From NCBI RefSeq assembly GCF_022808935.1, contig NZ_JAKZFR010000003.1, forward strand, positions 62,001 to 126,000: 64,000 nt of DNA, read 5' to 3'. Source of the DNA: Geothrix sp. SG200. Lineage in GTDB: Bacteria > Acidobacteriota > Holophagae > Holophagales > Holophagaceae. Every line of letters begins with the position of its first letter. The first letter of the stretch is position 1. The translations under genes were made by a program, and so were the position numbers. Positions 1 to 64,000 of this stretch are shown piece after piece. Under the pieces are notes generated by a model. That model was not told where the DNA came from. It was given only the letters and a program-made list of their open reading frames with translations, and did no database searches.

Positions 1-428
1 TGGTGCGCACGCCCCTGCGGGAGGACCCCTTCCTGCTGGCGGCGCCCCTCCACCATCCCGCGGCCCGGAAGACGCAGGTGAGCCTCCGGGACCTGGAGGG
101 CCAGCCCCTCCTGCTGCTGGAGGACGGCCACTGCCTTCGGGGCCAGGCCCTGGCCTTCTGCGGGGAGGCCGGGGCGCGGGAGGTGGACTTCCGGGCCTCC
201 AGCCTGCCCACCCTGGTGCAGATGGTGGCCGCAGGCCTGGGCCTCACCCTGCTGCCCGGCCTCTGCATCCCGGTGGAGGCGAGCCGCGCGCCGCTGATTC
301 TGCGCCCCTTCGGCCGGCCGGTGCCTGGACGCACCCTGGTGCTGGCGTGGCGGAAGGAATCACCCCTGGCCGAGGCCATGGGGACCTTCGCGGAGGACCT
401 GCGGAGGGCTTGGCCGGAGACCCGCTAG
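1..428 (+). CDS. oxyR: OxyR-type LysR regulator, C-terminal part (5' end outside window)
   Basis: This is the effector-binding C-terminal part of a LysR-family peroxide sensor; the DNA-binding half lies before the window. About 141 residues are visible. The segment GHCLRGQALAFCGEAGA holds two cysteines nine residues apart. This matches the pair that forms the regulatory disulfide in E. coli OxyR (C199 and C208, in GHCLRDQ and GFCFEAGA). The following SLPTLVQMVAAGLGLTLLP stretch is also typical of OxyR. OxyR activates peroxide-defence genes when oxidised. No catalase or peroxiredoxin gene is visible next to it. The identification is by motif and is strong for the family. Confidence 0.88.
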   Translation, partial: VRTPLREDPFLLAAPLHHPAARKTQVSLRDLEGQPLLLLEDGHCLRGQALAFCGEAGAREVDFRASSLPTLVQMVAAGLGLTLLPGLCIPVEASRAPLILRPFGRPVPGRTLVLAWRKESPLAEAMGTFAEDLRRAWPETR

Positions 429-675
429 GGCGTGCATTCGCCTTCGCCACCGCAGGTGGCTTTCTCGTGGTGCCTTTTCACCGGGAGGGCCGACCCATGT
501 GGCGGACACCAACAGCCTTGCCGTGATGGTCAAGTTCCTGGGCCATGCCAACCCACGGTTCATCGCGCCGCATTAAGTTGCACTGAGACTCAATACACCT
601 ATATTGAAAAAACATGCATATTTACGGCATGGAGGTTGATTTTTCGATAAGTGATCCAGCTCAGAGGAGAACGCC
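429..675. other. Non-coding gap with AT-rich leader before the cytochrome gene
   Basis: No convincing gene is seen here. The first part is G+C rich. From about 570 the composition drops sharply to AT-rich sequence in front of the cytochrome c gene, very unlike the rest of the window, so it probably carries that gene's promoter. One frame ends near 576 with the residues MVKFLGHANPRFIAPH. These faintly recall the tail of a tyrosine recombinase, but too little remains to call it. Confidence 0.5.
591..606. promoter_or_regulatory. Inverted repeat CAATA-N6-TATTG upstream of the cytochrome gene
   Basis: The arms CAATA (591-595) and TATTG (602-606) form a perfect inverted repeat separated by six bases in the AT-rich leader 70 bases before the GTG start. 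It could be an operator or part of a promoter. Short AT palindromes also occur by chance in such sequence. Confidence 0.3.
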
Positions 676-1284
676 GTGAGCCAGACTCCAAGCCTTACCA
701 CCCCATCGGGCACCAGCCGCATGCTCGGGCGCTTCGCACTGGCCGCCGCCTTGGCGATCGGCATTGGGATTTGCGTGCCGGCTTCGGGCCAGGCGGCTGG
801 CGAACAAGGCGAGAGCCAGGTTGCGCGCGGCTTCGCCATCGTACCGCCGGGCGTGACGCTCAACCTCCAGGGCCGCAACCGCGCGCTGGTCGGATTGGGC
901 AGCTACATCGTGAACACGTCCGGCTGCAACGACTGCCATACGCACCCCTCGTACCTGCCCGGCGGCGACCCCTTTGCCGGTCAGTCGGAGCTCGTGAACA
1001 GCGCCCAGTACTTGACGGGAGGTCGACAGTTCGGGCCGTTCACCTCGCGCAACTTGACGCCGGACAGCACGGGACGCCCGGCTGGCTTGAGCTTGAGCGA
1101 ATTCCTGAACCTCATGCATACCGGCGTCGACCCGGATTGGAGTCCGGCATCGGGTCGTCCCCAAATTCTCCAGGTGATGCCGTGGCCAGCCTTCGGCAAG
1201 ATGACCGATCGCGACCTGACGGCCATCTATGAGTACCTGAGCGCGATCCCGTCGCTGCCCAACAACCCGAACCCGGGCCCGTGA
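676..1284 (+). CDS. Exported mono-haem cytochrome c family protein
   Basis: The 202-residue product has a twin hydrophobic N-terminal signal segment (about residues 17-41). It has one haem-binding motif CNDCH (C84, C87, H88) and later methionines (in LMHTG and QVMPWPAF) that could be the second haem ligand. The C-terminal DRDLTAIYEYLSAIP helix is typical of class I cytochrome c domains that serve as electron carriers or subunits of periplasmic dehydrogenases. The GTG start is chosen because AGAGGAGA lies seven bases upstream and it gives a complete signal peptide. Codon choice (many TTG, CGC/GCG mixtures) and the AT-rich leader differ from neighbouring genes, which suggests transfer. No partner dehydrogenase is adjacent, so its redox partner is unknown. 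Confidence 0.82.
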   Translation: MSQTPSLTTPSGTSRMLGRFALAAALAIGIGICVPASGQAAGEQGESQVARGFAIVPPGVTLNLQGRNRALVGLGSYIVNTSGCNDCHTHPSYLPGGDPFAGQSELVNSAQYLTGGRQFGPFTSRNLTPDSTGRPAGLSLSEFLNLMHTGVDPDWSPASGRPQILQVMPWPAFGKMTDRDLTAIYEYLSAIPSLPNNPNPGP

Positions 1285-1342
1285 GCGCGCTCCGCCGCGC
1301 CGGCCTCTGACTCCATTGCGACCGCGAACCTGAAAGCTGATC

Positions 1343-2119
1343 CTAGCGGCCCACGACGCCCGCCACGGGACTGCTGGCGCTGGCGTAGAGGCGCTTGGGC
1401 ATGCGGCCGCTCTCGAAGGCCAGGCGGCCGGCCTGCACGGCGTGGTCCATGGCCTGGGCCATCTTGGTGGGCTCGCCGGCCTCGGCCACGGCGGTGTTGA
1501 GCAGCACGCCGTCGGCGCCCAGCTCCATGGCCAGCGTGGCGTCCGAAGCCGTGCCCACGCCGGCGTCCACGATCATGGGCAGCTGGTAGGCCTCCACGAC
1601 CTCCTTGATGAGCAGGAGCGTCATGGGGTTCTGCACGCCCAGGCCCGAGCCGATGGCGCTGCCCAGGGGCATGACGGCGGCGCAGCCCGCGTCGCAGAGC
1701 TTCTTGGCCAGGATGGGATCGGCGTTCACGTAGGGCAGCACCGTGAAGCCCTCTTTCACGAGGATCTTCGCGGCTTCCAGGGTCTCCTCGTTGTCGGGGT
1801 AGAGCGACTTCTGGTCGCCGATGACCTCCAGCTTCACCCACGGGGTGTTCAGGGCCTCGCGGGCCAGGCGGGCCACGCGCAGGGCCTCCTCGCGGGTGTA
1901 GCAGCCGGCGGTGTTGGGCAGGAGGGTGATGTCCTTGGGGATCCAGGTGAGGATGTTGTCCTCGCCCTTGGCGTTCAAATCGAAGCGGCGCACGGCCAGG
2001 GTGACCATCTCCACCCGAGCGGCCCGGTAGCAGGCCTGCATGGTGGCGAAGTCCTTGTACTTGCCCGTGCCGAGGACGAGGCGGTTGCTGAAGGTCTTGC
2101 CGGCGATGACGAGGGACAT
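1343..2119 (-). CDS. thiG: Thiazole synthase ThiG
   Basis: The 258-residue cytoplasmic enzyme builds the thiazole phosphate moiety of thiamine from 1-deoxy-xylulose 5-phosphate, ThiS-thiocarboxylate and dehydroglycine. The Schiff-base lysine is K96, in WVKLEVIGD, the same position as in characterised ThiG. Phosphate-binding glycines follow ([21 protein letters not shown]). The start [10 protein letters not shown] has GGAGG in front. A longer open frame extends upstream without homology. No other thi gene and no TPP riboswitch is visible here, so the rest of the pathway is elsewhere. Confidence 0.95.
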
Positions 2120-2156
2120 GGGGCGCTCCGAGCCTCCAGTGTACCCCGGCCCCGCC

Positions 2157-2651
2157 TCAGGTTCGGCGCGGGTGGAAGTGCCGGATGCACGCCTGGACCG
2201 GCAGGGCCGCCGCCAGGCCCAGTCCCGAGCCCCAGAGGTGGGCGGCGGGCAGGGTGGACCAGCCACCCGCGCGCAACAAGACCCCCCCGCCAACGACCGT
2301 CTCCGCGGCCAGCTTGACGAGAAGGCCCGCCAGCATCATCAGGCCCAGGGCGGACTCATTCCGGACGGCCAGCCGCAGGCCCACCAGGGCCCAGAGGGCA
2401 CAGGCCAGGCCTGAGGCGCCCCGGTACTCGCCACCGCCCAGGGAGGGCAGCAGCAGCACGCTCAGCAGGGGCGGGAGGATGAGCGTCCCGAGGGCCAGCC
2501 GCCGCCGGTCACGGGGGGCAACCAGGATCCAGGGCACGGCCAGGGCCACAGCGTTCGCCAGCGCGTGCTCCCAGCCGAAGTGGACCAGGTGCCCCGTCCA
2601 GAGGCGCCAGGGCTCCCGCAGGGCCTCGGCGGTGAGGGTGAGGACGTCCAT
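2157..2651 (-). CDS. rrtA: Rhombosortase (rhomboid-type intramembrane protease)
   Basis: This 164-residue multi-pass membrane protein carries the rhomboid features in order: [10 protein letters not shown] (H24, H29, N33), the nucleophile motif GASG (S80) and the catalytic histidine in [11 protein letters not shown] (H138). It is short and compact like rhombosortases, the rhomboid proteases proposed to cleave proteins with GlyGly-CTERM tails. Its ATG overlaps the TGA of the preceding gene (TGATG), so the two are translationally coupled. That neighbour ends in a Gly-Gly, hydrophobic, Arg-Arg tail, which strongly supports the enzyme-substrate assignment. Cleavage of this substrate is inferred. 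Confidence 0.85.
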
Positions 2652-3511
2652 CAGGCCCGCCGGAGCCGCAGGGCGAAGCCGAGCAGGGCCAAGGCGCCCA
2701 GGACCTCGATCCAGCTCGTGCTGCCGCCGAAGTTGCGACCGCCGCTCTGGCGCAGGGACACACCCTGGCGGTCCACCACGTCCACGTCCTTGCGCTCGCC
2801 CCGGGCCACCTCGGCCTTGAAGGCGCCCACCTCGGCGTCGAGGTTCTTGGCCAGATCGGTCATGGCCAGCTCCAGGCCCTTCGCCGAGTGCTCGCGGAGC
2901 TGCTTCTCGCGGTAGGCCCAGGTGGAGCTGCCCTTGACCTGGCTCTGGCCGGGCGCGCGCAGCAGGAAGGTGTGGCTGGCCACATCGTAGACCGCGGCGT
3001 CGATGAGCGTGTTCGTGTCGTTGGCGTCGCCGGGCAGCACGTAGGCGCCCACGATGGAGAGGTAGGTGAAGCTGTACCAGCGGGGATCCGTGTTCTGCAC
3101 CTGGTCCACGCTCACCAGGGCCATCACGTCCACCCCGTACATCCGGGCCACCTGGTCCATGTTCTCGAAGCCGCCGCCCGCCCGGAGGTAGGCGCTGGGG
3201 ATGAGCTTGATCTCCGAGATCCAGGGGCGGTCCTGGAAGCTTCGCTTCACCACGTCCAGAAGCTGCTTCTCCTGGCCAGGAGCCATGAGGTTCTGGACGC
3301 GCCAGGAGGCCGAGCCGCCGGGGACGAAGGCCACGCCCAGCTTCAGGGGCAGCTTGAGGCGGGCCCCGGCGGGATCGGGCATCGGTGCGGCCTTCTGTTT
3401 GGGGTAGAGGTAGTCCATGAGGCTGCTGCGGCGCACGTGGGTCTCCGGCGTGTTGCAGCCGAGGAAGGCCATGAGGGCCAGGGCAGCGGCGATGAAGGGA
3501 CGGCGGGACAT
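2651..3511 (-). CDS. Rhombosortase-target lipoprotein with GlyGly-CTERM-like tail
   Basis: The 286-residue protein has an N-terminal lipoprotein signal (lipobox MAFLGC) and a C-terminal sorting-type tail: a GGRNFGG segment, about 17 hydrophobic residues, then RLRRA. The middle has no recognised catalytic motif. Families of lipoproteins with such tails located beside a rhombosortase are known as rhombotail or rhombotarget lipoproteins; their function is unknown. The protein would be anchored by lipid at one end and released or modified at the other by the adjacent protease. The start MSRRPF has AAGGAG upstream; a longer frame adds a non-signal extension. A divergent TetR gene with operators lies upstream. 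Confidence 0.85.
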   Translation of the reverse strand: MSRRPFIAAALALMAFLGCNTPETHVRRSSLMDYLYPKQKAAPMPDPAGARLKLPLKLGVAFVPGGSASWRVQNLMAPGQEKQLLDVVKRSFQDRPWISEIKLIPSAYLRAGGGFENMDQVARMYGVDVMALVSVDQVQNTDPRWYSFTYLSIVGAYVLPGDANDTNTLIDAAVYDVASHTFLLRAPGQSQVKGSSTWAYREKQLREHSAKGLELAMTDLAKNLDAEVGAFKAEVARGERKDVDVVDRQGVSLRQSGGRNFGGSTSWIEVLGALALLGFALRLRRA

Positions 3512-3536
3512 TGGAACTCCTTGGGGGTGGCGTTCA

Positions 3537-3573
3537 ATACGCATGCGTATGGATGCCATACGGTATGGTATGG
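3537..3573. promoter_or_regulatory. Tandem palindromic operators between lipoprotein and TetR genes
   Basis: Two palindromes sit in the 93-base divergent gap. ATACGCATGCGTAT (3537-3550) is perfect, and CCATACGGTATGG (3556-3568) is symmetric around one central base. Both have the arms ATAC and GTAT, with centres about 18-19 bases apart. A further half-site TATGG follows (3569-3573). This is the arrangement expected for a TetR-family repressor acting on both divergent promoters. Binding by the adjacent TetR protein is inferred. Confidence 0.75.
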
Positions 3574-3604
3574 TAAGCTGGCCCGGTCACCTGTCAAGGC
3601 CGCC

Positions 3605-4210
3605 ATGCCCGCTCCCCGCAAGAAGCCCCGCCGACTCACTGAACCCCTGTCCCCCGAGGCCTGGGTGAAGGCGGCCCAGGCCCTGATCATCCGGGAGGGC
3701 GTGTCGGCCGTGGCGGTGGAGCCGCTGGCCCAGGGGCTGGGGGTCACGAAGGGCAGCTTCTACTGGCACTTCGACAGCCGGGACGCCCTCATCAAGGCGG
3801 CCCTGGCGGACTGGGAGCAGGACCAGAGCGCGGATGTGGTGAGCCGCTATGGGGGCATCGCCGACCCGCGGCGGCGCCTGCGGGTCCTGCTCTTCGCGGC
3901 CTTCGAGGACGTGGAGAACGGTCTCTTCTTCGCGGCCCTGGCGCTCTCTGGAGAAGATCCCAGGGTGGCGCCCTTCCTCCGTCGCGCCACGGAGCGCCGC
4001 CTGGCCTTCGGCGCCGAGGCCTTCATGGCGCTGGGGCTGACGGAAACGGAGGCGCGCCAGCGGGCCCTGCTGGCCTACGCCGCCTACGCGGGCTACTTCC
4101 AGCTCCTGCGGGCCACGCCCAAGGCGGTGAAGGAAGTGACGGACCTCAGCGGCTACGTGCGCCAGCTGGCGGACGCCCTGGTGCCCGCGCGGGCCCCAAG
4201 GAGGGCTTGA
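3605..4210 (+). CDS. TetR/AcrR family transcriptional regulator
   Basis: The 201-residue protein starts with the TetR DNA-binding helix-turn-helix (AAQALIIREGVSAVAVEPLAQGLGV...TKGSFYWHFDSRDAL, about residues 20-65). A variable ligand-binding domain follows. It is divergent from the rhombosortase lipoprotein operon and shares with it a gap containing paired palindromes, so it probably represses itself and that operon. The inducer is not predictable. The open frame extends far upstream, but the homology starts at this ATG (MPAPRKK). Confidence 0.9.
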   Translation: MPAPRKKPRRLTEPLSPEAWVKAAQALIIREGVSAVAVEPLAQGLGVTKGSFYWHFDSRDALIKAALADWEQDQSADVVSRYGGIADPRRRLRVLLFAAFEDVENGLFFAALALSGEDPRVAPFLRRATERRLAFGAEAFMALGLTETEARQRALLAYAAYAGYFQLLRATPKAVKEVTDLSGYVRQLADALVPARAPRRA

Positions 4211-4256
4211 ACTCCGGCTCCAGTGGGCGTCCCATGGAGCCATCCCACGGTGATCC

Positions 4257-4781
4257 ATGGCCGCCATCCTGATCGTCCCCGGCTATCAGAACTCGGGCCC
4301 CGGCCATTGGCAGAGCCTGTGGGAGGGCAGCCTGAGGGACGCGAAGCGGGTGGAGATGCCCAACTGGGAGTTCCCCCACAAGGTGGACTGGGTGGAGGCC
4401 CTGGACGAGGCCATCGCCGGTTGCACAGAACCGCCCATCCTCGTGGGGCACTCGCTGGGCTGCCTGGCGATCATCCACTGGGCCAAGGACCATGACCGTG
4501 AGATCCGCGGGGCTCTCCTGGCGGCCCCTTCGGATGTGGAGCGTCCGGACGTGCTGCCGGTTCTGCGGGGCTTCGCGCCGATCCCCCGTCAGCGGCTGCC
4601 CTTCCCGGCCATCCTGGCCGCCTCGTCGGATGATCCCTTCCTGGCCCCGGCCCGGGCACACACCCTGGCCTCGGATTGGGGGGCCCGGCTGGTGGACCTG
4701 GGACCCTGCGGGCACCTGAACCTGGCCTCGGGCCACGGCCCCTGGCCCCGGGGCGAGGGCCTGCTGGCCGACATCCGTTAG
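4257..4781 (+). CDS. RBBP9/YdeN family alpha/beta hydrolase
   Basis: The 174-residue cytoplasmic serine hydrolase has the family start ILIVPGYQNSGPGHWQSLWE, the nucleophile elbow GHSLG, an acidic residue in SSDDPF and the histidine in GHLN. Proteins of this family (RBBP9 in animals, YdeN in Bacillus) are small alpha/beta hydrolases with poorly known substrates. It lies 46 bases after the TetR gene in the same direction, so the two may be cotranscribed. It directly precedes the lysine riboswitch but is not related to it. Confidence 0.88.
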   Translation: MAAILIVPGYQNSGPGHWQSLWEGSLRDAKRVEMPNWEFPHKVDWVEALDEAIAGCTEPPILVGHSLGCLAIIHWAKDHDREIRGALLAAPSDVERPDVLPVLRGFAPIPRQRLPFPAILAASSDDPFLAPARAHTLASDWGARLVDLGPCGHLNLASGHGPWPRGEGLLADIR

Positions 4782-4799
4782 CGGGTTGCGGAAGGGGGG

Positions 4800-4993
4800 C
4801 CCGGCGTGGGAAGGTGGAGGTTCCGATGGAGGAGCGGTCCCCATCAGTACCGGCGGCGAGGGCGATGAACCCGATGACCCGGTGGGAAAGGGGAGGATCG
4901 CCGAAGGGTTCGCGACTCATCGGCGCGGCCCCTGGACGTCGAGGCGAAAGCCCGGCGGCTGTCGTGCCGGTCACCCGGCGCGGAGGGCCTGAG
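4800..4993 (+). promoter_or_regulatory. Lysine riboswitch (L-box) leading the dap/lys operon
   Basis: The leader before dapE matches the lysine riboswitch core in order. An AAGGTGG-type element lies near 4811-4817, and GAAAGGGGAGG followed by ATCGCCGAAG is at 4885-4906. CATCGG comes near 4918-4923, GGCTGTC is at 4957-4963, and GGAGGGC closes near 4982-4988. The same blocks occur in the same order in the Bacillus subtilis lysC leader. Lysine binding to this five-helix RNA normally lowers expression of the genes behind it. The exact ends are approximate because the outer P1 helix was not folded. Confidence 0.9.
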
Positions 4994-4994
4994 G

Positions 4995-5021
4995 CGCGGC
5001 GGTGGGATCCTTCCCCCCGCG
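4995..5021 (+). promoter_or_regulatory. Hairpin after the L-box, possible expression platform
   Basis: CGCGG (4995-4999) can pair with CCGCG (5017-5021), with extra G-C pairing inside. It lies between the riboswitch core and the dapE ribosome binding site (GAGG near 5047-5050). There is no run of T after it, so it is more likely part of a translational or Rho-linked switch than a classical terminator. The alternative pairing was not computed. Confidence 0.4.
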
Positions 5022-5055
5022 TTCCTAATGGCACCGTCGGCCCGCCGAGGTTTCC

Positions 5056-6090
5056 ATGAACGCCACCCCCGCTGATCTCCGAAGCTGGCTCACCGGCAGC
5101 CTCCAGCGGCTCTGCGCGCGCGAGACGACCTCGGGCCAGGAGGACGCGGGCCTGCCGGAGCTGCGGGAGCTCCTCCGGGAGCTCGGCGCCACGGTGGTGG
5201 AGCAGCCCGTGGCCGAAGGCCGCACCAACGTGCTGGCCACCTGGGGCCGGCCGAAGGTCCTCTTCTCTACCCATCTGGACACGGTGCCGCCCCACCTGCC
5301 GCTGCGCCTGGAGGGCGAGGTCTTCCACGGCCGCGGGGCCTGCGATGCCAAGGGCCAGATCGCCGCGCAGCTCGGCGCCGTGAAGACGCTTCTGGCCGAG
5401 GGCCGCGAAGGCCTGGCCTGGCTGGGGGTGGTGGGCGAAGAGACGGACAGTGCCGGGGCCACGGCGGCCCTGGGTCTGGCGGACCGGCTCCGCGACCTGC
5501 GCGTACTCATCAACGGCGAACCCACGGACCTGAAGCTGGCCACGGGCCAGCGCGGGGCCCAGCACCTGCACCTCCGTTGCGCGGGCCGGGCCGCCCACAG
5601 CGGCAGCCCGGAGCTGGGCCACGACGCCGCCTGGCCCCTGCTGGACTGGCTCCAGCGCCTGCGCGCCCAGCCGCGACCCGTGGACCCGGCCCTGGGCCCA
5701 GAGGTCTGGAACCTGGGCATCCTCCGCGCGGGCGAGGCCCTCAATTCGGTGCCTGCGGCGGGAGAAGCCCGGCTCATGATCCGCACCCTGCCCGGGAGCA
5801 CCTTCGTGGACGAGGCCCGGCGCCTGGCGCCGCCCGAGGGCTCCCTGGCCCTCACGCTGGACGAGCCGCCGGACCGCTATCCCGAGATCCCCGGCTTCGA
5901 GCGGGCCCCCATGCCCTTCGGCTCCGACGCCCCCACCCTGCGGGCCCTGGTGCCCGACCGCACCGTGGTGCTGGCGGGGCCCGGCAGCATCCGCGTGGCG
6001 CACACCCTGGAGGAACGCCTCAGCCTCGCCGACCTCGAGGCGGGCGTGGCGCTCAACCACCGATTGGCCTTGCACTTCCTGGGAGACTGA
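5056..6090 (+). CDS. dapE: M20 peptidase, probable succinyl-diaminopimelate desuccinylase
   Basis: The 344-residue zinc metallohydrolase of the M20 family has metal ligands in STHLDTVPP, GACDAKGQ and VGEETDSAG, and a late histidine in VAHTLEER. Family members cleave N-acyl groups from amino acids. Because every other gene of the operon belongs to the succinylase route of lysine synthesis, the most likely reaction is removal of succinate from N-succinyl-LL-diaminopimelate. By sequence alone, acetylornithine or acetyl-lysine deacetylase would be an alternative. It is the first gene behind the lysine riboswitch. The start has GAGG five bases upstream and asd follows after three bases. Confidence 0.85.
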   Translation: MNATPADLRSWLTGSLQRLCARETTSGQEDAGLPELRELLRELGATVVEQPVAEGRTNVLATWGRPKVLFSTHLDTVPPHLPLRLEGEVFHGRGACDAKGQIAAQLGAVKTLLAEGREGLAWLGVVGEETDSAGATAALGLADRLRDLRVLINGEPTDLKLATGQRGAQHLHLRCAGRAAHSGSPELGHDAAWPLLDWLQRLRAQPRPVDPALGPEVWNLGILRAGEALNSVPAAGEARLMIRTLPGSTFVDEARRLAPPEGSLALTLDEPPDRYPEIPGFERAPMPFGSDAPTLRALVPDRTVVLAGPGSIRVAHTLEERLSLADLEAGVALNHRLALHFLGD

Positions 6091-6093
6091 ACC

Positions 6094-7149
6094 ATGACCG
6101 CCAAAATCCCCGTCACCGTCCTGGGCGCCACTGGCGTCGTCGGCCAGCGCTTCGTGCGCCGGCTGGCCAACCATCCCCTCTTCCGCGTGGAGCACCTGGC
6201 CGCCAGCGAGCGCAGCGCGGGCAAGCGCTACCGCGATGCCTGCGCCTGGCGCCTGGACGGCGAACCCTACGGCGGCCTGGGCGACCAGGTCATGGCCGAG
6301 GGCACGCCGGAGTTCGCCCTCTCGCCCGTGATCTTCAGCGCCCTGGACACGGGCCCGGCCAAGGAGCTGGAGCCCGAGTTCGCCCGGGCCGGGGCCATGG
6401 TTTTCTCCAACGCCGCGGCGTTCCGCATGTCGCCGGAGGTCCCGCTGCTGGTGCCCGAGGTCAACGCGGACCATCTGGGCCTGCTGGACGTGCAGCGCCA
6501 CCACCACGGCTGGAGCGGCGGGATCGTCACCAACGCCAACTGCACGGCCACGGTGCTGGTGATGGCGCTCGCGCCCCTGCAGCGGGCCTTCGGCATCGAG
6601 GCCGTGCTGATGACCTCCATGCAGGCCATCAGCGGCGCCGGCTATCCCGGCGTGGCCAGCCTGGACATCCTGGGCAACGTCATCCCCTTCATCCGCAACG
6701 AGGAGCCGAAGGTGGAGGAGGAGACCCCGAAGATGCTGGGCCGCTTCACGGGCAAGGAGGTGGAGCTGGCGCCCATGCTGGTGAGCGCCCTCTGCCACCG
6801 CGTCCCCGTCATCGAAGGCCACACGGAGGCCGTGAGCGTGAAGCTGAAGGGCAACCCGTCCCTGGAGGCCGTGCGCGACGCCTGGCTGAACTGGCGGCCG
6901 GAACCCCAGCAGCTCAAGCTCTTCTCCGCGCCGGCGGTGCCCATCCACGTCCATACCCTGGAGGACCGCCCCCAGGTGCGCCGCGACGTGGAGAAGGACG
7001 AGGGCATGAGCGTCCACGTGGGCCGCCTGCGGCCCTGCCCCATCCTGGGCGTGAAGTTCGCGCTCCTTGGCCACAACACTGAGCGAGGGGCGGCCGGCGG
7101 CAGCATCCTGAATGCCGAACTGGCGCACGCGAAGGGGTACCTCCGATGA
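6094..7149 (+). CDS. asd: Aspartate-semialdehyde dehydrogenase
   Basis: The 351-residue enzyme reduces aspartyl-4-phosphate to aspartate semialdehyde with NADPH, the branch point for lysine, threonine and methionine. The Rossmann motif VLGATGVVGQRF opens the protein, and the catalytic cysteine is in NANCTATVLV. The segment MQAISGAGYPG is characteristic of the archaeal/fungal type of this enzyme rather than the common enterobacterial type. The final codons overlap the lysC start (ATGA), indicating coupled translation. Confidence 0.94.
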   Translation: MTAKIPVTVLGATGVVGQRFVRRLANHPLFRVEHLAASERSAGKRYRDACAWRLDGEPYGGLGDQVMAEGTPEFALSPVIFSALDTGPAKELEPEFARAGAMVFSNAAAFRMSPEVPLLVPEVNADHLGLLDVQRHHHGWSGGIVTNANCTATVLVMALAPLQRAFGIEAVLMTSMQAISGAGYPGVASLDILGNVIPFIRNEEPKVEEETPKMLGRFTGKEVELAPMLVSALCHRVPVIEGHTEAVSVKLKGNPSLEAVRDAWLNWRPEPQQLKLFSAPAVPIHVHTLEDRPQVRRDVEKDEGMSVHVGRLRPCPILGVKFALLGHNTERGAAGGSILNAELAHAKGYLR

Positions 7150-8486
7150 TCGTCCTCAAGTTCGGCGGAAGCAGCGTGGCCGACGCGGCCTGCATGCGGC
7201 AGGTGGCGACGCTCGTGAAGGCGGCCCTTCCCCAGTCGCCCCTGGTGGTTCTCTCGGCCATGGGCAAGACCACCAACGGGCTCTTCGATGCCGCCAAGAC
7301 CGCGGAGGCCGGGGACCTGGGCGGCGCCATGGAGCGGCAGCGGAAGCTGATGACCCATCACCGCAAGGCCGCGGAGGACCTCTTCGCGGGGGAGGTGCCC
7401 GAGGCGCTGGATGCGGACCTGACGGAGCTCTTCGGAGAGCTGGAGCTGCTGCTCCGCGGCGTCGCCATGCTGCGCGAGCTGAGCCCCCGCAGCATGGACG
7501 CCATCGCCTCCATCGGCGAGCGGCTGTCCACGCGGATCTTCGCGGCCTTCGTGGACGGCGCCTGGGTGGATGCCCGGACGGTGCTCCGCACCGACGCCAC
7601 CTTCGGCGAGGCCACGCCCCAGCCGGAAGCCATCCGGGCCCTGGCCGAGGCCCATCTGAAGCCCCGCGTGGGGCCCGGCCGCTCCGTCATCACCCAGGGC
7701 TACATCGGCGCCACCGAGGACGGCCTCACCACTACCCTTGGCCGCGGCGGCAGTGACTTCTCGGCCGCACTCTTCGGCGCGGCCCTGGGGGCGGCCGAGG
7801 TCCAGATCTGGACGGACGTGGAAGGCGTGCTCACCTGCGATCCCCGCATCGTCCCCGAGGCCCTGCCCATCCCTGAGCTGAGCTTCGCGGAGGCCGCCGA
7901 GCTGGCGGCCTTCGGCGCCAAGGTGCTCCACCCGGCCACCATCCAGCCCGCCGTGGAAGCGCGCATTCCCGTCACGGTGCGGCACACCCAGAAGCCAGAG
8001 GGCCGCTTCACCACCATCTCCGCCGAGGTCCGCACGGGCCGGCCCATCACGGCCCTGGCCAGCCGCGGCCCCGTGACGGTGCTCACGGTGAGCAGCTCCC
8101 GCATGCTGGCCCAGAGCGGCTTCCTGGCCCGCCTCTTCGAGGTGTTCGGGCGGCGCGGCGTGAGCGTCGACCTGGTGGCCACCGCCGAGGTGAGCGTCTC
8201 CCTCACGGTGGAGGCGGACATGCCCCTGAAGGCCCTCATCAAGGACCTCTCGGCCTTCGCCACGGTGGAGGTGAACGAGAACCGGGCCATCATCGCCGCC
8301 GTGGGCGAGCGCCTCAAGTCCACGCCGGGCCTGGGCGCGCGCCTGCTCTCGGCCCTGGGCGACATCAACGTGGAGATGATCAGCATGGGCGCCAACGAGA
8401 TCAACCTGAGCCTCGTGGTGCGCCGGGAGCAGGGCGACGAGGCCCTGCGCCGCCTCCACAAAGTGCTGGTGGGAGGGGCGCCGTGA
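7146..8486 (+). CDS. lysC: Aspartokinase (monofunctional, with ACT domains)
   Basis: The 446-residue enzyme phosphorylates aspartate, the committed step of the aspartate family pathway. It begins with the kinase motif MIVLKFGGSSV. The region GRGGSDFSAALFGAAL binds substrate, and the last 150 residues (from about GPVTVLTVSSSRML) form tandem ACT domains that usually bind lysine or threonine for feedback control. It overlaps asd and dapB by four bases each. Control therefore probably acts at both the RNA level (riboswitch) and the enzyme level. Confidence 0.95.
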   Translation: MIVLKFGGSSVADAACMRQVATLVKAALPQSPLVVLSAMGKTTNGLFDAAKTAEAGDLGGAMERQRKLMTHHRKAAEDLFAGEVPEALDADLTELFGELELLLRGVAMLRELSPRSMDAIASIGERLSTRIFAAFVDGAWVDARTVLRTDATFGEATPQPEAIRALAEAHLKPRVGPGRSVITQGYIGATEDGLTTTLGRGGSDFSAALFGAALGAAEVQIWTDVEGVLTCDPRIVPEALPIPELSFAEAAELAAFGAKVLHPATIQPAVEARIPVTVRHTQKPEGRFTTISAEVRTGRPITALASRGPVTVLTVSSSRMLAQSGFLARLFEVFGRRGVSVDLVATAEVSVSLTVEADMPLKALIKDLSAFATVEVNENRAIIAAVGERLKSTPGLGARLLSALGDINVEMISMGANEINLSLVVRREQGDEALRRLHKVLVGGAP

Positions 8487-9211
8487 CGCTCCGCCTCGGG
8501 CTCTTCGGGAAGGGCCGCCTGGGCTCGGCCATCGCCGCCGAGGCCGGGCCGGCCCTGGCCTGGCACGCCGGCCGGGGCGAGACCCCGGACGCCGGGGCCG
8601 GCGTGGCCAATGTGGTCATCGATGCCAGTGTGGCCGAGGCCGTGGAGGCGCACCTGGCCTGGGCCCTGGAGACAGGCACGGACCTGGTGATCGGCACCAC
8701 CGGCTGGTCCATGCCCGATCTCGAGGCCCGGGTCGCCGGCCGAATCGGCGTGCTGACCGCCTCGAACTTCTCCCTGGCGGTGGCCCTGATGGCCCGGATG
8801 GCCACCGTGCTGGGCCGCTTCGCCGCCCTGGATCCCGCCCGGGATCCCTACCTGGCGGAGCATCACCACCGCCTCAAGGCCGATGCGCCGTCGGGTACCG
8901 CCAAGACCCTGGCGGCGGCCCTGATGGCCGGCTGCCCCCGCAAGACCGAGTGGACCCTTGGCGCCCCGGCGGCCCACCAGCTGAGCCTGGGCGTGGTGCG
9001 GGCCGGCGCCGAGTTCGGCACACACACCGTGGGCCTGGACGCCCCGGCCGAGGTGCTGGAGCTCACGCACCGGGCCCGCTCCCGCGTACCCTTCGCGCAG
9101 GGCGCCCTGGCGGCCGCCCAGTGGCTCCATGGCCGCAAGGGCGTCTTCACCATGGACGACCTCGCCGCCGATCTGCTCGACCCCCTCTTTGTGTTTGGAG
9201 ACAGACCATGA
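8483..9211 (+). CDS. dapB: 4-hydroxy-tetrahydrodipicolinate reductase
   Basis: The 242-residue enzyme reduces hydroxy-tetrahydrodipicolinate to tetrahydrodipicolinate with NAD(P)H. It has a short nucleotide-binding start (LRLGLFGKGRLGSAIA), the loop GTTGWS, the ASNFSLAVALM stretch, the catalytic EHHHRLKADAPSGTA segment and the late AGAEFGTHTVGL motif. It is somewhat shorter than the usual 260-270 residues, mainly in the N-terminal domain. It overlaps lysC and dapA by ATGA. Confidence 0.93.
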   Translation: MTLRLGLFGKGRLGSAIAAEAGPALAWHAGRGETPDAGAGVANVVIDASVAEAVEAHLAWALETGTDLVIGTTGWSMPDLEARVAGRIGVLTASNFSLAVALMARMATVLGRFAALDPARDPYLAEHHHRLKADAPSGTAKTLAAALMAGCPRKTEWTLGAPAAHQLSLGVVRAGAEFGTHTVGLDAPAEVLELTHRARSRVPFAQGALAAAQWLHGRKGVFTMDDLAADLLDPLFVFGDRP

Positions 9212-10110
9212 CCCTCGACCTCTCCGGCCTTGCCGTCGCCCTGGCCACGCCGTTCACGGCCTCGGGCGAGGTGGACCTGCCCGCCTACCGCAAGCTGGTG
9301 CGCCACGTGGCGGCCGGCGGCGCGGACTTCCTCGTGCCCCTGGGCTCCACGGGCGAGGCCGCCACCATCCTCGACGCCGAGCGGGACGCCATCATCTCGG
9401 CCTGCCTCGAGGAGGCCGGGGGCCGCCCGGTGGTGGTGGGCACGGGCCACAACGCCACGCGCCAGGCCGCGGCGATGACGAAGCGGGCCCAGGCTCTCGG
9501 CGCCCAGGGGGCCCTGGTGGTGACGCCCTACTACAACAAGCCCACGCCGGACGGCCTCGTGGCCCACTTCGCCGCCGTGGCCGAGGCTGCGCCAGGGCTG
9601 CCGATCATCGCCTACAACGTGCCGGGCCGCACCGGGCTGAACGTGACTCCGCCGGTTCTGGCGCGCCTCTGGGAGAACCCCCAAGTGGTGGCCGTGAAGG
9701 AGAGCAGCGGCAACCTGGCGCAGATCGCGGAAATCGTCCGCCAGCTGCCCAAGGGGAAGGTCCTGCTGTCGGGCGACGACAACCTGGCCGTGGCCTCCAT
9801 CGCCGTGGGGGCCTCGGGCCTGATCTCGGTGCTTGGGAACGCGCTGCCCCGGGAGACCGCGGCCCTGGTCGCCGCCGCCCGTCGGGGGGATCGCAAGGAG
9901 GCCCTCCGCCTCCACCAGCAGCTGCTGCCCCTCATGGACGCCCTGTTCCTCGAGAGCAACCCCATCCCGCTGAAGGCCGCCCTCCGCATGCTGGGCCTCT
10001 GCGGGGAAGGCCTGCGCCTGCCCCTGGTCCCCGCCGTCGCCGCCACGCGCACCCGCCTGGCCGAGGCCCTCTGCCTCTCCACCGAGGGCACCTTCCCCGG
10101 AGTGATCTGA
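9208..10110 (+). CDS. dapA: 4-hydroxy-tetrahydrodipicolinate synthase
   Basis: The 300-residue TIM-barrel aldolase condenses pyruvate with aspartate semialdehyde. Key elements are the GSTGEAATI loop, the tyrosine motif TPYYNKP, the PGRTG loop, and the Schiff-base lysine in VVAVKESSGN. The ATG overlapping the dapB stop is chosen because it gives the family N-terminus (LSGLAVALATPF). An upstream in-frame extension is the shadow of dapB. The dapD ATG overlaps its stop (TGATG). Confidence 0.95.
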   Translation: MTLDLSGLAVALATPFTASGEVDLPAYRKLVRHVAAGGADFLVPLGSTGEAATILDAERDAIISACLEEAGGRPVVVGTGHNATRQAAAMTKRAQALGAQGALVVTPYYNKPTPDGLVAHFAAVAEAAPGLPIIAYNVPGRTGLNVTPPVLARLWENPQVVAVKESSGNLAQIAEIVRQLPKGKVLLSGDDNLAVASIAVGASGLISVLGNALPRETAALVAAARRGDRKEALRLHQQLLPLMDALFLESNPIPLKAALRMLGLCGEGLRLPLVPAVAATRTRLAEALCLSTEGTFPGVI

Positions 10111-10931
10111 TGGTCGTCGACCTCGGTACCATCCACCGCTTCTTCAGCCGGCCCCCCGAGGACCTGGCCGCCGATCCCGAAGCGCCGGCCATGCACCAGG
10201 TGCTTCTCTCCGCCCTGGAGAGCGGGATCGTGCGGGCCGCCGAGCAGCAGCCCGACGGCAGCTGGCAGGCCAACCCCTGGGTGAAGCAGGCCATCCTCTG
10301 CGGCTTCCGCCGGACGAACATCGTGGAGATGCCCGGGCCCGGCTTTCCCATGTTCGACAAGACCGCCTATCCGGCCCGCCACTTCGGGTTGGAGGACGGC
10401 GTGCGACTCGTGCCCGGTGGCTCCTCCGTGCGGCGCGGCGCCCACATCGCCAAGGGCGTGGTGATCATGCCGCCGGCCTATGTGAACGTGGGCGCCTTCG
10501 TGGACGAGGGCACCATGGTGGACAGCCACGCCCTGGTGGGCAGCTGTGCCCAGATTGGCAAGCGGGTGCACCTCAGCGCCGCCGCCCAGATCGGGGGCGT
10601 GCTGGAGCCCGCGGGCGCCCGGCCCGTGGTGGTGGAAGACGACGCCTTCGTGGGCGGCCTCGTGGGCCTCTTCGAGGGCATCGTCGTGCGGAAGCGGGCT
10701 GTCCTGGCCTCGGGCGTGGTCATCACCGGCAGCACGGTGATCTACGACCTGGTGCATGGCCGCGAGCTGCGCCAGGAGGTGCCGGAAGGCGCCGTGGTGG
10801 TGCCGGGTTCGCGCCCGGCCTCGGGCGACTATGCCAAGGCTCACGGACTCCAGGTATCGGCCCCCTGTATCGTGAAGTACCGCGACGACAGGACCGACGC
10901 GGCCACCGCCCTGGAACGGGCGCTGAGGTAG
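10110..10931 (+). CDS. dapD: 2,3,4,5-tetrahydrodipicolinate N-succinyltransferase
   Basis: The 273-residue enzyme transfers succinate from succinyl-CoA to tetrahydrodipicolinate. The C-terminal half shows the left-handed beta-helix hexapeptide pattern (GAHIAKGVVIMPPAYVNVGA, GTMVDSHALVGSCAQIGKRV) and the substrate-site residues around GGVLEP and DDAFVGG. Its presence decides that this organism uses the succinylase branch rather than the direct LL-DAP aminotransferase route. The start is coupled to dapA by TGATG. Confidence 0.96.
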   Translation: MVVDLGTIHRFFSRPPEDLAADPEAPAMHQVLLSALESGIVRAAEQQPDGSWQANPWVKQAILCGFRRTNIVEMPGPGFPMFDKTAYPARHFGLEDGVRLVPGGSSVRRGAHIAKGVVIMPPAYVNVGAFVDEGTMVDSHALVGSCAQIGKRVHLSAAAQIGGVLEPAGARPVVVEDDAFVGGLVGLFEGIVVRKRAVLASGVVITGSTVIYDLVHGRELRQEVPEGAVVVPGSRPASGDYAKAHGLQVSAPCIVKYRDDRTDAATALERALR

Positions 10932-10959
10932 CCCCAGTCCGGCCCGACCGAGAGAAGCC

Positions 10960-12075
10960 ATGAAGCCCGCCTCCCGCCTATCCCTGCTGAAGCCCTCGCC
11001 CATCCGAGCCATCACGGACGGCACGCCGCCCGGGGCCATCCCCCTGGGCCTGGGCGAGCCCACCTGGGACCTGCCCGAGGTGGGCCGGAAGGCCCTGCTG
11101 CGCAACCCAGGTCCCTGTCCCTACGTGCCGCACGTGGGCCTGCTCGACCTGCGGAAGGCCGTGGCCGCCTTCCACGGCGCCCACGTGGACGAGGTGCTCA
11201 TCACCACCGGCTCCCAGGGGGCGCTGTTCTCCCTCTTCCAGGCCTGGGTGGATCCAAGGACGAAGGTGCTGGTGCCCGATCCCGGCTTCGTGGCCTACCC
11301 GGCCCTGGCCCTCATGGCGGGCGCCGAGGTCGTGCCCTATCCGCTGTCGAAGGACCGGTTTCGGCTCGATGCGGACGCGCTGATCCGCACCCTGGACGCC
11401 ACACCGGACGTGTCCGCCGTGATCCTCAACCTGCCCTCCAACCCCACGGGGGGCGGCGGGAGCCTGGAGGCGCTCAAGCGCGTGGCCGACGCCTGCCTCG
11501 CCCGTGGCGTGCTGCTCATCTCCGATGAGGTGTACCGCGACTTGCACTTCGGCACCCGCTGCCCCAGCCTGCGGGACGTCACCGACCGCGGCGTGGTGAC
11601 CAGCTCCGTGAGCAAGGGCTGGGGCGCCCCGGGCCTGCGCGTGGGCTGGGCTGTGGGCGATCCCGCCTGGCTGGTGCCGGCCCGCACGGTGCACGGCTAT
11701 GCGGTGACGGGCACGGCCACGCCCGCCCAGTGGGCGGCGCTGGCGCTGATCGAGCACTCGGACAGCGTGCTGGCCGAGGCCCGGGCCGCCGTGGGTGAGC
11801 GCTGGGAGGCTCTGGCCGCGGCTCTTCACGAGGAACTGGGCCAGACGCCGGCCCCGCCGGACGGCACCTTCTACCACTTCATGGCCCTGCCCGAGGCCGC
11901 GCATGCGGATCCCGTGGCCTTCTGCCTGAGGCTGCGCGACGAGGCCAAGGTGGTGCTCATCCCCGGCCTGGCCTTCGGCGAAGGCGGCCGCGGCCACGCC
12001 CGCCTCAGCTTCGCCGCCACCCCCGAGCAGCTGCGAGAGGGCGTGCGGCGGCTGGCGCCGTACTGGAAGAACTGA
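10960..12075 (+). CDS. dapC: PLP aminotransferase, probable N-succinyldiaminopimelate aminotransferase
   Basis: The 371-residue class I/II aminotransferase has the PLP lysine in SSVSKGWGAPGLRVGW. It also has the cofactor-contact motifs LNLPSNPTGG and ISDEVYRDLHF and a C-terminal arginine in ARLSFAA. Family enzymes act on many amino acids. Its place between dapD and lysA supports amination of N-succinyl-2-amino-6-ketopimelate with glutamate. The gap of 28 bases after dapD contains GAGAGAAG as a ribosome binding site. Confidence 0.85.
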   Translation: MKPASRLSLLKPSPIRAITDGTPPGAIPLGLGEPTWDLPEVGRKALLRNPGPCPYVPHVGLLDLRKAVAAFHGAHVDEVLITTGSQGALFSLFQAWVDPRTKVLVPDPGFVAYPALALMAGAEVVPYPLSKDRFRLDADALIRTLDATPDVSAVILNLPSNPTGGGGSLEALKRVADACLARGVLLISDEVYRDLHFGTRCPSLRDVTDRGVVTSSVSKGWGAPGLRVGWAVGDPAWLVPARTVHGYAVTGTATPAQWAALALIEHSDSVLAEARAAVGERWEALAAALHEELGQTPAPPDGTFYHFMALPEAAHADPVAFCLRLRDEAKVVLIPGLAFGEGGRGHARLSFAATPEQLREGVRRLAPYWKN

Positions 12076-12094
12076 TCCGCGGTTAGAGGCCCAT

Positions 12095-13282
12095 ATGCTT
12101 TTTGCCTTCGACGATGCCCGGTGCCGATCCCTCGCGGAGGCCCACGGCACGCCCTGCTTCGCCTACTCCGCCGCCGTCGCGGCGGAACAATTCACCACGC
12201 TGCGTGGGGTGCTGCCCCCGCGGGTGCGCCTCGCTTATGCGGTGAAGGCCAACCCGCACCCGGGGCTGCTGGCGTGTTTCGCGGCCCTGGGCGCCAGCTT
12301 CGACTGCGCGTCCATCGGGGAACTGGCGCGGGTGGAGGCGCTGGACCTGGCGGCGGGCCGCACCTTCTTCGCGGGGCCGGGCAAGCGGGAGGTGGAACTT
12401 CGAAAGGCCCTGGAGATGGGGGTGCGGGTGCAGGCCGAGGGCTTCGAGGACCTGGCCCGGATCGACGCCCTGGCCACCCGCGAGACGGCCGTGAATCTGC
12501 GCGTGCATCCCGCCTTCGACCTCGACGAGGGCAACCGCATCATCGGCGGCACGGGGCCTTCGGCCTTCGGCGTGGACGAAGAGGACGTGCCGGTCCTGCT
12601 CGAGAAGGCCGCGGGGCTGGCGAACGTGCGCATCAAGGGTCTGCATGTCTTCGCCGCCAGCAACCAGCGGGATGCCGCCAAGCTGAAGGCCATCCACGGC
12701 GCGGTGCTGGACCTGGCGAAGCGCCTGCATGAGGCCCACGGGCTCGCCTTCGAGCAGATCGACCTGGGGGGCGGCCTGGGCGTGCCCTACGCCTCCGATG
12801 AAGCGCCCCTGGACCTGGCGACTTTCGGACAAGGGCTGTCCGATTTGCTGGCGCGGCATGCCTGGTTCAAGGGCGAGCTGATCCTGGAGCCCGGCCGCTT
12901 CCTGGCTGGCCCCTGCGGCGTCTACCTGGCCCGGGTGGTGCGCCTCAAGGAGAGCCGGGGCACGCGCTTCGCCATCCTGGAGGGCGGCATCAACCACCTC
13001 ATCCGGCCCCTGCTCACAGGCCAGCCGTTTCCGGTGAAGGCCGTGGGGAAGGGCGCGGAGAAGGGCGCGGAGAAGGGCTCGGGGAAGGCCGGGGGGACCG
13101 TGTCCTACACCCTGGCTGGTCCCCTCTGCACGAGCCTGGACCGCCTGGGCGAGGTGCGCCTGCCGGAGCTGGCGGCCGGAGACCTGCTCGCCTTTGGCAC
13201 CGCCGGCGCGTACGGCCTGAACGAGGGCATGACCCACTTCCTCAGCCACCCTGTGCCGCCGGAGGTCTGGGTGGCGGGCTGA
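12095..13282 (+). CDS. lysA: Diaminopimelate decarboxylase
   Basis: The 395-residue PLP enzyme converts meso-diaminopimelate to lysine, the last pathway step. The PLP lysine is in AYAVKANPHP. The glycine-rich phosphate loop is DLGGGLGVPY, and the partner-subunit region has EPGRFLAGPCG and CTSLDR. An unusual low-complexity insertion, roughly KGAEKGAEKGSGK near residue 315, replaces part of the C-terminal barrel loop and is encoded by short tandem repeats (aagggcgcggag). It is the last gene of the riboswitch-led operon. Confidence 0.94.
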   Translation: MLFAFDDARCRSLAEAHGTPCFAYSAAVAAEQFTTLRGVLPPRVRLAYAVKANPHPGLLACFAALGASFDCASIGELARVEALDLAAGRTFFAGPGKREVELRKALEMGVRVQAEGFEDLARIDALATRETAVNLRVHPAFDLDEGNRIIGGTGPSAFGVDEEDVPVLLEKAAGLANVRIKGLHVFAASNQRDAAKLKAIHGAVLDLAKRLHEAHGLAFEQIDLGGGLGVPYASDEAPLDLATFGQGLSDLLARHAWFKGELILEPGRFLAGPCGVYLARVVRLKESRGTRFAILEGGINHLIRPLLTGQPFPVKAVGKGAEKGAEKGSGKAGGTVSYTLAGPLCTSLDRLGEVRLPELAAGDLLAFGTAGAYGLNEGMTHFLSHPVPPEVWVAG

Positions 13283-13344
13283 TCCCCGCAAGATCCGGGT
13301 GGGAACGGAGCGCCCCCGGACCCACCCTGGCAGGGGAGGTCCCC

Positions 13345-14181
13345 ATGGCCAGCAGCGACTACAGCCGGGTGGAGCGGGCCATCCGCTTCCTCGCCGATCA
13401 CGCGGAGGAGCAGCCGAGCCTGGAGCGGGTGGCGGAGGAGGTGGGCCTCAGCCCCTTCCACTTCCAGCGGCTCTTCCAGCGGTGGGCCGGGGTGAGCCCC
13501 AAGCGCTTCCTCCAGGTCCTGACCCTGGCAGAGGCCAAGCGCATGCTCGCCGAGTCCCGGAGCCTGCTCGAGGTGAGCCACGCGGTGGGCCTCTCGGGCC
13601 CGGGCCGCCTGCACGACCTCTTCCTCCGCCTGGAGCGGATGACCCCCGGGGAGTACAAGGCCCAGGCCGGGGGCCTCACGATCCGCTGGGGGGTGGCGGA
13701 GACGTCCTTCGGCCCGGCCCTCTTCGCGGCCCTGGACCGGGGCCTCTGCGGTCTGGCCTTCCTCCAGGACGAGGGGCTGGACGGCGCCCTGGCCGAGCTC
13801 CGGGCGCGCTGGCCGGGGGCGCGCCTGGAACGGGGGGAGGCCCTCATCCGTCTCTATGCGGAGGCCTTCGAGGCCCGCATGCGGAATGGCGTGGGCCAGC
13901 CCCTCAGCCTCGTTCTCAAGGGCACGCCCTTCCAGCTCCGGACGTGGGAGGCCCTGCTCCGGATCCCACCGGGCCAGGCCGTGTCGTACCGCGACCTGGC
14001 CACCCTGTCCGGGGCCCCAGGCGCCATGCGCGCCGTGGGCACGGCCGTGGGGCAGAATCCCATCGCCTGGCTCATCCCCTGCCACCGCGTGATCCAGGCC
14101 ACCGGAGCCCTGGGCCGGTACCACTGGGGCGCCCCGCGCAAGCAGGCCATCCTCGCCTTTGAGCGGGCGAGGACGGCCTGA
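13345..14181 (+). CDS. Ada-like protein: AraC domain fused to O6-methylguanine-DNA methyltransferase
   Basis: The 278-residue protein joins an AraC-type double helix-turn-helix (residues about 7-105, including GVSPKRFLQVLTLAEAKRML) to an alkylguanine-DNA alkyltransferase domain with the acceptor cysteine in PCHRVIQ. It repairs O6-alkylguanine by suicidal transfer and may act as a transcription factor. Unlike E. coli Ada it lacks the N-terminal zinc domain whose methylated cysteine triggers activation, so methylation control must differ or be lost. GGGGAGG precedes the ATG. It is convergent with the flavin reductase. Confidence 0.9.
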   Translation: MASSDYSRVERAIRFLADHAEEQPSLERVAEEVGLSPFHFQRLFQRWAGVSPKRFLQVLTLAEAKRMLAESRSLLEVSHAVGLSGPGRLHDLFLRLERMTPGEYKAQAGGLTIRWGVAETSFGPALFAALDRGLCGLAFLQDEGLDGALAELRARWPGARLERGEALIRLYAEAFEARMRNGVGQPLSLVLKGTPFQLRTWEALLRIPPGQAVSYRDLATLSGAPGAMRAVGTAVGQNPIAWLIPCHRVIQATGALGRYHWGAPRKQAILAFERARTA

Positions 14182-14212
14182 AGGCTTCCCGGACCCCTGC
14201 CGAGCCGAGGCC

Positions 14213-14842
14213 TCAGGAGGCCACCGGCGGGCGCCAGGCCCGGGCCAGCCGGGAGGGCAGGAGGGGCGTCCCGCCCAGGCCGAAGAAATCGCAGAAGCTC
14301 ATGATCAGGGGCTGCCAGAGCTGGGGGTCGATGTAGTCCCCTTCCCGCGGCATCATCAGGGCCTCGTCGATGTGGACGCGGATGACCTGGGTCTCGATGG
14401 CGGCCAGGTGGCTATCCTCGCTGCCGATCGGGTGGATGCCGCGGACCCGGGCCTCCAGGTGGACGGGGCACTCCAGGGCCCTCGGCGGCTTCACCAGGTC
14501 CGCGGGGACCGGGGTGAGGCCCGCGGCCTCGAATTTCCGTGGCTCGTGCCGGTAGCCCATGGCGGCCTTGTAGGGCGGCACCGGGTCGCTCCCCGTGAGG
14601 AGCGCCAGGCGATCCACGGCGGCCACCAGCGCCGGGGAAGGCAGGTTGAGGACACACTCTCCCTCGCGGGCGAGGTTCTCCACGGTCCGCGACCGGCTGC
14701 TCATCCCCAGCAGGCAGGTGTCCCCCAGCCACCAGGCCGAGGACATGGGCGCCAGGTTGGGCGAGCCATCGGGGTTCAGCGTGCTGATGAGGACCACCGG
14801 GGTCCCGAAGTACAGCATCTTTGGACGGACGACCTTGTGCAT
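14213..14842 (-). CDS. Flavin reductase family protein
   Basis: The 209-residue protein resembles the flavin reductase-like, FMN-binding split-barrel family: an N-terminal PVVLISTLNPDGSPNLAPMSSAWWLG segment followed by RTVENLAREGECVLNLPS. Such proteins bind FMN and often supply reduced flavin or act as oxidoreductases; the substrate is not predictable. The ribosome binding site GGGAGG lies six bases before the ATG and is complementary to a CCTCCC just upstream, so it can be masked in a hairpin. Confidence 0.82.
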   Translation of the reverse strand: MHKVVRPKMLYFGTPVVLISTLNPDGSPNLAPMSSAWWLGDTCLLGMSSRSRTVENLAREGECVLNLPSPALVAAVDRLALLTGSDPVPPYKAAMGYRHEPRKFEAAGLTPVPADLVKPPRALECPVHLEARVRGIHPIGSEDSHLAAIETQVIRVHIDEALMMPREGDYIDPQLWQPLIMSFCDFFGLGGTPLLPSRLARAWRPPVAS

Positions 14843-14848
14843 GGCCCA

Positions 14849-14864
14849 CCTCCCGGGCGGGAGG
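14849..14864 (-). promoter_or_regulatory. Hairpin covering the flavin reductase ribosome binding site
   Basis: On the minus strand CCTCCC-GCCC-GGGAGG forms a six-base stem with a four-base loop. The 3' arm is the ribosome binding site of the flavin reductase gene. It could reduce or regulate translation. In 70% G+C DNA such a pairing can also arise by chance. Confidence 0.35.
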
Positions 14865-14950
14865 CGTCGGGCGCTCCCGTGGGCCCAGCATCCGGCGCGC
14901 AGGCGCCCCCGGGCGACCCGGTTCTTGCCGTGATGTGCCGGCGGGGCTGT

Positions 14951-16846
14951 CTACCCCAACAGCGGAAGCCAGGCCGCCTGCTGCGACTTGGGCAGGGTCT
15001 TCACGCGCTCGAGCAGGAGCAGGCGCGCCTGCCAGGACTTGTCGCTGGGGAACAGGGCCCGGCCCTGGCGCAGATCCTCGGCGGCCGCGTCCCACTTGGC
15101 CTGGCCGGCATGGGCCGCGCAGAAGGCCAGGTGCAGACTGGCAGCCTTGGCGCGGAGGGCGGGATCGTCGGGCTGGGCCCGCAGGAGCGCATCCATGACT
15201 TTGGCCGCGGCCTCGAGATCGCCGGCCTGGAGGTGCTTCTGGAATTCGGGGAGGGTCGCCCCGACGGCCCCGCCGGGCAGAGCGGCCTTGGCCTTCTCCA
15301 GCAGCTGGGCGGCGGCGGCGTCGCCGGGATTCTGGGCCAGGATGTACTGGGCCCGGAAATAGGCCCGGAGCGGATCCGCCTCCAGGGCCGACTCACCCTC
15401 GCGGAGGATCGCAGCGGGCGTTTCGGTGAGGTCGGGCGACTGGGCCTGCTGGGCGACGGGAGCGATGGCCGCCTGGCGGGCGGCCTTGACGGCTTCCTTC
15501 AGCTCCTGGTCCCTGCGGTAGGAGTGGATCGCGTAGAGGGCCACCGTCAGCGTCAGGGCGCTCCCCCCGGTGATGGCCCAGACCTTCGGCTCCCGGAGCC
15601 AGGGAAGGTTGGACGAGGCTTCCTGGAGGCGGGCCGGCAGGCTCAGGCCCTCCCGCGGGGCCGGGGCGCTCCGGGTCATGGAGGCGGGAGGCTCCACGCG
15701 GCCGGGATCGGTGACGATGAGGGTGGGCTCCTCCTCCACCATGGCGATGCGGTCCGGGAGGTCCAGGCTGATGCCGGAGCTGGAGGTTCCGGCCCGGGGC
15801 TGGGGCCGCCGGCAGCGCTCGAGCCCCGCCAGGACCTCGGGGTTTCCGGGCGCCAGCCGGAGGGCCTGCTGATAGGTGAAGGCGGCCTCATCGGGACGCT
15901 GGAGGGTCAACAGGTGCTCGGCCTGCCGGAGCTTGAGGGCCAGGGCCTCCGCCTCGGGGGTCGGGGCAGGGGCGGCGGGGCTCACGGCCGACGCCGGGGG
16001 CAGCGCAGGGGTTGGTGCGGGAGGTGGGGGCTGGACCGGCGCGGGCTGGGCCGCGGCCTGGGTCACTTCCTTCCGCGCCTGGCGGAGGTACCCCCGGATC
16101 TCCTCCCGGTGGGGTTCCAGGGCGAGCACGTGCTCCCACTTGGAGATGGCCTCTTCCGTGAGTCCCATGTCGTAGAGCTGCACCGCCTCGCGAAGCAGCT
16201 TGTCCACGTCCTCGTCGGCCTGGGGGGCCGGCTCCTCGGCGGGAGCGGCGGGAGCCGTTCCCTGCAGGGGCGGGAGCCCAAGCTCGCGGCGGGCGCCATT
16301 GGCGTAGCCCAGGGCCAGGCTCTGGGTGGGATCGAGGGCCAGGGCCTGTTCCCACTTCTGGAGGGCGTCAGCCACCTGGCCCATGTCGTAGAGCGTGCAG
16401 CCCTCGATGACCAGGCGTTCGGGCTCCACGTGAGGGGGGGGCGGCGGGGCGACCGGCGTGGACGGAACCGGCGTGGACGGACCCAGTGCGGGCGGAGCCG
16501 GCGCGGGAGGGTGGGCGGGAGGTGGAGGAAGCGGGGTTGGCGGCGCCGTGACCACGGCCGGCGCGGGCGCAGGCACGGGAGAGGGGGGTGCGGGAGACGG
16601 GGGCTGGACCGGCTCGGGAAGGGGTGTGGGGGGTTGGGGCGGAACGGCCTGGGCCACGACCCGCTCCTCCTCCTGCCGCTGGGCCAGCAGGCGGTCGCGA
16701 ACGGCCAGAAGGCGTTCCCGGGCTTCGGCGTGGGCGGGCTGCTGCTTGAGGATCGCCTGCCAGATCTGCCCGGCCTTGACGATCTCGCCCTGGGCGAACA
16801 GCTGGTCCGCCTGGCGGAGATAGGGCGCGTAGGGATCTGGCGTCAT
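14951..16846 (-). CDS. TPR protein with proline-rich linkers and one membrane segment
   Basis: The 631-residue protein begins with a TPR-like unit (MTPDPYAPYLRQADQLFAQ). It continues through long Pro/Ala linkers and two near-identical repeat units built on LYDMGQVADALQKWEQALALDP and LYDMGLTEEAISKWEHVLALEP. A membrane helix near residue 440 (VWAITGGSALTLTVALYAI) precedes a second TPR block at the C-terminus. There is no catalytic motif. It is the last gene of a minus-strand run with a zinc-ribbon/FHA protein 35 bases upstream, so it may be a scaffold whose partners are recognised by the FHA domain. The start agrees with where homology and low-complexity sequence begin; a longer frame is a shadow of the FHA gene. 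Confidence 0.78.
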   Translation of the reverse strand: MTPDPYAPYLRQADQLFAQGEIVKAGQIWQAILKQQPAHAEARERLLAVRDRLLAQRQEEERVVAQAVPPQPPTPLPEPVQPPSPAPPSPVPAPAPAVVTAPPTPLPPPPAHPPAPAPPALGPSTPVPSTPVAPPPPPHVEPERLVIEGCTLYDMGQVADALQKWEQALALDPTQSLALGYANGARRELGLPPLQGTAPAAPAEEPAPQADEDVDKLLREAVQLYDMGLTEEAISKWEHVLALEPHREEIRGYLRQARKEVTQAAAQPAPVQPPPPAPTPALPPASAVSPAAPAPTPEAEALALKLRQAEHLLTLQRPDEAAFTYQQALRLAPGNPEVLAGLERCRRPQPRAGTSSSGISLDLPDRIAMVEEEPTLIVTDPGRVEPPASMTRSAPAPREGLSLPARLQEASSNLPWLREPKVWAITGGSALTLTVALYAIHSYRRDQELKEAVKAARQAAIAPVAQQAQSPDLTETPAAILREGESALEADPLRAYFRAQYILAQNPGDAAAAQLLEKAKAALPGGAVGATLPEFQKHLQAGDLEAAAKVMDALLRAQPDDPALRAKAASLHLAFCAAHAGQAKWDAAAEDLRQGRALFPSDKSWQARLLLLERVKTLPKSQQAAWLPLLG

Positions 16847-16881
16847 GGCTTGGCTCGGTTCAGGTCGTGGGATGGCGGAAT

Positions 16882-17526
16882 TCAGTGCAGCGGGTACTCG
16901 GAGGTGTTGCGCACCAGCAGCATGAAGGTGCTGTTCCCGCAGGTGAATTCCTGCTGGCTGACGAGCTGGACCGGACCTGTGATGCGTTCGCCGTTGACCT
17001 GGGTGCCGTTGGTGGAGTCCTGGTCGGTGATCCACACCGACCCGTCCGCCCGGATCTCCAGCAACGCGTGGCGGCGGGAGGTCTCGGGATCCTGGGTGAT
17101 GACGTCGCCCTCCTCCCGCCCGATGACGATGAGGGGCCGCTCCAGCACTTGAACGGTGGAGGCCTGGGGGCCCGTGAGGAAGGCCAGGCTGAACTTGAGC
17201 CCCGCGGGCAGGCCACCGGGCTGGATGCCGGCGGCCGCCAGGAGGGAGTCGCGGTCCCGGCGGGCGGTGGACCGGGCGGAAGCCAGCGTCGCCTCCATGG
17301 CGGGATCCTGCTCGGGAAGGGGGGCGGTCATGACCAGGGGCCGGGTCGGCGGCGCGGGGGCGGGAATGGGCGCCGGCTGCGGGGCGGGAACCGCCGGCAC
17401 CGCCGGGTTCGCCACCTCGAAGACATGGGCACACTTCGGGCACTTGAACCGCTTGGTCCGGGCTTGGCCGAACCGGCTGTCGTCGTACTGGAAGCGGGCC
17501 TGGCAGGCCGAGCAAACCACAATCAT
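16882..17526 (-). CDS. Zinc-ribbon and FHA domain protein
   Basis: The 214-residue cytoplasmic protein opens with an MJ0042-type zinc ribbon (CSACQARFQYDDSRFG...FKCPKCAHVF). A Pro-rich linker follows, then an FHA domain (about residues 125-205) with the conserved IGREEGDVI, SRRHALLEI and DSTNGTQVNG elements that bind phosphothreonine. It probably reads Ser/Thr phosphorylation, and a Hanks-type kinase is encoded at 43.3-45.0 kb. It lies between the LolA-like and TPR genes, with gaps of about 35 bases. Confidence 0.88.
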   Translation of the reverse strand: MIVVCSACQARFQYDDSRFGQARTKRFKCPKCAHVFEVANPAVPAVPAPQPAPIPAPAPPTRPLVMTAPLPEQDPAMEATLASARSTARRDRDSLLAAAGIQPGGLPAGLKFSLAFLTGPQASTVQVLERPLIVIGREEGDVITQDPETSRRHALLEIRADGSVWITDQDSTNGTQVNGERITGPVQLVSQQEFTCGNSTFMLLVRNTSEYPLH

Positions 17527-17560
17527 CGGGCCCCCGTCTGATCTCCTGTGCAGTCTACCG

Positions 17561-18256
17561 CTACTTCTTGCGGGTGGCGAAGAAGCTGAAGTCGCTCTTC
17601 AGGGGAATGCCCTCGGGAAGCTTGAAGCCGGTCACCGCGGCCGGCAGGGCCTGGTTGATCCGGAGCGGGCCCAGCTCCACCAGCCAGGAATCCCCGCTGC
17701 GCTCGACCCACTGGACCTGCCGGGGCAGCCAGGTCTCCTTGTCGACCCAGAGGTTCAGGGCATGCATCCGCTTGCGCATGGAGAGGGTGCGGGGCGTCAT
17801 GGCCAGCAGCCAGGTGCCGGCGGGATCCTTGGATTCCCCGAGCTGGATCTGGAAGTACTCCGACAAGTAGCTGAGCCTCTGGCCCAGGCCCAGGAACTTG
17901 CGGTTGGCGTTCTTGATGAGGCCGATCTTCATCAGCTCGCCGGCGCGGGCCTCGGGGCTGTAGGAGATCAGGGCCTTGGGCGTGAGATGGAGGATCAGGT
18001 CCTCCGGCGGCTGGAAAGCGAAGTGGACGAAGTCGGACCCCTGCAGGTAGAGGGTCCCCTTCGTCACCGAGGGCGTCTTCAGCAGGGCCCGCCGCAGGGT
18101 CAGGGTGAAGGGGCATTGAAGGGTCTGCACCTGGGCCTGCGCGGCGTCGAAGCGCTCCACGGCCTCGCGCAGGGAAGGAGGAGCCCCCTGGGCGCCCAGG
18201 GACGGGGCCAGGGCGGGCAGGACCAGGAGGAGGTGGGCCAGGGCGCGTCGAAGCAT
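17561..18256 (-). CDS. LolA-like outer-membrane lipoprotein carrier family protein
   Basis: The 231-residue exported protein has a signal peptide (about residues 1-22) and the LolA/LolB-type fold signature: a FDAAQAQVQTLQCPFTLTLRR start, alternating beta strands (KGTLYLQGSDFVHFAF) and LNLWVDKETWLPRQVQW. LolA carries lipoproteins across the periplasm. The sequence is divergent, so it may be a paralogue with another hydrophobic cargo. It is cotranscribed with the MBL hydrolase upstream (16-base gap). Confidence 0.75.
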   Translation of the reverse strand: MLRRALAHLLLVLPALAPSLGAQGAPPSLREAVERFDAAQAQVQTLQCPFTLTLRRALLKTPSVTKGTLYLQGSDFVHFAFQPPEDLILHLTPKALISYSPEARAGELMKIGLIKNANRKFLGLGQRLSYLSEYFQIQLGESKDPAGTWLLAMTPRTLSMRKRMHALNLWVDKETWLPRQVQWVERSGDSWLVELGPLRINQALPAAVTGFKLPEGIPLKSDFSFFATRKK

Positions 18257-18272
18257 CGGTCTCCTTGGGGCC

Positions 18273-19052
18273 TCAGGCCACGGCCGGGGGCAGGGCGAGG
18301 GGATCCCGCTGGTGGGCCAGGTGCAGGGCCACAGCGGTGCCCCGGAGGACCTCCTCCGCGGCGAAGCGGGCGAGGCCGGGATCGTTGTTGGATTCGCTCA
18401 GGTGCGCCAGCACGACCTGCTTGAGGCGGGGCGACAGGACCCGGCCCAGCAGCTCGGCCATGGCGGCGTTGCTCAGATGACCCACGCGGCTGAGGATGCG
18501 CGCCTTGAGCTGAGGCGGATAGTCCCCCTCGCGCAGCATGTCCACGTCATGGTTGGCCTCCAGCACCAGCAGGTCCAGGTCCTGGAGGTGGTCCGCCACC
18601 AGCGCCGTGGGGTGGCCGAGGTCGGTCACCACGGCCGCGGCGGCTGCCCCCGCCTCGATGCGGTAGGCCACGGGATCCTCGGCATCGTGGGGCAGGGTGA
18701 AGGGCAGCACGCGCCAGCCCTCCCAGTCGCGGGGCCGGCCGGCCTCCACCTCGATCCAGCGGGAGGCCGGGATCTCGATCCCCTGGATCCGCTCGACGGC
18801 CTCGCGGGTGGCGGCGGTGGCCAGGATGGCCCAGTCCGTGCGCCGAAGGATCACGCCCACCGCCGCGATGTGGTCCGAGTGCTCGTGGGTGAGCGCAAGG
18901 GCGTGAACGGAGCCTGAGTCCAGTTCCAGGGCCTCCAGGCGCCGGCGGATCTGGAGCAGGGAGATGCCCGCGTCGATGAGCAACGTCCGTCCTCCCTCTG
19001 AGAGGGCGTGGCAGTTCCCCTTGGAACCCGAGGCCAGGGCCGCGTAGTGCAT
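18273..19052 (-). CDS. MBL-fold metallohydrolase, YycJ/WalJ-like
   Basis: The 259-residue protein starts with ASGSKGNCHALSEGGRTLLIDAG and has the metal motif THEHSDH, both typical of the WalJ/YycJ group of metallo-beta-lactamase-fold enzymes, which are 5'-to-3' exonuclease-like. Further ligands appear in VTDLGHPT, LEANHD and VLAHLSESNN. In Bacillus this gene sits beside walRK; here no such kinase is near, so only the enzyme class is supported. It is divergent from a GNAT gene, and their possible starts overlap. Confidence 0.87.
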   Translation of the reverse strand: MHYAALASGSKGNCHALSEGGRTLLIDAGISLLQIRRRLEALELDSGSVHALALTHEHSDHIAAVGVILRRTDWAILATAATREAVERIQGIEIPASRWIEVEAGRPRDWEGWRVLPFTLPHDAEDPVAYRIEAGAAAAAVVTDLGHPTALVADHLQDLDLLVLEANHDVDMLREGDYPPQLKARILSRVGHLSNAAMAELLGRVLSPRLKQVVLAHLSESNNDPGLARFAAEEVLRGTAVALHLAHQRDPLALPPAVA

Positions 19053-19080
19053 GGCCCAGGATAACGCCTACACTGACCGC

Positions 19081-19581
19081 ATGAGCCCTTCCCTCCGCCC
19101 CTCCACCACCGCCGACCTGGACATTCACGTGGCCCATCGCGTGGCCCTGTTCCGTGACATGGAGAAAGCCTCCGAGGACGGGCTGCGGCGCATGGCGGAG
19201 ACGTTCCGCGTCCTGCTCCGGAACTGGATGGTGTCGGGACAGTGCCGCGGCTTCCTGATGGAGGAGGACGGCCGGCCCGTGGCCGGGGTGCTCATGCTGA
19301 TGAAGGAGTCCCTCCCCACGCCCGTGACGCCGCTCTCCGTCCGGGGCTACCTCTTCAACATCTACACGGAGCCGTCGCACCGGCGCCAGGGCCTCGCCGC
19401 CCGCCTCACGGACGCGGCCCTGGACCTGGCCCGCGAGTGCGGGCTGGAGATCATGGAACTGCACGCGAGCATCGAGGCGGAGGGCCTCTACCAGCGCATG
19501 GGCTTCGTGCCCACCAGCGAGATGCGGCTGGTGATGGGGGCCGGGATCAAGACGCCGAAGCAGTGGAAGCATCGCCACTAG
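19081..19581 (+). CDS. GNAT family N-acetyltransferase
   Basis: The 166-residue protein has the GNAT acetyl-CoA pyrophosphate loop EPSHRRQGLAARLTDAAL and a C-terminal LYQRMGFVPT motif. The acceptor substrate is unknown. An upstream ATG at 19051 would overlap the divergent MBL gene and lacks a ribosome binding site. The ATG at 19081 has no clear ribosome binding site either, but TACACT a few bases before it could be a -10 box for a leaderless message. Its 3' end overlaps the convergent CPBP gene by 35 bases. Confidence 0.83.
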   Translation: MSPSLRPSTTADLDIHVAHRVALFRDMEKASEDGLRRMAETFRVLLRNWMVSGQCRGFLMEEDGRPVAGVLMLMKESLPTPVTPLSVRGYLFNIYTEPSHRRQGLAARLTDAALDLARECGLEIMELHASIEAEGLYQRMGFVPTSEMRLVMGAGIKTPKQWKHRH

Positions 19582-20416
19582 GCCAGCCCTTCCACCGCCA
19601 CAATCCCAGCACGGCCGCGCCGCAGACCAGGGCGCAGACCGCGCTGGCCTCCAGGCCGAAGGCGCCCCCCGTCAGCCACTCCGGCCGGCCATGGAAGACC
19701 GGCGTCCACCAGCCCGGCGTCTCGGTGCCACTCACGCCGAAGCCCAGGAGATTGCCCTGGGTCCAGTTCCAGCCCAGGTGCACGCCGATGGGCAGGGCCA
19801 GGCTGCCCGTGCGCTTCCAGCACAGGCCCAGGAGCAGGGCCGCCAGGGCGATGTTCAGGGTGGCCCAGGCTTTCGTGGCCCCGGTCATGCCCGGGTTCCC
19901 CCAGTGCACGAGGGCGAAGGCCAGGGCGAAGAGGGTCTGTGTGAGGCCGAAGCCCAGGCCCCGGACGGCGCGCTGGAAGGCATAGCCGCGGAAGAGGACC
20001 TCCTCGAAACAGGCCACGGCCAGGAAGAGCCAAGCTCCCGCCGCCAGGTCGGCGGCCCCCGTTCCGGGCGTCCGGACCCAGTGGAAGCCGCCCAGCCCGC
20101 GGATGAGCCCCGCGGTCGCCAACATCAGGAGGCAGCCCCCCGCCGTGCCCACGAAGAGCCCCCGCAGGAAACGCCTGTCGGGGTGGAGGCCCACCTCGGC
20201 GAGGGACGCCCGCTCGGCGCGGAGGCAGAGCCAGGTGACGGCGAGCAGGAGGGCGACATCGAGCCATCGCCCCGGGAGCAGGGTCCCCCAGGCGGCGGGC
20301 CAGAGCCGGGCCAGGGGGGCCGCGCCGGAGGCGGCGAGGGCGAAGAGTGCCACGAATCCGAGCACCTTCCAGCCGTTGCGGACCGTGCCGCGGCTGTCGA
20401 TGAACACACTGCGCAT
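19547..20416 (-). CDS. CPBP family intramembrane metalloprotease
   Basis: This 289-residue protein has about seven to eight membrane segments and the CPBP (CAAX protease/bacteriocin-processing) motifs: FEEVLFRGYAFQ, a histidine in FALVHWGNPG, and GVHLGWNW. These residues bind zinc in the membrane. Bacterial members process peptides or have unknown substrates. No peptide gene is visible next to it. The 3' end overlaps the GNAT gene on the other strand. Confidence 0.88.
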   Translation of the reverse strand: MRSVFIDSRGTVRNGWKVLGFVALFALAASGAAPLARLWPAAWGTLLPGRWLDVALLLAVTWLCLRAERASLAEVGLHPDRRFLRGLFVGTAGGCLLMLATAGLIRGLGGFHWVRTPGTGAADLAAGAWLFLAVACFEEVLFRGYAFQRAVRGLGFGLTQTLFALAFALVHWGNPGMTGATKAWATLNIALAALLLGLCWKRTGSLALPIGVHLGWNWTQGNLLGFGVSGTETPGWWTPVFHGRPEWLTGGAFGLEASAVCALVCGAAVLGLWRWKGWPSGDASTASAS

Positions 20417-20476
20417 GGGGCTCCTGGGGATCGAGGCAGGGCGCGGGTGGGTCCCGCGCCGAACCGGGTCCAGCGT

Positions 20477-21553
20477 CTAGGGGAGGGTCTCCAGGGGCCG
20501 CAGGTCCCACTCCGCATCGAAGGTGACCTGGAGGGCCGGACCTGCTTTGGGATCCACGCCCGCGCGCCAGACCGTGAGCGTGTTGAGCCCCCGCCAGCGA
20601 CCCGGAGTGCCGCTGTCCGGCCGCATGTCCCAGGCCTGGTCCTGCCGGCCGGCCTCCGGGGCATCCCCCTGGGCGATCTTGTACCCGACGAGGTAGAGGC
20701 GGTCCTTCTGCATGAACCCGGACACCGGGGGCAGGGCCGGGCCCTCCACCCAGTGGGCGGCGGCGCCCACCTGGAGGAGGGGCGCCGTCGGGTCGGGTTT
20801 GGCCACCCAGTCCCTGGGCCAGGTTTCCGATTCCTTCAGGAGGGTCTTGTCGTGGCCGGAGATGCGCCGGATCTTGACCCGCGTCTTCGTGATCCGGAAG
20901 CTCCGGGCGGCCAGGGGCTCGGTGACCCGTTCCGGCCGGCCAGTCTCGACGGCCTTGAGCAGCGATTCGTAGTCGAACATCGCCGGCGTGTCCTCCGCGG
21001 AGGCATGCAGGCTCTCCAGCTTCCCGCCCTGGGCCAGGACGGCCTGCGCATGACGCTTCATCGCGTCCCACTCGCCCAGGTGGGCCGACACAAAGAAGCA
21101 GTGGATGAGCTCGCGGGGGTTCAGGGCGGGCTGGTCCGCCACGGCCGCGTAGGCGGCCTTCATCCGGACCGGGTCCAGCAGGCGCCAGGCCAGCTCCAGC
21201 CGCATGGCGTTCCGGGGGCGCGTCAGGTCGCCGCCCACGGTCTCCAGCAGCGTCCAGGCCTTCTGGAGTTCGGCCTGCCCCTGCGCGGCCTTCAAGTAGG
21301 ATCCATCCATCCCGTGGTTGAGGCCCCGGATCAGGCTGGTGGCCCAGAGCCAGGATGCCGCGGCGTAGCGGGCCTTCTCCGGCTCCTTGGCGGGATCCAT
21401 GGCCAGCGCGGCGGCGCGTAGCGGGCTGCCCACCTCCAGGTCCTTCTTCCCGGCCGGGTCCTGCTTCTCGAGCCGGGCCATGGATTCCAGGAAGGCCCGC
21501 TCGTCCTGGGCGGCGAGGGCGAGGGTGGCCAGGGCCAGGAGGATGGGGCGCAT
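20477..21553 (-). CDS. Exported protein of unknown function
   Basis: The 358-residue product has a short signal peptide (MRPILLALATLALA) and no domain that I recognise. The first half is helical (repeated AAA.. and W/L-rich segments) and the second half looks beta-rich (AHWVEGPALPP, RLYLVGYKI, LQVTFDAEWDLRPL). It lies eight bases before the acyl-CoA carboxylase gene on the same strand, but downstream of it, so the pair may share a message. No function is proposed. Confidence 0.75.
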   Translation of the reverse strand: MRPILLALATLALAAQDERAFLESMARLEKQDPAGKKDLEVGSPLRAAALAMDPAKEPEKARYAAASWLWATSLIRGLNHGMDGSYLKAAQGQAELQKAWTLLETVGGDLTRPRNAMRLELAWRLLDPVRMKAAYAAVADQPALNPRELIHCFFVSAHLGEWDAMKRHAQAVLAQGGKLESLHASAEDTPAMFDYESLLKAVETGRPERVTEPLAARSFRITKTRVKIRRISGHDKTLLKESETWPRDWVAKPDPTAPLLQVGAAAHWVEGPALPPVSGFMQKDRLYLVGYKIAQGDAPEAGRQDQAWDMRPDSGTPGRWRGLNTLTVWRAGVDPKAGPALQVTFDAEWDLRPLETLP

Positions 21554-21561
21554 GGCGGCTC

Positions 21562-23100
<1,539 letters not shown>

Positions 23101-23245
23101 GGCGGCTCCAGGTTCGGGCAACGGGCAGCGGGCAACGGATCGCGTGGGGATCGGCTGCCAGTTTAACCGACCGCGAGGGGGCCCCGCAGGCCGGGCCTGG
23201 GCCCTCGGGGCCCCAAGGAGGGTCATGCCAGGGGGATGGAAGCTC

Positions 23246-25105
23246 CTAGCGGATGGGCCGGGGCCGGGTCATGGCCTCCAGGCTGAAGGCCTCGTCCAGC
23301 TCGGCGGGGCTCAGGTAGGCCTTGCGGAGGATGATCTCGCGCACGGCCACGCCGGTCTCCAGGGCCTCCTTGGCCACCTCGGTGGCCCGCTTGTAGCCGA
23401 TGGCCGGCATGATGGCGGTGACGATGCCGATGCTGTGCTCCACCAGGTCGCGGCAGCGGTCCCGGTTGGCGGTGACGCCCACGATGCACTTGGTGGTGAG
23501 GACGTTCACGGCGGCCGTCAGGGTGCGGAGGCTGGTGGCCAGGCTGTAGGCCAGCACGGGCTCCATCACGTTGAGCTGCAGCTGGCCGGCCTCTGCCGCC
23601 AGGGTGATGGTCAGGTCGTTGCCGATGACCGAGTAGGCCACCTGGTTCACCACCTCGGGGATCACCGGGTTCACCTTGCCGGGCATGATGCTGCTGCCGG
23701 GCTGCATGGGGGGCAGGTTGATCTCACCGAAGCCGCAGCGGGGGCCGCTGCTGAGCAGGCGAAGGTCGTTGCACATCTTGCTGAGCTTCACGGCGGCGCG
23801 CTTGACGGCGCCGGAGAACATGACGAAGGCGCCGGTGTCCGGGGTGGCCTCCACGAGGTTCTCGGCCAGGACGATCTCCAGGCCCGTGATCTTCCGCAGC
23901 TCCTCCACCACCGTCTCCGGGTAGCTCGGGTCGGCGCAGATGCCCGTGCCGATGGCCGTGCCGCCCATGTTCACCTCGAGGAAGAGCCGGGCGCACTCCT
24001 GGAGCCGCAGGATATCCTCGCCGGTGGTGACGGCAAAGGCCTCGAACTCCTGGCCCAGAGTCATCGGCACCGCGTCCTGGAGCTGGGTGCGGCCCATCTT
24101 GATGACATCGGCGAACTCGTGGCCCTTGGCGTGCAGGGCGGCCTTCAGGCGCTCCATGGCGTCCAGCAGGTTGCGCAGCATGAAGATGGTGCTCAGGCGC
24201 AGGGCCGTGGGGTAGACGTCGTTGGTGCTCTGGCCCAGGTTCACGTGGTCGTTGGGATGGCAGTGGGCGTACTCGCCGCGCTTGTGCCCCAGCAGCTCCA
24301 GGGCGCGGTTGGCGATGACTTCGTTGGCGTTCATGTTGGTGGACGTACCCGCGCCGCCCTGAACCATGTCCGTGGGGAAGTGGCCGTGCCAGTGGCCGTC
24401 GATGATCTCCTGCGAAGCGCGGTCGATGGCCGCCGCGATGGCCAGGTCCAGCAGGCCCAGCTTCGCGTTGGCGCGAGCCGCCGCCTGCTTGACCATGGCC
24501 AGGGCGCGGATCATGGCCGGGAAGTGGCTGGTGGGCGTGCCCGTGATGGGGAAGTTGTGGACGGCGCGCAGGGTCTGGACGCCGAAGAGGGCGTCCTCGG
24601 GCACGTCCAGGGGGCCGAGGAGGTCCGATTCCCGCCGCGTCTGGCCGCTGGCGTAGGCCTGCTCGCGCCCGGTGCGCGGGGTGGCGGAGTACAGGATCCG
24701 CCGATGCAGCACGTTGGCGACCTTGCTGAGCACGGCGATGGCCGCGGCGCCGTCCTGGCCGAGGCTCTGGAGGACGGTCTCGCGGTCCAGGTCCAGGAGC
24801 ACGGCCGGGGTGAGCGCGGTGGCCGTGGCCGAGTGGGGGCTGGGCGCCAGGAAGGACTGCTCGCCGGCCACGTCGCCGGGGCCCAAGATCACGACGGGCT
24901 CGGGCCCGTCGCCGTTGTCCCGGGTGATCTCGACGCGGCCCTCCGCGATGACCGTGGCGCCCTTGCGGGGGTCGCCTTGGGTGAAGAGGCGGGTGTCCGC
25001 GGGCACTTCCCTCCGGCGGGCGGCCTTGGCGATCAGGCCCAGGTCGGGGTCGGACAGGCCCGAGAAGATTTCGCAGCGGCGCAGGACAGACGTGATGGCA
25101 TCCAT
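23246..25105 (-). CDS. Cyclic-nucleotide-binding domain fused to aspartate ammonia-lyase
   Basis: The 619-residue protein is about 150 residues longer than normal aspartase. Residues 1-120 form a cNMP-binding domain like that of CRP ([51 protein letters not shown]). The rest is a complete fumarate-lyase-family aspartase with [15 protein letters not shown], the [11 protein letters not shown] segment and the signature [11 protein letters not shown]. It converts aspartate to fumarate and ammonia. The arrangement suggests control of aspartate breakdown by a nucleotide or another small ligand, which is inference. The cNMP domain lacks a DNA-binding helix. It consumes the same aspartate that feeds the lysine operon. 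Confidence 0.92.
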
Positions 25106-25160
25106 ACAGGACCTCCGGCCCGAGTGGGGCCAGGGGCCATGGTATCGAGGCCTCTTTACG

Positions 25161-25174
25161 ATTCGGTCACGAAT
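25161..25174. promoter_or_regulatory. Inverted repeat ATTCG-GTCA-CGAAT upstream of the aspartase gene
   Basis: A perfect inverted repeat with five-base arms and a four-base spacer lies 56-69 bases before the aspartase start, in a short stretch poorer in G+C. It may be an operator for the aspartase gene. There is no supporting second copy, so it may be chance. Confidence 0.3.
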
Positions 25175-25218
25175 TGACGGAACGACTTAACGCTCCGCTT
25201 GACGAACGAATCGGGAAA

Positions 25219-25866
25219 CTATCGCCCGCTCTTTTTCCAATCCGCCAGGAAGCCTTCCACGCCCTTGTCGGTGAGGGGGTGCCTCAGCATCTGGTCGAAG
25301 ACCTTGGTGGGGATGGTGGCCACGTGGGCGCCGGCCAGGGCCGCGTCGGTGACGTGGCGGGGCTGGCGGATAGAGGCGGCCAGGCACTGGGTGTCGAACT
25401 CGTAGTTCTCGAAGATGGCCACGATCTCGCGGATGAGCTCCATGCCGTCGAGGTTGATGTCGTCCAGGCGGCCCACGAAGGGGCTCACGTAGGTGGCGCC
25501 GGCCTTGGCGGCCATGAGGGCCTGGGTGGCGCTGAAGCAGAGGGTCACATTGGTGTTGATGCCCTCGGAGGTCAGGGCCTTGCAGGCCTTGAGGCCCTCG
25601 GCGATGAGGGGCAGCTTCACCACCACGTTCTCGTGGATCTTGGCCAGCTTCAGGCCCTCCTGGATCATGGCGGGGGCCTCCAGGCCGATGACCTCGGCGC
25701 TGATGGGGCCGTCCACGATGTCGCAGATCTCGGCGATGATCGCCTCGAAGGGCTTGCCCGTCTCCTTGGCGATGAGGCTGGGGTTGGTGGTCACCCCGTC
25801 CAGCACGCCCAGGGCGTTGATGCGCTTGATCTCGTCGATGTTGGCGGTGTCGATGAAAAACTGCAT
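25219..25866 (-). CDS. tal: Transaldolase (short, fructose-6-phosphate aldolase-like type)
   Basis: The 215-residue TIM-barrel enzyme has the Schiff-base lysine K84 in [11 protein letters not shown], the start [14 protein letters not shown] and the motif [11 protein letters not shown]. The subfamily includes short transaldolases of the pentose-phosphate pathway and fructose-6-phosphate aldolases; sequence inspection cannot separate the two firmly. It follows the aspartase start by about 110 bases on the same strand but lies upstream, and is divergent from thyX. Confidence 0.9.
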
Positions 25867-26030
25867 GGTCTTCTCCGAAAGAGGTGGGTCGAATGAGGGA
25901 CCGGCGCCAGTGAAGTTCACGCCCTTCCAGCCCTGTGCCCCGAATGGGGCGAAGAAATACGGCGTGGGGGCTCCCGGCGGACCTTCCATTCTCCCAGGCA
26001 TGGCGGGAAGCTGGAAGCGCGGAGTCTTCC

Positions 26031-26711
26031 ATGACACATATCGAGATCAAGGTGCTGGACAAGGGGTTCGTCCGCCTCATCGACCACATGGGGTCGGACC
26101 TGTCGGTGGTGAACGCGGCGCGGGTGTCCTTCGGCAAGCGGAAGGAGGCCTTCGAGGCGGGGGACGCCAAGCTGATCGGCTACCTGGCGGAACATGAGCA
26201 CACCTCGCCCTTCCGCCACACGGCCATGACCCTGCACGTGAAGGCGCCCATCTTCGTGTTCCGGCAGTGGATGAAGCACCGCATCGGCTCGGAGTTCAAC
26301 GAGATCAGCGGCCGCTACGTGGAGTTCCCCGAGGACGAGTTCTTCGTGCCGGCGGCCTTCCGGAAGCAGGCGAAGGTGAACAAGCAGGGCAGCGAGGGGG
26401 AGATCGACGCGGCGAACCGCGCCCGGGCCATGGAGAGCTACCTGGAGAGCTGCCGGGGGGCCGTGACCCACTACAAGGAGCTGCTCTCCCTGGGCGTCTG
26501 CCGCGAGCAGGCCCGATGCGTGCTGCCCGTGGGCCTCTACTCCGAGGTCTACTGGACCGTGAGCCTCCAGGCGGTGGCCCACTTCATCCGTTTGCGGACG
26601 GACAGCCATGCCCAGTGGGAGATCCAGCAGTACGCCGCCGCGGTGCGCCAGGTGGTGGAGCCCCTCTTCCCCGTGGGCCTCAAGGCCCTGCTCGCGGACC
26701 GCCAGGGATGA
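26031..26711 (+). CDS. thyX: FAD-dependent thymidylate synthase ThyX
   Basis: The 226-residue flavoenzyme methylates dUMP to dTMP using methylenetetrahydrofolate and NADPH. The ThyX signature appears as [15 protein letters not shown], with lysine in place of the first arginine of the usual RHRxxSxNExSxRY. FAD contacts [10 protein letters not shown] and the C-terminal [13 protein letters not shown] are present. No thyA is seen in the window. The ATG is preferred over an upstream in-frame one because family homology begins with [12 protein letters not shown]. Its stop overlaps the aminotransferase start. Confidence 0.94.
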
Positions 26712-27916
26712 GCGTGCCGCCCCTCGATCCCGCCCTGTTCCACCTGGACCCGGAGCGCCTCTGGATCATGCACTGCGGCGAGGGGCCGGTCCCCCGGGCG
26801 GCGCTGGACGCCGTGCAGGCCTTCATGCGCAAGGAGCTGCGGCCCTGGGAGGTGCGCTGGGAGGAGGACTTCCAGGGGATCCCGGCCGCCACCCGGGCAG
26901 AGGCGGCGTCGCTGCTGGGCGGCCGGCCCGAGGACATCACCCTCACCCACAGCACCTCCTCGGGCCTGGTGGCCGTGGCCCAGGGCTTCCCCTGGCGATC
27001 CGGCGACGAAGTGGTGGCGCCCCTGGGGGAGTTCCCGGCCAACGCCTGGCCCTGGCTGGCCCTTGAAGCCCGCGGCGTGGCCTTCCGGGAGGTGCCCCTG
27101 TGGGAGGGGCATCTCGCCGGGGCCGCCGCCTGGGCGAGCCGGCCGCCCACTGCGGAAGCGGATCCCGAGGCCCGGCTCATCGAGGCCCTGGGACCGCGCA
27201 CGCGGATCCTCGCCGTGTCCTGGGTGCGCTTCCAGGACGGCCTGAAGCTGGACCTCACGCGCCTCGCAAGGGCCTGCCGCGCCCGGGCCGTCCACCTGGT
27301 GGTGGACGGCGTCCAGGCCGCGGGCACCGTGCCCGTGGACCTGGAGGGCCTCGCCGCCTTCGCCACCAGCGGGCACAAGGGCCTGCTGTCGCCCCAGGGC
27401 ATGGGGTTCCTGTGGACGGACGAGGCCTTCCGCCGGTCGCTGGCCCCCTCGGGCTCCTGGCTCTCCGTGGAGGAAGCGACGGATTTCTCGCGGCCGTCCA
27501 CGGACCTCCACCGCGCCTGGCTGCCGGATGGACGGGCGCTGGAGCCCGGGGGGCCCAACCTGCTCCACCTCTCCGCTTTGCTCGAATCCCTGCGCCTGAT
27601 CAACCGGGCGGGCGTCTCGGCCATCGCCGCCCACGGCGCGGCCCTCCAGGCCCGACTCCTGCAGGCGCTCCGGGGGTCGCGCTGGGCCGCCGAGCACGAC
27701 CGCCTCGATGCCTTGCGGAAGGAGGGGCGGGTGGCATCCTTCCTGGCCTTCCACCACGGCGGCCGCGGACCCGGCGGAATGGACGCCCTGCTGAAGGCGG
27801 GGGCCCGCCGGGGGATCTTCGCCTCCGTGCGGGAGGGCTACCTCCGGGTGGCCTTCCACGGGTTCCATACCGAGGAGGACGCGGACCGGGTGGCCGCCTG
27901 GCTCCTGGAGGCCTGA
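26708..27916 (+). CDS. Class V aminotransferase-fold PLP enzyme
   Basis: The 402-residue protein belongs to the cysteine desulfurase/isopenicillin N epimerase-like group. The PLP lysine is in TSGHKGLLSPQG, preceded by the aspartate in VVDGVQAAGTVPVDL. There is no obvious desulfurase cysteine loop, so aminotransferase, lyase or epimerase activity are all possible. The ATGA overlap with thyX indicates cotranscription, but I see no metabolic link to thymidylate synthesis. Confidence 0.83.
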   Translation: MSVPPLDPALFHLDPERLWIMHCGEGPVPRAALDAVQAFMRKELRPWEVRWEEDFQGIPAATRAEAASLLGGRPEDITLTHSTSSGLVAVAQGFPWRSGDEVVAPLGEFPANAWPWLALEARGVAFREVPLWEGHLAGAAAWASRPPTAEADPEARLIEALGPRTRILAVSWVRFQDGLKLDLTRLARACRARAVHLVVDGVQAAGTVPVDLEGLAAFATSGHKGLLSPQGMGFLWTDEAFRRSLAPSGSWLSVEEATDFSRPSTDLHRAWLPDGRALEPGGPNLLHLSALLESLRLINRAGVSAIAAHGAALQARLLQALRGSRWAAEHDRLDALRKEGRVASFLAFHHGGRGPGGMDALLKAGARRGIFASVREGYLRVAFHGFHTEEDADRVAAWLLEA

Positions 27917-27938
27917 TCCGCGTGCCTGGTGGACGCCC

Positions 27939-30374
27939 CTAGCGGAACAGCCAGCTCACCTTGGCCTGCACCACGTCGTCCGAGGGCAGGTGCCGCAGGA
28001 GGGCGAGATCCGGCCGGGGGGCCAGGCTGGCGCGGTCGTTGATGAGGGCGTCCGTGCTGGCGCCGTGGGTGTAGACAAGGAAGAAGGTGGAGCCAGGACG
28101 GAACTCCCAGCGCGTGATGAGGTTCAGGTTCCAGGTCCGGTAGCTGAAAGCCGTCTGGGGCGTGGTGCCCGCAGGCTGGTCCTCCGGGAGCCCTGGCTCG
28201 AGGGTCTCGTCGTCGACGTAGTGCTTCAGGTCCCGGTAGTTCCAGTTCGCGGCCAGCCACTGGCTGAAGAGCTGGAGCGTGAGGGTGGGGTTGAAGGCGT
28301 AGGCCACCCGCACGGTCTGGTTGAGCTGGCTGAGGCGGCGTAGGCCCACGATGGGCGTGGCCGTCGGGGTCTCCAGCCACTTCAGCTCGCCCTCGTCCCG
28401 GGTGACGGAGGTCGTGACCTGGATCTCGAGGTTGGGGGCAGGCCGGAGGGTCTGGAAGAGCGTCGTGTCGGTGGAGGGTCCCCCCTCTTCCCAGGCCCGG
28501 CTGGTGTTGAGGCGGAGGTACCAGGGCCGGTTGCCGGGCGTATCGAAGCCCAGGTTCGCGTAGGGCACGGCGGAGCGGGCCAGGTACTTCTTCTGCGGGT
28601 CCGAATAGGTGCGTAGCTCCCGGTCGTCTTCGGCGGGCAGGTCCACGCCTCCGCCGCCCCAGAGGCCCCAGAAGCTGGTGAGGTCGGTCCGGCCCCAGGT
28701 GTTGAGGTTGCGGATGAAGGTCTGGCCGGCCTGGTCGCGGGCATAGGTGTGGCCCAGCCCCCAGGCCCAGTTGCGGAAGGCACCCCAGGTTTGGTCCCAG
28801 CGGCGCGAGACCTCGCCATACAGGCGCTGCTCGTCGGCGCGGCCCAGGTAGCCGACATCGTTGGGGTTGTAGTCGCGCCCCGCGTCGATGGCCTGGAACT
28901 CCGCGCTCCAGCCGCTGCGCCACTCCTGGTGGGCCCGGAGCCGCGCCCGCCAGCCCTGGGCCTGGGCACCGGCGGGGCCGGTCTGGCTGCGGCTGAGGGT
29001 GGTCTCCAGCGTCCCGCCCCGATCCTCGGTGCGGTAGACCCCGTCCAGCGCCTGGATATGGGCGGACCGGCCCGCCGCGCCCGCCTGGTCCATCTCCGAG
29101 GCGAAGGTGCCCACGTAGCTCCCCCGGTCGTCCAGGAGCTGCTGGATCCGCACCACGCCGAAGTTGGTGAGCGGCGAGATCTCCCGCCGGGACCGGGTTC
29201 CGGCCGCGTCGGCCACCGTGGCCCGGGCGGGCTCCACGCTGGCGCCCAGGAGGCCCACCTTGGTGTCCGAATCGTACGTGGCGGTGTACTTCGCGGCGGC
29301 GGTGATGTCCGTCGCGTTCGGGCGATCCTGCAGGGTCTCGCCGGGGGCGAGATCCGGATCGGACAGACCGTGTCCAATGCGTCGGCTGTAGAAGAGGTCG
29401 GGGCCGGCCACCCGGAAGAGGTCCATGCCCTCCAGGAAGAAGGGGCGCTTCTCCGGGAAGAAGGTCTCCACGGTGCCGAGGTTCAGCACGGTCTGGTCCA
29501 CCTCGACCTGCCCGAAATCCGGGCGGATCGAGAGGTCCACCTGGGCGTGGGAGTTCAGGCTCCAGTGGGCGTCGAGGCCGGCGCGGGTATCCCAGCCCCG
29601 GTCGTCATAGCTCCGGGCAGTCTCGAACTTCCGGACGGTCCCCAGGTAGGGCGCGTACTCCCGGCGCGGCTGGGGGGCCAGCCCCGCCAGGCCGCTCAGG
29701 TCGGGAAAGCGGCTGACGAAGCCGTTGTCCCCCCGCGGCACGACCATCCACCGGCTGGATTCCCGCACCACGCCCTGGTCCGTGCGGCTGAAGTTGATGC
29801 CCCAGGTCTGGGGTTCGGAGCCCTCCTTGAACCGGAGCAGGGACAGCGGAATCTTCAGCTCCGCGGTCCAGCCGTCGGCATCCACCGACACGGCGCTCTC
29901 CCACACGCCGTCCCAGCTCGGGTCGAAGGTGTTGTCGTTGTAGATGATCTGGTCCTTCTGCACGCCGGCGGCGTTCACCTCGAACAGGAGCGCCGTGCGC
30001 CGGTCGTGGCTGGAGTCGATGGCCACCCCGAACCAGTCGCTGGGGCTGTCCTGGTCGCGGCGGTGGACGCGGCGCACCACGTGGGCCCGACCGCCCTCCA
30101 GCCGGCGGTTGTGGAGCATCCGGGCTCCCACATAGAGGTACCGGGCGTCGTAGAGCACCCGCACTTCCGTGCGCTGGCGGGCCGGGCGCCCGCGCTGGGG
30201 CCACTCCTCGGTGAACCCCGAGGCGAACGGCGCCCGCTTCCACGCGGGGTCGTCGAGGCGGCCGTCAAGCTGAACGGCCGCGCCGATCCGCAGGGCCTGG
30301 AGCCCGGTCTCCGGACCCGGCGAGGCCATGGCCAGCGCGCCGAGGAGGAGGGCGGAGCAGATGGGAGCGCGCAT
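27939..30374 (-). CDS. DUF5916 outer-membrane protein with carbohydrate-binding-like N-terminus
   Basis: The 811-residue exported protein has a signal peptide and a CBM9-like N-terminal domain (about residues 25-210, LQALRIGAAVQLDGRLDDPAWKRA...). A long beta-rich C-terminal region follows, ending in an aromatic residue pair plus FR (VQAKVSWLFR), as expected for an outer-membrane beta barrel. The central ETFFPEKRPFFLEGMDLF motif is characteristic of the DUF5916 family. The function is unknown. The start MRAPICSAL supplies the signal sequence; the longer frame reads through the divergent promoter region. Confidence 0.85.
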   Translation of the reverse strand: MRAPICSALLLGALAMASPGPETGLQALRIGAAVQLDGRLDDPAWKRAPFASGFTEEWPQRGRPARQRTEVRVLYDARYLYVGARMLHNRRLEGGRAHVVRRVHRRDQDSPSDWFGVAIDSSHDRRTALLFEVNAAGVQKDQIIYNDNTFDPSWDGVWESAVSVDADGWTAELKIPLSLLRFKEGSEPQTWGINFSRTDQGVVRESSRWMVVPRGDNGFVSRFPDLSGLAGLAPQPRREYAPYLGTVRKFETARSYDDRGWDTRAGLDAHWSLNSHAQVDLSIRPDFGQVEVDQTVLNLGTVETFFPEKRPFFLEGMDLFRVAGPDLFYSRRIGHGLSDPDLAPGETLQDRPNATDITAAAKYTATYDSDTKVGLLGASVEPARATVADAAGTRSRREISPLTNFGVVRIQQLLDDRGSYVGTFASEMDQAGAAGRSAHIQALDGVYRTEDRGGTLETTLSRSQTGPAGAQAQGWRARLRAHQEWRSGWSAEFQAIDAGRDYNPNDVGYLGRADEQRLYGEVSRRWDQTWGAFRNWAWGLGHTYARDQAGQTFIRNLNTWGRTDLTSFWGLWGGGGVDLPAEDDRELRTYSDPQKKYLARSAVPYANLGFDTPGNRPWYLRLNTSRAWEEGGPSTDTTLFQTLRPAPNLEIQVTTSVTRDEGELKWLETPTATPIVGLRRLSQLNQTVRVAYAFNPTLTLQLFSQWLAANWNYRDLKHYVDDETLEPGLPEDQPAGTTPQTAFSYRTWNLNLITRWEFRPGSTFFLVYTHGASTDALINDRASLAPRPDLALLRHLPSDDVVQAKVSWLFR

Positions 30375-30492
30375 GATCCTCCGGGGCCGGCGGGAAGCTC
30401 CATGTTGCCACATTATGCGAGGTATTGTGGATTCTGGAAGCCTTCCGTCCCCTCCAGGCACTTCTACGGATAATGGAATCCAAGGAGTCGAC

Positions 30493-30972
30493 ATGCGCAC
30501 GATCTTCGCCATCCTGCTCTCCCTGCCCCTGTGGGCGGGCGGAGGCACCGTGGCCTTCAAGCAGACGGCCTTCATGGCCGAGGTGGCCGCCACGGACCAG
30601 GAGAAGGCGAAGGGTCTGATGTACCGGCAGAGCCTGGCCAAGGACCGCTGCATGTTCTTCGTCTACGGCGAGGAGGGCTACCACGCCATCTGGATGAAGA
30701 ACTGCCTCATCGCCCTGGACGTGGCCTGGGTGGATGCGGAGGGCAAGGTGGTGGAGACGGCGGAGCACGTGCCCCCGTGCAGCCCCATGCGCGGCGATGA
30801 CTGCCCCACCTACGGGGGAAGCGTGCCGGCCCGCCACTTCATCGAGTTCGCCGCGGGCACCTTCAAGCGCATCGGCCTGAAGAAGGGCGATCGCCTCGGC
30901 TGGGACCTGGTCCTGGACGACGGCCGGGCCGTGCGCGGCGGCGCGCCGATGGCCAAGGCGAAGAAGAAGTAG
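30493..30972 (+). CDS. DUF192 family exported protein
   Basis: The 159-residue product has a short signal peptide (MRTIFAILLSLPLWAGG). The conserved DUF192 sequence follows: TDQEKAKGLMYRQSLAKDRCMFFVY, then WMKNCLIALDVAWVD, then a C-terminal GDRLGWDLV. The family is widespread and of unknown function. AAGGAG lies before the ATG and a -10-like GATAAT is about 20 bases further upstream. It is convergent with the phosphoesterase-like gene, with only five bases between them. Confidence 0.88.
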   Translation: MRTIFAILLSLPLWAGGGTVAFKQTAFMAEVAATDQEKAKGLMYRQSLAKDRCMFFVYGEEGYHAIWMKNCLIALDVAWVDAEGKVVETAEHVPPCSPMRGDDCPTYGGSVPARHFIEFAAGTFKRIGLKKGDRLGWDLVLDDGRAVRGGAPMAKAKKK

Positions 30973-30977
30973 GCGGC

Positions 30978-31748
30978 CTAGTCCCCGTTCTTCGGCGCAC
31001 CCTTGCGGGGCGGACGGGTGAGCGTGCGCAGGGCCTCGGGAGCCGGGGGGAGTTCCGTGAGCTCCAGGGGGCTCAGGCGATCCGCCAGCAGCTTCCAGGC
31101 GCGCGCCTGGCGAGGCAGGCGTTCGGCCTGGATGACCTCGAAGCCCTGGGCATAGCTCACGAAGGGCGGCAGGACCAGGGCGAAGCCCGTGTAGAGGAAG
31201 GCGGGAAGCCGCATCCAGTCCGGGTCTCCGGAGGGCCCGAGGCCGGGCACGGCGAAGAGGGGGTGCACGCCGCCGTTGATCCAGAAGCCCTGGGGCGAAT
31301 CATGGCGGGGATAGACGAAGATGCGGCGGCGGTGCATGAGGGTGAAGGGGCCGACCCGGTGCTGCTCCACGGGTTGGATGCCGGTGCCGTCCAGGGCCGG
31401 GCCGCAGCTGCGGTCCGGGTGGCCCACCACCTGCACCACCTGGCGCCCCCCGGCCTGGAGCTTGCGGAAGATGGTGCGCAGTTCCTCGGCCTCGTCGCCC
31501 TCCACCGTGCCCTGGCTGGGCTTCAGGTCGCCCAGCAGGGCGATCTGGGCGGGGGCGTAGTCGTCGATGAGGCTGAACAGCCGCTCCCAGATCTCGGTCT
31601 GCTGGGGCGGGGGCAGGGGGTCCGGGCGGCGGCGACGGGCGGCGCCCAGGCCGAAGAAGAGGTCCGCCAGCACCAGCGTCTTCTGCCGGGGGAGCCAGAT
31701 CGCCCGCCGGCTGTCGAGAATCACATCCTGGTTGAGCTGGACCTGCAC
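30978..31748 (-). CDS. PdeM-like metallophosphoesterase with degenerate metal site
   Basis: The 256-residue protein follows the layout of the PdeM-type metallophosphoesterases, but several metal ligands are changed. The first motif is DLFFG (D29, F31 where histidine is expected). The second is GDLKPS (D74). The third reads GHPD instead of GNHD, and the last reads GGVHP instead of GHxHP. Family members that keep all ligands are nucleases or phosphodiesterases; this one may be inactive or use a different site. No ATP-dependent ligase gene, the usual partner, is nearby. A GTG start with GGGAGG upstream is chosen because no ATG fits. Confidence 0.75.
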   Translation of the reverse strand: MQVQLNQDVILDSRRAIWLPRQKTLVLADLFFGLGAARRRRPDPLPPPQQTEIWERLFSLIDDYAPAQIALLGDLKPSQGTVEGDEAEELRTIFRKLQAGGRQVVQVVGHPDRSCGPALDGTGIQPVEQHRVGPFTLMHRRRIFVYPRHDSPQGFWINGGVHPLFAVPGLGPSGDPDWMRLPAFLYTGFALVLPPFVSYAQGFEVIQAERLPRQARAWKLLADRLSPLELTELPPAPEALRTLTRPPRKGAPKNGD

Positions 31749-31808
31749 CGGCGCCTCCCGCCTTCCATTGGAACACGGCAGGGGCCAGAATCCGGGAATG
31801 GGGGATCG

Positions 31809-32654
31809 GTGCGGCACGGCCACAGCCACTACCTGAAGCTGGATTGGCAGGGTGAGGTCCGGCGGGTCCTGGTCCACGACCCTCCGGTGGCCTCGGATCA
31901 GGAGCTCCCGCTGGTGCTGGCCCTCCACGGGACCGGCGGAACGGCGCGGCTCATGGCCTCCTTTTCGGGCCTGGGCCGCCTGGCCGACGAGCGGGGCTTC
32001 CGCGTGGCCTACCCCCAGGCCCTGGGCGAGCCGGGTACGGAGGATCCCGGCCTCGGCGCGGCCTGGAACGTGGGGCCGGGGCTGGGATGCCCCCGCCATG
32101 CCGAGGTGGACGACGTCGGGTTCCTCGGGGCCGTGGTCGATCGCCTCGTCCACCGCGGGAATGTGGATGCCCGGCGGATCTTCGTGGCGGGCTTCTCCAA
32201 TGGGGCCCGCATGGCCTATCGCCTGGCCCTGGAGGCGTCCTGGGTGGCGGCCATCGCGCCCGTGGCGGGGGCGCCGATCTGGGGCCCTCCCCCGGCCCGT
32301 CCCGTGCCCACGCTGGCCTTTCATGGGACGGAGGACGGCCACATTCCTTACCTCGGCGGCGTGGGGCCGCAGGGACGGCGGGTGCCCGTCCTGCCGGCGC
32401 GTGAGGCCGCGGCCCGCTGGGCGGCCCTCATGGGGTGCGGCGAGGGGTCCGTCTGCGAGGCCATGGACCCCCACCACCTCGACCTCTGGTCCGGCGGCGG
32501 GTGCGAGGTGGGCCTCTGGACGGTGGCCGGCATGGGCCACGCCTGGCCGGGCGGACGGCCCTACGCGCCGGGTGCGGACCGGCCCGCCCCGGATCTCTCC
32601 GCCAGCCACCTCATCTGGGCCTTCTTCGAGGCCCACCCCCTGGAGGCGCCTTGA
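31809..32654 (+). CDS. PHB depolymerase-like alpha/beta hydrolase (esterase)
   Basis: The 281-residue protein resembles the LpqC/polyhydroxybutyrate depolymerase esterases: an LALHGTGGTARLM oxyanion region, the nucleophile GFSNGARMA, an acid in FHGTEDGHIPY and a histidine in GMGHAWPGG. Substrates of the group include short esters and feruloyl esters. No signal peptide is visible, so it is probably cytoplasmic. The GTG start has GGGGGA upstream. The stop overlaps the TTG start of the next gene (TTGA). Confidence 0.85.
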   Translation: MRHGHSHYLKLDWQGEVRRVLVHDPPVASDQELPLVLALHGTGGTARLMASFSGLGRLADERGFRVAYPQALGEPGTEDPGLGAAWNVGPGLGCPRHAEVDDVGFLGAVVDRLVHRGNVDARRIFVAGFSNGARMAYRLALEASWVAAIAPVAGAPIWGPPPARPVPTLAFHGTEDGHIPYLGGVGPQGRRVPVLPAREAAARWAALMGCGEGSVCEAMDPHHLDLWSGGGCEVGLWTVAGMGHAWPGGRPYAPGADRPAPDLSASHLIWAFFEAHPLEAP

Positions 32655-33439
32655 TCGCGGATCCGAACCATTTCATACCCGGCCTGGGCACGGGCCTGGC
32701 CGGCGGCGTGCTGTCGGGCCTCTTCGGGGTGGGCGGGGGCGTGGTGATGGTGCCCCTGCTGGGCCTGTTCCTGCACCTGGACCAGCACCGCGCCCAGGGC
32801 GCCACCCTGGCGGCGATGCTCCTGCCCACGGGCCTGCCCGCCGTGCTGCAGTACCGCAGCCGAGGCATCCACACCAGCCTGCGCCTGGTGGGCGTGCTGG
32901 TGCTGGCCTTCCTCTTCGGCATCTACGGGGGGGCCCGGGTGGCGAACTTCATCCCTTCGGGGCCCCTGCGCTGGGGCTACGCGGCGTTCCTGGTGCTCCT
33001 GGCCTTCAAGACCTACTTCCGGCACGAGCCCCCGGCTGTGGACCGGACCGCGGAACCTCTGGACCTGTCCTCGGGCCTCTGGTCCGCGGGGCTTCCCATC
33101 GGCCTGCTGGCGGGGGTGGTCTCGGGTCTCACGGGGCTGGGGGGCGCCGTGGTGGTGATTCCCCTGCTCGCCACCCGCTTCCGCATGACCCAGCACGAGG
33201 CCCAGCTCACCAGCCTCATGATGCTGCTGCCTCCCATCGGCCTGCCCGGCGTCTATGTCTATGCCCAGGCCCAGGGCGGGCTCCCCTGGATGGTGATCGC
33301 CGGCGTGGCCGTGGGCTTCGCGACCGGCGCGCTGGCCGGGGCGCGGGTGGCCACGCGCATGCGGGGGGCGAAGCTGAAGCAGATCTACGCGGTGATCGTG
33401 CTGTTCATGGCCCTCCTGGTGGTCCTGCGGGGGCACTGA
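32651..33439 (+). CDS. TSUP family (TauE/SafE) membrane transporter
   Basis: The 262-residue protein has about eight membrane helices in two related halves, each with the family motif: GLAGGVLSGLFGVGGGVVMVP and GLLAGVVSGLTGLGGAVVVIP. TSUP transporters export sulfite or sulfonate-derived organic anions; the substrate here is unknown. The TTG start overlaps the esterase stop and has TGGAGG five bases upstream; no ATG is available near the first helix. Confidence 0.88.
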   Translation: MIADPNHFIPGLGTGLAGGVLSGLFGVGGGVVMVPLLGLFLHLDQHRAQGATLAAMLLPTGLPAVLQYRSRGIHTSLRLVGVLVLAFLFGIYGGARVANFIPSGPLRWGYAAFLVLLAFKTYFRHEPPAVDRTAEPLDLSSGLWSAGLPIGLLAGVVSGLTGLGGAVVVIPLLATRFRMTQHEAQLTSLMMLLPPIGLPGVYVYAQAQGGLPWMVIAGVAVGFATGALAGARVATRMRGAKLKQIYAVIVLFMALLVVLRGH

Positions 33440-33501
33440 CCGGAAGCCCGTCCAGGGGACGCACGGCGCGGCCTTGCGCTATCCTCGACCCGGAGGTTGC
33501 C

Positions 33502-33849
33502 GTGCCCCTGGATGCCCCGACCCCCCTCTACGTGGGGGAGCGCCTGCGAGACCTGATCCTGTGCTACGCGGGGCCCTGGGCATTCCTGCCCTACATGCGG
33601 AACCGCGAGGACCCGGAGCTGCTCTGGCACGCGCGCCAGGGCGTCATCCTGGCCTTCGCCGAGTGCACCGTCACCCTGGCCATGCTCATCCTGGGCCTCT
33701 TCCCCATCTTCGGAGCCGTCTCCATCCGCTTCTTCCTGCCCCTCTGGCTCCTCTGGTGCCTGGGCATGTCCGTGACGAGCATCCTTCAGGCCACCAAGGG
33801 CAAGCGGCACCGCATTCCGGTGATCCACCAGTTCATCGACTATCTATAG
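33502..33849 (+). CDS. Small membrane protein, DUF4870-like
   Basis: The 115-residue protein has an N-terminal soluble part with AFLPYMRNREDPELLWHARQGV, typical of the DUF4870/Tic20-like group, followed by two to three membrane helices. The function is unknown. The GTG start has GGAGG six bases upstream. A bidirectional hairpin follows between it and queA. Confidence 0.75.
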   Translation: MPLDAPTPLYVGERLRDLILCYAGPWAFLPYMRNREDPELLWHARQGVILAFAECTVTLAMLILGLFPIFGAVSIRFFLPLWLLWCLGMSVTSILQATKGKRHRIPVIHQFIDYL

Positions 33850-33903
33850 CTCTCCGGGGGGACCGCCCGGCCGCAGGCGGCCTCTGCGTCCCCCCGGGCC
33901 CCC

Positions 33904-33936
33904 ACGAGAAGCGCCGACGGAGCCGGCGCTTCTCGT
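33904..33936. terminator. Thirteen-base stem hairpin between convergent genes
   Basis: ACGAGAAGCGCCG (33904-33916) pairs perfectly with CGGCGCTTCTCGT (33924-33936) around a seven-base loop, in the gap between the small membrane gene and convergent queA. The symmetry suits a bidirectional terminator. There is no T run on either side, so termination may need other factors. Confidence 0.7.
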
Positions 33937-33958
33937 CGCCGCCTCGAGTGGAGGGACA

Positions 33959-35023
33959 CTAGCAGGCGGGCCCGGCGTTCAGGATCAGCATGGCGTCGCC
34001 GTAGCTGAAGAACCGGTATCGCTCGCGCACGGCCTCGGCGTAGGCGGCCTGGGCCTGGTCGAGGCCCAGGAGGGCGGACACCAGGACGAACAGGGTGCTT
34101 TCCGGCAGGTGGAAGTTGGTGAGCAGGTGGTCGGCGGTGCGGAGGCGGTAGCCCGGCGTGATGAAGAGGCGCGTGGCGCCCTCCCGCGCGAGCCGCGCGC
34201 CGTCCCAGGCGCCTTCGAGCGTGCGCAGCGATGTGGTGCCCACGCAGAGCACGGGCCGCGTGCGATCGCGGAAGGCCGCTTCCAGGATCCGGGCCGTGGC
34301 CTCGGGGATCTCGAAGCGCTCCTCGTGCATGGGGTGGTCTTCCAGGCGCTCGGCGGTCATGGGCCGGAAGGTGCCCAGACCCACGTGGAGCCGGACCGGG
34401 TGCCAGCCGCAGCCGCGGGCCGCCAGGGCGCCGATGAGCTCCGGCGTGAAGTGCAGGCCCGCCGTGGGGGCCGCCACGGCCTCGCCCTCCCGGGCCGCGA
34501 AGACCGTCTGGTAGCGGGTCTCGTCTTCGGCCTCCGCCAGGTGGTCGATGTAGGGCGGCAGCGGCAAGCGGCCGATGCGGTCGATCTCGTCCCAGTCCAG
34601 GCCGTGGTCGGCGTGCACCCGCACGGCCCGCAGGCCCTCGGGAAGGGTGTCCAGGATGTCCAGGCGGGCCAGCTCGGCGTGGGTGACCGGGTCCACCACG
34701 GCGGCGGAAGCTCCAGGCTTGAGACGCGCCCCCGGCTTCACCATGGCCTCGAAGCGCCCCTGGCCGAGGCTCCGCAGCAGGAGCGCCTCGCCCGCCCCGC
34801 CGCCGCCGCGGCGCAGGAAGAGGCGCGCATGGCGGACGCGCACGTCGTTGGGGACACAAAGGCTTCCCGCGGGCACCAGGTCCGGCAGGTCGCGGATGGC
34901 GCGGTGGGACCAGGCTCCGGACCGTGCATCCACCACCAGCAGCCGCGCGCCGTCGCGGTCGGGCGCCGGGTGCTGCGCGATGAGGTCCGGGGGCAGGTCG
35001 AAGTGGAAGGCGGAGCGGAGCAT
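33959..35023 (-). CDS. queA: tRNA preQ1(34) S-adenosylmethionine ribosyltransferase-isomerase
   Basis: The 354-residue enzyme makes epoxyqueuosine in the wobble position of four tRNAs by transferring the ribosyl part of SAM. The family motifs are present: FHFDLPPDLIAQHPAPDRD at the start, PPYI, RYQTVFA, APTAGLHFT, HVGLGTFRP and the C-terminal TNFHLPESTLFVLVSALLG. It is the last gene of the long minus-strand run, ten bases after the ABC exporter gene. Other queuosine genes are not in the window. Confidence 0.96.
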   Translation of the reverse strand: MLRSAFHFDLPPDLIAQHPAPDRDGARLLVVDARSGAWSHRAIRDLPDLVPAGSLCVPNDVRVRHARLFLRRGGGGAGEALLLRSLGQGRFEAMVKPGARLKPGASAAVVDPVTHAELARLDILDTLPEGLRAVRVHADHGLDWDEIDRIGRLPLPPYIDHLAEAEDETRYQTVFAAREGEAVAAPTAGLHFTPELIGALAARGCGWHPVRLHVGLGTFRPMTAERLEDHPMHEERFEIPEATARILEAAFRDRTRPVLCVGTTSLRTLEGAWDGARLAREGATRLFITPGYRLRTADHLLTNFHLPESTLFVLVSALLGLDQAQAAYAEAVRERYRFFSYGDAMLILNAGPAC

Positions 35024-35033
35024 CAGAGAGGCG

Positions 35034-36839
<1,806 letters not shown>

Positions 36840-36888
36840 GGTCAGCGACCAGCTTAGCCGCTCTGGCTCATGTCTCCGTCACGGGCGG

Positions 36889-37710
36889 CTACTCGACGGT
36901 CACGGTCACCGTGCTCTTGCCGTCGTCCAGGCTGAAGAGTTCCGTGCCCTTGGGGGCGTTCAGGGCCTGGTCCATGAGCCGCTCCAGGTCCACCCCCTTC
37001 TTCTTGGCCTGGCGCAGCTGCTCGTCCGAGAGGTAGCCGCCCACGGCCCGGGCCAGTCCCACGGTCAGCCGCACGGTCAGGGCCTCGGGTTTGGCCCGCT
37101 CCTTCACGCGGATCACCAGGAACCGGCCCTGGGCGGGGCCCGCGGCTTGGGGTTGGACCCCCATGGCCAGCAGGGCGAGGCGGCAGGCCTCGGAGGAGGC
37201 GTCCACCCGGAGCCCGGCCTGGAGCACGGGCACGGCGCGGGCGTCCCGCCGCTTGGCCAGCTGGAGGGCGGCGGCGATGCGGACCTCCTCGCGGTCATCG
37301 GACAGGGCGCCGGCCAGGCCGGCCTGGGCCGCGGGGCTGTTCCACTGGCGGATGCCCCAGCAGCGCACGCGGTTCAGCCGGGCTTCCTTGCCCAGCATCC
37401 GCTGGTCGGGGTGCTTCGCCAGGAACTCGGTGTAGGCCTCGGCGGCTTCGTCCCACCGCTGGTCCTGCTCCAGGCTGGAGGCCAGCCAGTAGCGGGCGTC
37501 CGGCACGCGGGAGGAGCGGGGGAACTCGCGGATGAGCGAGCGGTAGGCCTGGGCCGCCTCGTACCATCGCTGGGCGTAGCGGAGGTCGCGGCCCTGCCGG
37601 AACAGGGCGTCCGCGGGGCTCTCCGGGCCCGCCAGGGTGAGGGGGACGGCGGGCTCCGGGGCGGCGGGCGCGATCAGCGCCGGCACGGCCACGAGGAGGG
37701 AGAAGGTCAT
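36889..37710 (-). CDS. Exported TPR protein, YbgF/BamD-like repeats
   Basis: The 273-residue protein has a hydrophobic N-terminus and TPR-type repeats (LFRQGRDLRYAQRWYEAAQAYRSLIREFP, YWLASSLEQDQRWDEAAEAYTEFLAKHP) like those of cell-envelope assembly proteins. A HEAT-like part follows (AALQLAKRRDARAVPVLQAGL), with a C-terminal region of unknown type. Its ATG overlaps the stop of the anti-sigma-like gene (ATGA), placing it in the ECF sigma operon. Confidence 0.78.
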   Translation of the reverse strand: MTFSLLVAVPALIAPAAPEPAVPLTLAGPESPADALFRQGRDLRYAQRWYEAAQAYRSLIREFPRSSRVPDARYWLASSLEQDQRWDEAAEAYTEFLAKHPDQRMLGKEARLNRVRCWGIRQWNSPAAQAGLAGALSDDREEVRIAAALQLAKRRDARAVPVLQAGLRVDASSEACRLALLAMGVQPQAAGPAQGRFLVIRVKERAKPEALTVRLTVGLARAVGGYLSDEQLRQAKKKGVDLERLMDQALNAPKGTELFSLDDGKSTVTVTVE

Positions 37711-38393
37711 GCGCCGTCTCCCCTCAGGCGCCGTTCCATGCGCTCGGACGCGCCCTCCAGATCGTGGGCCGCGGCCCACTGCCGGAGCTCACGGGCCCGC
37801 TCCGTGCTGAGGCAGTCGTCCTCGAAGGCGACCTCGGAGAGCCAGGCGTGCAGGTTGGCGCGGATGGCCTCGGCCTCCTGGATGGGCGCGCCCTGGGCGG
37901 CGAGCTGGTGGCTGGCCTCCAGCAGGGTCAGGGCCATCTCCCGCTCCTGGCGCCGGTCCTCCTCCCCCTTCTTGCACAGGGTCGGGTCCTGCTCGAAATC
38001 CTGGAGCAGGGTGGTGCTCTGCCGGAAGAAGGCGATCCAGGCGCGGTCCTGGGTGCGCTTGCGGGCCAGCTGCTCCAGTCGGGCCGTGTCCCGGGCCTGG
38101 GCGCGGAGGTTCTGGGTGTGCAGCACGGTGTAGGTGGCCGGGATCAGGGCCACCAGCAGGACGGCGGCGGCCGCCAGGGTCCAGGATCCGGTCCAGCGGA
38201 GGCGGGGAGGCGGGGCCAGGCTTTCGGCCAGGCCGGGGCCGTGGCTCTCCAGGGCGAGGTGGAGTTCCAGCAGCTCGGCCAGCTCGGCCTGCTGCGCCGG
38301 ATCGTCAGGCCAGAGCTCGGGCTGCTCGAGCAGCTCGAAGCGGCGGGCCTCTTCCTGAGGATCAAGGCGGTTGGGGTCGGGGGCGGCGGTCAT
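37707..38393 (-). CDS. Single-pass membrane protein, probable anti-sigma factor
   Basis: The 228-residue protein has a cytoplasmic N-terminus of about 70 residues, one membrane helix (LAAAAVLLVALIPATYTVL, near 72-92) and a helical outer part with many charged residues. It directly follows, and overlaps by ATGA, the ECF sigma gene, the usual place for a cognate anti-sigma factor. The zinc-type HxxxCxxC anti-sigma motif is absent. The assignment is by context and topology only. Confidence 0.6.
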   Translation of the reverse strand: MTAAPDPNRLDPQEEARRFELLEQPELWPDDPAQQAELAELLELHLALESHGPGLAESLAPPPRLRWTGSWTLAAAAVLLVALIPATYTVLHTQNLRAQARDTARLEQLARKRTQDRAWIAFFRQSTTLLQDFEQDPTLCKKGEEDRRQEREMALTLLEASHQLAAQGAPIQEAEAIRANLHAWLSEVAFEDDCLSTERARELRQWAAAHDLEGASERMERRLRGDGA

Positions 38394-38980
38394 GGCTGGG
38401 GTCCAAGGGTCTTGCGGAGCTTCTGGAGGCTTTGGAACAGGGTGGCTTTCACGGTGCCTTCGGCGCAGCCCAGGTCCTGGGCGATGCGTTTCACCGGGTG
38501 TTCGTGGACGTAGTAGGCGAGCACCATGGCCCGCTGGCGGGGGGTGAGGCCCTCCAGGGCCCCGCGGAGGGCCTGGATGCGCCGGCTTTGGTCCACGGAT
38601 TCCCAGGGTGATGTCTGCTGGGGATCCGGTGCGTCAAAGGTCTCGGGAGGGGGTACCTCTCTCCCCCGTCTACGGAGGTGGTCGGTCGCCGCATTAGCCG
38701 CCAGCGTAAAAAGCCAGGCAGCCACCGGGCGGCCTTCCTCGAATCGCTGACAATGCTGGAGACACTTGAGAAAAACCTCCTGGACCAGCTCCTGGACCAC
38801 CCCGGCCTCGCCCTGCAGGCGCCGGTGGAGGAAGGCGCAGAGGGGGCGCTCGAAGCGGGCCATGAGGTGGGCCAGGGCCTCCTCCCGGCCGGACTTGAGC
38901 TGGGCCATCCAGAACTCGGGGGACTCCGTCTCCGGCGAGAGGGGGCCGTCAACCGGCGGCTGGGGGAAGGCCGCGCTCAT
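38390..38980 (-). CDS. ECF-type RNA polymerase sigma factor
   Basis: The 196-residue protein has sigma region 2 (LCAFLHRRLQGEAGVVQELVQEVFLKCLQH...AWLFTLAANAATDHLRRR) and sigma region 4 (LEGLTPRQRAMVLAYYVHEHPVKRIAQDLG...EGTVKATLFQSLQKLRK). The ATG at 38980 overlaps the stop of the lipoprotein gene. The downstream membrane gene is probably its regulator. The promoters it recognises are not known; the operon itself is a likely target. Confidence 0.9.
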   Translation of the reverse strand: MSAAFPQPPVDGPLSPETESPEFWMAQLKSGREEALAHLMARFERPLCAFLHRRLQGEAGVVQELVQEVFLKCLQHCQRFEEGRPVAAWLFTLAANAATDHLRRRGREVPPPETFDAPDPQQTSPWESVDQSRRIQALRGALEGLTPRQRAMVLAYYVHEHPVKRIAQDLGCAEGTVKATLFQSLQKLRKTLGPQP

Positions 38981-40002
38981 GCCTTGGGGGCTCGGGCGGG
39001 GAGGGTGAAGGAGACCTCCGGTTGCCCCAGCTTCTCCATCACCAGCTTGAGCTGCTCGGGCGTCAGCGAGCAGCGCAGCCCCACGCGGCGCTGCTCCTGC
39101 AGGAGCTGGGGGGCGGCGCCGGGGGCCGCCTGCACGGCGTTGGCGGCGGCCACCAGCCGCTGGAGCCACGGCGTGACCTGGTTGATCCCCTCGGGCGTGC
39201 CCGCCAGGGCCAGCTCGAAGCGGATGGCCTGCTCTTTTCCGGCCGCATCCTTCGCGGCGGGCGGCGTGATGCTCCAGAAGAGGGCATTGACACCCTGGGG
39301 CAGGTCCTTCACGAGGGTCCCCTCCAGGTTGCGGCGCAGCCCGCCCAGCAGGGCCTCGGGCTGGAGGTAGCCCTGGAAGGGCGCCCGGGGGTTGATCCAC
39401 TCGGCGGCGAGGGCCGCGTCCTGCCGGGTGGCGAGGCTGTCCTTGGCCGCCATGCGCTGGAGGGCCTCCAGCGAGCCGATCCAGATCTGGCCCTTCTCGT
39501 CGCTGGCGGCCCGGATGTGGGCCTTGGCCCCGCCGGCCTCCAGATCGAGGATCACGTGGAGCGGCCAGTCCCGGCCCTGGAGGCGCAGGCTCCCCTCCTG
39601 GGGGAAGGATTCGGAGAGGGCCGCCACGAGCGAGGTCGGATCGGAGAACTGGTTCAGCTGGATGAGGACGTGCTCAAGACCTTTCTGGATGTTCGATTCG
39701 CCCTCTTGCGGCACACCGATGACATGGAAGGTCACCCGGCCCGTCTCCGTGCGCGGGTTGATGCGCGCCTTCTGGAGGAAGAGGTCGAGGGCGCGCTCCA
39801 CCGAGGGATCCCTGGAGATGAGGGATTGGACCTCCTTGTGGGTGAGCATCCAGGCCGCTTCGCCGGAGAAGGAGGCCACGCTGTCGGTCGGCGCTGACTG
39901 CACCCAGCCGGGAACGCGGGGCTTGGGACGGCAGGCCGTGGCGAAAGGCAGGCAGACCAGCGCCACCGCGGCGGGGATCAGAATGGCGGCGGGGCGGTGC
40001 AT
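38977..40002 (-). CDS. Lipoprotein of unknown function in the ECF sigma operon
   Basis: The 341-residue product has a lipoprotein signal ending in FATAC. The rest has alternating strands and helices with no domain that I recognise. Segments such as LVAALSESFPQEGSLRLQGRDWPLHVILDLEAGG suggest two similar halves. It starts the four-gene cluster lipoprotein, sigma factor, anti-sigma-like protein, TPR protein, all overlapping by four bases. It may be the envelope sensor or a target of the pathway, which is inference. Confidence 0.75.
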   Translation of the reverse strand: MHRPAAILIPAAVALVCLPFATACRPKPRVPGWVQSAPTDSVASFSGEAAWMLTHKEVQSLISRDPSVERALDLFLQKARINPRTETGRVTFHVIGVPQEGESNIQKGLEHVLIQLNQFSDPTSLVAALSESFPQEGSLRLQGRDWPLHVILDLEAGGAKAHIRAASDEKGQIWIGSLEALQRMAAKDSLATRQDAALAAEWINPRAPFQGYLQPEALLGGLRRNLEGTLVKDLPQGVNALFWSITPPAAKDAAGKEQAIRFELALAGTPEGINQVTPWLQRLVAAANAVQAAPGAAPQLLQEQRRVGLRCSLTPEQLKLVMEKLGQPEVSFTLPARAPKA

Positions 40003-40044
40003 GGGAGCTCCTGGATCTGGGTTACGGGCCGGTCCTGCCCCCGT

Positions 40045-41829
40045 TTACCCGAGGGTCCGCAGGGTCACGGGCAGGTGCGGGCTGCGGAGGAGCTGCTGCT
40101 GCTCGGCATCGGACAGCAGACCCCAGATGCGGGCCGAAGCCTCCCGGGGCGTCTTGGGGTTCAGCAGCAGCTCGGACATGATCGCGGCGTGGGCCATGAG
40201 CACCGGATGCCCGGCGATCTGCTCCAGCACGGCGCGAGGGGTCAGCTTGTTCCGGGCGAGGCGGAGGAGGATTCCGGGATCCAGCTGGCGGTCGGACACC
40301 ATGCGCCGGAGGGTCTCCTCGTCCTGGAGCACCTCCTGGGGCAGGTGGCGCATCAGCTCGCCGCCGGAGGTTCGGAGGGCGGTGATCCGGTCGGAGACGT
40401 CCATGGCCAGGTAGAGGGTGCGGAGGGTCTCCAGGGCCCGGCGCTTGACCTCCAGATGCTGGAGCCGCGGGTCCCGCAGGATCTCGATGGCGGGCTTGAG
40501 GCCGGGCAGGTTCGCGAGGAGGCGGAGGGCCGTGGCTTCCGTCAGGTGGGGATGGTGCACCAGGGTCTCCGCCACCAGCGGGTCCATCTGCCACCTGGCG
40601 TGCGCGGCCACCTGCTCGGCCCGGTCCCGGTCCAGGGTGGGCAGGGTGGAGGCGAGCATCCGCGGCGTGAGGGCCGGGTTGTCCAGGGACAGGCGGAACA
40701 CCTGGGGATCCGGATCCTTGAGCACTTGGATGAGCTGGTCCTCCTGCGTGGCCTGGGTGGCGAGGAACACCCGCTCCTCGAGGCTGGCCCAGCGGCCGTC
40801 CTCGCCGCGCTCGGGCAGGGCGGTGGACAGCCCCGACCGCTGGCGCAGGAGGCGGTCGTAGAAGTACTTCACCACCCGGAGCAGGTGCGGGGACTGCCGC
40901 TTGGCCCAGTAGGTGACGAACTGGTACTCGCCTTCCTCCAGCTGGGAGAAGAGGCTCACGATGCGGCGCAGGGAGGCGGGCTTCGAGGTGCCCCGCTCAA
41001 GGGTCGTCACGAGGAGGCGGGAGAGGGCCAGGCGTCGCGACAGTCCCGCGGGGCAGCCCGGAGCCTCCTGGATGCCCTCCCGCACGGGTTCCCGGAAGTA
41101 CCAGCGGGCTTCGGCGTACACCTCCTCGAAGAGCTCCGGCACGGCGCTCTGGCCCAGGGCCTGGAGGAGGAGCTCCTCCGAGATGAGCGGGTTCTGGAGG
41201 GCGGCGAGGCGGAGGTCCGCGTCCGGGTCCACGAGGAAGCCCACCAGCTCATCCGGCTGGGCGGTCTGCTGGGCCCGGGCGAGCCGATCCCCCTTGTTCG
41301 CCACAGGCGCGGGCGCGGGCGTGGCGGGGGCCTCCGGCAGGGCCGTGAGGGTCTCCCAATCGGGATCCTCCCCGGGCAGCGGAGGCAGCTCCTGGGTGGA
41401 GCCGGTGGCGGAGACGGACTTGGCGATCTGCTTCGCCAAGAGCTTGGCCACGGGCTTCAACTCGGGATTCAGCTGGGCGTAGAGCGCCTTCACCGCCTCG
41501 GAGCGGTCCTCCTTCTCGGCGGTGGGCGCCTGGTCCATCTCCCGCATTTGCCCGAAGAGAGAGACCACCATCTCCAGGTCGCGGCGGATGGCCTCGGGGG
41601 TGGCCTCGTTTTCCGCCAGCCCCAGGAGGATGGGCCAGTGGGCCAGCCAGTGGGGCGTGCGGGCCATGAGGGTCAGCAGGCGCGGCGAGTCCAGGGACCG
41701 GGCCAGGCCCTCCAGCATGAGGATCTGGCTTTCCGACGGCAGCTGCGGGCGCACCAGGGCCAGGTGGCGGAAGTGGATCCGTTCAGGTTCCGTTAGGCTG
41801 GCGAGGAACGCGCCTTTCGGTTCCGTCAC
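40045..41829 (-). CDS. Large helical-repeat protein (leucine-rich-variant/HEAT-like)
   Basis: The 594-residue cytoplasmic protein contains several diverged repeats of the form DPDADLRLAALQNPLISEEL, DPDPQVFRLSLDNPALTPRM and a related ARNKLTPRAVLEQIAGHPVL. The pattern resembles LRV or DUF2336-type superhelical repeats used for protein-protein contacts. There is a Pro/Ala hinge near residue 170. No catalytic motif is seen. A GTG start with GGAGG upstream is used. It lies 11 bases after the HisA-like gene. The function is unknown. Confidence 0.75.
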   Translation of the reverse strand: MTEPKGAFLASLTEPERIHFRHLALVRPQLPSESQILMLEGLARSLDSPRLLTLMARTPHWLAHWPILLGLAENEATPEAIRRDLEMVVSLFGQMREMDQAPTAEKEDRSEAVKALYAQLNPELKPVAKLLAKQIAKSVSATGSTQELPPLPGEDPDWETLTALPEAPATPAPAPVANKGDRLARAQQTAQPDELVGFLVDPDADLRLAALQNPLISEELLLQALGQSAVPELFEEVYAEARWYFREPVREGIQEAPGCPAGLSRRLALSRLLVTTLERGTSKPASLRRIVSLFSQLEEGEYQFVTYWAKRQSPHLLRVVKYFYDRLLRQRSGLSTALPERGEDGRWASLEERVFLATQATQEDQLIQVLKDPDPQVFRLSLDNPALTPRMLASTLPTLDRDRAEQVAAHARWQMDPLVAETLVHHPHLTEATALRLLANLPGLKPAIEILRDPRLQHLEVKRRALETLRTLYLAMDVSDRITALRTSGGELMRHLPQEVLQDEETLRRMVSDRQLDPGILLRLARNKLTPRAVLEQIAGHPVLMAHAAIMSELLLNPKTPREASARIWGLLSDAEQQQLLRSPHLPVTLRTLG

Positions 41830-41840
41830 GGGTCCTCCGG

Positions 41841-42557
41841 TCAGGCGCAGGCGGCTTGGAGGAGGGCCAGGAGTCCGGGATCTTCGCGGAAGAGGAGGGC
41901 GTCGACCAGGGCCCCCTTGAGGCCGAGGTGGGCGGGCGCGGCGTCCAGATGCCGGAGGGAGGTGATGCTGCCGCCCATGACCAGCGGCAGGCCGGTGGCG
42001 GTGGCCAGCGCCGTGGCGGTCTCGAAGTCGGGATCGGCGCCGGGCACCTCGGGGATGTCCACGAAGAGCAGCCGCTTGAAGCCGTAGGCCTTGGCGCGAA
42101 GGGCGAGGTCGAGGGCGCTGAGGTTGGCCGTGTCCACCCAGCCCGAGCGATGCACCCGCCCGCCCCGGGCGTCGATGGCCGCGGTGAGGAAGGGCTGGAA
42201 GCGGGCCATGAGCTGTTCCGACACGAGGGACGACTTGTGGAGGATCGTGCCCGCCACCAGCCAGACCGCGCCGTGATCGATGAAGAACTGGGCCTGGTCC
42301 GAGCTGCGGATGCCGCCGGCCACCTGGATGCAGACCTTCCGGCCCCGGGCATGGCAGCGCTCGAGGATCTGGGCGATGAGCTCGCGGTTGTTGCCCTTGC
42401 CCATGGCGGCATCCACGTCCACCAGCGCCATGCGCGTGGCGCCCTCGTCCAGCAGCCGGGCGGCGAGGTCCAGCGGAGCCTCCGCCGAAGGCTCGCCCTG
42501 CCCCGTGGTGGGGATGACGCGGCCATGCTGGAGGTTCAAGGTTGGGTAGATCTTCAA
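41841..42557 (-). CDS. HisA-family TIM-barrel protein with altered active site
   Basis: The 238-residue protein aligns with phosphoribosyl-formimino-AICAR isomerase (HisA) throughout, including the phosphate-binding GGIRS and GGSITS loops and the late AIDARGG aspartate (D129). However, the first catalytic aspartate (D8 in Thermotoga HisA) is asparagine here (N8, in PTLNLQHG), and the threonine of the TDI motif is valine (VDIPEV). It is not in a his operon. It may act on another sugar phosphate or have lost this isomerase activity. The start is TTG; no ATG fits. It follows rnc. Confidence 0.75.
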   Translation of the reverse strand: MKIYPTLNLQHGRVIPTTGQGEPSAEAPLDLAARLLDEGATRMALVDVDAAMGKGNNRELIAQILERCHARGRKVCIQVAGGIRSSDQAQFFIDHGAVWLVAGTILHKSSLVSEQLMARFQPFLTAAIDARGGRVHRSGWVDTANLSALDLALRAKAYGFKRLLFVDIPEVPGADPDFETATALATATGLPLVMGGSITSLRHLDAAPAHLGLKGALVDALLFREDPGLLALLQAACA

Positions 42558-42601
42558 GCGGACACCCCGGTAGACCGGTAGATGGGAGTGTAACGCAAGG
42601 G

Positions 42602-43309
42602 TTACGCCTGTGAGGATCCCGTCAGCAGATCCAGGAGGTGGCGGGCGGCATCACTCTCGGCCCGCTTCCGGGAGGATCCCCGGGCCTCGACGCTGCGGTC
42701 ACCCACGGCCACCCGCACGGTGAAGAGCGGGGCGTGGCCGGGACCGGATTGGGAGACCAGGGTGTAGGCGGGAGTGGGCAATCCTAGCCGGGCGGCAGTC
42801 TCCTGGAGCGAGGTCTTGGGATCCAGGCGGGACCACGCATCCGGATGGGCCTGGCGGATGGGCCCCAGGAATCGGCCTTCGGCCAGGGCCAAGGCGGCGG
42901 CGTGCCCGTCCCTCCCCGAAGCCTGGGCGTCCAGGTAGACCGCCGCCAGCAGGGCCTCCAGGGCGTCGGCCAGGGGCTTGGGCCCCATGGGGGGGGCCTT
43001 TCGGGGGTGCGCGGCGCTCAGGGCGCGATCCAGGCCCAGATCCAGCGCCCACCGGTGGAGCGAGTCCGTGCACACCAGCACGCCCCGGAACTTGCTCATG
43101 GGGCCTTCCTGCCAGTCCGGCCGCTCCCGGTGGAGGAGCAGCGCCACGGAGAAGTTCAGGAGGGCATCGCCCAGGAACTCCAGCCGCTGGTTGTCCCGGC
43201 CCCGGGCGGCGGAGGTGTGGGTCAGCGCCTCCTGGAGCAGCGCGGGATCCGCGAACCGGTAGCCCAGCGCGGCCTCCAGGGCGGCCCGTCCTTCGGCCTG
43301 CTTCGCCAT
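42602..43309 (-). CDS. rnc: Ribonuclease III
   Basis: The 235-residue enzyme cuts double-stranded RNA in rRNA processing and mRNA decay. The signature QRLEFLGDALLNFSVA and the second metal site KPLADALEALLAAVYLD are intact. A double-stranded RNA-binding domain ends the protein (DPKTSLQETAARLGLPTPAY to GSSRKRAESDAARHLLD). Its start is two bases after the stop of the Ser/Thr kinase gene, so the two are cotranscribed. The ATG MAKQAEGRAAL starts the homology. Confidence 0.94.
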   Translation of the reverse strand: MAKQAEGRAALEAALGYRFADPALLQEALTHTSAARGRDNQRLEFLGDALLNFSVALLLHRERPDWQEGPMSKFRGVLVCTDSLHRWALDLGLDRALSAAHPRKAPPMGPKPLADALEALLAAVYLDAQASGRDGHAAALALAEGRFLGPIRQAHPDAWSRLDPKTSLQETAARLGLPTPAYTLVSQSGPGHAPLFTVRVAVGDRSVEARGSSRKRAESDAARHLLDLLTGSSQA

Positions 43310-43311
43310 GG

Positions 43312-44988
43312 TCAGTCCGCCAGATCCGAAGGGAGCTTCCGGTTGAAGCGGGCCTGGTTGAGAACGGCCCGGAAGCGGACATTCCGGGCGGCCATCTGGC
43401 CGAGAATGCCCTGGCGCCGCGCCTCGCGCAGCTCCTGGACGAACTCGGCGTGGCGGCCCTGGTCGTAGAGCACCGTCGCCAGCCAGGCGTGCGCGTTGAT
43501 GTTGCCCGGGTCGGCCTTGATGGCCTGCCGGAACCCGTGGATGGCCTTGTCGGGCTGGCTGTCCGCCAGCTGGATGGCCTCGCTCATGGAGACGTTGCCG
43601 AGGTTCAGGCGCTCGTGGGTCTGCAGCTTGTCGAGCTTCTCGGGCTGGTAGAGCTCGGGCCGGTCGATGGACCGGGGTTCGGCCTGGGATTGGGGCCGGG
43701 ACTCGCTGGCCCTGGCATTGTCCGCGCTCGGCCCGGTGGGCGCCGGGTCCTGCCCGCGCGGCTGCGCCGGCGCGGGCTCGGCCATCTGGGAGGCGCGCGA
43801 AGAGGCAGGCTCGGGCTTCGCCCCCGCGACAGCCGGGATGCTGGTGGAGGGGGGCGCTCCGGCGGGCGAAGGAGGCGCCGCTTCCCGGGTTTCCACAGAG
43901 AGGACGGGGGCGGCGTTCCGATGGAGGGCCCACCAGCCCGCACCGCCAGCGCCTGCCAGAGCAAGGGCCGCGAGGCCGATCCAGAGGGCCGGTTTGCCTC
44001 CCGCAGGGCGGGCCGGCAGCTGGGCCGCGACCGGCGGGCGCAGGGCGGCCGGGGCCTGCGTCGTGGGCGCCGAAGAAGCGGACATTGAAACAGGTGCGGG
44101 TGGCGTCACCGGCGCGGTGGGGGAGGCGGCCTGGAGAAGGGCGGTCGCCTCCTCCAGCTGGCCCGTCCAGGAGGGATCCTTCGCGGCGCGCAGGGCCTTG
44201 GCGAGGTCCTCCGCCGTCTGGAACCGCGCATCCGGATCCTTCGCCAGGGATCGGTCCAGCACCGAGCGGATGGCGGGGCTGATGCCACGCAGCATCTCCA
44301 CCTCGAGGGGCTCGGGAGCCTCGTTGACGATCTTATAGAGGACCGTGGGCGTGGTGTCACCGGCGAAGGGCTTCCGTCCGCTCAGGCACTCGTAGAGCAT
44401 GACGCCCACGGCGAAGAGGTCGCTGCGCGGATCCGGCTTGCCGGTGCGGATGTACTCCGGCGCCATGTAGCTCACGGTGCCCATGACCATGCCCGTGGCC
44501 GTCATATCCGAGTTGCTGATCTTGGCCACGCCGAAGTCCATCACCTTGGCGTGGAGGCGGCGGCCGTCGCGCTGGACCCGCACGTTGGTGGGCTTGATGT
44601 CGCGGTGGACGATGTGCTGGCGGTGGGCGAAGCCCAGGCCGTCACAGACCTGCGCCAACACCTCCAGGGCCTCGGAGCGGGTGAGGGACTGGTCCCGCAG
44701 CAGCTCGTCCAGGTCGTGGCCCTTGACGAACTCCATGGCGATGTAGAGCACGCCCTGGTCCTCGCCGAACTCGTAGATGGTGACGAGGTTCGGGTGGTTC
44801 AGCACGCCGGCGGCGCGGGCTTCGCGGGCGAAGCGCTCCTTGGCCTCGCCGCCCTGTGCGGCCGAGGGGAGGATGGTCTTGATGGCCACCTCGCGGCCGA
44901 TGGAGGGGTCCACACCGAGGTAGACCTCGCCCATGGCGCCGTTGCCGAGAACGCGCTTGATCTCGAATTTCCCGAGCTTCTCGAACAT
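43312..44988 (-). CDS. Hanks-type Ser/Thr protein kinase with TPR-like C-terminus
   Basis: The 558-residue protein has an N-terminal kinase domain (about 5-265) with the GNGAMGEVYLG loop, VAIKTI lysine, catalytic HRDIKPTNV, DFGVAK metal site and APEYIRTG. A Pro/Ala linker, one membrane helix (ALWIGLAALALAGAGGAGWW) and an outer part with a TPR-like repeat (DKAIHGFRQAIKADPGNINAHAWLA) follow. It is a membrane sensor kinase of unknown signal. The FHA protein at 16.9 kb is a possible reader of its phosphorylation, but the two are far apart. GGGGGGACC precedes the ATG; the longer frame is not needed. Confidence 0.92.
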   Translation of the reverse strand: MFEKLGKFEIKRVLGNGAMGEVYLGVDPSIGREVAIKTILPSAAQGGEAKERFAREARAAGVLNHPNLVTIYEFGEDQGVLYIAMEFVKGHDLDELLRDQSLTRSEALEVLAQVCDGLGFAHRQHIVHRDIKPTNVRVQRDGRRLHAKVMDFGVAKISNSDMTATGMVMGTVSYMAPEYIRTGKPDPRSDLFAVGVMLYECLSGRKPFAGDTTPTVLYKIVNEAPEPLEVEMLRGISPAIRSVLDRSLAKDPDARFQTAEDLAKALRAAKDPSWTGQLEEATALLQAASPTAPVTPPAPVSMSASSAPTTQAPAALRPPVAAQLPARPAGGKPALWIGLAALALAGAGGAGWWALHRNAAPVLSVETREAAPPSPAGAPPSTSIPAVAGAKPEPASSRASQMAEPAPAQPRGQDPAPTGPSADNARASESRPQSQAEPRSIDRPELYQPEKLDKLQTHERLNLGNVSMSEAIQLADSQPDKAIHGFRQAIKADPGNINAHAWLATVLYDQGRHAEFVQELREARRQGILGQMAARNVRFRAVLNQARFNRKLPSDLAD

Positions 44989-45113
44989 GGGAAGGTCCCC
45001 CCGGATGGGATGAGGATGGAGGGACAGCATAGGTCCTGTCCCGCGCAGGTCCAAGGACTTGGGATAATTCGGCATCCGGAAACCCCGTTTGGACTGGCAT
45101 CCGGGCAGGGAAC

Positions 45114-46568
45114 ATGCAAACTAGAATCCACCCTCCGGAGCCTCCGGTGCCCGAAGTCCGTCTTCGCTATTTCCTGCCAGCCCTCATGGGCTCGCTGCAC
45201 CAGCAGCGGGCCGAGGGGGAGCTTGTGCTCGAGCAGAACGACGGCACCCGCAGGCTGTACTGGCGGGGAGGGGACTTGGTCTACCTGCGGAGCGACGCCG
45301 TCGGAGAGCAGTTCGGGAACTTCCTCATCCGCCGCGGCGTGCTGGACATGGCCTCCCTCAAGGAGCTGCTGGCCGACGGAGAAGGCTCCCGCATGGGCGA
45401 CCGCGTGGTGCAGAGCGGGCTCATGACAGTCGCCGAGCGGGACAAGCGCCTGCACGAGCTGCTGGGCTCGGTCCTGCTCCACGCCATGGAGCACCCCATC
45501 CTGAAGATGTCCTGGATGCCCGGCGGGCTCGAGGACAACCTGAGCGGGGATCTCCAGTTCTGGCTGGATCATCGGCGGCTCGTGTGGGACACCTTCCAGA
45601 GCGCCAAGGTGGATCTCGAGCTGGTGGAGATGTTCCAGAGCGAGCCGGATTGGCGGTGGGAGGCGAGGCCGGACCTCCTGGAGTCCCTCAGCGACCTGTC
45701 CCTCACGCCGACCTTGGCCTATGCCCTGTCACTGCTGGGTTCCGAGCCGCTCGGCTACGAGACCATCAGTTCTCTCTCGGGGCTCCCGTCGGGGGAGTCG
45801 GCCCGCCTGGTGGCCACGCTCTGGGCCCTGGGCGGCCTGAACCTGGTCCGGGGGGACCTGCCGCTGCTCCCTCGCGAATCCGCCCCGCCCGCGCCGACTC
45901 CCGAACCCCTGGAACCGCCCGAACCCGTGTTCGAGTCCATTCCGGTCCTCGAGCCCGAAGCGCCGTCGGAGCCGATCCTGCTGCTCGAAGAGGAGGACTT
46001 CCCGCCGCCCCGGGCCCACACGCCGCGCTCCCTCCCGCCGCCGCCGCCGGAGACCCTGGAGCGGGCCTTCAATGAACCCACGCCCTCGGTGCTCCCCCTG
46101 CTCCCTTCGAAGATGGATGAGGAATCCCTTCCCTCGACGGACCGGGCCCACCACCTCCTGGTGAAGGCCAAGTCGTACGTGATGCAGAACCGCACCAGCG
46201 AGGCCATCCGGGCCCTCGAGCAGTCCATCAAGCTGGATGGCGATTCGCCGGCCGCCTACGAAGCCTGGCTGCTGCTAGGCCGGCTGAGGCTGACCAATCC
46301 CGCCTGGTCCACCCGGGCCGTCGAGGCGCTCCAGGTGGCTTCGCGCATCCGGCCCAGGGCGGCCGAACCCTGGGCCCTCATGGGCGAGCTCTACCACCGG
46401 AAGGGATTCCGCGCCAACGCGCAGGGCTGTTTCCGCCGGGCCCTCGAGCTCGATCCCTCGGTTGCGGTGCCTTCCGATTACGGTGGTCAGGACGCCCCCG
46501 ACGCAAGCCGGGGCGAGGGGGGGCTCATGGGGCGCCTGCGCTCCATGCTCGGACGCGAAAAGGGCTGA
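45114..46568 (+). CDS. DUF4388 domain protein with TPR region
   Basis: The 484-residue protein starts with a DUF4388 (PatA-like) domain, seen as LMGSLHQQRAEGELVLEQNDGTRRLYWRGGDLVYLRSD. Helical segments, a Pro/Glu-rich linker (about 245-330) and a C-terminal TPR block (AIRALEQSIKLDGDSPAAYEAWLLLG to FRRALELDPSVAV) follow. DUF4388 proteins occur in signalling systems of delta-proteobacteria and acidobacteria. It is divergent from the Ser/Thr kinase and shares a 125-base gap with it, so the two may work together. Confidence 0.85.
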   Translation: MQTRIHPPEPPVPEVRLRYFLPALMGSLHQQRAEGELVLEQNDGTRRLYWRGGDLVYLRSDAVGEQFGNFLIRRGVLDMASLKELLADGEGSRMGDRVVQSGLMTVAERDKRLHELLGSVLLHAMEHPILKMSWMPGGLEDNLSGDLQFWLDHRRLVWDTFQSAKVDLELVEMFQSEPDWRWEARPDLLESLSDLSLTPTLAYALSLLGSEPLGYETISSLSGLPSGESARLVATLWALGGLNLVRGDLPLLPRESAPPAPTPEPLEPPEPVFESIPVLEPEAPSEPILLLEEEDFPPPRAHTPRSLPPPPPETLERAFNEPTPSVLPLLPSKMDEESLPSTDRAHHLLVKAKSYVMQNRTSEAIRALEQSIKLDGDSPAAYEAWLLLGRLRLTNPAWSTRAVEALQVASRIRPRAAEPWALMGELYHRKGFRANAQGCFRRALELDPSVAVPSDYGGQDAPDASRGEGGLMGRLRSMLGREKG

Positions 46569-46592
46569 TGGGCTCGTGCGGGTCCGAAGAGC

Positions 46593-47219
46593 CTAGGCGG
46601 TTCCGAACAGCCGGTCCCCCGCGTCGCCGAGGCCGGGAAGGATGTAGCCCTTCTCGTTGAGCTGGCGATCCACCGCGGCGACGACGATGGTGAGGTCCGG
46701 GTGGTCCGCGTTCAACCGCTCCAGGCCTTCGGGCGCCGCGAGGAGCGCGACGAGGGAGAGGTTCACCGCGCCCGCCGCCTTGAGCTGGCGCACGGCTTCG
46801 GAAGCGCTGCCCCCGGTGGCGAGCATGGGATCCAGGACGAAGACGGGACGGTCCTCAAGCAGGGGGGGGAAGTTCCGGTAGTACGGAACGGGCACGAGGG
46901 AATCGTGGTCCCGGTAGAGTCCCAGGTGCCCAACTTTCGCCGTCGGCAGCAGCTTGAGGAAGGAAGGGAGAAGGCCGAGGCCTGCGCGCAGGACGGGCAC
47001 CAGCACAGGGTCCAGGGACTTCAGGCGCAGCGTGCTCGTGCGCTCGAGCGGGGTCTCCACCACCATCGATTCCACGGGGAGGCTGCGGGTCGATTCGGTC
47101 GCGAGGATCAGCCCCACTTCCTCGATGAGCGAACGGAAGAGGATGCCGGGTGTCTTGCGGTCGCGGATGAGGGAGAGCTTGTGATGCACCAACGGATGGT
47201 CGAGCACGTGGATCGTCAT
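46593..47219 (-). CDS. upp: Uracil phosphoribosyltransferase
   Basis: The 208-residue salvage enzyme makes UMP from uracil and PRPP. The PRPP-binding motif is VFVLDPMLATGGSASEA, and the uracil-site segments LLRAG-type (VLRAGLGLL) and the C-terminal GYILPGLGDAGDRLFGT are present. The ATG is preceded by GAGAGG; an upstream extension without homology is rejected. The product is complete and of normal length. Confidence 0.96.
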   Translation of the reverse strand: MTIHVLDHPLVHHKLSLIRDRKTPGILFRSLIEEVGLILATESTRSLPVESMVVETPLERTSTLRLKSLDPVLVPVLRAGLGLLPSFLKLLPTAKVGHLGLYRDHDSLVPVPYYRNFPPLLEDRPVFVLDPMLATGGSASEAVRQLKAAGAVNLSLVALLAAPEGLERLNADHPDLTIVVAAVDRQLNEKGYILPGLGDAGDRLFGTA

Positions 47220-47699
47220 GGGGGCCTCTCGTCGCTTCCGGCGGGACCGCGAATGCCGCTTGCACAGGGCCCGGGGCGGAAGGCGCGAGTTGAAGCGTAG
47301 CAGGCGCGGACCCGGATGAGGGACACGAACCCCTCGGGTTCCGGGGGTCTCCCGGGAGGACTCGACCCGGTCGCCAGGCGGCGAAGGTGCGCGATTCGAT
47401 GGTGGGCGGATCGTGGCTGGTGGCGCGGGTTTCAGAAGACGGCCTCGCAGCTGTCGGAGCGCGTGATGCGCGCATGGCGGCTTCCACAGTGGCCCCGGAG
47501 ATCGCCCGAGAGGGGGTCCGGGAGGGCGGAAACGAATGGGGAGCAGGTGGGGAGGTAGCGTCAAAAAAAATGAAGATTTTTTTGATTTCTCTGTTGACCT
47601 CATCCGAATCACTGGTTTGATGTTGAATCAGAGGAAAAACGACCGATCATCTTCCCCATAGGGCCAGCAGCGAGGTATCTGAGATTTGGAGCGTGGGAA
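47220..47699. other. 480-base gap with promoter-like AT-rich region
   Basis: I see no gene here. The first 330 bases are G+C-rich without a supported frame. From about 47560 the sequence becomes AT-rich: an inverted repeat TCAAAAAAA (47561-47569) and TTTTTTTGA (47577-47585), then TTGACC (47594-47599) and TTTGAT (47616-47621) spaced 16 bases apart, which could be a -35/-10 pair with an upstream A/T tract. This would drive the TrpC-like/histone gene on the right. No tRNA or riboswitch signature was seen. Confidence 0.5.
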
Positions 47700-49148
47700 A
47701 TGCTAAAGAAAGTCGCCATCTTCAAGGCCCTCGACGTGGAAATCAAAAAGCAGAGGGGCCCTGTGGCGGTGAAAGATGCCTACAAGGGTCACCACTCCCT
47801 GAAGGAAGAACTCAGCCAGCCTGGAATCACGATCTTGGGTGAAGTTGCCGGGGGGGATCCCGGCCGGGGTCAGGTCCGGGATTCTTACAAGGCCTCCACT
47901 CACGCCAAGAGTCTCGCCGAAAACGGCGCCAGGGTCCTCTCGGTCGCCACGGACAAGTTCCTCTATCACGGCGACGACAAGCACCTGTCCGAGGTGCGGG
48001 CCCAGGTGAAGCTGCCTCTGATCCGCCGGGACTTCATCTTCGAGGAGTACCAGGTCGAGGAAAGCAAGATCCTCGGTGCCGACGCGATCTTCCTCATGCC
48101 CGCCCTCCTGGGCCAGGAGCGGCTCGAGACACTGCTGAAGTTCGCCACCAGCAAGGGGCTCGACGTGGTGGTCGAGGTGACCTCGGAGGCCGAGCTCCAG
48201 CGAGCCGTGGATGCAGGGGCCGACATCATCTGCGCCGTGGGCCGCAATCTGGACACCTGGGAGGCCTCCTGGGACCAGGCCGTGTCCCTGGTCAAGAAGA
48301 TCCCCAAGAGTTGCCTGAAGCTGGTCGAGGGAGGCATCCACCGGCTGGACCAGATCAAGCAGATGGAGGCCCTGGGCGTCCACGGGCTGCTGATCGGCGA
48401 CGCCCTCCTCGATGACTACTATCCCGGCAAGCGCCTGGCGCAGATCCTGGCAGGCGTGGAGCCCCCGAAAAAAGCCGCGAAGCCCAAAGGCAAGACCGGC
48501 TCTGCCGCCGATGCGGCGCATCCCCCCGCGGCTGCTGCCGCAGCCAAGGAACGCATATCCTCCCAGCGGGAAGCCGCTAGCCAATCCGGCACGAAAGGTG
48601 CTACTGGCAAGCCATCTTCCCGCACGACCCCTTCCAACCTCGCCCAAAAGGGCGTAAAGGAGCCACCCATGGCCGAACTGACCAACATGGTCGCCACCCC
48701 TGCCGCCCCCGCGGCCGCGAAGCCCGCCGCCAAGAAGCCGGCTGCGAAGAAGGCTGCGCCGAAGAAGAAGGCCGCCGCCAAGAAGCCGGCCGCCAAGAAG
48801 GCCGCGCCGAAGAAGGCCGCCGCCAAGAAGCCGGCCGCCAAGAAGGCCGTGAAGAAGGCCGCGCCGAAGAAGGCTGCCGCCAAGAAGGCCGCGCCGAAGA
48901 AGGCTGCCGCCAAGAAGGCCGCGCCGAAGAAGGCTGCCGCCAAGAAGGCCGCGCCGAAGAAGGCCGCCGCCAAGAAGGCCGCGCCGAAGAAGGCCGCCGC
49001 CAAGAAGGCCGCGCCGAAGAAGGCCGCCGCCAAGAAGGTCGTCAAGAAGGCCGTGAAGAAGGCCGCGCCGAAGAAGGCCGCCGCCAAGAAGCCGGCCGCC
49101 AAGAAGACCGTGAAGAAGGCCGCGCCGAAGAAGGCCGCGAAGAAGTAG
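47700..49148 (+). CDS. TrpC-like barrel (catalytic residues lost) joined to histone H1-like tail
   Basis: The 482-residue frame begins with an indole-3-glycerol-phosphate-synthase fold (about 1-252). It continues through a Lys/Ser/Pro linker into a strongly basic tail of Ala-Lys-Pro repeats. By alignment to the Sulfolobus enzyme, general-acid lysines are gone: the K53 equivalent is Ala50 and K110 is Arg110, N180 is Val and S211 is Gly. E159 and E210 remain, so indole-glycerol-phosphate synthesis is unlikely. The tail resembles bacterial H1-like DNA-compacting proteins. A strong internal start at 48669 can make the tail alone. The full-length product is supported only by the continuous frame. 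The gene lies behind an AT-rich promoter-like region. Confidence 0.82.
48669..49148 (+). CDS. Histone H1-like protein from internal start (same frame)
   Basis: AAAGGAG (48656-48662) lies six bases before an ATG that begins [19 protein letters not shown] and gives a 159-residue basic protein made almost only of Ala, Lys and Pro. This is the typical layout of H1-like DNA-binding proteins such as HctB or the C-terminal tail of HupB. Because the ribosome binding site is better than that of the full-length frame, this product is probably made, either as the main product or beside the fusion. The lysine content predicts non-specific DNA binding. Confidence 0.75.
48853..49032 (+). repeat. Six tandem 30-base units coding [10 protein letters not shown]
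   Basis: The histone tail region contains six consecutive copies of a 30-base unit coding Ala3-Lys2-Ala2-Pro-Lys2. They are almost identical apart from GCT/GCC changes. Related imperfect units lie on both sides, from about 48720 to 49146. Such repeats expand and contract by slippage, so length probably varies between strains. Confidence 0.92.
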
Positions 49149-49185
49149 ACGGATTCCACCGGATCCATCTGCGCAACCTGGCTAA

Positions 49186-50508
<1,323 letters not shown>

Positions 50509-50530
50509 GGGGCACCATCTAGGAGGCTCC

Positions 50531-50833
50531 ATGAACGCCAACTGGCTCCTGAAGTCCTCCACCCTGTGGGGCGTGTTCGGGGCCTCGGCCTTCCTGTCCC
50601 TCATGGCGCTGCTCTTCTCCCAGGGGGGGCTGCCTGAGTTGCGGAAGCAGGAGGCCGAGCTGGCCGCCACCCGCGCCCGGCTGCTGGAGCTCAACAAGCG
50701 CAACCGCGAGCTGCTCGAGGAGGTCCAGCGCCTCGCCGCGAAGGACCCCGAGCTGATGGAGGCCCTGGCGCGGCGCCAGGGCTACGCGCGCCCCGGTGAG
50801 ACCGTCTACACCTTCGGAACCCGCGGGAAGTAG
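50531..50833 (+). CDS. ftsB: FtsB/DivIC-like septum formation protein
   Basis: The 100-residue protein has a short cytoplasmic N-terminus, one membrane helix (LWGVFGASAFLSLMALLF) and a coiled coil (LRKQEAELAATRARLLELNKRNRELLEEV). The RQGYARPGETVYTF end is typical of FtsB/DivIC, which form the FtsQ-B-L complex in cell division. AGGAGG lies before the ATG. The eno-ftsB neighbourhood supports the name. Confidence 0.88.
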   Translation: MNANWLLKSSTLWGVFGASAFLSLMALLFSQGGLPELRKQEAELAATRARLLELNKRNRELLEEVQRLAAKDPELMEALARRQGYARPGETVYTFGTRGK

Positions 50834-50834
50834 G

Positions 50835-51629
50835 TTGGACCTCTTCCTCGCCTCCGCGGCTGGCAACGTCTTTGGCTACCTCTGGGAGGAGGAGGCTAAA
50901 GGTTGCAGTTGCTCGGATTGGGCAAAAATCCTTTGCCCACGGGGGGCGGGATTCGGTTTAGATGGCCTTTTTTTGATGCAAAGGCCCGGAACGGGTCCCT
51001 GGGTTCTGGAGCACTGGGATACGGATGGATCCAAGTCCTTTTGTTCCAATGGTAGTAGGGCGGCCCTGGCGGTTCCTGGGGCTCCGGAAGGGCCCTTAGT
51101 CGAAGCCGTCTCCAGCGGCGAGCGAATCCTCCTCAGAAAGAATCACGAGGATGATGTCGGCATCCGCATGCCCGAGGGCGAGGGCTTCACACTGCGTGAG
51201 GTGCCCATGCCGACGCCCCATCCCGCGGGCTTTGGCTGGATCGGCAATCCCCAGCTGGTGCTCCAGGTGCCTTCGGTCGCGGCCGTGGACCTCCGCGACT
51301 ACGCCCCACCGCTGCGCCACCATGCCGCGCTGCCCGGCGGCACGAACGTGAACGTGGTCGAGGTGATCGTCCCCGGCGAAGCGAGGATCCGTTCCTGGGA
51401 ACGCGGCGTCGAAGGGGAGACCCTCTGCTGCGGAACCGGGTGCGCCGTCGCCGCGGTCTGGCTGGCCCGCGACGGTGGACCCCGCGCGTGGCGGCTGCGC
51501 ACCGCCAGCGGAGAGGACGTCACCGTGACCTTCCTTCCCGACGCAGGTGGTGGCTGGCACGACTTGTGGCTTTCCGGCCCGGTTCGGCGGCTGGGGCACG
51601 TGCAGCCCGATTCCTCGCTCCACCCCTGA
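50835..51629 (+). CDS. dapF: Divergent diaminopimelate epimerase family protein
   Basis: The 264-residue protein has the two cysteine motifs of DAP epimerase: SFCSNGSRAALA and LCCGTGCAVAAV. It also has the core region CPRGAGFGLDGLFLM, which corresponds to the usual CxRxxGxGxDGL. The N-terminal HGxGNDF motif is weak (AAGNVFGY). It should convert LL- to meso-diaminopimelate, the step missing from the lysine operon at 5-13 kb. A TTG start right after the ftsB stop is chosen because it gives the family N-terminus. From about 50880 to 51060 the codons are much poorer in G+C than in neighbouring genes. Confidence 0.82.
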   Translation: MDLFLASAAGNVFGYLWEEEAKGCSCSDWAKILCPRGAGFGLDGLFLMQRPGTGPWVLEHWDTDGSKSFCSNGSRAALAVPGAPEGPLVEAVSSGERILLRKNHEDDVGIRMPEGEGFTLREVPMPTPHPAGFGWIGNPQLVLQVPSVAAVDLRDYAPPLRHHAALPGGTNVNVVEVIVPGEARIRSWERGVEGETLCCGTGCAVAAVWLARDGGPRAWRLRTASGEDVTVTFLPDAGGGWHDLWLSGPVRRLGHVQPDSSLHP

Positions 51630-51756
51630 ACCCTCAAGGCTCTCCCGGGCTCTCTTGGCCGTGGAACCCGACCTGCTAGACTGGCGTGTTCCACACCCGA
51701 GGGGATGCCGAGATGCGTGGTTTGACCAGCGCCTGCGCGACGATGAGGGCCGCCTG

Positions 51757-52536
51757 ATGCGCGCCCGGGTGGTGGCTCTCGCGAACCAGAAGGGCGGGGT
51801 GGGCAAGACCACCACGGCCATCAACCTCGCCGCGTCCCTCGCGATGATGGAGAAGATGGTGCTGCTGGTGGATTTCGATCCCCAGGGCCACAGCACCACG
51901 GGGCTCGGCTTTCCGAAGCCTGACCACCGGGCCGGCGCCTACGCGCTGATGAAGGGCGCGCCCGCCGAGGCCCTGGTGCTGAGCACCGAAGTCCCGATGA
52001 TGCAGGTCATTCCCGCGGGCAAGGATCTCGCGCAGCTGGAGTTCGAGCTCTTCGAGCTGCCCCAGCTCCAGGTGCTCAAGCAGGGCCTGGCCCCGCTCAT
52101 GGATCGCTTCGACTACATCCTCATCGACCCGCCTCCCAGCCTCGGCATGATCACCCTCAATGCTCTTAGCGCCGCGGACGAGGTCATCGTGCCCATGCCC
52201 TGCGAGTTCTTCGCGCTGGACGGCCTGGCGGAGCTCACCGAGACCCTGCGCCGCATCCAGGCGGGCCCCAATCCCAACCTGCAGCTCGGGGGCATCCTGC
52301 TCACCATGGCCGAGGAGCGCACCAACCTCGGCGCCGCCGTGGCCAGCGAAGTCCGCCACGCCTTCCCGGGCAAGGTGTTCGAGACCGTGATCCCCCGCAA
52401 CATCCGGCTCGCCGAGGCGCCCAGCCATGGCAAGCCCGTGGCCTTCTATGACCTGCGCTCCAAGGGTGCCCAGGCCTACCTCAACCTCGCCAAGGAATGG
52501 TTGGGACTGGAGATGCCCGCGAGGAGGGAAGCCTGA
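51757..52536 (+). CDS. parA: ParA chromosome-partitioning ATPase
   Basis: The 259-residue ATPase has the deviant Walker A motif QKGGVGKTTTAINLAASLA near its start, the Walker A' region LVDFDPQGHSTTGLG, and Walker B ILIDPPPSLG. It positions chromosome origins with ParB. Homology begins at this ATG; a longer frame adds unrelated sequence. Its stop overlaps the parB start (TGATG). Unlike in many bacteria, no gidB/trmE-type origin genes lie next to it. Confidence 0.95.
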   Translation: MRARVVALANQKGGVGKTTTAINLAASLAMMEKMVLLVDFDPQGHSTTGLGFPKPDHRAGAYALMKGAPAEALVLSTEVPMMQVIPAGKDLAQLEFELFELPQLQVLKQGLAPLMDRFDYILIDPPPSLGMITLNALSAADEVIVPMPCEFFALDGLAELTETLRRIQAGPNPNLQLGGILLTMAEERTNLGAAVASEVRHAFPGKVFETVIPRNIRLAEAPSHGKPVAFYDLRSKGAQAYLNLAKEWLGLEMPARREA

Positions 52537-53405
52537 TGACCCAGCTGAAGCGTCCGGCCCTGGGCCGGGGACTGACCTCGCTCATGAGCCAGATGGCCCC
52601 CGAGGATGCCAACCAGCGGGAGCTGCCCCTGGGGAAGCTGGTGCCCAACCGGGCCCAGCCCCGCACCCACTTCGATGAGACGGCCCTGGCCGAGCTGGCG
52701 GAGAGCCTGAAGCAGCACGGCATGGTCCAGCCCATCGTCGTGCGCAAGGTGGGGGAGCAGTTCGAGATCATCGCCGGCGAGCGCCGCTGGCGCGCCGCCC
52801 GCCTGGCTGGCCTCGCCATGGCCCCGGTGGTCATCAAGGAAGTGCCGGATGACCGCCTCCTGGAGTTCGCCCTGGTGGAGAACATCCAGCGCCAGGAGCT
52901 GAACCCCATCGAGGAGGCCACGGCCTACTGGCAGCTGGGCGAGCACCTGCGCCTCACCCAGGAGCAGGTGGCCGACCGCGTGGGCAAGTCCCGTCCCCAG
53001 GTGGCCAACACCCTGCGCCTGCTGCGGCTGCCCGCCGAGCTGAAGGCGGACGTGGCCCACGGCCGCCTCAGCACCGGGCACGCCAAGGTGCTGCTGGGCG
53101 TGCCCGACCCCCGGATGCAGGAGCAGCTCGCCCACGAGGTGGTGGCGCAGCAGCTCAGCGTCCGCGCCCTGGAGGCCCGCATCCAGCAGCTCCAGAAGCA
53201 GGCCAAGGCCAAGGGGGGGAAGAAGAAGCACCCCCAGGAATTGTTCATCAAGGCCGCTGCGGAGGAGCTGACCCAGTCCTGGGGCACCCGCATCGAGATC
53301 AAGGCCAAGGGCAAGACGGGCACCCTGGTCATGCACTACGGCAGCGAAGCAGAGCTGGATCGGCTCTTCGAGGCCCTCAAGCAAGGTCCGGTCAAGGGCC
53401 GGTAG
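52536..53405 (+). CDS. parB: ParB CTP-dependent DNA-binding protein
   Basis: The 289-residue protein begins RPALGRGLTSLM, the ParA-contact region. It has the ParB/Srx nuclease-like fold motifs (GELPL-like REL-PLGKLVPN, GERRWRAA and ENIQRQELNPIEEA) and a helix-turn-helix (VADRVGKSRPQVANTLRLLRLP). It spreads from parS sites using CTP. I could not find a clear parS palindrome in the window. It is coupled to parA by TGATG. Confidence 0.95.
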   Translation: MTQLKRPALGRGLTSLMSQMAPEDANQRELPLGKLVPNRAQPRTHFDETALAELAESLKQHGMVQPIVVRKVGEQFEIIAGERRWRAARLAGLAMAPVVIKEVPDDRLLEFALVENIQRQELNPIEEATAYWQLGEHLRLTQEQVADRVGKSRPQVANTLRLLRLPAELKADVAHGRLSTGHAKVLLGVPDPRMQEQLAHEVVAQQLSVRALEARIQQLQKQAKAKGGKKKHPQELFIKAAAEELTQSWGTRIEIKAKGKTGTLVMHYGSEAELDRLFEALKQGPVKGR

Positions 53406-53413
53406 GAGTCGTC

Positions 53414-54268
53414 ATGTCCTGGTTCGTGAAGAAGCGTCAGCAGAAGACCGCCGTCGAAGAAAAGACCGTCCGGGTGCCCGAGGGCCTCTGGATCAAGTGC
53501 GAGGCCTGCAAGGAGCTGATCTACCGCAAGGAGCTGGTCAACACCCACAACGTCTGTCCCAAGTGCGGCTACCACTTCCGCATCGGTGTGGAGGAGCGGC
53601 TCGAGAACCTCATGGACGAGGGATGGGTACCGCTGTTCAGCGACCTGAAGAGCGGCGATCCCCTCGGGTTCGTCTCCACCAAGAGCTACAAGGAGCAGCT
53701 GAAGAAGCTGGAGCAGGCGGGCGAGACCGAGGATGCGGTGGTGGTGGTGGAGGGCACCCTGTCCGGCCAGCCCGTGGTGACGGCCATCATGAACTTCGAC
53801 TTCCTGGCCGCCAGCATGGGCAGCGTGGTGGGCGAGAAGCTGCGCCTGGGCGCCGAGCGGGCCCTGGCGAAGCAGTGCCCCTACCTCATCGTCAGCTGCA
53901 GCGGCGGCGCCCGCATGCAGGAGGGAACCCTGTCACTGATGCAGATGGCCAAGGTCAGCGCCGCCCTGGCCAAGCTGGACAAGGCGGGCCTGCCCTACCT
54001 GAGCATCCTGACAGATCCCACCACCGGCGGCGTGAGCGCCAGCTACGCCATGCTGGGCGACCTGAACATCGCCGAGCCCAAGGCCCTCATCGGCTTCGCC
54101 GGGCCCCGCGTCATCGAGCAGACCATCAAGCAGAGCCTGCCGGAAGGCTTCCAGCGCTCGGAGTTCCTGCAGACCCACGGCATGGTGGACAAGGTCGTCA
54201 CGCGCGATCACCTCAAGGACTTCATCGCCGCCTGCCTGGCCTGGATGACGCCCTCGCCCAGGGACTGA
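53414..54268 (+). CDS. accD: Acetyl-CoA carboxylase carboxyltransferase beta subunit
   Basis: The 284-residue subunit carries the N-terminal zinc ribbon CEACKELIYRKELVNTHNVC..CPKCGYHF and the crotonase-type carboxyltransferase core with SCSGGARMQEGTLSLMQM and DPTTGGVSASYAMLGD. With AccA, AccB and AccC, which are elsewhere, it makes malonyl-CoA for fatty acid synthesis. Its stop overlaps the folC start (TGATG), the common accD-folC order. Confidence 0.96.
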   Translation: MSWFVKKRQQKTAVEEKTVRVPEGLWIKCEACKELIYRKELVNTHNVCPKCGYHFRIGVEERLENLMDEGWVPLFSDLKSGDPLGFVSTKSYKEQLKKLEQAGETEDAVVVVEGTLSGQPVVTAIMNFDFLAASMGSVVGEKLRLGAERALAKQCPYLIVSCSGGARMQEGTLSLMQMAKVSAALAKLDKAGLPYLSILTDPTTGGVSASYAMLGDLNIAEPKALIGFAGPRVIEQTIKQSLPEGFQRSEFLQTHGMVDKVVTRDHLKDFIAACLAWMTPSPRD

Positions 54269-55497
54269 TGCGCGAAGGTCTTGAGCCCGTCTTCATCCCG
54301 CGCCTCCAGGCGCGCGGCCACATGGGGATCAAGTGCGGCCTGGAGAACATCCACGCCCTGCTCGACGGGCTGGGCCGGCCCGATGCGAACTTCCCCGTCA
54401 TCCTCATCGCCGGCACCAACGGCAAGGGCAGCACCGGGGCCTTCCTGGCCCACATGCTGAAGGCCGCGGGGTTCGTGGTGGGATGGACCACCTCGCCCCA
54501 CCTGGTGGACGTCACCGAGCGGATCTGGGTGGACGGGGAGCCCATCGGCGAAGGGGCCCTGGAGCTGCTGCTGGGCGAGGCCTTCGATTCCGAAGCCCGC
54601 ACCGGCGTGAACGCCACCTACTTTGAATTGATGATCACGGCGGCCCTCTCCGCCTTCCGCATGACCGGCGTGGAAGTGGCCATCCTGGAGGTGGGCATGG
54701 GCGGACGCTGGGATGCCACCAACGCCACGGACCCCATCCTCACGGTGCTCACCAGCGTGAGCCTGGACCACCAGCAGTACCTGGGGGACACCCGGGAGGC
54801 CATCGCCCGGGAGAAGCTCTGCACCGCCCGGGAGGGTCGGCCCCTGGTGCTGGGGCCGACCTTGGACCCGGAATGGATCCGCCCCCTGCTGCCCTGCGAG
54901 CCGGTGCTCTGCCCGGCCGCGCGTCTCGGTCCCGCCGACATCCGCTGGGACCACTCCCGCGTGACGGGCCGGCGCGTGGGTCTCGCCGGGCTGCACCAGC
55001 TGGACAACCTCGCCACGGCCTTCGAGACGATCCACCAGCTGCGGGGGCTGGGTTTCCCCGTGCCCGAGGACCGGCTCTGGGAGGGGGTGGCGGCCACCCG
55101 CTGGCCCGGCCGGCTCTGGGCTCCGCCGGGACTCCAGGGCGTGTGGATGGATGGCGCCCACAACCCGGATGGCGCCCGCGTCCTGGCGGATCATGCCCTG
55201 GCCTGCGGCGTGCGCCCCCACCTGTTCTTCGGCGCCATGGGCGACAAGGACCTGTCTGGCGTCGCCCGGGAGATGAAGCGCATGCGCCCTCTGTCCGTCA
55301 CCTTCATCCGGGGGGAGGCTCCCCGCTATGCCACGGCCGAATCCCTGCGGGAGGCCTGGGGTCTCGAGGCGCCGATGCTCGACCTCCGGGAGGCGGCGGA
55401 GGTGCTGCGGAGGCCCACGGAGGCCCCGCGACTGGTGACGGGCTCCCTCTACCTCCTGGGCGACCTCCTGCGGGAGCTGGACATCCGGGCCTTCTGA
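54268..55497 (+). CDS. folC: Folylpolyglutamate/dihydrofolate synthase
   Basis: The 409-residue ligase adds glutamate to folates and may also make dihydrofolate. Key motifs are the P-loop IAGTNGKGSTGAFLAH, TSPHLVDVTERIWVDG, the EVGMGGRWDATN segment, SLDHQQYLGDT and the C-terminal MDGAHNPDGAR. It is coupled to accD by a one-base overlap. The frame continues upstream as a shadow of accD, so the overlapping ATG is taken. Confidence 0.93.
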   Translation: MREGLEPVFIPRLQARGHMGIKCGLENIHALLDGLGRPDANFPVILIAGTNGKGSTGAFLAHMLKAAGFVVGWTTSPHLVDVTERIWVDGEPIGEGALELLLGEAFDSEARTGVNATYFELMITAALSAFRMTGVEVAILEVGMGGRWDATNATDPILTVLTSVSLDHQQYLGDTREAIAREKLCTAREGRPLVLGPTLDPEWIRPLLPCEPVLCPAARLGPADIRWDHSRVTGRRVGLAGLHQLDNLATAFETIHQLRGLGFPVPEDRLWEGVAATRWPGRLWAPPGLQGVWMDGAHNPDGARVLADHALACGVRPHLFFGAMGDKDLSGVAREMKRMRPLSVTFIRGEAPRYATAESLREAWGLEAPMLDLREAAEVLRRPTEAPRLVTGSLYLLGDLLRELDIRAF

Positions 55498-55531
55498 ACC
55501 GGGCCTCCTGATCCGGCCCTATGCTGGAGCC

Positions 55532-56434
55532 ATGTCCACCGGATCCTCCCGCGCCATCGCCCTGGCCCTCGCCGCCAACGGGGGCATCGCCGTCTCCAAG
55601 TTCGGCGTGTTCCTCCTGACCGGCAGCTCCAGCCTCCTCACCGAAGCCATCCATTCGACCGCCGACTGCGCGAACCAGGTGCTGCTCTTCATCGGATTGC
55701 GCCAAGGCACTCGGCCCGCGGGGCCGAAGCATCCGCTGGGCCATGGCCAGGCGGCCTTCGTGGCCAGCTTCCTGGTGGCCCTGCTGCTCTTCAGCGTGGG
55801 CGGCCTCTACTCGCTGGTGGAGGGAGTCCACAAGATCCGGCATCCCGAGCACCCCCACCACCTGGGCTGGGCCGTGGCCCTGCTGATCTTCGCCATCCTC
55901 CTGGAGGGCGCCTCCCTGCGCGGCGCCCTCCGCGCGGCCGAGCCGGAACGCCGCGGCCGGTCCCTGCTGCGCTACCTGCGCCAATCCAGCCGCACGGAGC
56001 TGGTGGTGGTGCTGGCGGAGGACATCGCCGCCCTGCTGGGCCTGGTGTTCGCCCTGGCGGCCGTGCTGCTCACTCTGGCCACGGGCAACCCTGTCTGGGA
56101 TGGCATCGGCAGCGTGGCCATCGGGCTCCTCCTCATCGCAGTGGCCCTCTTCGTGGGCGTCGAGGTGGCGAGCCTGCTCATGAACGAGGCGCCGCCCCTG
56201 GCCCTGCGCGCAGCTCTCCGCAGCGCCGTGGAGGAAGCACCCGCCGTGGACCAGGTGCTGGGCCTCGTGGCCGTCGTCGTGGGCAGCGACCGGCTCATGG
56301 TGGCCCTGAAGGTGAAGTTCCACGACCAGCCCAGCGGGGCGGCCCTGGTGGCGGCCATCAACGCCCTGGAGCGGGACCTCCACCAGCGCTTCCCCCAGAT
56401 CCAGCACCTGTTCGTGGAACCGGACGAGGCCTGA
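55532..56434 (+). CDS. Cation diffusion facilitator family transporter
   Basis: The 300-residue membrane protein has about six helices with the metal-binding HSTADCANQ motif in the second helix region and AEDIAALLGL (acid residue) later, followed by a cytoplasmic ferredoxin-like C-terminal domain with IQHLFVEPD. CDF transporters export zinc, iron, manganese or other divalent cations in exchange for protons. The ion cannot be decided by eye. Confidence 0.9.
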   Translation: MSTGSSRAIALALAANGGIAVSKFGVFLLTGSSSLLTEAIHSTADCANQVLLFIGLRQGTRPAGPKHPLGHGQAAFVASFLVALLLFSVGGLYSLVEGVHKIRHPEHPHHLGWAVALLIFAILLEGASLRGALRAAEPERRGRSLLRYLRQSSRTELVVVLAEDIAALLGLVFALAAVLLTLATGNPVWDGIGSVAIGLLLIAVALFVGVEVASLLMNEAPPLALRAALRSAVEEAPAVDQVLGLVAVVVGSDRLMVALKVKFHDQPSGAALVAAINALERDLHQRFPQIQHLFVEPDEA

Positions 56435-57052
56435 TCAGGGCAGCTCGGAGGGGCCGAGGCGGAAGGTCGCCCCCAGGGCGCCATAGTTGGGCCCCACCAC
56501 GGAGGCCAACCGGACGACAGGCGTCCACTGGCTGGCATCCGCGCAGTCATGCTCGGCATTCCAGATGCGCTCCGCGGCGTGGGCCATCACCACGGCGAGC
56601 AGGACCAGGGTGGTGGTGGGCCCCAGGTCCAGCTCGCGGTTCAGCCGGCACTCCAGGGCGACCGGGGCATCCCTCAGGCGGGGCGGGGCCACCAGGAGGG
56701 AGGGCTCCGTGGCCAGACCCAGCCGGGCCACCTCGCTGACCTCGGGATCGGCCTCGGCGCCGCTGGCGTGAAGGGGCTCCAGCAGGGGCAGGTCCGCCAG
56801 GTGGACCACAGCCTCTCCGTTCGCCCGCAGGTTCCGGTGGGTGTCCTTGAGGGAGCCGTCCCGACGGCGGCCCACCGTGAAGGCCAGAATGGGCGGCCCG
56901 AAGACGCCCATGAAGCTGCTGAAGGGGGCCAGGTTCACCCGGCCCGTCTCGTCCACCGTCGTGATCCAGGCGATGGGGCGGGGGATCACCAGGCTGGAGA
57001 GGATGCGGTAGGCGTCGCGCCTGGGAAGGCTCGTGAGGTCGCGGCTGATCAT
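56435..57052 (-). CDS. Flavin reductase family protein (FMN-binding split barrel)
   Basis: The 205-residue protein has the flavin-reductase-like motif SSLVIPRPIAWITTVDETGRVNLAPFSSFMGVFGPPI and the DTHRNLRANGEAVVHLAD segment. It is a second paralogue besides that at 14.2 kb. The start ATG (57052) has GGGGAG five bases upstream; an upstream GTG would leave no room for a ribosome binding site. That GGGGAG is the end of a relic copy of yjbQ. Confidence 0.85.
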   Translation of the reverse strand: MISRDLTSLPRRDAYRILSSLVIPRPIAWITTVDETGRVNLAPFSSFMGVFGPPILAFTVGRRRDGSLKDTHRNLRANGEAVVHLADLPLLEPLHASGAEADPEVSEVARLGLATEPSLLVAPPRLRDAPVALECRLNRELDLGPTTTLVLLAVVMAHAAERIWNAEHDCADASQWTPVVRLASVVGPNYGALGATFRLGPSELP

Positions 57053-57054
57053 GG

Positions 57055-57111
57055 TCACTCCCCGATGATCTTGATGAGGATGCGCTTATCCCGGCGGCCG
57101 TCGAACTCGCC
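57055..57111 (-). pseudogene. Relic 3' end of a second yjbQ
   Basis: Read on the minus strand, this segment encodes [18 protein letters not shown] followed by a stop. It matches the last 18 residues of the intact yjbQ upstream ([18 protein letters not shown]) at 16 positions. Most third codon positions differ, so this is not a recent copy. Before GEF the frame becomes unrelated. The stop region GGGGAGTGA is now the ribosome binding site region of the flavin reductase gene. Confidence 0.82.
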
Positions 57112-57154
57112 AGAGGCTCCATCTCCAGGATCTGCGATAGCGGATCCTGGGAGG

Positions 57155-57171
57155 ACGCCGCAGTGCGGCGT
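57155..57171. terminator. Palindrome after yjbQ
   Basis: ACGCCGCA (57155-57162) and TGCGGCGT (57164-57171) form an eight-base inverted repeat with a single central base, just 3' of yjbQ on the minus strand. It could act as a terminator, though no T run follows and the loop is very short. Confidence 0.35.
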
Positions 57172-57184
57172 TCGATAGATGGAG

Positions 57185-57619
57185 TCATTCTCCGAGGATT
57201 TTGATAAGAACACGCTTGTCCCTCCGGCCGTCGAACTCCCCGTAGAAGATCTGCTCCCAGGTGCCGAAGTCCAGCTGCCCGCCGGTGATGGCCACCACCA
57301 CCTCGCGGCCCATGATCTGGCGCTTGTGGTGGGCGTCGCCGTTGTCCTCGCCCGTGCGGTTGTGGAGGTAGCCGCCCGTGGCGGGGTCGCTGCCGGCGTT
57401 GAAGGGGGCCAGCTTCTCCAGCCAGCGCAGGTAGTCCTGCTTCAGGCCGGACTCCTCGTCGTTGATGAAGACGCTGGAGGTGATGTGCATGGAGTTCACC
57501 AGGCAGAGGCCCTCCCGCACGCCGCTCTCCCGGACCGCGGCAGCCACCTCGGCCGTGATGTTCACGAAGCCCGTGCGGCCGGGCAGGTGGAGGGTGAGGA
57601 CCTTCCGATGGCTCTTCAT
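57185..57619 (-). CDS. yjbQ: YjbQ family protein (secondary thiamine-phosphate synthase-like)
   Basis: The 144-residue protein has the UPF0047/YjbQ features: [79 protein letters not shown]. Some members can replace thiamine-phosphate synthase activity weakly, but the real role is unknown. The last ten codons use much less G+C (CGT, GTT, CTT, AAA) than those in the relic copy next to it. It starts just after the PKD-gene terminator; a longer frame is rejected because ATG 57619 gives the family start MKSHRK. Confidence 0.9.
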
Positions 57620-57634
57620 GGGGGGAGCATAACG

Positions 57635-57661
57635 AAAAACCCCGGGCCGGGGCCCGGGGTT
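57635..57661 (-). terminator. Rho-independent terminator of the PKD-protein gene
   Basis: On the minus strand AACCCCGGGCC and GGCCCGGGGTT (57638-57648 and 57651-57661) form a strong stem with a very short loop, followed by a run of T. It ends the PKD gene 18 bases after its stop and lies just before yjbQ. It is the only classical hairpin-plus-T terminator I see in the window. Confidence 0.85.
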
Positions 57662-57678
57662 CACGGGGCGCGGGTGGA

Positions 57679-59532
57679 TCAGTAGCCGGCGATCTGGAAG
57701 TCGTCGAAGTTCACCCGGTTGGCGGATCCGTCGGTCTTGCGGATCTGGAAGCGGATGGCGCCCGCCACGTTCACGGTGAAGGTGGCGGTGGCCAAGGTGG
57801 TGGAGGTGGTGGTCACGCTGCTTCCGGCCTGGATCCAGGTGGAGCCGCTGTTGGTGGAGTACCAGAGGCCCCAGGTGGAGTTGCCGTCGCTGCCGTACTT
57901 GGCGTGCTTCACGGAGACGGTCTTGGCGCCCGTGGCGAAGTTGAAGGCCATCGTCACCTTGCCGCTGTTGCGGGTGCGCACGCTCTGGGCGCCCACCTTG
58001 CGATCGGCGGTGGTGTTGCCCAGGAGGGCGTCATCCAGGGTCCAGGAGCCAGTGGCGAGGGCGACGCTGCCTACGGCATAGGCCCCCTTCGTGCCCGTGT
58101 CGAAGGTCTCCTTCAGGCTGCTGCCGGCGCTGGCGGCGAAGGCGGCGGCAATGGTGTGGCCGGCCGTGACGTTGCTGAAGGTGTAGGAGCCGAGGGCGCC
58201 CTGGTTCACGCCGTCGACAGCGACGCTGCTGATGACGTAGCCGGTGGAGGGGCTGATGGTGAAGGCCTGGCTGCCGCCCGAGGTCACGGTGACGGCGCCC
58301 GAGGGGGTGATGGTGCCGCCGGTCCCGGCGCTGGCCGTGATCGTGTAGGAGGCCGGCGTCACCGTGATGGTGCGGCTGGCGGAGGCGGACTTGCCCTGGT
58401 TGCTGGTGGCCGTGAAGGTGGCGGTGTAGGTGCCCGCGGTCGCGTAGGTGTGGCTGACGGGGCCCAGCACGGAGGCGGTGCCTCCGTCACCGAAAGACCA
58501 GCCGTAGGTCATGGCGCTGCCGTCGGCGATGGTGGCGCTGCCCTGGAAGCTGACGGAGCCGCCGGCAGTCAGGGTGACGTTGGCGCTGGGGGAGGTGATG
58601 CCCACCACAGGCGTGGGTGCCGTCGAGCCCGCGTCGCCGGCCAGGTAGGCGGTGGCGTTCAGGAAGAAGGCCTTGTTGCTGTTGATGGTGTAGCTGTTGT
58701 GCAGGGACTTGCCGGCGGTGGTCGTGGTGCCGTCATCCGAGGGGGCGCTGTCGCTGATGGCCACCACACGACCGGAGCCCACGGTGCAGGTCACGATGAA
58801 GGAGCCCGTGTCCCCGCTGATCTGGGTGTGGAGGATCTCCTGCACGTTGGGGTTCTGGGCCGTGTTGAAGTTCAGGTACGAGTAGGAGTGGAAGTCCATC
58901 AGCCCCAGGCCGCCGTAGGCGCCGTGGATGATGGCCTGCTCGGCGGGGGTGGTGCCCGTGGCGAAGGCGGTGCTGGTGGTGTTCGCCAGGGTGTCGCCGG
59001 GGCCGTGGCCGGGCACGAAGGTGAAGCCGTAGGGGTTGCCGCCGTTCACGGCCACCAGGTCGTTGAACACGGTGTAGGCGTCCGTGCCGCCGGTGCCGCT
59101 GTAGCGTGCGGCGCCGGGGTGGTTGCACACGATGAACAGCCCGCCTCCGTTCTGGACGAAGCTGAGGATGGCCTGCTTCTCCGCCGCCGTGAACAGGAGG
59201 TAGGGCTCGGGAATGACGTAGACGGCGTAGCTGGAGAGGTCTTGGGCGTTGGTGGCGTCGCCGTAGGTCACTCGGCCCGCCGGGGGCAGGGACTGGACCT
59301 TGTACCCGGCCTTGTAGAGGTCGAAGGCCCAGGCGCTGATGCCCCCGTTCCAGTCGGTCTCGGAGGCGGGGGCCACCGGGCTGGGGTCGGGCTCGCTGGC
59401 GGAGCAGATCACCCACTCGGCGGAGGTGCCGGCCTCTTCGTGGCGGGTGTGGTCGAACAGGATCTTCTTGGGGGTCTGGGCCCCGAGCGCCACGGCCAGG
59501 GCCAGGCTCAAGAGGACGCGGAAGGCAGGCAT
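57679..59532 (-). CDS. Secreted protein with PKD and InlB-like repeat domains
   Basis: The 617-residue exported protein has a signal peptide ([19 protein letters not shown]). Residues about 20-290 form an alpha/beta domain ([37 protein letters not shown]) that looks like a glutamine-amidotransferase/ThuA-like fold. A PKD domain follows (near 310-395, [31 protein letters not shown]), then a divergent InlB B-repeat ([19 protein letters not shown]...) and a C-terminal beta domain. Such proteins bind or degrade polysaccharide or serve as surface adhesins. The enzyme activity is not established. The GAGGTG upstream decides the start. Confidence 0.83.
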
Positions 59533-59598
59533 GATCACCTCGTCGAAAGAAAAATGAATCCTCCCCATTCCATCCGGACGGGGTGTGACCGCGAGGTG

Positions 59599-59629
59599 AA
59601 ATTGATGCACTTAACAACAATTAACATCT
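59599..59629. promoter_or_regulatory. AT-rich divergent promoter region
   Basis: About thirty bases (attgatgcacttaacaac and following) are AT-rich in a G+C-rich background between the divergent PKD and DUF1573 genes. They contain TTGATG and TTAACA elements that could be -35 boxes in the plus direction. I cannot fix a -10 box, so this is a region call only. Confidence 0.35.
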
Positions 59630-59655
59630 CGGGTCGACGCCGCCGGCGCGGCACA

Positions 59656-59673
59656 CTGGAGGAACGCCTCCAG
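59656..59673 (+). promoter_or_regulatory. Hairpin before DUF1573 start
   Basis: CTGGAGG and CCTCCAG pair perfectly around AACG, eight bases before the ATG. The weak ribosome binding site AGGA (59672-59675) begins within the 3' arm. It may limit translation or mark the 5' end of the message. Confidence 0.35.
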
Positions 59674-59681
59674 GACTCGAC

Positions 59682-60719
59682 ATGCTGTTCCCGCCCGCTC
59701 TCCTCCTCCTGACGCAGTTGCCCGCCGCGCCCGCGCCGGCCAAGCCGGATCCGGTGCCGCCCGCCCGCATCGAGCTCACCACGCCCTTCCCGGTCCACCT
59801 GGGCAGCGTGGGCCCGCGCGAGATCCGCGAGGCGGCCTACGGCATCAAGAGCCTCCACGATCGGCCCTTCCACCTGCGGGTGCTGGACCTGTCCCTGGGC
59901 CTCAGCCTGGACGAGGCCCAGCTGGCCACGCCCCTGCAGCCCGGCGAGGTCCGCCTGGTGAAGGTGAAGGTGGATCCCACGGGCTTGGTGGGGCCCGTCA
60001 AGGGGGCGGTGCGCCTGGGCACGGACGATCCGGGCCAGCCGAACTACATCCTGCGCTACGACATGATGGTGCGGCCCGAGGTGACGGTGGACGCCGAGCG
60101 CAAGAGCTTCGGCGACGTGGCCCCCCACGAGAGCCCCGAGCTGGACTTCCGCTTCCGGCGCGAAGGCGGCGACCCGCTGAAGCTGGTGCTGGCCTCGGAG
60201 GTTCCGGACTACCTCGACGCGGAGCTGCTGCCCGGGGACAGCGGGGAGGACCTGCGGCTGACCCTGCGGCCCCGGCGCCTGAAGCCCGGCGTCACGGCGG
60301 GTCTGGAGGTGCTCAAGGTGGCCACCAACGCGCCGAAGCAGCCCCTCTTCACCCTCTACCTGGACTGGCGCATCGCGCTGCCCGTGGTGCCCGAGCCTTC
60401 GCGCGTGGTGTTCACGGAGCCGAAGACCACGCTCCTGGCCCTGGAGCTGAAGGCCCGGGACGGGAAGCCCTTCCGCATCCTGAAGACGGAGGTCCAGGGT
60501 CGCGGATTCCAGGTGCTGGATGCGCCCGAAGGCGAGGCGGCGCGGCAGGTACTGCGGATCCGGCGCACCGGGATCACGCCGGAGGCCCTGCTGCTGGTCC
60601 ACTGCGCCAACCTGGACGAGCCTCTCCGGGTGCCCCTGTTCTACCTCGACCCCAAGGCCCGCCCGGCCAAGGGTTCTGTACCGCCGCCGCAGGTCGTGGA
60701 GGAGCACCACCATCACTAG
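59682..60719 (+). CDS. Exported DUF1573-like protein
   Basis: The 345-residue protein has a short signal sequence and several beta-sandwich repeats typical of DUF1573 and ASPM-SPD-2-Hydin-like domains: FPVHLGSVGPREIREAAYGIKSLHDRPFHL, then KSFGDVAPHESPELDFRF, then RVVFTEPKTTLLALELKARDGKPFRI. Such domains are structural or protein-binding. The natural C-terminus EEHHHH could bind metals. The function is unknown. Confidence 0.75.
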   Translation: MLFPPALLLLTQLPAAPAPAKPDPVPPARIELTTPFPVHLGSVGPREIREAAYGIKSLHDRPFHLRVLDLSLGLSLDEAQLATPLQPGEVRLVKVKVDPTGLVGPVKGAVRLGTDDPGQPNYILRYDMMVRPEVTVDAERKSFGDVAPHESPELDFRFRREGGDPLKLVLASEVPDYLDAELLPGDSGEDLRLTLRPRRLKPGVTAGLEVLKVATNAPKQPLFTLYLDWRIALPVVPEPSRVVFTEPKTTLLALELKARDGKPFRILKTEVQGRGFQVLDAPEGEAARQVLRIRRTGITPEALLLVHCANLDEPLRVPLFYLDPKARPAKGSVPPPQVVEEHHHH

Positions 60720-60743
60720 ACCCGCGCTCGTCTGAAGGCGGGT
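60720..60743. terminator. Weak hairpin between DUF1573 and protease genes
   Basis: ACCCGC (60720-60725) can pair with GCGGGT (60738-60743) across a twelve-base loop in the 32-base convergent gap. It may be a weak bidirectional terminator. Confidence 0.35.
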
Positions 60744-60751
60744 TCTCGGGG

Positions 60752-61957
60752 TCAGATGCTCGTGGGCTCCTTCTTCTTCGAAGTCTTGAGGTTCAGCTTC
60801 ACCTTGATGACCCGCCCATCACGCAGGACATCGAAGACAACCTCGTCGGCCGGGGACTCGAGCTCCAACATGGCCATGAACTGCCCTTCGTTCTCGATCT
60901 GCCTCCCCTGGTAGCCCAGGAGGATGTCGCCCATGGTCTTGACGCGGCCTGAGGCGTCCACTTCAAGGGCGCGGAGGCCAGCCCGGCCGGCGGGCGAATC
61001 CGGATCCACCACCTTCACGACCAGGCCGCGCGTGATGCCGAAGATCTGTTGGGCCTCGTAGCTGCCCAGAGTCTCGAAGCCCATGCGGGGCGGCTCCAGC
61101 CGGCCCTTCGCGATCAGCAGGGGCACCACCCGGTTCAGGGTGTCCACGGGGATGGCGAAGCCGATGCCCACGGAGGCCCCCGTGGCGGCGGCGATGGCGG
61201 TGTTCATGCCTACCAGGCGCCCGGCGCTGTCCAGGAGCGGCCCGCCGGAGTTGCCGGGATTTACGGCGGCGTCCGTCTGGATGACGTTCAGGATATGGGT
61301 GTTGTAGCCCGTGCCGATCTCCCGGCCCAGGGCGGAGATGACGCCCCGGGTGAGGGTGTGGTCCAGGCCAAAGGGATTGCCGATGGCCATCACGGCCTGC
61401 CCCACCTGGAGGTCGGAGCTGCGCCCGATGGGGATGGGCCGCATGGCGCCCAGGGGCGCGAAGACCTGAAGCACGGAGATGTCGTAGGCGAAGCTGGTGC
61501 CGATGACCCGGCCCTTGTAGGTCTTGCCGTCCGCGAGGGTGACCTCCACCTCGTCCACATCGCCGATGCGCTTGCCCTGGTCCTCCACAGTGATGACGTG
61601 GTGGTTGGTGACCACGTGCCCCCACTCGTCCCACACGAAGCCGGTGCCCGTGCCCGTGGGGATCTTGGTGATGTCCCGAGTCCGCAGGTCCTGGACGGGG
61701 GCGATGGCGGAGACATACACCACGCTGGGTTTGGCCTCCTTGAAGCGCCGGATGGTGTTCTGCTCCTCGGCGCTGAGGGGAGGGCGCTTCGCGACGGCGC
61801 GGGGGGCCGCGTGGGCGCGGAAGCGCTGGATGGTGGCCTCCTCGCTGGGTGCCTGGGCCGTCGACTGGGCCATGAGGGGCCAAGCCGCGAGGGTGGCCGC
61901 GAGGCAGGCCAGGAGGGTGGCCAGGACCGATAGGAGGCGGCGGGGGCTGGGGTTCAT
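60752..61957 (-). CDS. HtrA/Deg-type trypsin-like serine protease with PDZ domain
   Basis: The 401-residue protein has a signal or anchor segment (about 8-30), the catalytic triad in VTNHHVITVED (His), TSFAYDISVLQVF (Asp) and NPGNSGGPLLDSAG (Ser), and a C-terminal PDZ domain (about 300-390, with AGLRALEVDASGRVKTMGDILLGYQG). DegP/DegS-like proteases degrade or sense misfolded envelope proteins. It has one PDZ, so it is closer to DegS-type. An ECF sigma operon is elsewhere, but no rseA/rseB is adjacent. Confidence 0.92.
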   Translation of the reverse strand: MNPSPRRLLSVLATLLACLAATLAAWPLMAQSTAQAPSEEATIQRFRAHAAPRAVAKRPPLSAEEQNTIRRFKEAKPSVVYVSAIAPVQDLRTRDITKIPTGTGTGFVWDEWGHVVTNHHVITVEDQGKRIGDVDEVEVTLADGKTYKGRVIGTSFAYDISVLQVFAPLGAMRPIPIGRSSDLQVGQAVMAIGNPFGLDHTLTRGVISALGREIGTGYNTHILNVIQTDAAVNPGNSGGPLLDSAGRLVGMNTAIAAATGASVGIGFAIPVDTLNRVVPLLIAKGRLEPPRMGFETLGSYEAQQIFGITRGLVVKVVDPDSPAGRAGLRALEVDASGRVKTMGDILLGYQGRQIENEGQFMAMLELESPADEVVFDVLRDGRVIKVKLNLKTSKKKEPTSI

Positions 61958-62078
61958 GGCGGCTCCTCGGAGATTATGCGGCTTTGCGGGGATATGGGGC
62001 CAAGCGCAGACGTGGGGGTCGCCGAACCACCTTCCTCCTTTGGGGGATCATGAAAAACCCGTAACCTTGAATGACCCG

Positions 62079-63620
62079 ATGCGTGAATCCACCTTCCATC
62101 CCCGCCGCCCAGCCCTGGTCCTGGGCCTGCTGTTCCTTGCCATCCTCGGTGCGGGGGGAGGCCTGGCCTGGTGGCTGGCCGCCCGGGGCCTCCGCAGCCC
62201 TCTCCGCGTGCTTCTGGTCACGCCGGGCAGCGGGCTGAGCGCGGACCCAGGCCTGGACCCGGGCGCAAGCCTCGACCCTGCCTCCTGCCGGGCCATCGGG
62301 GCCCTGGTGCAGGACCACCTGGAGGCCTTTGGCCAGGCGGCCGTCACCAGCGTCACGGAGCTGCCTGCGGACCTGGAGGACCTCCGCACCCAGGCCCAGA
62401 CCCTGGTGGTGGAGCTGCAGCCCTCCCGGCAGGGAGAGGCGCTGGCGCTTTCCTATCGCTATGTCTGGGGGGATGGTCTGACGAAGGGTGCGCCCCCTGT
62501 CTGGAAGCGCGTCCAGGCGCCGCCGCTGAAGCCCGCGGAGGCCTTCGAAGCCTTCCTGGGCGGCTTCCCGAAGCGCATCCGCGTGCCTTCGGCCTCTCCG
62601 CTGGTCCCCCGGCAGCCCGCCAGCTTCTGGGACCTGATCAAGGCCGGCGCCTGGCGGCTCAAGAACGAGCACCTGGAGGAGGCCCTGGCGCTGGCGGAGC
62701 GGTCCGCCGCGACGGAGCCGTCCTGCGCCAGCGCCTGGATCCTCATCGGCAACCTCCGCTACCGGCGCATGTTGAACAACCCGGCGGCCTTCCGCCAGGA
62801 GCAGGCGGAGACGGAGAACCTCATCCAGCGCGGGTTGGACCTGGCCCCCTACCATCCCAGAGGGCTCTTCCTGCTGTCGCTGCTGAAGACGGACGGCGGC
62901 GATCAGGGCGAGGCCCTGGACCTGCTGATGCAGGCACGGCGCCGGCAGCCCTACAACCCCACGCTGCTCACCGGCATCGCCTATGCGGCCCGAGGAGCCG
63001 GACTCCTGCCCCTGGCGCGGCGCGCCATGGACCTCCGGGACCAGCTGGCCTTCGCCCATCTGCAGCCCCAGGCCGTGGACATCACCTGCCTGTACACCGG
63101 GGAGATCCAGCGCTTCGAGGCCAGCCTCCAGGAGCAGCCGGGCCACCTGCGCAGCACCTCCGGGGTGCTGCCCTTCTACCGGGGCTACCTGGCCCTGGTG
63201 CTGGGGGACCAGACGAAGGCCCAGCGGGAGTTCAAGGCCGCGGCATCCCTGGCCAACGGCTATCCGAACATCGTCCGCCTGAGCCAGATCTACGACCTGA
63301 TCCTGGAGGGCCGCAAGGACGAGGCCTGGAAGCGGCTGCGGGAATACGACCAGGAGCGCATCGGCATGCGCGAGCCCGACGGCGAGTTCACCCTCCGGCT
63401 GGCCGAGGCCTATGCCCTCATCGGCGACCGGGCCAGCGCCATGGACATGGCGGGACGGGCTTTCGCCCGCGGGTTCGGCTGCACAGCCTGGTATGAGCGC
63501 AGCCCCATGCTGGAGCCGCTCCGGGGCCTGCCCAAGTGGAAGGCCCTCCTGCAGCATCTGAAGGAGCGGCAGAGCCTCATGGAGGACCGCTTCCCCATCG
63601 GCCTGCTCGAGGACAACTGA
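62079..63620 (+). CDS. Membrane-anchored TPR protein
   Basis: The 513-residue protein has one N-terminal membrane helix ([23 protein letters not shown]), an outer domain of about 130 residues ([13 protein letters not shown] to [12 protein letters not shown]), and then TPR-like repeats ([58 protein letters not shown]). The function is unknown. There is no clear ribosome binding site before the ATG, so a leaderless message is possible. It precedes icmF in the same direction with a 73-base gap. Confidence 0.8.
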
Positions 63621-63693
63621 CCTCCAGGTGAACAGCCCTTCGAGAGGGGCGCAGGCCCCGGGTAGACTGAGGGTTCGCCCGATGGGGGGATCC

Positions 63694-64000
63694 ATGTCCA
63701 CACTCGCCATGCCCGAAGCCGCCCACGCGACGGAGGGCTACACGCCCAAGCACAAGATCCGGTTCGTCACGGCCGCCAGCCTCTTCGACGGCCACGACGC
63801 GGCCATCAACATCATGCGGCGCATCATCCAGGCCACGGGCTGCGAGGTGATCCACCTGGGCCACAACCGCTCGGTGCAGGACATCGTGGAGACGGCCATC
63901 CAGGAGGATGCCCAGGGCATCGCCCTCTCCAGCTACCAGGGCGGCCACGTGGAGTTCTTCAAGTACATGGTGGACCTGCTCCGGGAGCGGGGCGCCGGCC
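63694..64000 (+). CDS. icmF: Fused isobutyryl-CoA mutase (IcmF) / methylmalonyl-CoA mutase-like, 5' part
   Basis: Only the first 102 codons are in the window. The sequence [80 protein letters not shown] is a B12-binding domain with the cobalamin histidine in DGHDAA. In IcmF this domain comes first, followed by a MeaB-like GTPase and the mutase barrel; in ordinary methylmalonyl-CoA mutase it comes last. An N-terminal B12 domain therefore points to IcmF. It isomerises isobutyryl-CoA and butyryl-CoA (or related acyl-CoAs). GGGGGGA precedes the ATG. Confidence 0.88.

Follow-up and report, generated by a model that had tools for sequence, protein, structure and literature searches.

An aspartase fused to a cyclic nucleotide-binding domain with an altered pocket in Geothrix and other bacteria

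The window analysed here is a 64,000-nucleotide stretch of the Geothrix sp. SG200 genome (contig NZ_JAKZFR010000003.1, positions 62,001 to 126,000), and it contains a gene in which a cyclic nucleotide-binding (CNB) domain precedes a full-length aspartase (Table 1). The source organism lies near Geothrix terrae, whose copy (L052) is 98% identical over its first 178 residues. A first-pass annotation had placed the gene at 23246-25105, which proved exact, and the strand, which it had not given, is minus. Using Pfam we located cNMP_binding at residues 32-115, Lyase_1 at 165-495 and FumaraseC_C at 561-614, all above their cut-offs, and the cNMP_binding score (PF00027; 65.8 bits against a cut-off of 27.5) places the N-terminal part in the CNB superfamily. 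Likewise, the NCBIfam model for aspartate ammonia-lyase, NF008909, gave 726 bits against a cut-off of 510, which assigns the enzyme to this subfamily. The aspA equivalog TIGR00839 was narrowly missed (668.9 against 681.2 bits), with the protein filed under NF008909 instead, and the class II fumarase models fell further below their cut-offs (TIGR00979, 472.9 against 664.75; NF009089, 398.4 against 840). Pfam detected no DNA-binding helix-turn-helix (HTH) domain after helix C of the CNB domain, where a disordered linker is found instead, and the protein is therefore not a regulator of the CRP/FNR type. These results bear out the earlier description of a full aspartase behind a CRP-like ligand domain without a DNA-binding helix, although the ligand domain, put there at about 120 residues, comes closer to 140 once helix C is counted. 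The downstream carboxyltransferase is nearest to methylmalonyl-CoA decarboxylase alpha but below the cut-off of that model (TIGR01117, 779.7 against 998.8 bits). No second match to the fusion protein was found in the Geothrix sp. SG200 genome at E 1e-10.

Table 1. Position of the CNB-aspartase gene, its parts and its neighbours in the window
Feature	Position	Strand	Basis or detail
CNB-aspartase fusion gene	23246-25105	-	ATG 25103-25105, TAG 23246-23248; 619 aa plus stop
CNB domain with helix C, residues 1-141	24683-25105	-	Pfam core 32-115; AlphaFold; match to GlxR 3r6s
Arg47 codon, beta2-beta3 loop, place of PKA Gly169	24965-24967	-	gap-free alignment to solved cGMP-kinase CNB domains
Gly81-Glu82 codons, start of phosphate-binding cassette	24860-24865	-	conservation across fusions
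His91 codon, place of PKA Arg209	24833-24835	-	conservation across fusions
Flexible linker, residues 142-155	24641-24682	-	pLDDT <50 over most
Aspartase domain, residues 156-619	23249-24640	-	NF008909 above cut-off; structural match to 6wng
SS loop with Ser471, Lys477 and Asn479	23669-23695	-	all three in 81/81 non-redundant fusions
Upstream neighbour, fructose-6-phosphate aldolase / transaldolase	25219-26037	-	TIGR00875 above cut-off
Downstream neighbour, carboxyltransferase	21562-23226	-	PF01039; start probably inside the listed frame

An AlphaFold model built on an alignment of 38 fused proteins (mean pLDDT 83.9) displayed a CNB beta barrel, helix C at residues 119-140, a stretch with pLDDT below 50 at 138-153, and then the aspartase fold. 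The aspartase part was 60% identical to the solved aspartase 6wng (Z 51.6, rmsd 1.9 over 465 residues), and solved aspartases match the fusion from about residue 152-157 on, with no CNB part in any of them among the matches listed. When the CNB part was modelled separately (AlphaFold, residues 1-178, 30 sequences; mean pLDDT 84.6) it matched GlxR 3r6s with Z 18.9 and an rmsd of 2.0 over 138 residues, and among the 50 matches listed, at Z 17.2-18.9, were GlxR, mycobacterial CRP, PKG and other CNB domains, with 3d0s at Z 18.5. Analysis of the same model with Foldseek gave apo GlxR as the top match, and 4byy at E 4.4e-13.

The fusion is genuine and not a chance join or an assembly artefact, as it recurs in 29 of 36 other genomes of the genus and, at ~55% identity, in 8 of 9 genomes of a second family of the class. 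Among the 29, one genome (G011) has two matches on one contig, one (G021) has the gene split over two contigs and one (G023) has an internal deletion, while the ninth genome of the second family (G051) shows no more than a C-terminal fragment plus another, weaker match. The fusion is absent from seven genomes of the genus. A plain aspartase of 56-61% identity was present in five of these seven and in none of the 29 with the fusion (Fisher p 5.6e-5 in a post hoc contrast among related, non-independent genomes; p 0.001 when a second plain form is counted too), and two genus genomes (G011, G015) carry the fusion plus another plain form at 51-52% identity. The absence of the plain aspartase where the fusion is present suggests that the fused enzyme does the job of the plain aspartase in the genus.

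To sample more widely we used a profile made of the CNB domain and the first aspartase residues, scoring the best candidates of a first look and taking the phylum from the title of the genome at the centre of each sample. In the window's own phylum at least 45 of 396 sampled genomes contained the fusion, with fusions at E 3.2e-44 or better and the next CNB proteins at E 6.5e-30 or worse. Fusions were also found in at least 52 of 200 genomes around Gemmatimonadetes SH_69_11 (one matching only from position 61 on), at least 3 of 247 around Desulfobacterales HSG2, at least 2 of 240 around Verrucomicrobium BvORR106 (G080 and G1104, two copies each) and at least 14 of 296 around Salinivirgaceae STF2_13 of the Bacteroidota, the last along with one CNB-only match. 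From the phylum and Gemmatimonadota fusion rows 20 regions each were fetched besides earlier ones, and 38 of 39 fetched profile loci continue through the aspartase. A scan of titled genomes gave 40 fusions (L052-L091) among the best 80 of 154 loci, some cut by a contig end or carrying a deletion, under titles that include Acidobacteria, Gemmatimonadota, Deltaproteobacteria, Ignavibacteriota, Verrucomicrobium, Rhodospirillales and others; many of these loci are metagenome bins with titles taken as given, and one of the two scan patterns touches the phosphate-binding cassette. Leaving out a second copy of the window's locus (L004), matches that started beyond position 49 or ended before 401, and a locus with the CNB domain alone (L206), 135 fusion rows, in which many scan loci duplicate genomes numbered in the G series, were reduced to 81 at <90% identity and to 31 at <70%.

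In all 81 non-redundant fusions T254, S293, T294, N295, T340, S471, K477 and N479 are present. These match the catalytic residues T101, S140, T141, N142, T187, S318, K324 and N326 of AspB, respectively, of which S318, K324 and N326 lie in the SS loop. The position taken as His188 of AspB is Gln in 76 fusions and Glu in five. The aspartase part is thus complete, its catalytic motifs are intact and it is a predicted aspartase.

The pocket of the CNB domain is altered at two positions. In the account of PKA given by Kannan et al. (2007, PMC2246266), the cAMP phosphate is held by Arg209 of the phosphate-binding cassette, a residue that co-evolves with Gly169; the latter lies in the beta2-beta3 loop, which couples to the B/C helix. 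In the fusion His91 occupies the Arg209 place and Arg47, in a beta2-beta3 loop read QGDPRK, the Gly169 place, so that the Arg209/Gly169 pair of a CNB domain with a canonical cAMP cassette is absent. A profile against solved cGMP-kinase CNB domains was gap-free at both R47 and H91, and the transfer from this alignment to the PKA numbering of Arg209 and Gly169 is partly our assumption. Position 91 is His in 79 of the 81 fusions and Tyr in two (L078, L089), and position 47 is Arg in 79, the exceptions being one with Cys (L074) and one counted as such despite an out-of-frame N-terminal part (L225). The Gly-Glu start of the cassette is present, with Gly81 in 71 and Glu82 in 78 of the 81, and in cAMP-binding domains the Glu of this pair holds the ribose (2'-OH). 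Among fusions at <70% identity Arg47 was present in 31/31 and His91 in 29/31, and two profile-gathered samples gave 20/20 for both residues and 37/38 for Arg47 with 38/38 for His91, respectively, the underlying profile using no pattern yet itself holding the Arg and His residues. The CNB domain has diverged to a mean pairwise identity of 30% among the 81 fusions (lowest 13%), and its best conserved residues are G56, R136, H91, R47 and E82. That pocket positions are retained while the domain diverges speaks for a functional site and against a spacer. R136 is no hallmark of the fusions, as it is Arg in 19 of 24 CNB domains without an aspartase and the other five are gapped there.

These 24 domains, which comprise 20 of the best-scoring in the phylum, three of the window's genome and one in L151, carry Arg at position 91 in 20, Gly at position 47 in 17, His at position 91 in two, and the Arg/His pair in one. 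In the window's genome the other CNB proteins have Gly/Arg (L001, L003), Ala/Arg (L002) and Val/Ile (L005). As the fusions have Arg/His whereas CNB domains without an aspartase mostly have Gly/Arg, also within the window's genome, the change tracks the fusion and not the organism. The idea that the pair marks aspartase fusions alone was dropped, since a CNB protein without an aspartase (L165/L185) shares it. In L185 (4376-4879, plus strand; genome G259 of the same phylum) this is a stand-alone protein of 168 residues with no aspartase near it in the 10 kb read, and its neighbours are a GreA/Rnk-like protein, a GntR regulator, a 4Fe-4S protein and an aldehyde ferredoxin oxidoreductase. A further locus (L188:3804-6650, plus strand; genome G107) contains a 949-residue frame with two tandem CNB domains.

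Distances between CNB domains and between aspartase domains were strongly correlated across the 81 fusions (Mantel r 0.85, with 0 of 2000 permutations as high), which indicates joint inheritance of the two parts. However, the fused aspartases do not form a single clade, which was rejected with AU p 0.00016 on 40 fused and 26 plain rows. There were eight changes between fused and plain in a first tree (41 fused, 48 plain; without L070, which lies at a contig end) and six in a reduced tree (40 fused, 26 plain; without 11 long-branch rows, one of them the fused L080, and 12 close relatives). These quick trees do not separate gains from losses, and long branches are present in the first. None of the frames of the 48 plain relatives contained a CNB domain, and together with the rejection of a single clade this argues that the domain has been repeatedly lost or exchanged and is dispensable for catalysis in this enzyme group. 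Given the shared Arg/His pair and the distance correlation, one old fusion followed by several losses or transfers appears the more likely history, and repeated joining of the same type of CNB domain to aspartases the less likely.

We propose, with a probability of roughly 0.55, that the protein is an allosterically controlled aspartase whose rebuilt CNB pocket senses a small molecule, which would not be cAMP bound in the standard way. The aspartase part would convert L-aspartate to fumarate and ammonia, or carry out the reverse reaction, and the N-terminal domain is probably its allosteric sensor, taking up a ligand in the usual CNB pocket through an altered set of contacts, with His for the arginine that holds the cAMP phosphate and Arg for the coupling glycine of the beta2-beta3 loop. 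Because these two residues are replaced, the ligand is probably not cAMP held in the ordinary manner; conserved Glu82 speaks for a ligand with a ribose, loss of the arginine speaks against the usual mode of cAMP binding, and Arg47 might provide the missing charge from a different position. Binding would move helix C, and the short linker would pass this movement on to the N-terminal region of the aspartase tetramer, leading to a change in activity, and in this scheme we infer the ligand binding, the activity change, its sign (activation or inhibition) and the tetramer geometry. Counting against the proposal are the Tyr and Cys exceptions in the pocket, the failure of the fused aspartases to form one clade, the plain relatives without a CNB domain, the two genus genomes with both the fusion and a plain form (G011, G015) and the occurrence of the Arg/His pair outside aspartase fusions. 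The first-pass annotation had suggested direct control of the lyase by a cyclic nucleotide or similar ligand. Direct control fits a tightly conserved pocket kept across phyla, and a regulatory reading is likely, but the cyclic-nucleotide part is doubtful and its wording finds no support now that the phosphate arginine is seen to be replaced. Of the phosphate-binding residues on which the annotation had made its idea depend, the arginine has become His in 79/81 fusions, yet the ribose Glu is kept in 78/81, so the pocket may still take a nucleotide.

A domain that does bind cAMP, cGMP or another cyclic mononucleotide, with R47 and H91 standing in for the lost phosphate arginine, would account for the largely kept Gly-Glu pair, with E82 in 78/81, and for a fold like that of solved CNB domains from cAMP- and cGMP-binding proteins. 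We consider this unlikely, as other residues stand in place of both the phosphate arginine and the glycine that co-evolves with it, and of the four further CNB proteins encoded in the window's genome three (L001, L002, L003) keep the Arg. Class III nucleotide cyclase genes (PF00211) were found in 22 of 27 fusion genomes, with two matches in the window's own, which would suit such a ligand, but they were missing from five genomes for which completeness is not given; as PF00211 covers class III cyclases only, these counts neither prove nor exclude cAMP and cAMP supply was dropped as a test.

Other CNB domains with His at the Arg209 place bear on what the pocket might bind. In table 1 of Kannan et al. 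(PMC2246266) the consensus of Flp and FNR, listed as regulators for oxidative stress and oxygen sensing, has Gly-Glu plus His at this place, and in section 10 the His of CooA ligates heme and PDZ-GEF has Met or His. In these parts of PMC2246266 none of the four is presented as a cyclic-nucleotide sensor through that His, which speaks for another ligand or for none. This counts against the sensor proposal, since by analogy with Flp and FNR, as tabulated there, a pocket with Gly-Glu and His may bind no nucleotide and indeed no small ligand at all. The CNB domain could then serve as an oligomerisation, stability or protein-docking module, with R47 and H91 in internal contacts, for example with helix C or the aspartase, and both the His in the Flp and FNR consensus motifs and the location of R47 in a loop that in PKA couples to the B/C helix (PMC2246266, on these points) agree with this. 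We nonetheless judge it improbable, because a cassette Glu kept in 78/81 fusions at a mean identity of 30% is unexpected for a pure spacer. His91 might also be the iron ligand of a heme or redox sensor resembling CooA, in which the His at the Arg209 place ligates heme in section 10 of PMC2246266, and aspartase would then be tied to CO, NO or oxygen. That would be very improbable, as the 81 fusions have no conserved Cys (only at position 11, with 15/81, does Cys occur in more than 8/81) and no second conserved axial ligand was identified among them.

The sensor proposal can be set against several known systems. With AspA (NF008909; 6wng, 1jsw) the fusion has the whole enzyme part, the fold and the catalytic motifs in common, and with CNB domains of CRP/GlxR type (3r6s, 3d0s, 4byy) it shares the fold and the Gly-Glu cassette start. 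Unlike the latter, however, the fusion has no HTH, carries His for the phosphate Arg and Arg in the beta2-beta3 loop, and has an aspartase in place of DNA binding. FNR and Flp, with Gly-Glu and a His at the eleventh cassette place, and CooA, with its His at the Arg209 place, resemble the fusion in the parts of PMC2246266 that treat them. These three are DNA-binding regulators, whereas the fusion is an enzyme without a conserved Cys pattern.

Fusions of CNB domains to enzymes are already known. Mycobacterial Pat is a cAMP-regulated lysine acetyltransferase with a CNB domain before the enzyme, an order it shares with the fusion, but it uses cAMP and its enzyme differs (NF058543, 29.9 bits against a cut-off of 460). 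E. coli aspartase reportedly interacts with GlnB, in work said to be by Schubert and colleagues in 2021; there the nitrogen regulator is a separate PII protein, whereas in the fusion the CNB domain is built in. Our search of open-licence PubMed Central found no paper on an aspartate ammonia-lyase with a cyclic nucleotide-binding domain, none naming both Pfam families and none on Geothrix with aspartate ammonia-lyase; in the matched part of one hit (PMC10463352) aspartase appeared in the reference list only. The domain pair may well stand uncommented in protein databases, and a description of a multi-phylum CNB-aspartase family in which the Arg209 and Gly169 residues are both replaced was not found in open-licence PubMed Central. 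As a tentative extension, Arg47 and His91 could define an undescribed CNB ligand class, a sensor of some metabolite or nucleotide signal distinct from cAMP and cGMP that gates aspartate breakdown directly in at least five phyla (Acidobacteriota, Gemmatimonadota, Bacteroidota, Desulfobacterota and Verrucomicrobiota). The CNB-aspartase is a tangible enzyme on which the ligand of a non-canonical CNB pocket can be sought. If the proposal is true, a ligand would directly control aspartate catabolism, and with it nitrogen release and fumarate supply, in Acidobacteriota, Gemmatimonadota and other groups.

Examination of 69 loci showed the aldolase and the carboxyltransferase beside the fusion only in the genus or under the titles Geothrix, Holophagaceae or Acidobacteria, the Acidobacteria-titled locus with these neighbours (L057) being 88% identical. 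At 11 distant loci, six of 20 neighbour genes fit aspartate or dicarboxylate use, eight belong to other families and six to none. The six are SDF symporters (L076, L077), an Asp/Glu racemase (L076), an SBP_bac_3 solute-binding protein (L077), DcuA/DcuB (L090) and an asparaginase (L088), and they lend support to a function in the use of aspartate. We dropped gene context as a pointer to the ligand, as only the SDF symporters recur (L076, L077) among the 20 neighbours and none names a ligand.

In Verrucomicrobium sp. BvORR106 (L090) the DcuA/DcuB gene is followed by the CNB-aspartase and then directly by a fusion of cNMP_binding, acetate kinase and phosphate propanoyltransferase (PduL) at 7850-10159 on the plus strand, in whose pocket Ala replaces Arg209 and Val replaces Gly169. 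In L207 the CNB-aspartase likewise has next to it a cut frame that shares the CNB motifs of this acetate kinase fusion. The CNB-aspartase may thus be part of a wider set of CNB-controlled anaerobic C4/acetate enzymes, of which the acetate kinase-PduL protein would have another pocket. In an Acidobacteria bin an HD-domain response regulator (HD_5, HD; HD-GYP-like; L071:7856-8836, minus strand) faces the CNB-aspartase tail-to-tail.
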